In this document: positions 1 through 33,795 of the stretch, piece after piece
How positions within the stretch are numbered: the stretch's first letter is position 1
Layout: each line of letters begins with the position of its first letter
Assembly (NCBI GenBank): GCA_945905735.1
Contig: CAMDQC010000043.1
Coordinates: forward strand, 1 to 33,795
DNA: 33,795 nt
DNA from: Prosthecobacter debontii
GTDB taxonomy: Bacteria > Verrucomicrobiota > Verrucomicrobiia > Chthoniobacterales > Chthoniobacteraceae
Direction of reading: 5' to 3'
Made by a program: the position numbers and the translations under genes
Notes under the pieces: model-generated
What the model was told of the DNA's origin: nothing
What the model saw: only the letters and a program-made list of their open reading frames with translations
The model's database searches: none

Positions 1-138
1 TTGCCTAAGCGCAGCCTGGAAAAAGCAACACGACGAGCCCCCGGCAGGGGTAAACTACTGACTGGAGAGCCGGATGCGGGAAAACCGCCCGTCCGGTTCG
101 GAGGGAGGGGCGGGGAGTAATATCCCCGTCCCTACCCC
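1..138 (+). mobile_element. 3' end of a group II intron (partial, cut by window edge)
   Basis: The segment has the classic 3' end of a bacterial group II intron: a domain V hairpin (67-99) followed by a G-rich/C-rich domain VI-like hairpin (about 103-138). The plus-strand frame through it reads a short tail containing LTGEPDAGKPPVRFGG, which is what results when a domain V is translated. The reverse transcriptase, if present, would lie before the window start. The exact 3' splice site is not certain; the end of the domain VI stem near 138 is the best estimate. It could be a truncated remnant rather than an active intron. Confidence 0.72.
67..99 (+). ncRNA. Group II intron domain V
   Basis: This is a 33-nt hairpin. 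It starts GAGCCGG, carrying the catalytic AGC triad, and ends TCCGGTTC. The distal stem is GCGG/CCGC around a GAAAA loop, and there is a bulge between the lower and upper stems. Size, triad and stem layout match the 34-nt domain V consensus of bacterial group II introns. Confidence 0.8.
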
Positions 139-215
139 AATCGACGCGATTGCCGCGCTTTTCAACCACGCTCGAAGCGCGACCATGCGAACGATACGCC
201 GTTTGTGATGTAGGC

Positions 216-252
216 AAAAAAACGCCCTCGGCTGGTAGGACAACCGAGGGCG
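216..252 (-). terminator. Rho-independent terminator of the roadblock/GTPase operon
   Basis: On the minus strand a 9-bp perfect GC-rich stem (244-252 paired with 223-231) with a 12-nt loop is followed at once by seven T residues (222-216). It lies 26 bases past the stop of the MglB-like gene, so it closes the 2925-to-279 operon. It also separates that operon from the group II intron remnant. Confidence 0.9.
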
Positions 253-278
253 GTGGGATTGTTTTTTGTGGGGGGGCG

Positions 279-767
279 CTATGCGTTGGCGGGGGAGCCG
301 TTGCGCTGGAAGAGGGCTTGGACGTCTTGTGGGTCCATGTCGCAGAGGTCGAGGCTCATGTGGCCTCGGGCGGAGGCGACTTTGAGCTGCTCGGCGAGCT
401 TTTTCACGGCGGGGGCGGCGTAGTATTTCATGGAGCCGACGGTCTGCTGGGTGCCGAAGATGAGGACGAGAAGGAGGTTTTCGTCGATGTTGAGGATGAG
501 CGTGCTGTAGGTCTCGCCTTGCTGATACATGCTGGCGAAGTTGTGCTCGTTGACGAGTTGGGCCATGAAGGCGGTGGCGTTGAAGGCGTTGGAGCCGAGC
601 GTCGCGAGGGTGACGGTGTCCACGGATTCCGTGGAGCCGCTCTGGTGGATGAGGTAGCCCGCTTTCTCTACGAGCATCGCGAGCATTGCTTCACTTTTTC
701 GGACGACGTCTTTGAGGACGGTGTCGAAAAAGTTCATGTCTTCTTCTAGGAGTTGAGGAAATGCCAT
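279..767 (-). CDS. MglB-like roadblock/LC7 domain protein
   Basis: The 162-aa protein has a roadblock/LC7-type fold: an N-terminal amphipathic helix (about 11-35), beta strands around GYLIHQSG (37-44), a central helix (57-77), then strands at 79-93 and 97-107 and a closing helix (112-130). Roadblock proteins of this kind bind and regulate Ras-like GTPases; MglB is the activating protein of MglA. The gene starts 10 bases after the stop of the MglA-like gene on the same strand, so the two are very likely co-transcribed and their products likely interact. The start could instead be Met11 (position 737), which has a GAAGAAG stretch just upstream and gives a more typical MglB N-terminus. The domain reading is firm; the exact GTPase-activating role is inferred. 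Confidence 0.85.
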   Translation of the reverse strand: MAFPQLLEEDMNFFDTVLKDVVRKSEAMLAMLVEKAGYLIHQSGSTESVDTVTLATLGSNAFNATAFMAQLVNEHNFASMYQQGETYSTLILNIDENLLLVLIFGTQQTVGSMKYYAAPAVKKLAEQLKVASARGHMSLDLCDMDPQDVQALFQRNGSPANA

Positions 768-777
768 GGTCGTAGAG

Positions 778-1377
778 TTACTTGTTCAGATATTTGTGGA
801 TGAGCATTTTCGTGATCATGTTGAGTGTCTCGAAAACGCCCTCTGTTTTGCTGGCGACGCCCTCGAAGTATGGGACTTGGACGTCGCGGTTATTGAGCAC
901 GTATTCCAGATACTCGATGGGCGCGGCGTCGGGGGTGTCGCGCTTGTTGTATTGGATGACGTATGGGATGTCTTCGAGGTTCAGGTTCAGGGACTTGAGG
1001 TTGTCCACCATGTGCCCGAAGGTCTCGATGTTCTCGGCCATTTTGTCGTATTGGCTGTCGGCTACGAAGACGATGCCGTCCACGCCGCGAAGGACGATTT
1101 GCCGTGTGGCGTTGTAGATCACTTGGCCTGGGACGGTGAAGAGGGAGAACTTGGTTTTGAAACCCTTGATCGTGGTAGCTTCGAGCGGGAAGAAGTCGAA
1201 GAAGAGTGTGCGGTCGCTGCTGGTGGCGAGGGAGGTCATTTTGCCCTTGGCGGACGCGTCCGGCACTTGGACGTTTGCGTGGACTTGCTCCAGATTCGTG
1301 GTTTTACCGCTCTTTGCAGGGCCGTAATAGACGATCTTGAGCTGAAGCTCCTTGGTTGCGCGATTGATGATTGCCAT
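778..1377 (-). CDS. mglA: MglA-like small Ras-family GTPase
   Basis: The 199-aa protein is a bacterial Ras-like GTPase of the MglA group. The P-loop is GPAKSGKT (residues 19-26). Switch II reads TVPGQ (81-85), with Thr where Ras has the DxxG aspartate, a hallmark of MglA. The base-specificity motif is NKRD (144-147), and ASKTEGV (175-181) fits the G5 loop. Arg56 in SDRTLFFDF corresponds to the intrinsic arginine finger known in MglA. MglA sets cell polarity and motility in Myxococcus and Thermus. In this lineage the output is unknown, and no motility genes lie in the window. It sits between two roadblock genes in one operon. Confidence 0.93.
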   Translation of the reverse strand: MAIINRATKELQLKIVYYGPAKSGKTTNLEQVHANVQVPDASAKGKMTSLATSSDRTLFFDFFPLEATTIKGFKTKFSLFTVPGQVIYNATRQIVLRGVDGIVFVADSQYDKMAENIETFGHMVDNLKSLNLNLEDIPYVIQYNKRDTPDAAPIEYLEYVLNNRDVQVPYFEGVASKTEGVFETLNMITKMLIHKYLNK

Positions 1378-1401
1378 GGTTGTGTTTGGTAAGCGGGTTG
1401 G

Positions 1402-2925
1402 TTAGCTGTTTTGGCTGGCCAGTTCGTTGCAGACGAGATGGAGCCCATTTGGGAGGTGCTCTCCGCATTTGCCGAGTGCGGCGAAGAAGACTTTGCCGTT
1501 GCGGAACATGCGGATTGCGCCGCTCTCGGTGTTGAGCGTGATGTCGTGAGTTTCCCCGAGCTGCATCTCGCCGCTGTAGCGGTCCATGCGGCTAAATACT
1601 TGGGGCATGAAGGCTGCGAAGGTCTCTGAGGAGAGGCCTTCAGGGAGTTGTTCAGCGACGACGAGGCCTTCTTCAAGGGCGACGACGACTCCGGCGATGC
1701 CTGCTAGGGAGCAGGTGAGTTTGACGAGTTCGTTTGGTGCCCAATTGGTCTTGTCCGGGAGGTTGAACAACTCGCGCAGAGTGATAGGCATCCTTCCCGA
1801 AGGAGACGAGACGATGTTGATCTGTGGTTCCGGTGTGATTGCTGGAGCCGTGAGGGGTTGAACGGGGGGAGGTGCCAATTTTGCCAGAGGAGCAGGGTGC
1901 GTGATTGGAGCGGGAGTCGGAGCGGCTGCCTTGGGCGTAGGTGTCGGCACTTGGCCCGCAGTGGGGCCGAAGAAGTCGGGGAGCGAGGTGTCTGCTTGGG
2001 CGTTCCGTCGTTTTGCGCCCGTCGCTGCAACGAATGCAGGAGCGACGATTTTCAGAGGAAGGGAGAGTTGGGTGTCATCTGGGATACCGATTGTGGAGGT
2101 GGGGCTCGGGACGAGTCGGAGCTTGAGCTGGCTCCATGGGAATACGACTTTCCCCTTTTGGAGCAAAGGGCCGATTTCTGACGCGGGAAGCACGATTCGG
2201 GTGTCGCCGGGGAGGATGGAAAGTGCGTTGCGATGCCCTTCCGGCCAAGTGGCGGCGACCTCGACGAGGAGCAATGAAAGTTCGCCGGTCAGGTTTAGCG
2301 GTGCAGGTGCTTCTGGGACTGGTGCGGGCGCAGGCGCAGGCGCGGCTGGACGGGGAGTCGGAGCGGCGGCGGGCTGACTGGGCATCCGTAGCTTTTGCTC
2401 GGGAATGGGCGCTTGCGGAGGAATCTGGGCGACTGAGGGTTGAGGGGTCGTGACGTTGCGGTTGTGGACTTCGTCGAACAGACCGACGGCGTCCGTTGGT
2501 ACTGCGTAACGGCGTTGGTCGTCGCGGCGTTTGAGGGCGGAGGGATTGATGGTTTTGAAGATTTCTGAGAGCGGAACATCGACGAGGCGTTTATCCTCAA
2601 TGTTCGTTGCTCGAAATGTCCCGCTAGGGGACTGCCGGTAGAGGCTGGCGAGGGACATCCGAACTGCGCCGCTCGGGAGTTGCTTCATGATCGCGGCGAC
2701 CGGAAGAACGACTTTTACGTCGGACGCTGGCATCTCGTTGACGGTGGACTTGAGGTCGGCAGGGAGTTTATCGAGAATCGCCCGGAGGGACAAAGACGCC
2801 ACCTCGACACCGCCGTGGGAGCCGGAGTGCCGCGAGGTGGGACTTGCCGTGATGGCAGTCGAAGGGTCTTGCGTGTTGGCGTTTCTGCCGTTTTTGGTGA
2901 ATAGCTTTTTAAGAAACTTGAGCAT
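1402..2925 (-). CDS. Large proline-rich protein with duplicated unknown domain and C-terminal roadblock domain
   Basis: The 507-aa protein is first in the GTPase operon, 24 bases upstream of the MglA-like gene. The N-terminus is basic (LKFLKKLF) with no clear signal peptide. Residues about 45-128 and 216-298 appear to be two copies of one domain: compare VKVVLPVAAIMKQLPSG with TRIVLPASEIGPLLQKG, and DVPLSEIF with LSLPLKIV. A short third echo (MPITLRELF, 379-387) follows. Pro/Ala-rich linkers (about 158-210 and 320-375) separate the parts. Residues about 395-505 form a roadblock/LC7 domain (IAGVVVALEEGLVVAEQLPEG, then a helix and strands ending FRNGKVFFAALG). It probably binds the neighbouring GTPase or roadblock protein and may act as a scaffold. 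I do not recognise the duplicated domain. Confidence 0.85.
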   Translation of the reverse strand: MLKFLKKLFTKNGRNANTQDPSTAITASPTSRHSGSHGGVEVASLSLRAILDKLPADLKSTVNEMPASDVKVVLPVAAIMKQLPSGAVRMSLASLYRQSPSGTFRATNIEDKRLVDVPLSEIFKTINPSALKRRDDQRRYAVPTDAVGLFDEVHNRNVTTPQPSVAQIPPQAPIPEQKLRMPSQPAAAPTPRPAAPAPAPAPVPEAPAPLNLTGELSLLLVEVAATWPEGHRNALSILPGDTRIVLPASEIGPLLQKGKVVFPWSQLKLRLVPSPTSTIGIPDDTQLSLPLKIVAPAFVAATGAKRRNAQADTSLPDFFGPTAGQVPTPTPKAAAPTPAPITHPAPLAKLAPPPVQPLTAPAITPEPQINIVSSPSGRMPITLRELFNLPDKTNWAPNELVKLTCSLAGIAGVVVALEEGLVVAEQLPEGLSSETFAAFMPQVFSRMDRYSGEMQLGETHDITLNTESGAIRMFRNGKVFFAALGKCGEHLPNGLHLVCNELASQNS

Positions 2926-3092
2926 GTTGGCTGGAGTTGCGGGATAGAGAAAAGCAGCGGAGATGCCAGTGCCGGACTATTCTCCGGAAATTATGGAATT
3001 CATATCAAAACCGAGAAAGGCGCGCAGTCTGCTGACCGGGCAAGGCCGCTCTTGCGCGATTCGTGCGGGAGCACTATAGATACCCGCGCAAC
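2926..3092. promoter_or_regulatory. Divergent promoter region between GTPase operon and response regulator
   Basis: These 167 bases separate two divergent operons that both encode roadblock-type proteins, so they may be co-regulated. On the plus strand a possible -10 TATAGA (3075-3080) lies 17 bases after TTGCGC (3052-3057), a poor -35. If real, transcription would start about six bases before the ATG at 3093, giving a nearly leaderless message. This would also exclude the upstream start at 3063. No convincing promoter was found on the minus strand. Confidence 0.35.
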
Positions 3093-4148
3093 ATGGTCAG
3101 CCGCCAAAGAATCCTTATACTCGATGATGAACAAGACCTCTTGGAAATTTACCAAGAGATCCTCGCGCGCTTGCCCTCGCAACCTGAAATTAGCACTTCT
3201 AGTAGCGGTGCGGAGGCGATTGCCGCTCTTGAGGCCAATCCGTATGCTTTGCTGTTGGTGGATCTGAACATGCCGACGATGGACGGCTTTCAGGTTCTCG
3301 CGATTGTCCGCCGTCGCTTTCCTGCCCTGCGGACGGTGGTAATGACGGGTTCTACGGATGAGGATCTTCGTGGGCGGGCGTACCGAGTCGGGGTGGATCT
3401 CTATATTGAAAAACCGAAGACCGGACGTGAAATCATCTTCTTTGTGGATTGCATTGAGTCGCTTCTCGAACGCGAGAGCCAAGGTGGATTCCGTGGAGTG
3501 CAGAGCAAGACATTGCTCGACATCATCCAGCTCGAATGCCTGACGCAAAGCACCAGTGTTCTGAAGGTTACCAGTGAGCTGGGCGAAGGCCGCGTATGGA
3601 TTCAAAAAGGTGAAATCGTCGATTCTACCGTCGAAGATAAATCCGGCAAAGAAGCCATCGTGGAGATGCTGGGCTGGAAAGCCGGGAACTTTGAGGTCCT
3701 GCCGTATGGCTTGCCGAGGCCGCGCACCATTTTTATCAACTACGAGTCTCTTCTGATGGAGACGGCGCAGTTCATGGACGAGGCAGCCGATGCCGCCAAC
3801 GAAGAGCGGGTGACGCCGGAGACGGTGCTCGCATCTTTTGCGCGCTTTACGGGGGTTCAATTCGCGATCGCCGTGGAAGCAGGTGACCGTGTAAAATATG
3901 AGCATTGGGGCGCGGATGATCCGGCGCCGCTGGCACTTTGGATCCACGAATCCACGGCACTTTTTAAGGCGCTCGGGGAGAAGCTTCAGTGCGGGGAGCT
4001 TCAGGATGCGGAGGCGCTTGGCGCGCAGCGGCACCTTTCTATTCTCTCTGGCGATGAAGAGGCGCTCGGCGTCGGATTTACCCGCGCTCTGGGCCTCGGC
4101 CAAATACGCGAAACACTCAAGCAAATCGAAGCAAAATGGGCATCCTGA
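3093..4148 (+). CDS. Response regulator: receiver + PATAN (DUF4388) + predicted roadblock-like domain
   Basis: From Met at 3093 the protein has 351 aa. Residues 6-125 are a CheY-like receiver: acidic pair Asp11-Asp12, phospho-acceptor Asp57 (LLVDLNMPTMDG), Thr85 in VVMTG, and Lys107 in IEKPK. Residues about 131-206 match a PATAN/DUF4388 domain (GFRGVQSKTLLDIIQLE to AGNFEVLP). Residues about 248-345 have a strand-strand-helix-strand-strand-helix order that looks like a roadblock/longin fold; this is my reading of the pattern and needs a profile search. There is no DNA-binding domain, so output is probably by protein contact, perhaps with the GTPase system encoded divergently. An in-frame Met at 3063 adds ten residues, but the receiver starts cleanly after 3093. 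The next gene overlaps by 13 bases. Confidence 0.88.
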   Translation: MVSRQRILILDDEQDLLEIYQEILARLPSQPEISTSSSGAEAIAALEANPYALLLVDLNMPTMDGFQVLAIVRRRFPALRTVVMTGSTDEDLRGRAYRVGVDLYIEKPKTGREIIFFVDCIESLLERESQGGFRGVQSKTLLDIIQLECLTQSTSVLKVTSELGEGRVWIQKGEIVDSTVEDKSGKEAIVEMLGWKAGNFEVLPYGLPRPRTIFINYESLLMETAQFMDEAADAANEERVTPETVLASFARFTGVQFAIAVEAGDRVKYEHWGADDPAPLALWIHESTALFKALGEKLQCGELQDAEALGAQRHLSILSGDEEALGVGFTRALGLGQIRETLKQIEAKWAS

Positions 4149-4858
4149 AGCCTTTCCACCGCACCCGAATCCCCGCCTCTGCCGATAGAATCCCGTCGGG
4201 ATGCTTCAGCGTACATCGCGACGGCGACATCGTCACATCCACGCTTCCGAGCTGGTTTCCCCTCAAAACAATCCGTGAAATCGCGCGGACCGTGATGAGC
4301 GCGATCCGGTCTGCGCAGGAGACGGGCCTCGCACTTTCCGAACTCCATATCAACTATGCCGGAATAGAAATCACCGGTCGCGATCTCCGTGGGGGGGCGC
4401 TCATTTTCCTGCACCCGCGCTCCACGAAATTAACACTCCAAGAGCCGCCTTCATCCATGAGCTACAAAAACGTCGAAGACTTCATCCTACACATTGAAAC
4501 GCACATTGAGTGCTGGAAACAGTTCAACCATTACGTGAATCTTGCCCGCGACAAAAAGTTCACGCCCGAGGACGAGGCGCAGTTTTTGGACCTGAAGAGC
4601 CTTATCACCCAAGGCAGCGAATCCATCGCCGCCGCAGAGGTAAAAGGCGGACCTCGTAAAGAGGAAGTGCATGCGCTGTTCGCCTCCACGCCGAGTTTGC
4701 GCTACCTCTCGGATATGAGCGACAGCATTCCCTCTGTCGAAGGGCAGTGGCACCGTATCTACCTCGCGCTTCAGTCTCTGCTCGGGCAACTCAAGGTGCA
4801 GCAGAACAAGACCGAAGAGACAAAAGGCGGCGGCTGGAGCCTATTTGGCCGCAAGTAG
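4136..4858 (+). CDS. Predicted roadblock/longin-fold protein with helical C-terminus
   Basis: The 240-aa protein is translated from an ATG inside the response-regulator gene (13-base overlap), implying coupled expression. Residues about 21-94 have the roadblock order: strand CFSVHRDGDIVTSTLP, a long helix (about 43-63), strand LHINYAGIEITGRDL, strand GGALIFLHP. Residues 107-235 are charged and helix-rich, with no recognised domain and no membrane segment. The family cannot be named from sequence alone. The neighbouring regulator and divergent MglA/roadblock operon suggest it belongs to the same signalling system. Confidence is high that it is a gene and moderate for the fold. Confidence 0.8.
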   Translation: MGILKPFHRTRIPASADRIPSGCFSVHRDGDIVTSTLPSWFPLKTIREIARTVMSAIRSAQETGLALSELHINYAGIEITGRDLRGGALIFLHPRSTKLTLQEPPSSMSYKNVEDFILHIETHIECWKQFNHYVNLARDKKFTPEDEAQFLDLKSLITQGSESIAAAEVKGGPRKEEVHALFASTPSLRYLSDMSDSIPSVEGQWHRIYLALQSLLGQLKVQQNKTEETKGGGWSLFGRK

Positions 4859-4877
4859 CCGCGAGAGCGGGCCTATG

Positions 4878-4919
4878 CAAATGCTGCCTTTGTTTCCAAT
4901 CCTCGCTTTCCAGCATTTG
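4878..4919 (+). promoter_or_regulatory. Inverted repeat just before the MscS-type gene
   Basis: CAAATGCTG (4878-4886) is repeated as its perfect reverse complement CAGCATTTG (4911-4919), with 24 bases between. The right arm ends five bases before the ATG at 4925, where a ribosome binding site would sit. It could be an operator or an RNA hairpin that limits translation of the channel. There is no T-run, so a terminator is unlikely. Confidence 0.4.
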
Positions 4920-4924
4920 AGACA

Positions 4925-6490
4925 ATGATGGCGCTTGTTTTTGGCACTCTAACTCAAGAATCGCAGATGATCTCTGCGCTCGTGGCGGCACCGGTGATCT
5001 ACTTTGTCGGCCTCGCTCTCGGGCGTTGGTTAAAGCGGCGGTATGGAGTTCCTTTTGGTATCGCGTTCCATTGGTTCGTCCTCCTGCTCACTGTTTTTAC
5101 GCCGCTGAAGGTATGGCATTTGATCAATTCCGATCGAACGAACGCAGCGGACGGGAAACCCGTGCCTGAAGAGGCGTGGCACCTTTCCTGTATGCGGTGG
5201 TTCGGCTCGCTAGTTATCATCCTAGCGATACTGGCTGCGCTTGCGTTGATCCGGCGGTTTTTCTGGGAGCATTATTTTCAAAAACGCTACGGCACCCACG
5301 CTCCGAAGCTTCTTCAGCAAGTGTTCGGATTCGGGATATTTTGTACCGCGGTGTTGCTCTTGCTGAGTGGGCGGCACGGCGTGATGATCGATGCATTCCT
5401 AGCAGGCTCCGGCATCGTTGCTGTCGTGGTCGGCTTTGCCATGCAGGAGACGCTGGCGAATATCGTCAGCGGCATCGCCCTGCAAATCGGCAAGCCCTTC
5501 CAGTCCGGCGACTGGCTCATCGTCACCGACATCCGAGCCGAAGTCATCGAAGTCAACTGGCGCTCCACCCGCCTGCGCACGAACGACGACGTGTATCTCG
5601 ACATCCCCAACAAAACCATCGTCACCAGCACGATTACTAACCTCAGCTACCCCACGAAATCGCACTCCAACCGGATGCGCGTCGGCTTTGAATACGGCAC
5701 CCCGCCCAACATCGTGCGCGAGATACTCCGCCGTTCGGCAGAAGATGTGGCGCTCGTCCTTACAAGTCCGCCCGTGAAAGTATTCCTCAAGGATTTCGCC
5801 GACTCATCCATCGTCTATGAGATCAAATACAGCATCGAAGACGAAGCTCGCTTTAACGACATCGAAGACGCCATTCGCACGAATATCTGGTACGAAGCCA
5901 GCCGTGCTGGGCTCACGATACCGTTCCCTCAGCGCGTCCTCCACATCACACGGGACAGGCCAAACCCCACGCGCAATATAGACGAACTCCGCGAGCGCGC
6001 CCGAAAGCTCGAACTCCTCTCGCCACTCAGCGAAGCCCAGCGCGAACACCTCCTTCAAAACGCCAACGTCCTCCGCTTCGGGCGCGGCGAGCGCATCATC
6101 AAACAAGGCAACGACGGGTGCTCCATGTTCGTCATCCTCCACGGCGAACTCGACGTCTTCATCACAAAAGAGGGCCGCGATACCCAAGTAGCCACCCTGC
6201 ACGACGGCGACGCCTTCGGCGAAATGTGTATGCTCACCGGCGAGGCGCGCTCCGCCACCGTCCGGGCGAAAAGGGACAGCCTCGTATGGGAAATCCGCCG
6301 TGACGAAATGCAGCCGCTCCTCCAAGAAAATGCCGAGATGGCCGCGCGGATGAGCGAACTCCTCGCCCGCCGCAAGATGCACACCGAAGGCATCCTCGCC
6401 GCCCAAGCCCCCACGCAAGTCGTGCAGGATAAAACGAAGGAATACGCCAACGGCGTGCTCGGCAAAATTCGCGCTCTGTTTAAGATATAG
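4925..6490 (+). CDS. MscS-family mechanosensitive channel fused to a cyclic-nucleotide-binding domain
   Basis: The 521-aa inner-membrane protein has predicted membrane helices at about 17-34, 48-66, 92-113 and 130-148, then the MscS pore helix and beta domain (about 155-340: GIVAVVVGFAMQETLANIVSG, then IPNKTIVTSTITN). Residues about 363-475 are a CRP/cNMP-binding domain with the phosphate-binding cassette FGEMCMLTGEARSATV, including Glu433 and Arg442. MscS channels release solutes on hypo-osmotic shock. Fusions to cNMP-binding domains form a known subgroup (bCNG-like channels), which usually gate weakly to tension and may be tuned by cyclic nucleotides. The globin gene follows by five bases. 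Gene start: ATG 4925, with a second ATG immediately after. Confidence 0.93.
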   Translation: MMALVFGTLTQESQMISALVAAPVIYFVGLALGRWLKRRYGVPFGIAFHWFVLLLTVFTPLKVWHLINSDRTNAADGKPVPEEAWHLSCMRWFGSLVIILAILAALALIRRFFWEHYFQKRYGTHAPKLLQQVFGFGIFCTAVLLLLSGRHGVMIDAFLAGSGIVAVVVGFAMQETLANIVSGIALQIGKPFQSGDWLIVTDIRAEVIEVNWRSTRLRTNDDVYLDIPNKTIVTSTITNLSYPTKSHSNRMRVGFEYGTPPNIVREILRRSAEDVALVLTSPPVKVFLKDFADSSIVYEIKYSIEDEARFNDIEDAIRTNIWYEASRAGLTIPFPQRVLHITRDRPNPTRNIDELRERARKLELLSPLSEAQREHLLQNANVLRFGRGERIIKQGNDGCSMFVILHGELDVFITKEGRDTQVATLHDGDAFGEMCMLTGEARSATVRAKRDSLVWEIRRDEMQPLLQENAEMAARMSELLARRKMHTEGILAAQAPTQVVQDKTKEYANGVLGKIRALFKI

Positions 6491-6495
6491 CCCCC

Positions 6496-6909
6496 ATGAA
6501 CTTCGACTACATCGTGCCGCCAAACCCGCCCGTGGAGGCGGCTCCTTTCGCCCCGCTCTACGAGCGAATCGGCGGCGAGGAGGGCATCGCGCGGCTGGTG
6601 AAGTGGTTTTACGCTCGCGTGCGCTATGAGCCCACAGTGGAGGCGATTTTCCGCGAGCACGTCCAAGATTGGCCCGCGCATTTGCAGACGATCATCGCTT
6701 TCTGGGCCCAGATGACCGGTGGCCCGCAAAATTACGCCGGCGGGATGGGGCGGCACATTTTTCTCCGCCTGCGCCCCGAGCACTACGCCGTGTGGCTCTC
6801 CGTGTGGGAGAAAAACTGCCGCGAAGTCCTGCCCGAACGTGAGGCCGATGAGATGGTCGCTCTGGCGCATCACTTCGGCACAAAGCTCCAGCAGATGGCG
6901 GCGGGATGA
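6496..6909 (+). CDS. Truncated haemoglobin (probably group III)
   Basis: The 137-aa protein has the 2-over-2 globin pattern: LYERIGGEEGIARLV (B/C helices), a central segment with FWAQMTGGPQNYAG, and MGRHIFLRLRPEHYAVW carrying His96 as the likely proximal haem ligand (F8). Trp100 and Trp104 follow in the F/G region. The PEHYAVWLSVWE stretch resembles group III truncated haemoglobins more than group II, though the group call is tentative. Such globins bind O2 or NO, or handle reactive nitrogen. The gene begins five bases after the MscS-cNMP gene and is likely in its operon. Its stop codon lies one base from that of the convergent hydrolase gene. Confidence 0.9.
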   Translation: MNFDYIVPPNPPVEAAPFAPLYERIGGEEGIARLVKWFYARVRYEPTVEAIFREHVQDWPAHLQTIIAFWAQMTGGPQNYAGGMGRHIFLRLRPEHYAVWLSVWEKNCREVLPEREADEMVALAHHFGTKLQQMAAG

Positions 6910-6910
6910 C

Positions 6911-7801
6911 TCAGTTCTTCAGCGTCTTCGCGAAAAACTCCGCCACTTTTCCCAACGACTCGCGCGAGCTGAATTGCGGCCCGCCGTGCCCCGCGCCGGG
7001 GAGGATGATGAGCTTGGACGGGACCCCCGCTTTTTCCAAAAGCTCGTGCAACTCCGTGCTTTGTGCAGCGGGGACGAGCGGGTCTTTGTCGCCGTGCATG
7101 ATGAGGAACGGCGCGTCGTCCTTGGTCACATAAGTCACAGGACTCGCCGCGCGGGCTTTGTCTTTGTTTTCCGGGACTGCTCCGCCGATGAGCTTGCCCT
7201 CGGGCGAATCCGCCGCATCCGTCGCGGGAAAAGGCCGCGGGTTCTTCGGCCGGTCGTTGCCGCCCTGTGGGCCGAAGGTGAGCAAATCGGACGGCCCGAA
7301 CCAATCGCACACCGCTTGCACGCGCGAGGATTGGTCGAGGTTCTCGCCTTTGTCCCAGTCTTTCACATCGCCCGCGACGCCGAGCATCGCGACGAGATGC
7401 CCGCCCGCCGAGCCGCCCCAAACGCCGATTTTCTCCGGCGCGATATTCAGCGAGGCCGCGTTCTTTCGCAGCCAGCGGATGGCGGTTTTGCAGTCCTCGA
7501 TTTGCGCGGGAAAGACGGCAGTCTGGGTAAAGCGATACGTCACGCTGGCCACGGCAAATCCCTGCTCCAAAAGCACCGGCAATCCCGGCGGGCGGTCCTT
7601 GCTCCCAGCAGACCACGCGCCGCCGTGAATCCAGACGACGAGCGGCACCGGCTTGTCTGTTTTCTCCGGGTAATAAACGTCGAGCATCTGCCGAGGCCCG
7701 CCGCCAGGGACGTATTCGACATCGCGCTTTACAGCGATGCCAGTCGGGAGTTGGGCGAAGAGTGTCGTGGCGGAAAGGGCGAGGATGAGTGTGAGTTTCA
7801 T
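6911..7801 (-). CDS. Secreted alpha/beta hydrolase (BD-FAE/HSL-type esterase)
   Basis: The 296-aa protein has a signal peptide (about 1-16, ending LFA-Q) and an alpha/beta-hydrolase fold. Visible elements are the oxyanion-hole motif HGGAW (59-63), nucleophile elbow GGSAGG with Ser131, acid Asp240 in HGDKDPLVP, and catalytic His272 in GAGHGG. This set is typical of carboxylesterases of the hormone-sensitive-lipase or feruloyl-esterase-like group, common in Verrucomicrobiota and often acting on acylated polysaccharides. The substrate cannot be read from the sequence. It lies 38 bases after the M56 peptidase gene on the same strand, so it may be under the BlaI-type repressor. Confidence 0.9.
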   Translation of the reverse strand: MKLTLILALSATTLFAQLPTGIAVKRDVEYVPGGGPRQMLDVYYPEKTDKPVPLVVWIHGGAWSAGSKDRPPGLPVLLEQGFAVASVTYRFTQTAVFPAQIEDCKTAIRWLRKNAASLNIAPEKIGVWGGSAGGHLVAMLGVAGDVKDWDKGENLDQSSRVQAVCDWFGPSDLLTFGPQGGNDRPKNPRPFPATDAADSPEGKLIGGAVPENKDKARAASPVTYVTKDDAPFLIMHGDKDPLVPAAQSTELHELLEKAGVPSKLIILPGAGHGGPQFSSRESLGKVAEFFAKTLKN

Positions 7802-7839
7802 GCGGGGAGTAAACTCACCTTTACCCGCAAAGTTGCGCC

Positions 7840-8820
7840 TTATCCGCCGGGGAAGGGATTGGCGGCAAAGCGTCGCTCGACTTCTGCCCGTGGCACGTCA
7901 TTGGCGACCGGGCGGCAGACGGAGCAAACGAAGAGCAGGAGCGCAGCGGCGAGCCAGATGGTTGCATCGACCGCCCCGAGCACGCGGCTTTTTCGCCGGG
8001 CGGGTGCGAGGATACGGCGGACGCGCTGTTCGAGCTTGCCGGGCTGGCGCTGCGCCATGGCGAGGTAGGCGGCGGCAGCGGCGGGGCGGCGCGTGGAGGC
8101 TTGGGCCATTTGCCAAAGGACGGTGGCGTAGGCGGTCGGCGTCACGCCGTGTTCGACGACGAGTTCATCCACCGCATACTCGCGCTCGACGCAGAGTTGG
8201 TTCTGCAAAATCCACGCAAACGGATTGAACCAATGCACGGCGCAAGCGATGCGCCCGAGCGCGTGAATCCACAAATCGCCACGCCGAAAATGCCCCAGCT
8301 CATGCAGCAGCACGAGCCGCCGCTGCTCTCGCGTCCAGTGCAGTGCTTCATCGGGAAGGAGCACGGTGCGGCGGAAAAGGCCCGTCGCGCTGGGGATGAA
8401 GCCGGGGCCTGCGAGGCGAAGGTGCGTCTTCCCCGAGATGCCGAGCGTCGCTTGCGCAGCGGCGAGGCAGTCGGCCCATTCCGCGCCGAGGACAGCGCAA
8501 GTTTCGCGCATGAGCGAGCGAATCGCGAATGCTCCATTTGCCAGCCGTGCGAGGCAGAAGAGCGCGCCCACGAGCCAGATCATGCCGAGCCAATTCGCAG
8601 CCATCACTGGCGCAGCAGCCAGCCCCGCGAACGCGGCGGGCGCGTGGATTTTCACCGGCGCAAAGATCGCGAGCGGCGATACGAGCAGCGCAAAAAATGC
8701 CGCCGCCGGGACAGCGCGGCGGATGCGCCCGCGCCAAGCGGAAGGGCACGCGAAGACGCACGCAGCGGCGATTCCACCCACTGCGAGCGAGCGCAGCAAC
8801 CAGTCGAATGTGAAGTTCAT
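7840..8820 (-). CDS. M56 (BlaR1-like) membrane metallopeptidase
   Basis: The 326-aa protein has membrane helices at about 8-24, 38-54, 75-95 and 285-302. The zinc-protease motif HELGH is at 173-177, with a probable third ligand Glu214 in EREYAVDE. In BlaR1/MecR1 this domain cuts the BlaI/MecI repressor after the sensor domain is acylated. Here the protein ends about 24 residues after the last membrane helix, so there is no extracellular penicillin-binding sensor. The inducing signal is therefore unknown. The start ATG overlaps the BlaI-type gene by four bases, a typical translationally coupled blaI-M56 pair. Confidence 0.92.
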   Translation of the reverse strand: MNFTFDWLLRSLAVGGIAAACVFACPSAWRGRIRRAVPAAAFFALLVSPLAIFAPVKIHAPAAFAGLAAAPVMAANWLGMIWLVGALFCLARLANGAFAIRSLMRETCAVLGAEWADCLAAAQATLGISGKTHLRLAGPGFIPSATGLFRRTVLLPDEALHWTREQRRLVLLHELGHFRRGDLWIHALGRIACAVHWFNPFAWILQNQLCVEREYAVDELVVEHGVTPTAYATVLWQMAQASTRRPAAAAAYLAMAQRQPGKLEQRVRRILAPARRKSRVLGAVDATIWLAAALLLFVCSVCRPVANDVPRAEVERRFAANPFPGG

Positions 8821-9212
8821 GAGCGGTTCCTTTCGTCTATCATCGCCTTGATGCGCGCCAGCTCAATGTCGTCCACGTCCTTCGGGTCAATGAGCGTGGC
8901 CACCAGCTCGGCTGGGCTATTATTGAAGAACGTCGAAAGGATGCGCCGGAGCGCGCTCTTGCTCGCCTTCTCCGGCGATGCGGTGGGCAGATACACGTAG
9001 CGCTTGCCTTCGCGTTCGTGGCGCAGATGGCCCTTCGTCACGAGCACCGAGAGCAGCGCGCGGACGGCGGAATAGCTCGGCGCATCGGAGAGTTGATCGT
9101 GGACTTCATTCGCCGACGCGCGACTTGCGCGCCAGATGATGTCCATGATCTGGCGTTCGCGACGAGAAAGTGAGTCAGATTGTTCAGCAGGCACGTCGGG
9201 TAGTTTGCTCAA
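8817..9212 (-). CDS. BlaI/MecI-family transcriptional repressor
   Basis: The 131-aa protein is a winged-helix repressor of the BlaI/MecI family: SRRERQIMDIIWR (16-28), recognition helix about 46-60 (SYSAVRALLSVLVTKG) and wing LRHEREGKRYVYLP (63-76). The C-terminal half is the helical dimerisation part. The start appears to be TTG at 9212; the next in-frame ATG lies inside the DNA-binding domain. It is co-transcribed with the M56 peptidase, which probably inactivates it. Target operators are likely in the divergent region 9213-9297. No beta-lactamase gene is adjacent. Confidence 0.92.
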   Translation of the reverse strand: MSKLPDVPAEQSDSLSRRERQIMDIIWRASRASANEVHDQLSDAPSYSAVRALLSVLVTKGHLRHEREGKRYVYLPTASPEKASKSALRRILSTFFNNSPAELVATLIDPKDVDDIELARIKAMIDERNRS

Positions 9213-9279
9213 GAAAATCGCGGCGTCAAAAACAATGTGCAGTTTTTTTAGCAGAAAGTTCTTGCGCCCTCGCCATGAA

Positions 9280-9297
9280 GTGCTGTATTTCTAGCAC
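9280..9297. promoter_or_regulatory. Short palindrome in the BlaI/lipoprotein divergent region
   Basis: GTGCT (9280-9284) and AGCAC (9293-9297) form an inverted repeat that ends at the base before the ATG at 9298. The spacer holds GTATTTCT. BlaI/MecI proteins bind short dyads, so this could be the operator shared by the repressor gene and the lipoprotein gene. It does not match the classical TACA-TGTA dyad well. Confidence 0.35.
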
Positions 9298-10005
9298 ATG
9301 AACCTCAAGTCCGCACTCACACTCACTCTCACCGCCACTGCGTTCCTCACGGGATGCTCGTCCTACGTCAACACGCCGAATGTCAAAGCCGCTCGTGCGA
9401 AAAAGCAGGAAGCGTTTTCCCACACGCTCATCTCGCGAGCCTATAATGCGAAACCGACCATCACTTTCCCCTCCACCATCGCCATCGCGCCGCAAGGCTC
9501 GGAAGCCCTCACGCAACTCCGCGCACTCGATGCGCTCGGCAAGCTCGACTCGTTAAAACGCCTCCCCGACTTACGCGGACTGCCGCTCGTCTCCGGCCTC
9601 GTCGAGAGTGACATCGAGCATCCCGACGCCGCAAAAGTCGCCGACCTTCGCCTCCGCGAAGCCGCCGCGCGATTGCACGCCGACGCCGTGCTCATCCTAT
9701 CCGTCGAGACCAACGCTACCGACGGCCAAATCTTCTCACCGCTCACCGTCGCCACGCTCGGGCTCTTCCCGAACAACCGCTACGAAATCATCGCCACCGG
9801 CCTCCTCGCGCTCGTGGATACACGGACCGGCTACGTCTATGGCACGCTGGAGAAAAGTGCCGCCAAGTCCGGCATCGTCATGGTCGCCGGGAGCGATGAA
9901 TCCTTGGAGCGGCGCAAACACCAAGCCCAGCGCGAAGCGATGGAAAAACTCCTGAGCGAAGTCCCCTCGTTCTGGCAATCCGTCGTCTCCACGCACCGGA
10001 AGTAG
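9298..10005 (+). CDS. Lipoprotein of unknown function (235 aa)
   Basis: The N-terminus is a type II signal peptide with lipobox LTGC and Cys20, followed by SS, so the mature protein is probably a membrane-anchored lipoprotein. The rest (about 40-230) is soluble, with alternating strands and helices. It includes ADAVLILSVE (128-137), and the order resembles periplasmic proteins that sum contributions of the cell envelope, but I cannot name the family. It is divergent from the BlaI-type repressor and shares its control region, so it may be a target of it. It is first in a tandem of three lipoprotein genes. Confidence 0.8.
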   Translation: MNLKSALTLTLTATAFLTGCSSYVNTPNVKAARAKKQEAFSHTLISRAYNAKPTITFPSTIAIAPQGSEALTQLRALDALGKLDSLKRLPDLRGLPLVSGLVESDIEHPDAAKVADLRLREAAARLHADAVLILSVETNATDGQIFSPLTVATLGLFPNNRYEIIATGLLALVDTRTGYVYGTLEKSAAKSGIVMVAGSDESLERRKHQAQREAMEKLLSEVPSFWQSVVSTHRK

Positions 10006-10042
10006 CTGTGCAACGCGCCCCTGCGCTGCTACCCGCTCGCAC

Positions 10043-10813
10043 ATGAAAAACGTCATCTTCGCCACCGCCGCACTTTTTCTCGCTGCCTGTTCGACTCGCA
10101 CTTCGCCGACCACGCGCGAGCCGCACCTCGTACAGACCCACGGCGAGCGCCCCGGCATCGGCACCACATGGGCCGAGCAGCGCGAATCGTGGGTGGAAAA
10201 AGCGAACTTCGTCCGTGGCTGGACCGAGCGCCCCGGCGGCACCGGCATCCTTTATTACAACGACAACGAAGGCGTGGACGCCATGCTCGACTACCTCGGT
10301 GGCGAGTCCAAACACCGCACCGGCCTTTACCCAACGGCGAACGGCCTCGTGAGCTTCGGCGTGCGCGACAAAGACGGCCAGTGGTTCGCCGGGCACGAGC
10401 TGAAGGGCAAACGCTTCGTCGTCGGCATCACTGGCGAGCGCTATGAGCTCGTGGTGAAAAATGAAACCGACAAGCGACTCGAAGTCGTCCTCAGCGTAGA
10501 TGGCATAGACGTTCTCGACGGCAAAAGCGGCAGCACCAAAAAGCGCGGCTACATCGTCGACGCCGAAGAAACCTTGGCCGTGGACGGCTTCCGCACGAGC
10601 GACGCCAGCGTGGCCGCATTCCGCTTTGGCAGCGTGCCCGAGAGCTACGTGAATTTGAAAAAGCGCGGCACAGCAAACGTCGGAGTTTTCGGCGTAGCCG
10701 TCTTCCAAGAACGCATCGGCGCAACCGCCCGCGACACCGACTCCGCCTACCGCAAAGTGAGCGAACGCCCCGCGCCAACAGGCCGCATTTTTGCCACACC
10801 TCCCGATGCGTAA
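10043..10813 (+). CDS. Lipoprotein of unknown function (256 aa)
   Basis: The protein has a type II signal peptide with lipobox LAAC and Cys16. The mature part is strand-rich in the middle (about 125-215; for example YELVVKNETDKRLEVVLSVDG), suggesting a beta-sandwich domain, and ends in a low-complexity Pro/Thr tail. I do not recognise the family. It lies 37 bases after the previous lipoprotein gene and 39 bases before a tiny lipoprotein gene, so the three may form one transcript. Confidence 0.78.
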   Translation: MKNVIFATAALFLAACSTRTSPTTREPHLVQTHGERPGIGTTWAEQRESWVEKANFVRGWTERPGGTGILYYNDNEGVDAMLDYLGGESKHRTGLYPTANGLVSFGVRDKDGQWFAGHELKGKRFVVGITGERYELVVKNETDKRLEVVLSVDGIDVLDGKSGSTKKRGYIVDAEETLAVDGFRTSDASVAAFRFGSVPESYVNLKKRGTANVGVFGVAVFQERIGATARDTDSAYRKVSERPAPTGRIFATPPDA

Positions 10814-10852
10814 AACCATTTCTCCAGAACGAAACAACAAACAAAAACAAAC

Positions 10853-10978
10853 ATGAAAAACACCATCCAAATCCTAGTCGCCGCCTTCGCGGTGATCGTC
10901 GTATCCGCCTGCTCCACGAGCCAGCCCGTCAAAGTCATAAAGTGCGACGGCAAAGCTTACGTGCCAGCCGGTAAGTAA
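10853..10978 (+). CDS. Very small lipoprotein (41 aa)
   Basis: ATG at 10853 opens a 41-residue reading frame starting MKNTIQILVA. It has a hydrophobic stretch and a lipobox VSAC (Cys20), then a mature peptide of only 22 residues containing KVIKCDGKAYVPAGK. An A-rich leader (10827-10852) without a clear Shine-Dalgarno precedes it. Signal peptide and lipobox make it a credible gene despite its length. The role is unknown; small lipoproteins of this kind can be entericidin-like, but that is only an analogy of size. Confidence 0.65.
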   Translation: MKNTIQILVAAFAVIVVSACSTSQPVKVIKCDGKAYVPAGK

Positions 10979-10992
10979 GTAGCACCCGACCG

Positions 10993-11043
10993 TCCAAGGA
11001 GCGCGCCCTTGGATGGAAGGATGCGCAGATTGTTGTTCTGCGC
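10993..11043 (+). promoter_or_regulatory. Two consecutive hairpins upstream of the ABC-F gene
   Basis: TCCAAGG (10993-10999) pairs with CCTTGGA (11007-11013), and GCGCAGA (11023-11029) pairs with TCTGCGC (11037-11043). Both are 7-bp perfect stems. They lie after the small lipoprotein and 40 bases or more before the ABC-F start. Neither is followed by a T-run. They may be a weak terminator for the lipoprotein genes or a leader structure of the ABC-F gene, since several ABC-F genes are controlled by attenuation. Confidence 0.4.
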
Positions 11044-11082
11044 TTGCCTCGTATGGCCGGTCGCGGCGACAAGGGGCGGCTA

Positions 11083-13050
11083 ATGTTGACTCTTTCTGCC
11101 GTTTCCAAAAGCTACGCTGGCCGCGTTTTGTTTCGTGATGTCTCTCTGCAAGTAAATCGCGGGGACAGGCTGGGGTTGGTCGGGGCGAACGGAGCGGGGA
11201 AGACGACGCTCTTCTCGCTCATCCTCGGCGAATCCTCGCCGGACGACGGCCGCATCAGTATGGAGCGCGGGATTACCTTCGGCTATCTGCCGCAGGAAAG
11301 TGCCCCGGTGGACGATGAGACGGTGCTGGACTTGGCCATCGCCATTTCGCCGGAGCTGACTCATGCGCGGAAAGTGATCCGACGCTGCGAGGCGGCGGGT
11401 GATCTGGAGTCGCACGAATACCACGAGGCGCTGGCGGAATTTGCCGAGAATGATGGTCACGCGGTGACGGCGCGGGCGAAGCGCATCCTCTCCGGGCTGG
11501 CGTTTCGGGAGACTGATTTTCCACGTCCGGCAAAAGGGTTGAGCGGTGGTTGGATCATGCGAGCGCACCTTGCGCGACTGCTCACGCAAGAGCCGGATTT
11601 GCTGTTGCTGGACGAACCGACGAACCATCTCGACCTCGAATCGCTCGTGTGGTTCCGCGAGCATCTGCGCAATTACTCGGGCGCAATCGTGATGATTTCG
11701 CACGACCGGGATTTCCTCAATGAACTCGTCGGCTGGATCGTAGAAATCGCCCGCGCCCGGCTCACTCGGTATCGTGGGACGTATGATGATTACCTCGTGG
11801 AGAAAGTGGCGCGCGACCAGCAGCACGCAGCGGCTTACGAGAACCAGCAGCGAGAAATCGGCCGACTACAAGACTTCGCAGATCGCTTTCGAGCCAAGGC
11901 CAGCAAGGCTTCGCAAGCCCAGAGCAAGCTGAAGCAGATCGAGCGCATGGACATCATCGATGCGCCGCTCAACGCGGAATCCACGGTGAAGTTCCGCTTT
12001 CCTCAGCCCCCTCGCAGCGGCCACCGCGTCATCACGCTCAAAAACATCGACCACGCGTACAAGCTCCCGGAAGGCGGCGAACTTGTCGTTTATAAAGGGC
12101 TGAACTTCGAGGCCGAGCGTGGCCAGCGCACGGTGCTCGTGGGGCCCAACGGCGCCGGCAAAAGCACGCTGCTCAAGCTGCTGGCAGGCGTTCTGGCTGC
12201 GCAACACGGCGAGACAATCCTCGGCCACAATGTCGTGAGCGGATACTTCGCACAGCAGCGCGTCGAAGTGCTGAACCCGCGACACACCGTGCTGGAGTCC
12301 GCGCAGGATTTGGCGAATCGCCCCGGCGAACAAACGGCGCGCACCATCCTCGGCTCGTTCTTGTTTCGAGGCGACGATGTGTTCAAACCCGTCGCTGTCC
12401 TCAGTGGCGGCGAGAAGTCCCGACTGGCACTAGCCCGGCTGCTCCTCGCACCGCCGAACTTGCTCCTCATGGACGAGCCTACGACCCATCTCGACATCCC
12501 AAGCATCGATGCGCTCATCGGCGCGTTGGAGCAGTACGAAGGGACGCTGATTTTCATCAGCCACGACGTTCACTTTATCCGTCGCCTCGCGCAGCAAGTC
12601 CTGCACATCAGCGCCGGGAAGCTCACGCCCTACGCGGGCAACTACGATTACTACCTCGATAAATCGAACGCGACTTCCGAGAAAGCCGGGCTCGTCGCAG
12701 GCAAACAGCTCCAAAATTTCCAACCCAAGACGGATAAGGAGACGATCGACAAAAGCGGCATGGGAATGCGCGAGATGAAGCAAGCCCGCCGAGCCGAAGC
12801 CGAAGCGCGCAAAGCTGTAGCAAAGGCACGACGCGACCAAGAAAAAGTCGTGTCCGACCTAGAGTTTCGCATCAACGGGCTGGAAGTTCAGCAGCAGCAA
12901 ATCACCGAAGCCATGCAAGACCCCACCGCCCATTCCTCCGGCGGCAACGCCAGCGACCTCAGTCGCAACCTCACCCGCGTGCAGACGGAACTCGTGATGC
13001 TCAGCGCCGAGTGGGAAGCGGAGTCGGAGAAGCTGAACGCGATGGTGTAA
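11083..13050 (+). CDS. ABC-F family ATPase (YheS/ABCF3-like)
   Basis: The 655-aa protein has two ABC ATPase domains and no membrane segment. Domain 1: Walker A GANGAGKT (34-41), signature LSGGW (153-157), Walker B LLLLDEPTNHLD. Domain 2: GPNGAGKST (354-362), LSGGEKSRLALARL, LLMDEPTTHLD. The interdomain arm (about 240-300; FADRFRAKASKASQAQ) is the ABC-F linker that reaches into the ribosome. Residues about 555-652 form a charged coiled coil. ABC-F proteins act on the ribosome as translation factors or antibiotic protectors. LSGGW in domain 1 and the C-terminal coiled coil fit the YheS-like group. The start at 11083 is chosen because AAGGGG (11071-11076) precedes it; a TTG at 11044 would add 13 residues outside the family consensus. 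Confidence 0.93.
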   Translation: MLTLSAVSKSYAGRVLFRDVSLQVNRGDRLGLVGANGAGKTTLFSLILGESSPDDGRISMERGITFGYLPQESAPVDDETVLDLAIAISPELTHARKVIRRCEAAGDLESHEYHEALAEFAENDGHAVTARAKRILSGLAFRETDFPRPAKGLSGGWIMRAHLARLLTQEPDLLLLDEPTNHLDLESLVWFREHLRNYSGAIVMISHDRDFLNELVGWIVEIARARLTRYRGTYDDYLVEKVARDQQHAAAYENQQREIGRLQDFADRFRAKASKASQAQSKLKQIERMDIIDAPLNAESTVKFRFPQPPRSGHRVITLKNIDHAYKLPEGGELVVYKGLNFEAERGQRTVLVGPNGAGKSTLLKLLAGVLAAQHGETILGHNVVSGYFAQQRVEVLNPRHTVLESAQDLANRPGEQTARTILGSFLFRGDDVFKPVAVLSGGEKSRLALARLLLAPPNLLLMDEPTTHLDIPSIDALIGALEQYEGTLIFISHDVHFIRRLAQQVLHISAGKLTPYAGNYDYYLDKSNATSEKAGLVAGKQLQNFQPKTDKETIDKSGMGMREMKQARRAEAEARKAVAKARRDQEKVVSDLEFRINGLEVQQQQITEAMQDPTAHSSGGNASDLSRNLTRVQTELVMLSAEWEAESEKLNAMV

Positions 13051-13134
13051 ACCCAAGGTGTTTCAGTTCAACCCCAGCCTCTTGCGCGCCCTTTCGTATG
13101 TGTTGAATCTCCGTCCTGTTCTGAATGCCTGCGC

Positions 13135-13166
13135 AACTGCGCGGTCGTGCTGCACGGGCAGTTTTT
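13135..13166 (+). terminator. Possible terminator after the ABC-F gene
   Basis: AACTGC (13135-13140) pairs with GCAGTT (13158-13163), with an inner CGTG/CACG stem (13146-13149 with 13153-13156), and T residues run to 13166. It lies between convergent genes and touches the stop codon of the CotH-type gene. The stem is interrupted, so the call is weak. Confidence 0.35.
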
Positions 13167-16100
13167 ACGGCACGCGCAGTTTCCCGCGGAGATAGCCGTT
13201 AGTCCCGCTCATTGGGGTGATGCTGCGGAGGGTGATGCGTTCGTTTCCTCCGGGGAGCGTGGTGCGGGTGGTGATTTCGTAGGCTGCTCCGGCGGGTGCC
13301 CAGGTGCCGGGCAGCGTGGCGACGGATTCGAGCGTCCAGTCGGCGTCGGCGAGCGGGTTACGCTCCAGCGTGAAGTTCATCGTGCGCTGGCCGACGACGA
13401 GTTCGCTGCCGGCAATCGGCATCGCGCCGGTGCCGATGGCGTAGGCGAGGAGCTGCGCTTGCGTCGGAGCGACGGGCGCGGCGATGGCGTCGCTCGTGCC
13501 GGGGTTGCCGTGCGTGGCGGAGCTGGCACGCCAGTGGAGCGGGTCGGCGACGTCGGGATTCGTAAGCGGGGCGATGAGGACGAGCGAGGGGCCGTTGCCA
13601 TCGGGGCTGGCGGGCCATTTGACACTGCCGCTGTCGTTGTAATTCACGCTGGAAATCACGGTGCCATTTGCTGCGAGCAGGTCGAAACTGTCGCCGCTGT
13701 TGGCGAGGTAGTTTGTCCCGGCGACGTAGTAGTGCGCGAGCGCGGGGACGGCGGGATAGCGCGCGGTGAATGCGGAATTATTGCGCGGGACGATGGCGTA
13801 GGCTCCGGCTGCGAGCGTGGTGTTTGGGAATGTGTAGTCGATGCCGCCGGTGAAGCGGCATCCGGCGAGGCTGACGGTTTGGGCGCTGATGTTGCGCACC
13901 TCGATGAATTCAAACTCGTCCTTGTCGCTCGATGCGCTGAGCTCGCCGCCGGTGGGATTGGCGGGGTTGTAGTGGATCTCGGAGATGACGAGATTTCCCG
14001 CGGCGGCGGAGAGGGTGCCGCCGGTGCCGGTGATGGTGATCGTGTCGGTGCCGACGAGGTTGCCCTGGTAGTCAAACGCCTGAAGCGTGAGCGTCTGTGC
14101 GCCGGGTGCGACGGGGACGGTGGCCTGCCAGCCGGTCGCGCTGTTCCACGTGACAGGCAGGCTGAGCGCTCCGTTTTGGATGATGATGTTGCGGACGTCC
14201 ACCCAGCCGACGCCGCTGATCGTCGCGCTGCTGCCGCTCGTGCTGAAGTTGGCGGTGGTGACGTCGAACGTGGTGGGCGGATAGTTCGCGGCGATCTGCG
14301 AGTTCACAAATGCGACCCGGGCGTCCACGTAGCTGGTGATTTCGCCCCAGTTCCCGCCTGCGGTGCTGAGAGTCGGGTAGTGCGTGATCCACGAGGACAG
14401 ATACGCGCTGTTGAAACTCGTATCGATGATGTCCTGAAGGTGCTGATAAAAGAGCCGCTGGTTCGCTGCGCTCACGCCGGTGATGCGGGCGATGTCGGGA
14501 TTGATAATGAGCGCGTCGTTGCTCGGCGCGGTCTGGAAATCGAGGTCCCACGGGAGGAAGAGCACGCGGCCATCGGAGCGCGAATAGAGCTTCAAATTGT
14601 GCCACGCGCCAGCGGAAGTGACGTAGTTATCCTGGATGCCGGCGAGCGCGAGCGCGGCCACGGTGCGCAGCCATTGGTCCACGTCGATGGTGTTGGGGAG
14701 CGCGGCATTAAAAGCTGTAGGGTTGCTGGGTGCGATGCGGTAGGTCTGGTTCAGCTCCAACATTCCGGAGTAGTCGTCGTTGGTCCGTGCGCTGCCGATG
14801 AGGAAATTCCAGCGGAATGCCTCCTTGTCGGCGGTCGTGTAGCTTTCGAACTCCACGCCCACGACGTTGTCGGGGCTCGGGAGTTTTGCGCCCTCGGGTC
14901 CGCCGCCGACGGTGGTCGTGGGGTAGTAGATGAGTTCGTATTTAAAGGACGGTTGGGATGCGCCATCGACAAATGAGCTGTCAGCCCACACGTCGTTGAA
15001 CTCCGCCATGGTGAGAATCGCGGAGCCGTTGTGCGTGCTGCGTGGGGCGATAACGAAACCGATGTCGTTCCACATCGAAGGCACACCGCCCGCGCGTTGC
15101 ATGAAGTGCCACGTGACGATTTCGGAATGGCCGAATCCACTGCCGACGGTGCCGCGTCCGTAGCCGGAGCGGTCGAGATTGATCGACGTATGCGCGCCGC
15201 GGAAGGGCTGCATCGGGTCGAAGTTGATCGCGAAGCCGAGCCGGATGTCCGCCGGGCGTCCGCGCTGCGAGGACTTCAGCCGCACGCTGGCGTCGTAGAA
15301 GACTTCGCTCTCGCGATAGACGATTGTGCAGGGAAGGAAATCGTTGCTCATGCAGTTCGACGGCTCGTGCATAAAATTCGCGTCGGCGGTGAGCATCAAA
15401 ATGCGCACCCCGTGGGCTGCGGTGGTCGGCACCGTGCCGTCGGACCAACGGATCATCGCACGGGAATTTGCTCCGCCTGCCGGAAATGTGGACACCGTAG
15501 TGCCGTCGGTCGCTTCGACGTAAAACTGCCCGAGCGAGCCGGCGACTTGTCCCGGAATCGTGCCTTCATACGAGTCGCCATTCAGCGTCATCGCCACGGT
15601 GTTGAACGCGATGGAGCCATCGAGCCTCCATTTCAGCGAGACGCCGGCGACGCCCTGCGGATCGGCGGCCTTCACGCGCACCGTCACCGCCGAAGATGCC
15701 TGCGGGAGCACGGGGGAATGCGACAGCGCTGTGAAGGTCGGCCCGGCGAGCGCGACGAAGCGGCTGTTCTGCGCTCCCGGTGTGCCGTTGTTTTGCGGCA
15801 TCGGCAGCAGGCTGGTGCGCGCGAGGCGGTTGAAATACAGGCGCGAGTTCAGACGCGGCGTCCCGCTGAGCCAGCGGGCCCGGAAGGAAACGGTGTACGT
15901 GTTTCCGCTGTTGAGCGTCACGTAGCTCGCGCCGTTTTTCAGCGTCGTTTCGAGGTGATTGTGCATGTGCTCGGTCGCGCTGGTGGCGACGACTTTGAGC
16001 ACTTTGTTGCCGACCGATGATGGGTCGTCCATGACGACGGTGCGTCCGTGGCTGCCGTGGTTGCCGATGTTGCGCCACGCCGCAGCGGTGCCTGCGGAGA

Positions 16101-19100
16101 AGTTGCCGTTTTGGATGAGCTGGATGTTTCCAGACGTCACGTCGATGACGCTCACGTCGTCGATCAAACACTCGCCATCATTCAGCAATCCCATCACGAG
16201 TTCGTTGTATTGCGTGGGATCGCTGCTGCCCGGCGGCGGCGCGCCCGTACCGGTGTAGGTGAATGTCTGCCAGCTCGATTTGCTGGTCTCGTCGGACGCT
16301 GCCCATGCTTCGGGGACGGTGTTGTCCATGCCGGGATTTCGCAGTTCCAGACTGCCGCCGCCGCCGTCGGCGCGCGCGTCCCATCGGCCGCCTTCGAAGT
16401 ATCGGACTTCGTCCACGGCGTTGTCGTTTGCGTCTTCGAGCGTGATGAGATCGTCGCTGTTTGAGAGCGAGCCGCCCAGCGGACCGACGACGGTGATGCC
16501 GGGGAACTTCGCAAGCAGCGCCGGGGCGTTGTTTGATACGACGAGATAGCCAAACGCAGGAATCGTCGTGCCCGCGATGAAGTCGTAGCTCACGCCGCCG
16601 CGCAGCTTCCAGCCGGTGAGAACCACGGGCGAGGCGCTCTTATTATAAAGCTCGATCCACTCCTCCGGATTCGGCGTCGAGCCGGTTGGGAGAAAGGCGG
16701 GCGCGTGGTTGTACATGATCTCGTTGATCACGATGCTGTCCGGGATGCTGAATGTATTCGCCGTACCCGCCGTCGGAGTGCTCGGCGTACGCCAGCGGCC
16801 CGATGCGTCGCGGGCTTGTGCGGCGTTCTTGATCACCGCGCCTTCCACGGTCGCGCCGGGCGCGGAGAGGAAGAGTTTCGCGCCATCGGGCGGACGCCAT
16901 CCGAGCGTCGTTTGATCGATCGAAAGCAGCGCGCCCGCAGCCACGGAGCCGGTGAGCGAATACGTCGAACCCGTCGAGCTGCTGAGCGTCCAGCCGGTGA
17001 GATTCACCGCCGAGCCGCTCGTATTGCGAAGCTCTACAAACCACGTCCCTGCAGTCGCGCTCGCGATTTCATTAAGTTGGACTGGAATTGTGAAATCTAG
17101 TGCGACAGGTGTCTCGATCATGTCGAGCTGCGCCATGAGAAATGCATCCGCTGTTCCCGATGGATGCTGGTGCAGTTCCACCGCGAGGACATTGGTCCCC
17201 GGCACGACAGCGGAAGCTGGAATCTCAATGCTGCCGCTGAATTTCGGATACACGACATTTGTGTCCGCGGGCGTCGTGCTGGTCGGCGTGCCGGTGATGT
17301 TGGTGCGATAGACTTCGACGCCGTTGAGGTAAAAGACTGCGCCGTCGTCCACGATGTGATTGAGCAGCAGCCGGTAAGCGGAATTGGCGGCACCGGAGTT
17401 CGTGAACGTCTTTCGGAAATACGTCGTCGTGGGATTGCTCGCGAGCGTGGTCTTTGCGAGCAGCGGCTGCGCGGTTGCGTCCCATTTTACGCGGAAGCCG
17501 CCAGGGTTCGCGCCGGGTCCGGCGTTCGTCCAAGTGAAGTCGAGCGTGTTTGCGCCGTTTGCAAATCCGGTGATTGCGAGCGGGCCGTTGAACGCGCCGA
17601 AGCCAGCGCCGGAGATTCCTTTCGAGACGCCGTTGAGCAGCACGCTGTCGAGCGAGTTGTCCGCGGCGTAGTAAAGCTGCACGTCGAATGTGCCCGGCTG
17701 CCACGCGCTGAAATCCGCCGTCGTGCGCCATACCCAGGTGCCCGCAGCGGCGCTATCCGTTCCGTTTGCGGTGAGGCCGGACCAGCTCGAAACGCCGTCC
17801 GGACCAAACCACGCGGGGTGCCCGTTTTGAACGACGGCGGGGATGCCGTTCGTCACGTTTGTGTAGTGCAGGTCATTCGTTCCGGCGACCGCGACTGTGC
17901 CGGTATTGGTCACGCCCGTGTTGAAGAGCGTCGAGATTTTCTCGCGGAGCGCGACGGGTTGAGCCACGCCGAGCACGCCTTCCTTGTAAAACTTCACTTC
18001 GCTGAGACCCACGAAACTATTGTCGCTTCCGTGGCTGCTCAGGATGTTGAAGCGCACGTAGCGGATGCCTGTGGCGGCGAGTTCTATGTGCTGCCCCGGT
18101 TCCGTGGCTAGGCCGCTCGCACGGATGAAATCTACCGTAGCCACCGTCGTGAACGGACCGCCCGCAGCGGTCGATGTCTGGACCTGCACTTGTTTCGAAC
18201 CGCGCGTGGGCAGATCCGCTTCATTGTAATTCCAGACGTGGAACGACGTCAGATTCACGACGGAGCCGAGGTCGAATGTGATGTCTGCCGGCAGCGGATC
18301 GTTCGGCGTGCCAAAGGTCCCGTTGGAGAGCCACATCGTTCCCTCGGGCGTCGTGCCGTGCGTCTGGCCGGAGATTCCGGAGCCATTCACGGTATTCGCT
18401 GCACCGCGCGTGAAGCCGGTTGTGAGTTCCGAGGAGAATCCCGAGACGCTCGCCGTAGCGTCCACTTGGACGGGAAGGGCTGCGGCGACTTCGTTGCTAA
18501 ACGCGTAGTGGTGCCACGTGCCTGAATCAATCGGTGTGAAATCAAAGGCGAACGTCCCGTTGCCGCTCGCCGTATAGTGGTATTTCACGATGAGGCCGTT
18601 GCCGGAGAGCGTCGCGTTTTCATCCACGATGTGCCCGATGCCCGTATCGCTCGGCGTGATGAGATTGCGCCGGACCGGCGGGTCACCAAATCCGGTCGCG
18701 TAAAACGTGGCGACGTAAGTCTGGTTTGGCGTGAGGTTCAAAAGCTCGATGCGCGATTTGCCATTGAACGAATTGCCGTAAAGAAACTCCTGGCAGAGCT
18801 GAAAGCTGCCCGTGCCCGCTGGGAGAGCGTTCGCGCCCTGACCACTCCCGTTGTTGTTGAACTGAGTCGTCGCGCCGAGCAGCACCCAGTTCGCGCCGCT
18901 CGTCACGCCCGTGCCGGGGGAATCAAACGTCACGCCATTGATCGCCGTGTAGCCGCCCGCGCGGTTCAGACCGATTTTGTGCGTGTAGCTTTTCGTGCTC
19001 GAAATGTCCGAGGTCGCGTCGTTCGTCCACGGCTTCACCGTCCAGATTCCGCCCGCGATCTGCGCGGGGCCATCCATGTAAAGCGCAGGGTTTCCGAAGT

Positions 19101-19752
19101 GCAGCCCCGCCTGTCCACTCGACCACGCGGCGTCATTAAATGCCGTCGTGTTCCAGTTCCCAGCGGGCGGAGTCTGTGTGTATTTCCAAGTCGTATCGCG
19201 CGCCACAGGCCGCGAGGAAACCGGCGGCGGCGGCGGCGGGAAGTTGTCCGTCCCCGGAGTGCCGCCGACTTGCGCGCTCGCCGTCCACGACTGCGGACGC
19301 GCCGAGTTCAAAGCAGCCGAGCTTTTTGACAAAGTCACCCCGCCGCCATCCGGCGCGATGGGCCATTCGCCCTTGTCTCCGTATGTGAGTTCATCCATCG
19401 CCCGGTCGTTGTTATCGCGCAGCCGCAGCGTGTCGCCGGAGTTGCTCAGCGCGCCGACGAAGGGACCCATCGACCCCGCATACAATCCCGGAGTCTTCGC
19501 CACAACGATGCGCCCGCCGCCGGGAATCACCGTGCCATTTGGAAATGCAAAATCCGCCCCGCCGGAAATGCGCCATCCCGACATATCGACGTTCACCGCC
19601 ATGACGTTCTGCACCTCGATAAACTCCGCCGCCTCGCCGGCTCCTCCGGGGTTGTAGTGGATTTCGTTGAAGACGACGACCGCATCATTCGGCGGCAGCG
19701 CGAAGAGCAGCGAAACGAAGAGTGTCAGGGTGAGTAGTGTTTTGCGGATCAT
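13165..19752 (-). CDS. Giant exported lamin-tail/CotH multidomain protein (2195 aa)
   Basis: After a signal peptide (1-18) the protein has a lamin-tail domain (about 23-125, VVVFNEIHYNP); a module shared with the upstream gene (248-422); a discoidin-like domain (about 430-591); linker sandwiches; two more lamin-tail domains (about 890-1000 and 1005-1145); a carbohydrate-binding-like segment (about 1160-1310); and a CotH region (about 1445-1820) with LFLPWDLDF holding Asp1736 and Asp1738. An Ig-like segment (1825-1908), a fourth lamin-tail domain (1918-2085) and a C-terminal module (2095-2195, ending YLRGKLRVP) follow. CotH proteins are secreted atypical kinases or surface proteins; kinase activity here is not shown. 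It has no PEP-CTERM tail. The gene lies 93 bases after the PEP-CTERM gene. Confidence 0.88.
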   Translation of the reverse strand: MIRKTLLTLTLFVSLLFALPPNDAVVVFNEIHYNPGGAGEAAEFIEVQNVMAVNVDMSGWRISGGADFAFPNGTVIPGGGRIVVAKTPGLYAGSMGPFVGALSNSGDTLRLRDNNDRAMDELTYGDKGEWPIAPDGGGVTLSKSSAALNSARPQSWTASAQVGGTPGTDNFPPPPPPVSSRPVARDTTWKYTQTPPAGNWNTTAFNDAAWSSGQAGLHFGNPALYMDGPAQIAGGIWTVKPWTNDATSDISSTKSYTHKIGLNRAGGYTAINGVTFDSPGTGVTSGANWVLLGATTQFNNNGSGQGANALPAGTGSFQLCQEFLYGNSFNGKSRIELLNLTPNQTYVATFYATGFGDPPVRRNLITPSDTGIGHIVDENATLSGNGLIVKYHYTASGNGTFAFDFTPIDSGTWHHYAFSNEVAAALPVQVDATASVSGFSSELTTGFTRGAANTVNGSGISGQTHGTTPEGTMWLSNGTFGTPNDPLPADITFDLGSVVNLTSFHVWNYNEADLPTRGSKQVQVQTSTAAGGPFTTVATVDFIRASGLATEPGQHIELAATGIRYVRFNILSSHGSDNSFVGLSEVKFYKEGVLGVAQPVALREKISTLFNTGVTNTGTVAVAGTNDLHYTNVTNGIPAVVQNGHPAWFGPDGVSSWSGLTANGTDSAAAGTWVWRTTADFSAWQPGTFDVQLYYAADNSLDSVLLNGVSKGISGAGFGAFNGPLAITGFANGANTLDFTWTNAGPGANPGGFRVKWDATAQPLLAKTTLASNPTTTYFRKTFTNSGAANSAYRLLLNHIVDDGAVFYLNGVEVYRTNITGTPTSTTPADTNVVYPKFSGSIEIPASAVVPGTNVLAVELHQHPSGTADAFLMAQLDMIETPVALDFTIPVQLNEIASATAGTWFVELRNTSGSAVNLTGWTLSSSTGSTYSLTGSVAAGALLSIDQTTLGWRPPDGAKLFLSAPGATVEGAVIKNAAQARDASGRWRTPSTPTAGTANTFSIPDSIVINEIMYNHAPAFLPTGSTPNPEEWIELYNKSASPVVLTGWKLRGGVSYDFIAGTTIPAFGYLVVSNNAPALLAKFPGITVVGPLGGSLSNSDDLITLEDANDNAVDEVRYFEGGRWDARADGGGGSLELRNPGMDNTVPEAWAASDETSKSSWQTFTYTGTGAPPPGSSDPTQYNELVMGLLNDGECLIDDVSVIDVTSGNIQLIQNGNFSAGTAAAWRNIGNHGSHGRTVVMDDPSSVGNKVLKVVATSATEHMHNHLETTLKNGASYVTLNSGNTYTVSFRARWLSGTPRLNSRLYFNRLARTSLLPMPQNNGTPGAQNSRFVALAGPTFTALSHSPVLPQASSAVTVRVKAADPQGVAGVSLKWRLDGSIAFNTVAMTLNGDSYEGTIPGQVAGSLGQFYVEATDGTTVSTFPAGGANSRAMIRWSDGTVPTTAAHGVRILMLTADANFMHEPSNCMSNDFLPCTIVYRESEVFYDASVRLKSSQRGRPADIRLGFAINFDPMQPFRGAHTSINLDRSGYGRGTVGSGFGHSEIVTWHFMQRAGGVPSMWNDIGFVIAPRSTHNGSAILTMAEFNDVWADSSFVDGASQPSFKYELIYYPTTTVGGGPEGAKLPSPDNVVGVEFESYTTADKEAFRWNFLIGSARTNDDYSGMLELNQTYRIAPSNPTAFNAALPNTIDVDQWLRTVAALALAGIQDNYVTSAGAWHNLKLYSRSDGRVLFLPWDLDFQTAPSNDALIINPDIARITGVSAANQRLFYQHLQDIIDTSFNSAYLSSWITHYPTLSTAGGNWGEITSYVDARVAFVNSQIAANYPPTTFDVTTANFSTSGSSATISGVGWVDVRNIIIQNGALSLPVTWNSATGWQATVPVAPGAQTLTLQAFDYQGNLVGTDTITITGTGGTLSAAAGNLVISEIHYNPANPTGGELSASSDKDEFEFIEVRNISAQTVSLAGCRFTGGIDYTFPNTTLAAGAYAIVPRNNSAFTARYPAVPALAHYYVAGTNYLANSGDSFDLLAANGTVISSVNYNDSGSVKWPASPDGNGPSLVLIAPLTNPDVADPLHWRASSATHGNPGTSDAIAAPVAPTQAQLLAYAIGTGAMPIAGSELVVGQRTMNFTLERNPLADADWTLESVATLPGTWAPAGAAYEITTRTTLPGGNERITLRSITPMSGTNGYLRGKLRVP

Positions 19753-19789
19753 GGCGAGAGAGATGTGAAAATGGACTCGAACAGCAGAA

Positions 19790-19823
19790 GGGACGCAAGA
19801 GACACTTTGGCCTCTTGCGTCCC
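19790..19823 (-). terminator. Strong hairpin between the two giant surface-protein genes
   Basis: A perfect 12-bp stem (GGGACGCAAGAG at 19790-19801 with CTCTTGCGTCCC at 19812-19823) closes a 10-base loop. It sits 23 bases past the stop of the PEP-CTERM gene and 38 bases before the start of the CotH-type gene, both on the minus strand. No T-run follows on that strand. It may be an inefficient terminator or an RNA-stabilising element that sets different levels of the two proteins. Confidence 0.6.
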
Positions 19824-19845
19824 TAGATTGGTCTGACGATAGGCT

Positions 19846-22800
19846 TTATTCGCTGCGGCGACGGCGGCGCAGGAGGGCAACTCCGCCGAGCATGAGCAGT
19901 GCGGCGCTGCCGGGCTCGGGCACGGCGAGCAGGGTGACGTCGTTGCCGCTATCGGCTGCGTAGCTGATCGTGAAGGCTCGATAGAAGCCTCCACTCGTAA
20001 CTTCGAACTCTTCTCCTTCGTCCAGGCTGTTGCCGCCAAAGTTGAAGCGACCGGCAAAGGGACTCGTGCCATTGATGATGGTGAACAAGGTGGTCTCGGT
20101 CGGGACAGCGAGGAGCGAAAGATTCAAGGCCACAGTTCCCGTGATACTGCCCGCGCCAGTCACGTTCAGTTGGTCCCCGGTGAGGGTGCCGAGTTCGATG
20201 GTGAATGCCGAGCCGTCCGCAAAGGACACCGGCCCGGTGTTGAGTGTGCCGATACTGTTGCCGGGCGAAATGTCGGCGCCGCTTGCGACGGTCACGATTG
20301 CCGCCGGGTTGATGGTGCCGCCTCCACCAAGAGTGCCCGCATTTACCGCGACCGCCGTGGTGCCCGAGAGTGAGCCACTCACGAGCAGTTTGCCTCCGGT
20401 GACGGTTGTTGGGCCGGTGTTCGAGTTTGCGCCGCTGAGTTCCAGCGAGCCTGCGCCGGTCTTGGTGATTCCGAGCGGGCCGCTCATGCTGCCGCTGTAG
20501 GTGCTGTTGGTAGCGTCGCCGACCGTGAGGACGGGCGAGGCGACGACTTCGTTCGACATGCCGTACCAATGATAGCTGCCCGCTCCGACTTGGTTTGTGG
20601 TGATGGTCGCGGTGCCGCTGCCATTTGCGGTGTAGCGGAGCGGGATGTAGCTCGCCGAGCCGCTGAGGTCGGAGTCGAACAGCATCGTGCCCGTTCCGGA
20701 GCCTGCGTTGATGGTGAAGAGCTGCGTGCGATCGCCACCCCAACGGCGCTGGTAAAGGTGCGATTCGTAGGTCACGCCGGGGGTGAGGCCGGTGAGGGTG
20801 AGGTTGGCAGGATTGCCGCCGTAGTAGAAATCGCTCAACATCTTGTTCATTCCTGTGCCATTCGCTCCATCGGCAAAGGTCGGCGAACTCCCTGTCCCCG
20901 CGCTTTCAGGCAGAGGGATAGTCGCACCACTGAGCGACCAGTTGGCTCCTGAAGTAGCTGCGGCGTCAAATGCGACGCTGTTCACCGTCGCTGCGGTGCC
21001 ATCGCCGAAATCGAGCACATGTGTGTAGGTCTTCGTATTCGCGATGCCGGTGCCTGCGTTAGTAGTAAAGACGACGGGAGTGCCGATGGATGCGGTGCTG
21101 GTGATGGCTCCGCCGCCGGAGAGGCTGTTGATCGTTTCGCTGAATCCGCCGAGGTCGAGCGTGGTGTTGGTGTTCACGGTCACTCCGCCTTTTCCCGCGC
21201 CGTGCGGGATGACTTCCGAGGCTCCCAGCTTTACGGTTCCTTTTGTAATGAGCGTGCTGCCCGCGTAGTCGTTCGCGGTGTTTGCGAGGATGAGGGTGTT
21301 GGCTTCATCGGGGCGATCTCCGCCCTTGGTCAGCCCGCCGGGGCCGGTGATGGGGCCGCTGACGCGGAGGTTGTTGTTGCTGTTGCCCCCGAGGTTGCTG
21401 GTGGCGGCGAGTGTGATGCTGCCAGCGAGCGTGTATTCCGCAAATCCCGCCGCGCCAGGAGCACCAGCGCCACCGTCGGCATAGATGGCAGTCTTTGCCC
21501 CACCTGGCGAGGAACCGCCGGGGCCGTTGAGCGTGAAGTTATTCGAGACGATCGCAGAGCCCGTGTTCCACCACGGGAGAAGACTTGCACCGCTCGCGAT
21601 GGACACCGCACCGGTGCCGAGTGCCGCGGGGTTGCGGGCGAGAATCATGCCGCCGGAAATCGTCGTGCCTCCGGTGTAGCCGTTTGCGCCGGTGAGCTCT
21701 TGAATTCCGGTGCCCTGTTTGACGAGTTTTGTCTGACCGCTGATGACACCGCCGAAGGAGTAGCTGTTTGAATCGCCAACGGTGAGCGTTTGGGGCGCAG
21801 TTGCGACGCTTTCCAGCGATGCTGCAAACCAGTGGAACGTATTCGCCGGAACGATTGCTGCCATCGAGATGGACATGGATGACTGTGGTGCCACGAAGCG
21901 ATAGGCGTAGTAGCCCACATTGCCTGGGTCCGTGTTGAGCAATTGGTTCGAAATTGGTCCTGCTCCGTCTTCGTCAAACGTTGCATTTTGCGCGCGTCCG
22001 GCCCAGTGGCCGACTTTCGTGTAAAGCATCGCCTCGTAGGTTTCGCCGGGGTTCAGATTGCTAAACGTGAGGACGCCCGGATTGCCGGCATAGTAGAAGT
22101 CGCCGACCAGTTGGTCGTAGCCGCCGGTATCGGTGCCGCCGAAGAGCGTGGGCGCAGTGAGGCTGTAGCCGGTGCCGTTGTTGCCGACGGAATCAAATGT
22201 GACGCCATTCACCGTCGCCCCGCCGTTGTTGCCGAAGTCGAGCTTTTGCACGTAGGTTTTCGACGTGGAGATTTGCGCTGCTCCGTCGAGCCCGGTAGAA
22301 ATGAGGCCGCTGCGGGTGACGATACCCGTGCCGGTGAGGCCGCCGATGGTGTGGCTCGAAGCACCGAGGTCCCATGTGGCCCCAGCCGTGAGGGCTGCCG
22401 CGCCTGTGGTAGCACTGTTGGCCGTTCCCATTTTCAGAGTGCCCGCTTGCACGTTCAGAGCGCCGGAATTGCTCACAGCGCCGAGGAGCGAAAGAGTCCC
22501 GTTGCCCTGCTTGGTAATCGCCCCAGATGTGACGGTGCCGCTGAAGGTCGTCGAGGTGGCGTCTCCGACGGTGAGCGCGCCACTGCCAAGATTGACCACA
22601 GTCCCGGACACGCCTGAAAGCGATGTGAGAGTGAGTGAGCTGCCGCCCGTGCTCAGTGTCGCACCCGTTCCTGTGATGTTCAGCGATGGGACCGTGAGTA
22701 CGCCGCCCGCCATGTTCAGCGTCGCGCCGGTGCCTGCAAGGCTCAGTGATGTGAGCGTGAGTGAGCTGCCGCCCGTGTTCAGTGTCGCGCCCGTTCCTGT

Positions 22801-24993
22801 GATGTTCAGCGATGGGACCGTGAGTACGCCACCCCCCATGTTCAGCGTCGCGCCCGAGCCTGCAAGGTTCAGCGATGGGACCGTGAGCGAGCTGCCGCCC
22901 GTGTTTAGCGTCGCGCCCGTTCCGGTGAGGCTCAAGGCCGTGTTCGGAATCGAACCGCCCGCCAGTGTGAGCGTGCCGCCGGAGATCGTTGTGGTGCCGC
23001 CGTAGGTATTTGCACCGCCCAGCGTCATCGTGCCATTGCCTGTTTTGGTGAAACTACCGGCACCGCTGATGACTCCGCTAAACGTCGTGGACGTTCCATC
23101 GCCGCCCGCAGTGAAGGAGATGGGGTTTATCACGCTGGAGCCTGTCGCACCCGCGAGCGACCCGACCGTCTGTCCATAGCCGTTCAAGTCAAGCGTCGCG
23201 CCTGAGCTGGTAAGGCTCAGCGCGGTATTGGAGGGAAGCTTCCCTCCCGCTGTAGTCGATCCCGTGACCGCGTCGATCACGGTCGATCTGTCTCCCCCGA
23301 GCGTGTTGTTTCCGAGAAATTTGACGGTGTGAATCCCAGCGGTCAAATAGGTGCTTGCTGCGTAGTTCTGCCACGTTGCTTGTGAAAATTCTGCCGGGGC
23401 AAAAGTTTTCACGGTTACACCGTCCACTTGGAAAAACAGACCGGAAGGGCCGTTGACGCCTCCGCGTCCTACCCCCTCAAAGCTGAAGTCGTAAAATCCG
23501 TCGTAAGCCACATTGACGGCCTGCTCGATGAAGCCGCTCGTTCCAGCGGTGCTGTTGCTCTGGATGAATCCCCCCGCCGTTCCATCGTGATTTGTCGGGG
23601 TAAACCACGGGCTGCCGTTCAGCGCGATCCCCGCAGTCGCGTTCGAGAAAGTCCAGCTCGCACCCGCTGGGTTGTAGCCGAAGGTCCCGCTCGCCAGCGA
23701 GGTATAAGTCTGAAAGCTCGCGTTCGCAATCGTCAGCGCAATCGGCGTCGCTGCCGCACCCAATTTCAACGTGCCGTCGCTCACCACTGTCGGTCCCGTG
23801 TAAGTGTTAAGGCCACCCAGCGTCAGCACGCCCGCTCCGCTTTTCGAGATACCGCCCGAACCACTGATGACCTTATCTATCGTCTGTGCCCCCGCATTAA
23901 TCACGGCGAACGTTCCACTGTTTGCCACATCGCCCAAGCTGTTCAGGTCCGCGTCCGGCGACTCGATGGCGAGCGTGCCGCTGCCGATGGTCACGCCTTT
24001 GTTCGAGCCCGTGATCGGTCCCGCGAGCTTCACCGTGCCCGCTCCGTATTTAGCGAGCGGGCTGTTGATCGTGACGGGCATGGAAATGGTGTGCGAACCG
24101 CCTTCGTTCGCCTTCAGCACCGAAACGCCGCCCGCGTCCGCCTGTAAAGTCAGCGTGTCGATTCCCGAAACGGTATAGCTCCCCGTGCCCAGAAACTGCA
24201 CGTGCCCCACGGTCTTATTCCCCGTCATAGAAACGGCCGTCGCACCCGCCTGTGCGCTGAACGACGCGTTGCTGCCGATACCGTTTGGCGAAGCGACCGA
24301 CCAATTCCCCGCCGTCTCCCAAGTGTTATCGACCGCTGGCGTCCACGTATTGTTAAACACCTGCTCATTGCTCAGCCCGTAAACGTGCAAGGTCGCCGTC
24401 GTCCCATTCGCGACCGCAAAGTTCATCGTCGCCGTGGCACCTGTCGCCACAAATGTGTAGCGCAGCGTCGAACCAGCCAGCGCGTCTTGATTGAAGAGCA
24501 GGCTCGAACCATCGCCCGACGTGATCAGATTTGTGCGATTGTCCGGCAGCGTCCACGCTTGATTATAAATCGTCGCCACATACGTCTCGCCAGCCGTCAA
24601 GTCGCTCAGCGTCAGCGTCCCCGGATTGCCGCCGAATTGGAACCCATCGAACAGATTTGCGATCGCCGCCCCGCCGAGTGTTTGGTGAAGCCCACCGCCG
24701 CCCGACGGGAACTGGTTCGGCATATTAGTCAGCGAAAACCCCGTCCCCGAAGTCCCGCCGCCGATGAAAGTCGCGCCATTCACGGTCACATTGCCGCCGA
24801 TAACATTGGCAATCGCCGTGTAAGTTTTCGTCGAGTTGACGCCCGAGTCCGCGTCGCCTGTCATGGCACCGGAAGTAATAATCGTATCCGCCGCGAATGC
24901 CTGCACGGCGAGAAGACTGGCGATGCTGCTAAATAAAATATCCCGGCCAAGAGTGCGGCGGGACGACGATAGGAAGTGGTTCTTGTGTTTCAT
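19846..24993 (-). CDS. Giant autotransporter-type beta-strand-repeat protein with PEP-CTERM tail (1715 aa)
   Basis: The N-terminus is an export signal (about 1-35, ending AFAAD). The body has many Gly/Thr-rich beta-helix repeats of the autotransporter-associated beta-strand type (for example GNGTMTLGGANTYGGTTTI and GAGVLTLGGLNTYTGPTVV). Three copies of a roughly 165-aa module interrupt them (50-212, 906-1063, 1314-1484), and 21-residue tandem repeats lie at 687-791. The C-terminus is a textbook PEP-CTERM signal: VPEPG (1691-1695), a hydrophobic helix, then RRRRR. PEP-CTERM proteins are processed by an exosortase and displayed on, or released from, the surface, often with exopolysaccharide. 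No exosortase gene is in the window. The gene lies downstream of the GH81 glucanase on the same strand. Confidence 0.92.
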   Translation of the reverse strand: MKHKNHFLSSSRRTLGRDILFSSIASLLAVQAFAADTIITSGAMTGDADSGVNSTKTYTAIANVIGGNVTVNGATFIGGGTSGTGFSLTNMPNQFPSGGGGLHQTLGGAAIANLFDGFQFGGNPGTLTLSDLTAGETYVATIYNQAWTLPDNRTNLITSGDGSSLLFNQDALAGSTLRYTFVATGATATMNFAVANGTTATLHVYGLSNEQVFNNTWTPAVDNTWETAGNWSVASPNGIGSNASFSAQAGATAVSMTGNKTVGHVQFLGTGSYTVSGIDTLTLQADAGGVSVLKANEGGSHTISMPVTINSPLAKYGAGTVKLAGPITGSNKGVTIGSGTLAIESPDADLNSLGDVANSGTFAVINAGAQTIDKVISGSGGISKSGAGVLTLGGLNTYTGPTVVSDGTLKLGAAATPIALTIANASFQTYTSLASGTFGYNPAGASWTFSNATAGIALNGSPWFTPTNHDGTAGGFIQSNSTAGTSGFIEQAVNVAYDGFYDFSFEGVGRGGVNGPSGLFFQVDGVTVKTFAPAEFSQATWQNYAASTYLTAGIHTVKFLGNNTLGGDRSTVIDAVTGSTTAGGKLPSNTALSLTSSGATLDLNGYGQTVGSLAGATGSSVINPISFTAGGDGTSTTFSGVISGAGSFTKTGNGTMTLGGANTYGGTTTISGGTLTLAGGSIPNTALSLTGTGATLNTGGSSLTVPSLNLAGSGATLNMGGGVLTVPSLNITGTGATLNTGGSSLTLTSLSLAGTGATLNMAGGVLTVPSLNITGTGATLSTGGSSLTLTSLSGVSGTVVNLGSGALTVGDATSTTFSGTVTSGAITKQGNGTLSLLGAVSNSGALNVQAGTLKMGTANSATTGAAALTAGATWDLGASSHTIGGLTGTGIVTRSGLISTGLDGAAQISTSKTYVQKLDFGNNGGATVNGVTFDSVGNNGTGYSLTAPTLFGGTDTGGYDQLVGDFYYAGNPGVLTFSNLNPGETYEAMLYTKVGHWAGRAQNATFDEDGAGPISNQLLNTDPGNVGYYAYRFVAPQSSMSISMAAIVPANTFHWFAASLESVATAPQTLTVGDSNSYSFGGVISGQTKLVKQGTGIQELTGANGYTGGTTISGGMILARNPAALGTGAVSIASGASLLPWWNTGSAIVSNNFTLNGPGGSSPGGAKTAIYADGGAGAPGAAGFAEYTLAGSITLAATSNLGGNSNNNLRVSGPITGPGGLTKGGDRPDEANTLILANTANDYAGSTLITKGTVKLGASEVIPHGAGKGGVTVNTNTTLDLGGFSETINSLSGGGAITSTASIGTPVVFTTNAGTGIANTKTYTHVLDFGDGTAATVNSVAFDAAATSGANWSLSGATIPLPESAGTGSSPTFADGANGTGMNKMLSDFYYGGNPANLTLTGLTPGVTYESHLYQRRWGGDRTQLFTINAGSGTGTMLFDSDLSGSASYIPLRYTANGSGTATITTNQVGAGSYHWYGMSNEVVASPVLTVGDATNSTYSGSMSGPLGITKTGAGSLELSGANSNTGPTTVTGGKLLVSGSLSGTTAVAVNAGTLGGGGTINPAAIVTVASGADISPGNSIGTLNTGPVSFADGSAFTIELGTLTGDQLNVTGAGSITGTVALNLSLLAVPTETTLFTIINGTSPFAGRFNFGGNSLDEGEEFEVTSGGFYRAFTISYAADSGNDVTLLAVPEPGSAALLMLGGVALLRRRRRSE
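22621..22935 (-). repeat. 63-bp tandem repeats inside the PEP-CTERM gene, with a 126-bp higher-order period
   Basis: Five consecutive 21-residue units (residues 687-791) follow the pattern L-x-[LI]-x-G-[TS]-G-A-T-L-N-x-[GA]-G-x-x-L-T-[VL]-x-S. Alternate units are closer to each other than to their neighbours; for instance GTTCCTGTGATGTTCAGCG at 22667 recurs 126 bases later at 22793. A degenerate sixth unit follows, and a related unit occurs at residues 587-607. Confidence 0.85.
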
Positions 24994-25106
24994 GGAGTGA
25001 GTTTACGCTGTGGAGTTTGCTGTTTTGAGGTTGATGATGAAGTCGCGAGTTTCTGTAGGGGGTAGCGGATTAAAGGGGTTGCGCAACAGGAATTTAACAG
25101 AATTTT
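24994..25106 (-). promoter_or_regulatory. Region between the GH81 and PEP-CTERM genes
   Basis: This is a 113-base gap. On the minus strand it holds CCCCTTTA and then CTACCCCCTACAG about 60-75 bases before the PEP-CTERM start, and a 10-base perfect palindrome GTTGCGCAAC (25078-25087). No clear terminator for the glucanase gene is visible. It may hold a separate promoter for the PEP-CTERM gene. Confidence 0.3.
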
Positions 25107-27485
25107 TCAGTTAAGTTTGCTGGCGATGCCGTGCGGCGGGACTTCGAGTTTCACGAGGGGTTTTGTGCCTTGATAAAAGGTGACGGTCTGCGGCTTGGCG
25201 GTGGGGTTCCAGGCGATGAAGGTGCGCGTCTTTTTAGCTGCGTTCGTGTAGGCCATGGAGGTCGGGGAGGAGCCGTGGATGGTGAAGTCGGCGCGTCCGA
25301 GTTCGCGGAGGGCGGCGGCCTCGTAGTAGATGTTGGCCATCCACGCATTGTGGGCGATTTTGTCGCCGGGGAGGGGCCAGAGTTTGTCGAGCTGTTCGAG
25401 GGCGAATTGCGGGTCGGCGTGCATGATGAAGCCGAGGTGGTAGCTGCCGAGTTCGCCGCCGTGGGAGGCGATGTCGGCGGGTTTTGGGGTGTAGCCGGGC
25501 TTTTTGGCGGCTTCTTTTTCTTCGAACGCTGTGAACTCGCGGTTCATGTCGGCGTAGATTTTTTGGATGAGCTTGGGGTCGCGGTCGTAGAATGCAGACC
25601 ACGGTGCGGAGGGGAGCCATTGGATGCCGTAGATCCACGCGGGGCTGGCGGTGAACCAGGTACCCCAGACGATGCTGTTGCACCAGATCATGCCGACGGC
25701 GTCGTGCTTGAACTCGGGAGGGAACACGTCGCCATGCGGGTCGAACCAATACTCCAGCGTGGCGCGCGTCTCGAAGGTGTAGCCCATGACTCCGGCGGCG
25801 GTGAGGTCGGCGTCGCCGAGTGCTTCGCCGAGGAGGATCATGCCGGCCCAGCTATTGAGGGATTCGCCGGTGGATTCTTGGTTGTTGCCGTCGGGGAAGC
25901 CGTTGCCGTCGGCAAAGCTGTGGCCGCGCCAAATGTCGAACGCGCGGAAGAAGGGGAAGCGGCGGTCGGTGCGGTCGTAGTTGGCGTAAGTCTTGGTGAT
26001 GGTCTTGGCCATTTCGCCGTAGGCAGCGGCGAAGTCGGGGGCGAGCTGGCACATCATGCCTGCGGCAAAAGTGAAGTAGCCGTAGTGGAAATGGTTGTCG
26101 GTGAAGTGCTCGGAGCCGTAGCTGGAGTTGAAGCCGATGAGCCCTTTGCGGCGCGGGTAGTAGGCGAAGAAGCGGTCTTTTTCTCCGGGGGTAAAAGTGA
26201 ACCAGTTCTCCAGCTCGGCGCGCACGCTGGCGAGGATGGGAGCGAGCGACGAATCCTTTGTCTGCCCGGCGATGAAGGCGGCTTGAGCGAAACGGGTGAG
26301 GTCTTTGCCAGCGGCGTAGGTGTCGCGTGCGAAGCCTTTTTCCTTGGCGAAGTAGGTGGCGAGATACGTCTTCATGCGCTCGGCATCGAGGCCGGTTTTG
26401 GCGGCGGGGAAATTGGGGAGGATGCCGTTGTATGCGTAGGTGAGCGTGAACTCGTTGCCGACGGCGCAGCGCATCTGGCCACGGATGGTGGGGTAGGCGA
26501 TGCCGTTGAACGCGAGGTTGTTTTTGCTCTCGCGCCAGTGGTGTGGGAGCCAGCCGTGGAAGATGCTTTTTTCCACGCCCTTGAGCGCCTCGGTGGTGAC
26601 TCTCCAAGTCGTCGAGCAGGTGCCCGCGGTGCGGTCGTAGGCCCACGAGAGCTTGGTGTCGCGGGGGATGGCGAAGGCGTGCTTGTGGAAAATGGGGAGG
26701 TCGCGTTCGGCGGGGAGCGGGCACACGACGAGGTAGCTGCTCTTGCCGGAAAATGCGACGCTGATGCCGTCTGCTCCTTGCTCGAACTTCGTGCCATCGG
26801 GCACGAACACACCGTACGAGCGCCCTTCGTAGGTGATGCCGAGGGTGTCGCTCGTCACGGGGAGCTGTGCCGCTTTTCCCGCGAGGTCGAAGAACGTGGC
26901 GGCGTTTTTTCCGCGCGAGCCTTTGCCGGGATTCCCGCCGAGGGCGATGAGCGGTTGCACGCCGACGAACTCGCTCCAGACATACGGCATCCCTTCGCCG
27001 AGCGTGACATCCACGAAGCGCGTATCGCTCTCGAACATGCGGAAGGCGATGGTCCAATCCGTCCACGCTTTCGCCCGCGAATCGAGGGGCTTGAAGTCTT
27101 TGCCGGTGAGGACGAGCGGGAAGTCGGTGACCATGCGCGAGCCATCGCCAGCGGGCTTTGTGGGGTAGAAAATCTCGATGCCCTCCTTGGTCGCATCCAC
27201 CTTGTGCGGGTAGCTCCATAGGCCGGTGCCGTATTGCTGGAAGATGAGATTTTGGTACCACTTGTTCGTGGGGACCGGGCCGCCGTCGTCCTTTACGAGA
27301 TAGAGCTGGCGCTTCTCGACTTCCTCCACGCGGTCGATGTTTTTCTGTTTGTCGAAGGCGCTGCCGGGCGGCGGAAATGCCGCGTAGGAGCCCTTGCCGA
27401 CGGCGACGGGCTCTTGTGCAGTAGATAGAAGACAGAGCGCCGAAGTGAGCCCGAGCACGCGGGCGAAAGATGAGATGAAAGACAT
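25107..27485 (-). CDS. GH81 endo-beta-1,3-glucanase, secreted
   Basis: From ATG 27485 the protein has 792 aa with a signal peptide (about 1-23, LCLLSTAQ). Family GH81 features are clear: VPTNKWYQNL (71-80) near the N-terminus, DNHFHYGYFTFAAG with likely general acid Asp463, and GNNQESTGESLNSWAG with Glu537 and Glu541, matching the family's catalytic block. GH81 enzymes cut beta-1,3-glucans such as laminarin, curdlan or fungal wall glucan by inversion. A longer frame to 27875 exists but would run into the divergent DUF1501 gene and bury the signal peptide, so it is rejected. It is first in a minus-strand series with the two giant surface proteins. No carbohydrate-binding module is seen on the enzyme itself. 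Confidence 0.93.
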   Translation of the reverse strand: MSFISSFARVLGLTSALCLLSTAQEPVAVGKGSYAAFPPPGSAFDKQKNIDRVEEVEKRQLYLVKDDGGPVPTNKWYQNLIFQQYGTGLWSYPHKVDATKEGIEIFYPTKPAGDGSRMVTDFPLVLTGKDFKPLDSRAKAWTDWTIAFRMFESDTRFVDVTLGEGMPYVWSEFVGVQPLIALGGNPGKGSRGKNAATFFDLAGKAAQLPVTSDTLGITYEGRSYGVFVPDGTKFEQGADGISVAFSGKSSYLVVCPLPAERDLPIFHKHAFAIPRDTKLSWAYDRTAGTCSTTWRVTTEALKGVEKSIFHGWLPHHWRESKNNLAFNGIAYPTIRGQMRCAVGNEFTLTYAYNGILPNFPAAKTGLDAERMKTYLATYFAKEKGFARDTYAAGKDLTRFAQAAFIAGQTKDSSLAPILASVRAELENWFTFTPGEKDRFFAYYPRRKGLIGFNSSYGSEHFTDNHFHYGYFTFAAGMMCQLAPDFAAAYGEMAKTITKTYANYDRTDRRFPFFRAFDIWRGHSFADGNGFPDGNNQESTGESLNSWAGMILLGEALGDADLTAAGVMGYTFETRATLEYWFDPHGDVFPPEFKHDAVGMIWCNSIVWGTWFTASPAWIYGIQWLPSAPWSAFYDRDPKLIQKIYADMNREFTAFEEKEAAKKPGYTPKPADIASHGGELGSYHLGFIMHADPQFALEQLDKLWPLPGDKIAHNAWMANIYYEAAALRELGRADFTIHGSSPTSMAYTNAAKKTRTFIAWNPTAKPQTVTFYQGTKPLVKLEVPPHGIASKLN

Positions 27486-27699
27486 GCCCCGGAAGTATCC
27501 GCATCGTTGGAGAACCTTAATGGACATTGCGCGGCTTCTTTGGAGAGGCGATTTCGGCCTCGCTTTCACTACAAAGAAATACCTGTAATTTCCCCTAAAG
27601 GATCGGACGGAGAACGGTCGATTGGCAGACGAAGCGCGTCGGGGAGCTATCTCTGCACGCTGATATTCCACACAAAACAAACCACAGACACACACGACA
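27486..27699. promoter_or_regulatory. Divergent intergenic region, GH81 / DUF1501
   Basis: These 214 bases hold no credible gene. They should contain promoters for both the glucanase (minus) and the DUF1501 gene (plus). TTTCCCCTAAAGGATCGG (about 27588-27605) is the only stretch that resembles something elsewhere in the window, the C-rich block upstream of the PEP-CTERM gene. The plus-strand leader (27670-27699) is rich in A and C and lacks a Shine-Dalgarno. Confidence 0.35.
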
Positions 27700-29025
27700 A
27701 TGAGCGACATCAAACCAATCACTTGGAACGAAGACCCAGCCCACTTTAAGAAAGTAGGACGCCGTGACTTCCTATACGCCGGCCTCGTCGGCGGCCTCGG
27801 CCTCACCATGGGCGATCTCTTCAAGCTGCAAGCTGCGGAGACGGATAAAATCGAAGCGACCGCACAGTCGCTCATCCATATCTTCCTACCCGGCGGTTGC
27901 GCCCATCAGGAAACTTGGGATCCAAAACCACTCGCGCCGATTGAATACCGTGGCCCGCTCGGCACCGTGGATACTGCGATTCCCGGCATCAAATTTTCGC
28001 AATACATGCAGCACTCCGCGAAGATTGCGGACAAAATCACCGTCGTCCGCTCGATGACACACGGCGAAGCGGCGCACGAACGCGGCACGCACAACATGTT
28101 CACCGGCTACCGTCCATCGCCCGCGATTCAGTATCCGAGCATCGGCTCCGTCATCTCGCACGAACTCGGCAGCCGCAACAACCTTCCGCCTTACGTCTGC
28201 GTGCCAAACGTCCCGAACGAATTCGCGGCGACCGGCTACCTCAGCAGCGCATATGGCCCATTCAGCCTTGGCGGCGACCCTGCGAATAAGGGATTTTCCG
28301 TGCGCGATTTGAACATGAACAGCGGGCTCACCCCGGCGCGCTTCGACCGCCGCCGCAACATGCTCAGCGCAGTGGACGACCATTTCCGCACCTTGGAGAA
28401 AAGCGACTCGCTCAGCGCGATGGACAGCTTCTACCAATCCGCCTACTCGCTCGTCTCCTCGCAACAAGCGCGGGAGGCGTTTAACCTCGCCGCCGAGCCC
28501 GAAGCCATCCGCAACGAATACGGCCAGAACGACGCCGGACAGCGGATGCTCATGGCCCGCCGCCTCGTGGAAAGCGGAGTCCGCCTCGTCTCGCTGACTT
28601 ACGGCGGCTGGGACATGCACGCGGGCATCGCAAAGGGCATCGAAAACCAAGTGCCGAAGTTCGACCAAGCGTTCGCAGCACTCATCACCGACCTCGAACG
28701 TCGCGGGATGCTCGACAAAACGCTCGTCATGGTCAGCTCCGAATTCGGACGCACCCCGAAGATCAACCGCGACGCAGGCCGCGACCACTGGCCGAAAGTA
28801 TTCTCCGTCGCCTTCGCAGGCGGTGGATTCAAAAAGGGCCTCGTCTATGGCTCGTCGGACCCAACTGGCTCCGAGCCCGCCGACGATCCACTCACGGTCG
28901 AAAACATGGCCGCCACGGTGTATCGCTGCCTCGGCATCAACTCCGACAAGCGGCTCATGGCACCCGGCAACCGCCCGATCGACATCGTTCGCGACGGTCA
29001 CGTCGTCAAAGAGTTGCTCGCCTAA
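27700..29025 (+). CDS. DUF1501 protein with Tat signal
   Basis: The 441-aa protein begins with a twin-arginine signal (GRRDFLYAG, residues 20-28, then a hydrophobic stretch to about 37), so it is probably exported folded. The body is the DUF1501 domain, related to the alkaline-phosphatase/sulfatase superfamily: FLPGGCAHQETWDPKP, SMTHGEAAHERGTHNMFTGY, GGWDMH, and near the end SSEFGRTPK and GRDHWPK. Its substrate is unknown. In Planctomycetes and Verrucomicrobiota, DUF1501 genes usually sit beside a DUF1549/DUF1553 cytochrome-type gene; none is present here. It is divergent from the glucanase and ends with a strong terminator. Confidence 0.93.
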   Translation: MSDIKPITWNEDPAHFKKVGRRDFLYAGLVGGLGLTMGDLFKLQAAETDKIEATAQSLIHIFLPGGCAHQETWDPKPLAPIEYRGPLGTVDTAIPGIKFSQYMQHSAKIADKITVVRSMTHGEAAHERGTHNMFTGYRPSPAIQYPSIGSVISHELGSRNNLPPYVCVPNVPNEFAATGYLSSAYGPFSLGGDPANKGFSVRDLNMNSGLTPARFDRRRNMLSAVDDHFRTLEKSDSLSAMDSFYQSAYSLVSSQQAREAFNLAAEPEAIRNEYGQNDAGQRMLMARRLVESGVRLVSLTYGGWDMHAGIAKGIENQVPKFDQAFAALITDLERRGMLDKTLVMVSSEFGRTPKINRDAGRDHWPKVFSVAFAGGGFKKGLVYGSSDPTGSEPADDPLTVENMAATVYRCLGINSDKRLMAPGNRPIDIVRDGHVVKELLA

Positions 29026-29044
29026 AAAACGGCCACCATTTCGC

Positions 29045-29078
29045 AACCGCCGCCTGTCTAACCGCAGGCGGCGGTTTT
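29045..29078 (+). terminator. Rho-independent terminator of the DUF1501 gene
   Basis: AACCGCCGCCTG (29045-29056) pairs perfectly with CAGGCGGCGGTT (29065-29076) over an 8-base loop, and TTTT (29075-29078) follows the GC-rich stem. It begins 19 bases after the stop codon. Confidence 0.9.
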
Positions 29079-29091
29079 GCTGTACGGGGGA

Positions 29092-29147
29092 AATGACGAA
29101 TGACGAATGACGAAGTTCGCCGGGTTCGTCATTCGTCATTCGTCATT
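29092..29147. repeat. Perfect 23-bp inverted repeat built of TGACGAA heptamers
   Basis: The left arm (29092-29114) is AA followed by three direct copies of TGACGAA. The right arm (29125-29147) is its exact reverse complement, three copies of TTCGTCA then TT. Ten bases (29115-29124) form the loop. It lies between the DUF1501 terminator and the aldolase gene, outside any gene. It would form a very stable hairpin or cruciform and resembles interspersed heptamer repeats known in some bacterial genomes. Confidence 0.92.
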
Positions 29148-29188
29148 CCACTCGCCAGCCCTCCTCGCCTTGTGACATCACCTTCCCG

Positions 29189-30214
29189 ATGAACCGCCAC
29201 TTCGCCAGCGACAACTACGCCGGGTCCACGCCAGAAGCCTGGGCCGCACTTGAGGAAGCCCGCCACGGCCATGCCAAAGCCTATGGCGATGACGAGTGGA
29301 CGGACCGCGCAGCCAAGCTCATCCGCGACCTTTTTGAGACGGATTGCGAAGTCTTCTTCGTCTTCAACGGCACCTCGGCGAACTCCCTCGCCCTCGCGAC
29401 GTGCTGCCAGAGCTACCACAGCATCCTCTGCCACGAACTCGCCCACGTAGAGACGGACGAATGCGGCGCACCCGAGTTCTTCAGCAACGGCACGAAGCTC
29501 CTCCTCCTCAAAGGCGAGAATGGCCAAATCGCCCCCGAGGGCATCGAGCATACGGTGAAAAAGCGCACCGACCTCCATTTCCCAAAGCCCCGCGCCGTGA
29601 GCCTCACCCAATCCACGGAAGTCGGCACCGTCTATTCGCCCGACGCGCTCAAAGCCATCTGGGCCAAGACGAAATCGCTCGGACTGCGCCTGCACATGGA
29701 CGGCGCGCGCTTTGCCAACGCCGTCGCCAGCCTCGGCTGCACGCCGAAAGAAATCACCTGGCAAGCGGGCGTGGACATTCTTTGCTTTGGCGGGACGAAG
29801 CAAGGCATCGCCGTCGGGGAAGCCGTCGTCTTTTTCAACCGCGAGCTCGCCCGCGAGTTCGAGTGGCGCTGCAAACAAGCCGGGCAGCTCGCGAGTAAAA
29901 TGCGGTTCCTCAGCGCGAGCTGGGTGGGCATGTTGCGCGACGGCGCATGGCTCCGCCACGCCCAGCACGCCAACGCCATGGCCGCCCGCATGGAAGCCGC
30001 CATTCGCGATTTACCCGGCGTGAAAATCCTCTTCCCCCGCCAAGCCAACGCCGTCTTCGCCGAACTCCCGCCAGTCGGTGCGGAAGCGCTCCGAGCCAAG
30101 GGCTGGCTCTTCTACAGCTTCATCGGCGCAGGCGGCAGCCGCCTCATGTGCTCATGGGACACGCAGCCGGAGGATGTGGATAATTTCGCGGCGGATTTGA
30201 AGGCGGCACTATAG
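29189..30214 (+). CDS. ltaE: Low-specificity threonine aldolase-like PLP enzyme
   Basis: The 341-aa protein is a fold-type I PLP enzyme of the threonine aldolase / beta-eliminating lyase family. Visible are the phosphate-binding GTSAN (61-65), the ring-stacking His86 in HELAHVETDECG, HMDGARFANA with Asp171 and Arg174, and the PLP lysine Lys204 in CFGGTKQG. The family splits L-threonine or L-allo-threonine to glycine and acetaldehyde; stereospecificity cannot be read. Length is normal for the family. It stands alone, after the palindromic repeat and before a toxin-antitoxin pair, with no clear metabolic partner nearby. Confidence 0.9.
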   Translation: MNRHFASDNYAGSTPEAWAALEEARHGHAKAYGDDEWTDRAAKLIRDLFETDCEVFFVFNGTSANSLALATCCQSYHSILCHELAHVETDECGAPEFFSNGTKLLLLKGENGQIAPEGIEHTVKKRTDLHFPKPRAVSLTQSTEVGTVYSPDALKAIWAKTKSLGLRLHMDGARFANAVASLGCTPKEITWQAGVDILCFGGTKQGIAVGEAVVFFNRELAREFEWRCKQAGQLASKMRFLSASWVGMLRDGAWLRHAQHANAMAARMEAAIRDLPGVKILFPRQANAVFAELPPVGAEALRAKGWLFYSFIGAGGSRLMCSWDTQPEDVDNFAADLKAAL

Positions 30215-30254
30215 AGTGTTGCGATGCTCTGAAAAAGGCGGTAGCCATCACGCT

Positions 30255-30455
30255 ATGAGCACGAAAGCGCACGCGATCTTGGACGAGATTAAACTTCTGC
30301 CGCCTGACGAGCAACGCGAGGTCTATACCGAAGTCTTCGCCTTGGCGAAAGCCGCACAATGGGCAGCCCTCAAGCGCCTACGTGGTGCCAGCAAGGGCGA
30401 AGGGCTTTTAGCGAAGCTCTTGGCAGATCGGGCAAAGGAGCGAGCCCGTGGCTGA
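30255..30455 (+). CDS. Putative antitoxin of a PIN-toxin pair (66 aa)
   Basis: The 66-aa charged, helix-rich protein (ILDEIKLLPPDEQREVY at the N-terminal side; basic and Ala-rich C-terminus) is directly upstream of and overlaps the PIN-domain gene by eight bases, the usual antitoxin position. I do not see a standard AbrB, ribbon-helix-helix or Phd/YefM fold, so the family is not named. The start at 30255 (MSTKAH) is preferred over an in-frame upstream start at 30216, whose extra residues look like non-coding sequence. The function rests on gene order and size. Confidence 0.7.
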   Translation: MSTKAHAILDEIKLLPPDEQREVYTEVFALAKAAQWAALKRLRGASKGEGLLAKLLADRAKERARG

Positions 30456-30861
30456 GGTCATCGTGCTGGATACCTCTGCGTTCCTCACCCTCATGGAGCA
30501 GGAGGCGGGAGCGGACGAGGTGGAGGGGCATATCGCCGGAGCCATCGAAGGCACCACACACCTCCACGCCTCGTTTGTGAGTCTCACCGAAATTGAATAC
30601 ATCACCGCGCAGGAAAACGATCAGGCCACTGCAGACTCGGGGATCGCGGACATAACGGCACTTCCGATCTTTTGGCATCACTCAGACGCTGCGCTGTGCA
30701 GTGCTGCTGCGAAGCTCAAAGTCGCGCATAAGCTCTCGTTTGCAGATACGTTTGTCGTCGCACTTGCTCAGCACCTCGACGCACGACTCGTCCACAAAGA
30801 CCCCGAGATGGCCGACCTAGGCGGTGAGGTGAAACAGCACATGCTGCCACCGAAAAAGTGA
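30448..30861 (+). CDS. PIN-domain ribonuclease toxin (VapC-like)
   Basis: The 137-aa PIN-domain protein has the conserved acidic residues Asp8 (VLDTSAF), Glu48 (SLTEIEY), Asp100 (FADTFVVALA) and Asp118 (LVHKDPEM), which bind Mg2+ and cut RNA in VapC toxins. Start is GTG at 30448, seven bases after AAAGGAG (30434-30440), the best Shine-Dalgarno seen in this part of the window. It overlaps the upstream small gene by eight bases, the normal arrangement of a type II toxin-antitoxin operon. The specific RNA target is unknown. Confidence 0.9.
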   Translation: MAEVIVLDTSAFLTLMEQEAGADEVEGHIAGAIEGTTHLHASFVSLTEIEYITAQENDQATADSGIADITALPIFWHHSDAALCSAAAKLKVAHKLSFADTFVVALAQHLDARLVHKDPEMADLGGEVKQHMLPPKK

Positions 30862-30897
30862 TTGGCCGGGTGGTTTTGAGACGCAGAGACTCATCTG

Positions 30898-31368
30898 CTA
30901 CGTGTCGCTCGCCTCTCGTGGCGACCAATAGATGGCGTTCACCAGTCGTGCGTTGGTGGTGCGGAGGCGTTGGGAGAGTTCGCGCATGAGGCCACTGGCG
31001 ATTTGATAGCCGGCCTTGGGGTTGGCTTCCATGAATTGCCGGAAGTCGGCATAGGTGATGACGGCGAGCGTGACCTTTTTCATCGCTACGATGCTGGCGG
31101 TCGCCACGCCTGGATCGAAAAGGTTCACTTCGCCGAAAAAGGCCCCTGCGCCGATGCGGCCCATGAGCATCTCCCGGGTGTTGGCGCGGCGGCGGACGTG
31201 GACGACGCCGTCGCAGATGATGTAGAAGGAGTCGGGTGCCACGCCTTCTTCGAGGATGCGGTCTCCGGACTTATACTCGCGCGTGGTAAGCAGTGCTGAG
31301 AAGGCTTCCAAGTCGCCATCGGAAAGCGGGCGAAGGAATGCGATGCAGCGGAGTAGGTCTGTGAACAT
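30898..31368 (-). CDS. Single-domain cyclic-nucleotide-binding protein
   Basis: The 156-aa protein is a CRP-type cNMP-binding beta-barrel (about 5-118), followed by a helical tail and no DNA-binding domain. The phosphate-binding cassette reads FFGEVNLFDPGVATASIVA. It keeps the Gly-Glu pair, but the usual Arg before Ser/Thr-Ala is replaced by Ala-Thr, so binding of cAMP or cGMP may be lost or altered. It follows the L,D-transpeptidase gene by five bases and probably shares its transcript. The role is unknown; it may sense a ligand and act through protein contact. Confidence 0.88.
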   Translation of the reverse strand: MFTDLLRCIAFLRPLSDGDLEAFSALLTTREYKSGDRILEEGVAPDSFYIICDGVVHVRRRANTREMLMGRIGAGAFFGEVNLFDPGVATASIVAMKKVTLAVITYADFRQFMEANPKAGYQIASGLMRELSQRLRTTNARLVNAIYWSPREASDT

Positions 31369-31373
31369 TTGAT

Positions 31374-31982
31374 TTACTCGATGGTGACGGGCGTGCCGAC
31401 GTCGATGTTGTTAAAGAAAGCCTCCGCCATGAAACCGGGCATCCGAATACAGCCGTGGGAGGCGGGGTACCCGGGAAGGAACCCTGCGTGCATCCCGACG
31501 CCGCCATTGATGCGCATGAACCACGGCATCTTGGCACCGTCGTAGTGTGCGCCGGGAGGCATTTTATCTTTCGTGCGGTCGATGTCTTTCATCACCACGG
31601 TACCATCTGCGCCCACGTAGTCGCCGTACTTGTTGGAGACGTGGTCTTTGTTCTTTTGCTGGATTTTGAAAGTGCCGGATGGGGTATCGAATCCCTCGCG
31701 CCCAGTAGAAATGACGGACACGCCTACGAGCTGTTCACCTTTGTAAAAGTATGCCTTTTGGTCGCTCCGGCTGATTCGCATCCGTGCGGGGCCGGTGGCC
31801 GAATTGCCGTCCCAATAGGAGACGTTGTCGAAGTTCATCCGTTTGTCCTCGTTGGGCCGAGTGGGCACTCGGCGTCCGCCCAGATAAACGGTGTCAGCGG
31901 AGAGCCGTGGATCGCTGGAGCATCCGCTTAGCAGAGCGGCTATTGCACTTAGAAGGACGAGTATTTGGGACCGATGGTTCAT
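31374..31982 (-). CDS. L,D-transpeptidase (YkuD family) lipoprotein
   Basis: The 202-aa protein has a type II signal peptide with lipobox LLSGC (Cys21) and a YkuD domain (about 68-200). The catalytic block is MHAGFLPGYPASHGCIRMPG, with His165, His176, nucleophile Cys178 and Arg180. YkuD enzymes make 3-3 crosslinks in peptidoglycan or attach proteins to it, and resist most beta-lactams. The lipid anchor places it in the envelope. A cNMP-binding protein gene follows by five bases. Confidence 0.93.
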   Translation of the reverse strand: MNHRSQILVLLSAIAALLSGCSSDPRLSADTVYLGGRRVPTRPNEDKRMNFDNVSYWDGNSATGPARMRISRSDQKAYFYKGEQLVGVSVISTGREGFDTPSGTFKIQQKNKDHVSNKYGDYVGADGTVVMKDIDRTKDKMPPGAHYDGAKMPWFMRINGGVGMHAGFLPGYPASHGCIRMPGFMAEAFFNNIDVGTPVTIE

Positions 31983-32044
31983 TTCAGGGAGGCGGATGTA
32001 GCGGGGAATCCGAAGCCGTCAAGAGAGACGGTGTTGCCGGATGG

Positions 32045-33535
32045 TTATTTAGCGCGACCTAGCGCGGTCAGTTGGCGGATCATGGCGTAGATCTCGGGGC
32101 GCTGGTAGTCGGTGTGGGAGCCGAGCACATCGAGCCAGCCCACAGCGGCGGCGGCGAGTTGCGTGCCGAGCGTTTGCTTTTCATAGTCAAAGCCGAAGAG
32201 CCCGCTGTGCCGGATGACATCGGAGCAGTCCACGAAGTTCACGCCGCGCGCTAGCCAATCGCGATTTTTCGCGAGTTCCGGGCGGTTGAAAAATCGGACT
32301 GGGCCTTTGCTGATGAAGTAGCGCTCCACGGTCGTCGCGGAGCTGGGCGAGCGAGCGGCGGATTCAAACCCGACGCCGAGATTGAAGAGCCCCTTAGTTT
32401 TCCCGATATCTGGGTAGCCGAGACGTTTGCCGAGCTGGATGATGGGGACCTCGATAATGGGGAGATGCGCCATCGTGTCGGTGAGCATCACACCGGGCTT
32501 GCGCGCTTGCGTAGCAGTGGAAAGCGCGTGGCTGAATGGCAACATATACGGCCCTTGGAGGACGGAGCTGACGGTCGTCGCGGCGTCGTTGAGCGGCGCA
32601 AACCCACTGCTGCCAAGCGCCGTGCCGACGCGCGATGCCGAGAGGTTGAACGGGATGCTGGCGATGGGGAATAACATGCTGTTCGCGTGATCGTGGCGGC
32701 TCTGGGTAATGACGATGGGGTAATCGGGCCGCGAGGGCAGGTCGGCGCGATTGGGGGAGAGGGCGGGCTGGAGTAGCATCATCCCGCGCACGCCCTCAAG
32801 CGGCCTGCGCAGGAAGCTGGCGTGGACGGCGGAGCAGACGATGCGGCTGCCGAGACTGTGCCCGACGAGAAAAATATCTGGCAGCGTTCCATTCACCGCG
32901 CACGCATCGTCCTGCGCCACACGGAGGAGCGAGTAAAGGCCGCGCGCGCCGATCCGGTCGGCCTGCGCCGCTTTGGACCACAGGGTCGCGACGGTGAGGA
33001 CTTGCGATACAGGATAGATGAGCGCGTTGACCGTGGAATCCGCGGGCAGGAGATCGCGCACGGGCTTTTCGAGACGGGCGATGGAGTCCCAAACGATACA
33101 GACGATGGCGGTGTCATCGAGTGCGTGGGGTGTGCCTTCGAGGTAGGAGTTGAGCATCCCCACGTAGGTACGGTGCGCATCCTCGACTTTGTTCATCCAA
33201 CCGTAGCTGAGGACGACGATGCGGCTGAGATGGTGCGACTGAATGTCCGTGCGCATCCGCATTAGTTCCGCGTCGTTGGTGATCTCGCCAGCAGAGTCGA
33301 AGGCTACGAAGTAGGTATAAGGTGCCCGCCTAAAGTAGGGCGGGGGAGTGGTGCGCTCGCGGAGCTTCTGGACGCGTGTGTCGCAAGCACGTTGCTCTTT
33401 GCCGCGGAGGCCGGAGAGAGCGCCCGTTGCGGCGTTCTCGATGGTCTCCGCGCTTTGCTCCATGCCGCGATCCACCGTGGAGCACGCTGCAAAGGCGATT
33501 GTGACAAGGACAGAAAGAAGCCGAAAATGGTTCAT
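32045..33535 (-). CDS. Lipoprotein alpha/beta hydrolase, unknown substrate
   Basis: The 496-aa protein has a type II signal peptide with lipobox FAAC (Cys18). The hydrolase core has VVLSYGWMN (108-116), and the nucleophile elbow GHSLG (225-229) with Ser227. His474 in GSHTDYQ near the C-terminus is the likely catalytic histidine, and Asp437 or Asp440 may be the acid. It is longer than most esterases, with an insert of about 120 residues after the elbow region. Lipase or peptidase-like activity is possible. It lies 62 bases upstream of the L,D-transpeptidase gene on the same strand, so an envelope role is plausible but not shown. Confidence 0.85.
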   Translation of the reverse strand: MNHFRLLSVLVTIAFAACSTVDRGMEQSAETIENAATGALSGLRGKEQRACDTRVQKLRERTTPPPYFRRAPYTYFVAFDSAGEITNDAELMRMRTDIQSHHLSRIVVLSYGWMNKVEDAHRTYVGMLNSYLEGTPHALDDTAIVCIVWDSIARLEKPVRDLLPADSTVNALIYPVSQVLTVATLWSKAAQADRIGARGLYSLLRVAQDDACAVNGTLPDIFLVGHSLGSRIVCSAVHASFLRRPLEGVRGMMLLQPALSPNRADLPSRPDYPIVITQSRHDHANSMLFPIASIPFNLSASRVGTALGSSGFAPLNDAATTVSSVLQGPYMLPFSHALSTATQARKPGVMLTDTMAHLPIIEVPIIQLGKRLGYPDIGKTKGLFNLGVGFESAARSPSSATTVERYFISKGPVRFFNRPELAKNRDWLARGVNFVDCSDVIRHSGLFGFDYEKQTLGTQLAAAAVGWLDVLGSHTDYQRPEIYAMIRQLTALGRAK

Positions 33536-33795
33536 TGCGACAGCGCGGCTACAAGCCCACGGGGGGGAAGTCGAGCGGGTTAAAGAAAAATAGAAGGAGC
33601 CATCCCTTGGGTACCCTGTGTGCTCTTTCGGACACGAAGTGTCGAAACTAGCCCATACTTCTCACACCCTCTTGCTTGACGCTCCATTTCCCGAGATTTT
33701 TCGGGGGTTATCCAGAGCCGAGTCGTGATTTTTGGCGGGAGGCGCTCGTGAGGTGGTCGTTTGTCCGAGTTTTTGCGCTCCGCGGCTGGTTTTTC
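33536..33795. other. Intergenic stretch at the right edge
   Basis: No gene is visible in these 260 bases. A small hairpin (TTTCGGACAC at 33626-33635 with GTGTCGAAA at 33639-33647, one bulged G) and a short CCCGA/TCGGG stem near 33690-33706 are the only structures seen. It probably holds the promoter of the hydrolase gene on the minus strand. The window ends before another gene can be recognised. Confidence 0.5.

Follow-up and report, generated by a model that had tools for sequence, protein, structure and literature searches.

In Ragulator/LAMTOR (MP1-p14 and relatives), a single small-GTPase system makes use of several distinct roadblock proteins, and MP1 pairs with p14. An earlier note on the DNA treated here took Myxococcus MglA to work normally with one MglB and separate regulators; this proves too narrow, in that MglC is a roadblock protein as well as MglB, according to the portion of PMC10329633 available. 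As described there, MglC sits between RomR and MglB and leaves GAP activity unchanged, and RomR-MglC-MglB acts through localisation. The available text of Wuichet and Sogaard-Andersen 2014 (PMC4316618) defines group 1 MglA by TVPGQ in G3 together with a conserved arginine that adjoins the threonine of G2, assigns threonine and GTPGQ to groups 2-5, places Verrucomicrobia under group 5 only, and describes MglB as a protein of 129-179 aa with a single Robl_LC7 domain and a gene near mglA. In Synechocystis, PATAN binds PilB according to the corresponding part of PMC10519157, and the PATAN-PilB link is given as a hypothesis in that of PMC7690835.

The window is the whole stretch of DNA that was analysed, 33,795 nucleotides from Prosthecobacter debontii (contig CAMDQC010000043.1). 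Its sequence has five genes where the earlier note had placed them, in two operons back to back. On the minus strand, a 162-aa MglB-like protein (279..767) carries Robl_LC7 at residues 15-104 (456-725) with 31.2 bits against a Pfam cut-off of 23, and its top PDB match is Myxococcus MglB 6izw (4e-12); against the NCBIfam equivalog model for Thermus MglB it scores 52.8 bits, below the cut-off of 200. Length, Robl_LC7 domain and a spacing of 10 bp to mglA agree with the description of MglB in PMC4316618, and the protein is a putative GAP of the type known for MglA. The neighboring MglA-like small GTPase (199 aa, 778..1377, minus strand) matches MglA 3t12 in the PDB at 5.5e-60. It has Arg56-Thr57 and, around Gln85, TVPGQ; Arg56 and Gln85 are invariant in all 25 rows aligned, out of 48 at hand. 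By these active-site residues, the GTPase is a group-1-type MglA. The MglA tree comprised 72 rows of the study plus two named MglA sequences, after removal of identical rows and without L002, a second and distant MglA from the window's genome.

The third minus-strand gene (1402..2925) encodes a 507-aa protein in which a profile search finds two repeats toward the N-terminus, at residues 45-138 and 218-297, with proline-rich linkers and a C-terminal roadblock domain (1486..1731), matched by Pfam Robl_LC7 at residues 399-480 with 29.5 bits. At least two copies of the repeat were found by profile search in 55 of 57 sequences. Frames containing X were excluded from the lists of GTPases and 507-aa homologs; a 696-aa MglA/507-aa frame in L119 was rejected as a natural fusion, the X residue that it crosses marking an assembly gap. 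Between the divergent operons lie 167 bp (2926..3092), presumed from sequence to be a shared promoter region. By blastn, a rearrangement break separates the window from a near relative, G015, at about 3039-3053.

On the plus strand, gene 3093 (3093..4148) encodes a 351-aa response regulator. Its receiver domain (3111..3434) scores 73.4 bits (2e-20) against Pfam Response_reg and its PATAN domain (residues 140-231, 3510..3785) 52.5 bits (6.2e-14) against DUF4388, so that both domains exceed their cut-offs in one protein, as in a PATAN receiver. Across orthologs, D11, D57, a Thr or Ser at 85, and K107 are each present in 62 of 62 sequences and D12 in 61 of 62; judged by these positions, the catalytic residues of the receiver are intact. 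The identifications of an MglA-like GTPase, an MglB-like protein, a 507-aa protein ending in a roadblock domain, and a receiver-PATAN regulator are thus all borne out by Pfam or PDB matches.

Gene 4136 (4136..4858, plus strand) starts 13 bases before the end of gene 3093 and encodes a 240-aa protein in which a roadblock domain is fused to a helical domain. The AlphaFold2 model, from a 112-row alignment, has pLDDT block means of 85-92 over residues 21-90, and the predicted core (residues 22-94, 4199..4417) runs strand-strand-helix followed by three strands, with the first and last helices of the fold absent. In a Foldseek comparison with the PDB, 38 of the 50 matches listed bear titles naming roadblock, MglB/MglC, MP1-p14, or Ragulator/LAMTOR proteins; among the matches listed, 7yh1 is best (E 1.1e-4) and seven reach E <=0.001. 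Robl_LC7 was not matched by gene 4136, nor is it among the 25 families listed, of 27 in all, for the 112 rows. Structure prediction thus agrees with the earlier assignment of a roadblock fold to residues 21-94, and residues 22-94 are established, at the level of the predicted model, as the third roadblock domain of the cluster. The helical domain of the AlphaFold2 model covers residues 113-231 (4472..4828). In 47 of 64 related loci the counterpart of gene 4136 is divided into a roadblock protein of about 105 aa and a helical protein of about 130 aa, while 15 loci have a single fused gene of the window's type; each residue of ECWKQ (residues 125-129) in the helical domain is conserved in all 64. 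A partial roadblock frame from L132 was left out of the roadblock alignment (A3). With respect to a mobile origin, 34 stretches of viral contigs matched a pattern and none was confirmed as a relative of the 240-aa protein, nor was a relative found in 72,556 plasmid records. These proteins add to the roadblock proteins that are invisible to Pfam, and they show how fusion of genes makes one of them part of a longer chain.

The cluster is maintained in many Verrucomicrobiota, far beyond the window's genus. Of the 64 related loci, 57 have a homolog of the 507-aa protein next to the REC-PATAN gene and divergent from it, and all five genes occur together in 47. The earlier note had proposed examining the conservation of this divergent pair and would have abandoned its reading had the two operons never been linked in neighboring genomes; they are linked in most. 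Across 56 of the 57 linked loci, the divergent genes are separated by a median of 210 bp and by at most 588 bp; the remaining one, L085, has its REC-PATAN gene in two pieces and is absent from alignment A2. That alignment also lacks L095 (cut by the contig end and above the E-value limit) as well as L103 and L132, whose contigs carry no REC-PATAN gene. Linkage fails with upstream DNA present in three loci, L079 (6.6 kb), L108 (3.9 kb), and L128 (1.6 kb); the other four unlinked loci are cut by contig ends. One locus, L109, has two tandem copies of the REC-PATAN and roadblock genes, and the cluster also occurs in Chthoniobacter flavus Ellin428 (L090), a cultured strain. Two downstream candidates for membership were rejected: an MscS-type channel with a cyclic-nucleotide domain (4925-6490) was matched in one locus of 64, L079, a near-copy of the window, and undecaprenyl-diphosphatase genes, which follow the helical gene in both loci tested (L113, L127), were left out of the system.

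A gene for a PilT-family homolog lies directly behind that for MglB, on the same strand, in 14 of the 45 loci whose sequence extends over 300 bp beyond MglB. No PilT-type gene stands beside MglB in the other 31, including all 11 of the window's type; the window's own genome has six PilT-family matches over the cut-off. In L113, the only locus checked against model TIGR01420, the PilT-family protein scores 351 bits. Whether the cluster's output is the type IV pilus is, in our judgement, evenly balanced.

The C-terminal domain of gene 3093 (residues 247-350, 3831..4142) decides whether the cluster has three roadblock domains or four. The REC-PATAN alignment keeps 61 ortholog rows of 348-361 aa, with this region included. 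The roadblock fold runs helix, two strands, helix, three strands, helix, and AlphaFold2 predicts exactly this order for residues 247-350, with pLDDT block means of 85-92 over residues 251-350. The domain could instead be some other small alpha/beta domain, leaving only three roadblocks, and several comparisons leave room for this. Its sequence profiles gave no significant match to a roadblock family, the window's member has no Pfam match, and a 40-row profile from split-gene loci (A5, which omits window-type rows and L094, L096, L099, L105, L110, L114, and L140) found no roadblock among the 15 matches listed, the best being eIF4A at E 0.55. Foldseek with the whole gene 3093 model gave receivers or receiver-containing proteins among the 50 PDB matches listed and failed to isolate the C-terminal domain. 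Other signals point toward the roadblock family. Robl_LC7, although weakly matched in six of 62 members (best E 0.0038), is the commonest Pfam match among them, and a Robl_LC7 chain tops the PDB matches of the 62-row profile (E 0.15, profile positions 4-84 on chain positions 11-92). In a Foldseek comparison with a viral library, which mainly gave receivers, these are followed by three synaptobrevin/V-SNARE entries and a profilin (E 0.017-0.066), although unrelated entries rank equally high and the aligned range is unknown. Weak Pfam scores, moreover, do not exclude the fold, as gene 4136, whose roadblock is evident from structure, also lacks a Robl_LC7 match. Comparison of the domain families by hhalign (the long L122 MglB frame excluded from its list) and cross-searching by hmmsearch among the ORFs of the 64 loci produced no links; MglB and the 507-aa C-terminus, which Pfam assigns to Robl_LC7 alike and which served as positive control, were not linked either, and this null result therefore has no power and counts neither way. 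We regard the alternative domain as unlikely and the C-terminus, from its predicted topology with weak and mixed sequence support, as a probable fourth roadblock. The earlier assignment for residues 248-345 thus holds for topology more than for sequence or Foldseek matches, and of the four roadblock domains once proposed as a maximum, three are established, two by Pfam and that of gene 4136 by structure.

The cluster is probably one functional regulatory module for an MglA-type GTPase. Were it merely two separate operons, with an ordinary MglA/MglB system on the minus strand and a PATAN regulator acting directly on pili on the plus strand, linkage would reflect only a shared promoter or a common target. 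Order-wide, 19 of 22 loci have MglB as well as a homolog of the 507-aa C-terminus in the vicinity of MglA, and this minus-strand trio is common without the plus-strand genes; the latter lie apart from MglA in L079/G015 (about 40 kb), L108, and L128. In f8, another family, the PATAN protein ends 4-8 residues after PATAN and is followed by a helical gene in nine of nine loci, and in all nine genomes this pair and MglA are on different contigs. These observations fit separate operons, but the f8 loci also argue the other way. None of the nine gave a match to the C-terminal domain or to the roadblock protein, whereas PATAN proteins of linked loci have both the domain and the roadblock neighbor; the two roadblock-type parts of the plus strand therefore come or go together. 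In 20 sampled genomes of the window's family, moreover, the plus-strand pair is present in eight of eight with a close MglA and in none of 12 without, and the divergent linkage described above also counts against independence, which we consider improbable. A different assignment would give the REC-PATAN and 240-aa proteins the part of RomR/RomX, as an exchange factor (GEF) acting on MglA, in place of a scaffold on the MglB side. A receiver protein with a second small protein parallels RomR/RomX, and the discussion available from PMC9481161 mentions complexes, including Ragulator, that are heteromers of roadblock or longin proteins and have GEF activity; yet that source, so far as available, describes no roadblock domain in RomX. 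We give this assignment little credence.

The best explanation overall, which we think could equally well prove right or wrong, is an MglA/MglB switch with a phosphorylation-gated roadblock platform. The C-terminal roadblock of gene 3093 would pair with that of the 240-aa protein, as MP1 does with p14; such a heterodimer is conceivable but somewhat doubtful. Phosphorylation of the receiver would open or close the platform, which would bind the MglB dimer or MglA and set the sites where MglB and MglA accumulate, like RomR-MglC-MglB in Myxococcus. The 507-aa protein would probably be a scaffold or co-regulator of MglB, and PATAN would relay the outcome to the motor of the type IV pilus, in the manner of the PATAN receivers of Synechocystis. 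Because MglC does not change GAP activity, the Myxococcus parallel supports a localisation role only; an effect of the platform on GTP hydrolysis itself is possible, with no parallel in Myxococcus. The full chain, from heterodimer through gating and positioning of MglB/MglA to the pilus, is rather unlikely to hold in every step. The earlier note suggested that phospho-relay and GTPase might be physically joined; what shares a chain is an intact receiver and a predicted roadblock-like domain, and any such link stops short of the GTPase. That single chain, with its receiver, PATAN, and probable roadblock, is encoded beside the GTPase and its putative GAP, a compact system in which five or six proteins could serve to reconstitute the control of a GTPase by phosphorylation.

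Of the systems compared, Myxococcus xanthus MglA/MglB/MglC/RomR/RomX/RomY shares with the window a group-1-type MglA, a roadblock protein as its GAP (putative in the window), at least one further roadblock protein, a network member with a receiver domain, and type IV pili as one output (a possible one in the window). There, RomR supplies the receiver and MglC, a second protein, the roadblock, whereas the window has receiver, PATAN, and probable roadblock in one polypeptide, a REC-PATAN gene that overlaps another roadblock gene, and all genes in one divergent cluster. The Synechocystis PATAN-CheY receivers (PixG, PixE, LsiR) likewise combine receiver and PATAN, which targets the pilus motor, but with PATAN N-terminal, in contrast to the window's order of receiver, PATAN, and C-terminal domain; the available part of PMC10519157 describes no MglA or roadblock partner for them. 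Streptomyces conservons (cvnA-D) also join a small GTPase, an MglB homolog, and a two-component protein in a conserved cluster, but they include a histidine kinase, and their GTPase is of group 2 and lacks the intrinsic arginine. The window instead has a receiver and a GTPase with the group 1 arginine, and Pfam found no kinase among six proteins scanned, the cluster's five included. Ragulator/LAMTOR, whose chains are among the Foldseek matches of gene 4136, is a eukaryotic Rag platform, whereas heterodimerisation in the window's cluster is what we infer. A bacterial counterpart, with four roadblocks around one Ras-like GTPase and a heterodimer set by receiver phosphorylation that would act on MglA, through its bound nucleotide or its position, and, via PATAN, on the pilus motor, is an attractive but fairly improbable reading; if true, a two-component signal would directly set MglA state or position. 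Already known are RomR-MglC-MglB of Myxococcus, PATAN genes occasionally near MglA of groups 1 and 5, and Response_reg/Robl_LC7 fusions, reported in 2014, so that a receiver joined to a roadblock is not itself novel (PMC4316618). The available text of that survey describes no conserved divergent module of five to six genes, REC-PATAN-roadblock protein, or helical partner. What is new, with functions suggested by sequence, is a protein of REC-PATAN-(roadblock) layout, the pairing of a roadblock gene with a helical one, and a maintained divergent cluster that unites them with MglA.

Five complete genes occupy positions 279-4858. The minus strand carries an MglB-like protein (279-767), an MglA-like GTPase (P0002, 778-1377) and a 507-aa protein (1402-2925), of which the first and last have Robl_LC7 matches above the Pfam cut-off (at residues 399-480 in the 507-aa protein). 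Separated from these by 167 bp, the plus strand encodes a 351-aa response regulator (3093-4148) with the Pfam domains Response_reg and DUF4388 (PATAN), and a 240-aa protein (4136-4858) that overlaps the preceding gene by 13 bases at its start and has nothing above the Pfam cut-off. The regulator's frame is open from a GTG at 3063, but the methionine of its ATG start (Met1) is kept in at least 90% of aligned rows. Searching the window's genome (5.19 Mb, 93.5% complete) for Robl_LC7 at E <=0.01 found MglB and the 507-aa protein only. This genome has a second, distant MglA-like GTPase (L002, G000:C236:2764-3318, 36% identity, 374-aa frame), and no Robl_LC7 match was found in it outside the cluster. 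The 507-aa protein also contains two copies of an unnamed N-terminal repeat, at residues 45-138 and 218-297 (nt 2512-2793 and 2035-2274). At least two copies occur in 55 of the 57 sequences searched, and the region is possibly an unlisted domain. It was also matched in two window-family members that have no MglA at E 1e-20, G078 (2494-aa frame) and G032 (159-aa frame).

P0002 aligns over its full length with solved MglA. Of 48 available rows, 25 were aligned, and all 25 have both Arg56, beside the G2 threonine, and Gln85 of TVPGQ. Because these are the marks of group 1 MglA (PMC4316618), P0002 is, by its residues, a group-1-type MglA; in its MglA grouping, section 13 of that paper places Verrucomicrobia under group 5 only. 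The receiver is intact in its residues, with Asp11, Asp57 and Lys107 each present in 62 of 62 members, Asp12 in 61 of 62, and Thr or Ser at position 85 in all 62. Six window proteins were scanned, and no kinase was found among them.

The earlier note had read roadblock folds into both plus-strand proteins, and AlphaFold2 models lend this differing support. In the 240-aa protein (112-row alignment; mean pLDDT 81, pTM 0.50), residues 22-94 were predicted as strand-strand-helix-strand-strand-strand and residues 113-231 as helices. Foldseek against the PDB placed roadblock proteins on top (7yh1, E 1.1e-4); among the 50 matches listed, 38 are titled roadblock, MglB/MglC, MP1-p14 or Ragulator/LAMTOR, and the remaining 12 comprise eight axonemal doublet or dynein entries, one "heteropentameric complex", and three others. 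The elements of a roadblock run helix-strand-strand-helix-strand-strand-strand-helix, and exactly this order was predicted for regulator residues 247-350, with pLDDT block means of 85-92 from residue 251 (62-row alignment; whole model mean pLDDT 81, pTM 0.43). Sequence support for this C-terminal domain as a roadblock is weak and mixed. Robl_LC7 is its commonest Pfam match, yet it occurs in just 6 of 62 members, at E 0.0038 for the best, and the window's own is not among them; ten members checked singly gave one match (E 0.012). The 62-row profile of the domain found a Robl_LC7 chain as its top PDB match (E 0.15), and a 40-row profile from split-gene members, those in which the 240-aa protein is encoded by two genes, had no roadblock among the 15 matches listed. 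Foldseek with the whole regulator model returned receivers among the 50 matches listed. Against a viral library, receivers were followed by three synaptobrevin/V-SNARE entries and profilin (E 0.017-0.066), standing among unrelated entries such as eIF4E and dUTPase. By its predicted fold the C-terminal domain is probably a roadblock, and the cluster's roadblock domains number three established and a probable fourth.

With eight orthologs of the 240-aa protein as queries, a scan of 84,980 species genomes yielded 64 loci. Fifteen (L079-L093) are of the window's type; most carry the titles Chthoniobacter, Chthoniobacteraceae or Spartobacteria, two are MAGs under the title Prosthecobacter debontii, and two are named at phylum level. 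The other 49 divide into 29 with the titles Limisphaerales, Pedosphaera or Verrucomicrobia subdivision 3 and 20 with broader or different ones (Verrucomicrobia, Verrucomicrobiales, "bacterium", one Methylacidimicrobium). In 57 of the 64 loci the REC-PATAN gene has the 507-aa homolog as its divergent neighbor, across a gap with a median of 210 bp and a maximum of 588 bp (56 loci measured); of these loci, 47 have the full set of five genes and 10 run out of contig before MglA or MglB. Four of the seven loci lacking the divergent neighbor are contig-cut (L094, L095, L103, L132), while three have upstream DNA without the homolog: L079 (6.6 kb), L108 (3.9 kb) and L128 (1.6 kb). L079, from genome G015, encodes a protein 96% identical to the window's, and there about 40 kb of the same contig separates the two parts of the cluster (L161 and L162, G015:C1). 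The break corresponds to window positions 3039-3053, 15 bases between the divergent genes in which both window matches overlap, an arrangement that fits a single inversion, or a misassembly. An even sampling of the window's order (117 genomes) includes 20 from its own family; of these 20, exactly the eight with a close MglA (80-100% identity) have the plus-strand pair. Of the remaining 12, one has a distant MglA match (34%) and 11 gave none at E 1e-20. At L109 the REC-PATAN gene stands in two tandem copies, each followed by a roadblock gene, with one helical gene.

Beyond the cluster, an MscS-type channel gene with a C-terminal cyclic-nucleotide-binding domain follows directly on the plus strand (4925-6490); among the 64 loci it was matched in the near-copy L079 only. 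A plus-strand 137-aa frame (6496-6909) resembles a truncated haemoglobin and may encode one, and two adjoining minus-strand frames (7840-9212) may encode a membrane peptidase of the BlaR1 type and a repressor of the BlaI/MecI type, which they resemble. At both loci tested, an undecaprenyl-diphosphatase gene follows the helical gene (L113:8766-9626, L127:8456-9247).

The gene for the 240-aa protein is itself a fusion of two genes. Its homolog is a single gene in all 15 window-type loci, and its halves are separate reading frames (about 105 and 130 aa) in 47 of the other 49; L103 and L142 show a single half owing to a contig end. Among the 47 split loci, 19 have listed frames with a 4-base overlap, and five have both halves in the same frame, separated by a stop. 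All 29 aligned rows that start at or after the column of window Met108 open with methionine there, so the fusion still shows the former start codon.

In f8, another family of the same order, the PATAN protein ends 4-8 residues past PATAN and the helical gene (profile E about 1e-14 to 1e-18) comes directly next in nine of nine loci (L012 1549-1980, for example, and eight further loci). Within about 1.5 kb on each side of these loci, neither the C-terminal domain nor the roadblock protein was matched at E 0.01; no receiver was matched in the PATAN proteins, and MglA lies on another contig in all nine genomes. The plus-strand operon may have had this pair as its older core. Even more widespread is the minus-strand trio, with MglB and the 507-aa C-terminus both close to MglA in 19 of 22 loci from the order's other families. 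The module loci therefore join two units, MglB-MglA-507 and PATAN-helical. Between PATAN and the helical gene, the two roadblock-type parts occur jointly, and may have been either gained together or lost together. An MglA tree of 74 rows sets the 15 window-type and 35 split-gene rows on one side of a branch with support 97/91, and 22 rows from the order's other families with two named MglAs on the other. Window-family MglA is 71-76% identical to that of split-gene loci, versus 58-62% for the other families' 22 in the tree (53-62% for each genome's closest match). The tree is compatible with the module having been transferred between lineages, or with paralogs having been lost differentially.

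A pilus is a plausible output of the cluster because of the PilT/PilU-family neighbors at some loci and because the PATAN domain of Synechocystis receivers is described as interacting with the pilus motor PilB (PMC10519157), an interaction given as a hypothesis in PMC7690835. PMC11580455 counts two PATAN proteins as candidate pilus regulators but does not itself study them. Among the 45 loci with more than 300 bp behind MglB, 14 have a PilT/PilU-family homolog directly there on the same strand; the L113 copy (L113:2633-3910) scores 351 bits against TIGR01420 (cut-off 319), and the 13 others, some of them fragments, were identified through their similarity to that copy. All 11 window-type loci tested lack such a gene. 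The window's contig begins behind MglB, where this gene would be, and its genome has six PilT-family matches above cut-off elsewhere.

The cluster is a real, conserved MglA module of Verrucomicrobiota with a built-in receiver intact in its residues, and is undescribed so far as our literature searches go. These found no description of the module, the supplementary gene-neighborhood tables of PMC4316618 lying outside their coverage, and no paper pairing DUF4388 with roadblock or treating RomX with MglA and DUF4388; on Verrucomicrobia MglA and type IV pili they found PMC4316618 alone. From architecture, co-occurrence and parallels, we infer a mechanism in which receiver phosphorylation would act through a roadblock platform on MglB/MglA and, via PATAN, on the pilus motor. 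In Myxococcus, the RomR/MglC/MglB complex is described as affecting localization with GAP activity unchanged (PMC10329633), which limits what this parallel supports; together with the missing PilT-type gene at window-type loci, it slightly lowers the odds of the full chain and of the pilus output. The Myxococcus network has two roadblock proteins, of which MglC stands between the other, MglB, and the receiver protein RomR; RomX and RomY also belong to it (PMC10329633, PMC9481161). According to section 18 of PMC4316618, PATAN genes sometimes lie close to MglA of groups 1 and 5, and the same paper reports Response_reg/Robl_LC7 fusions.
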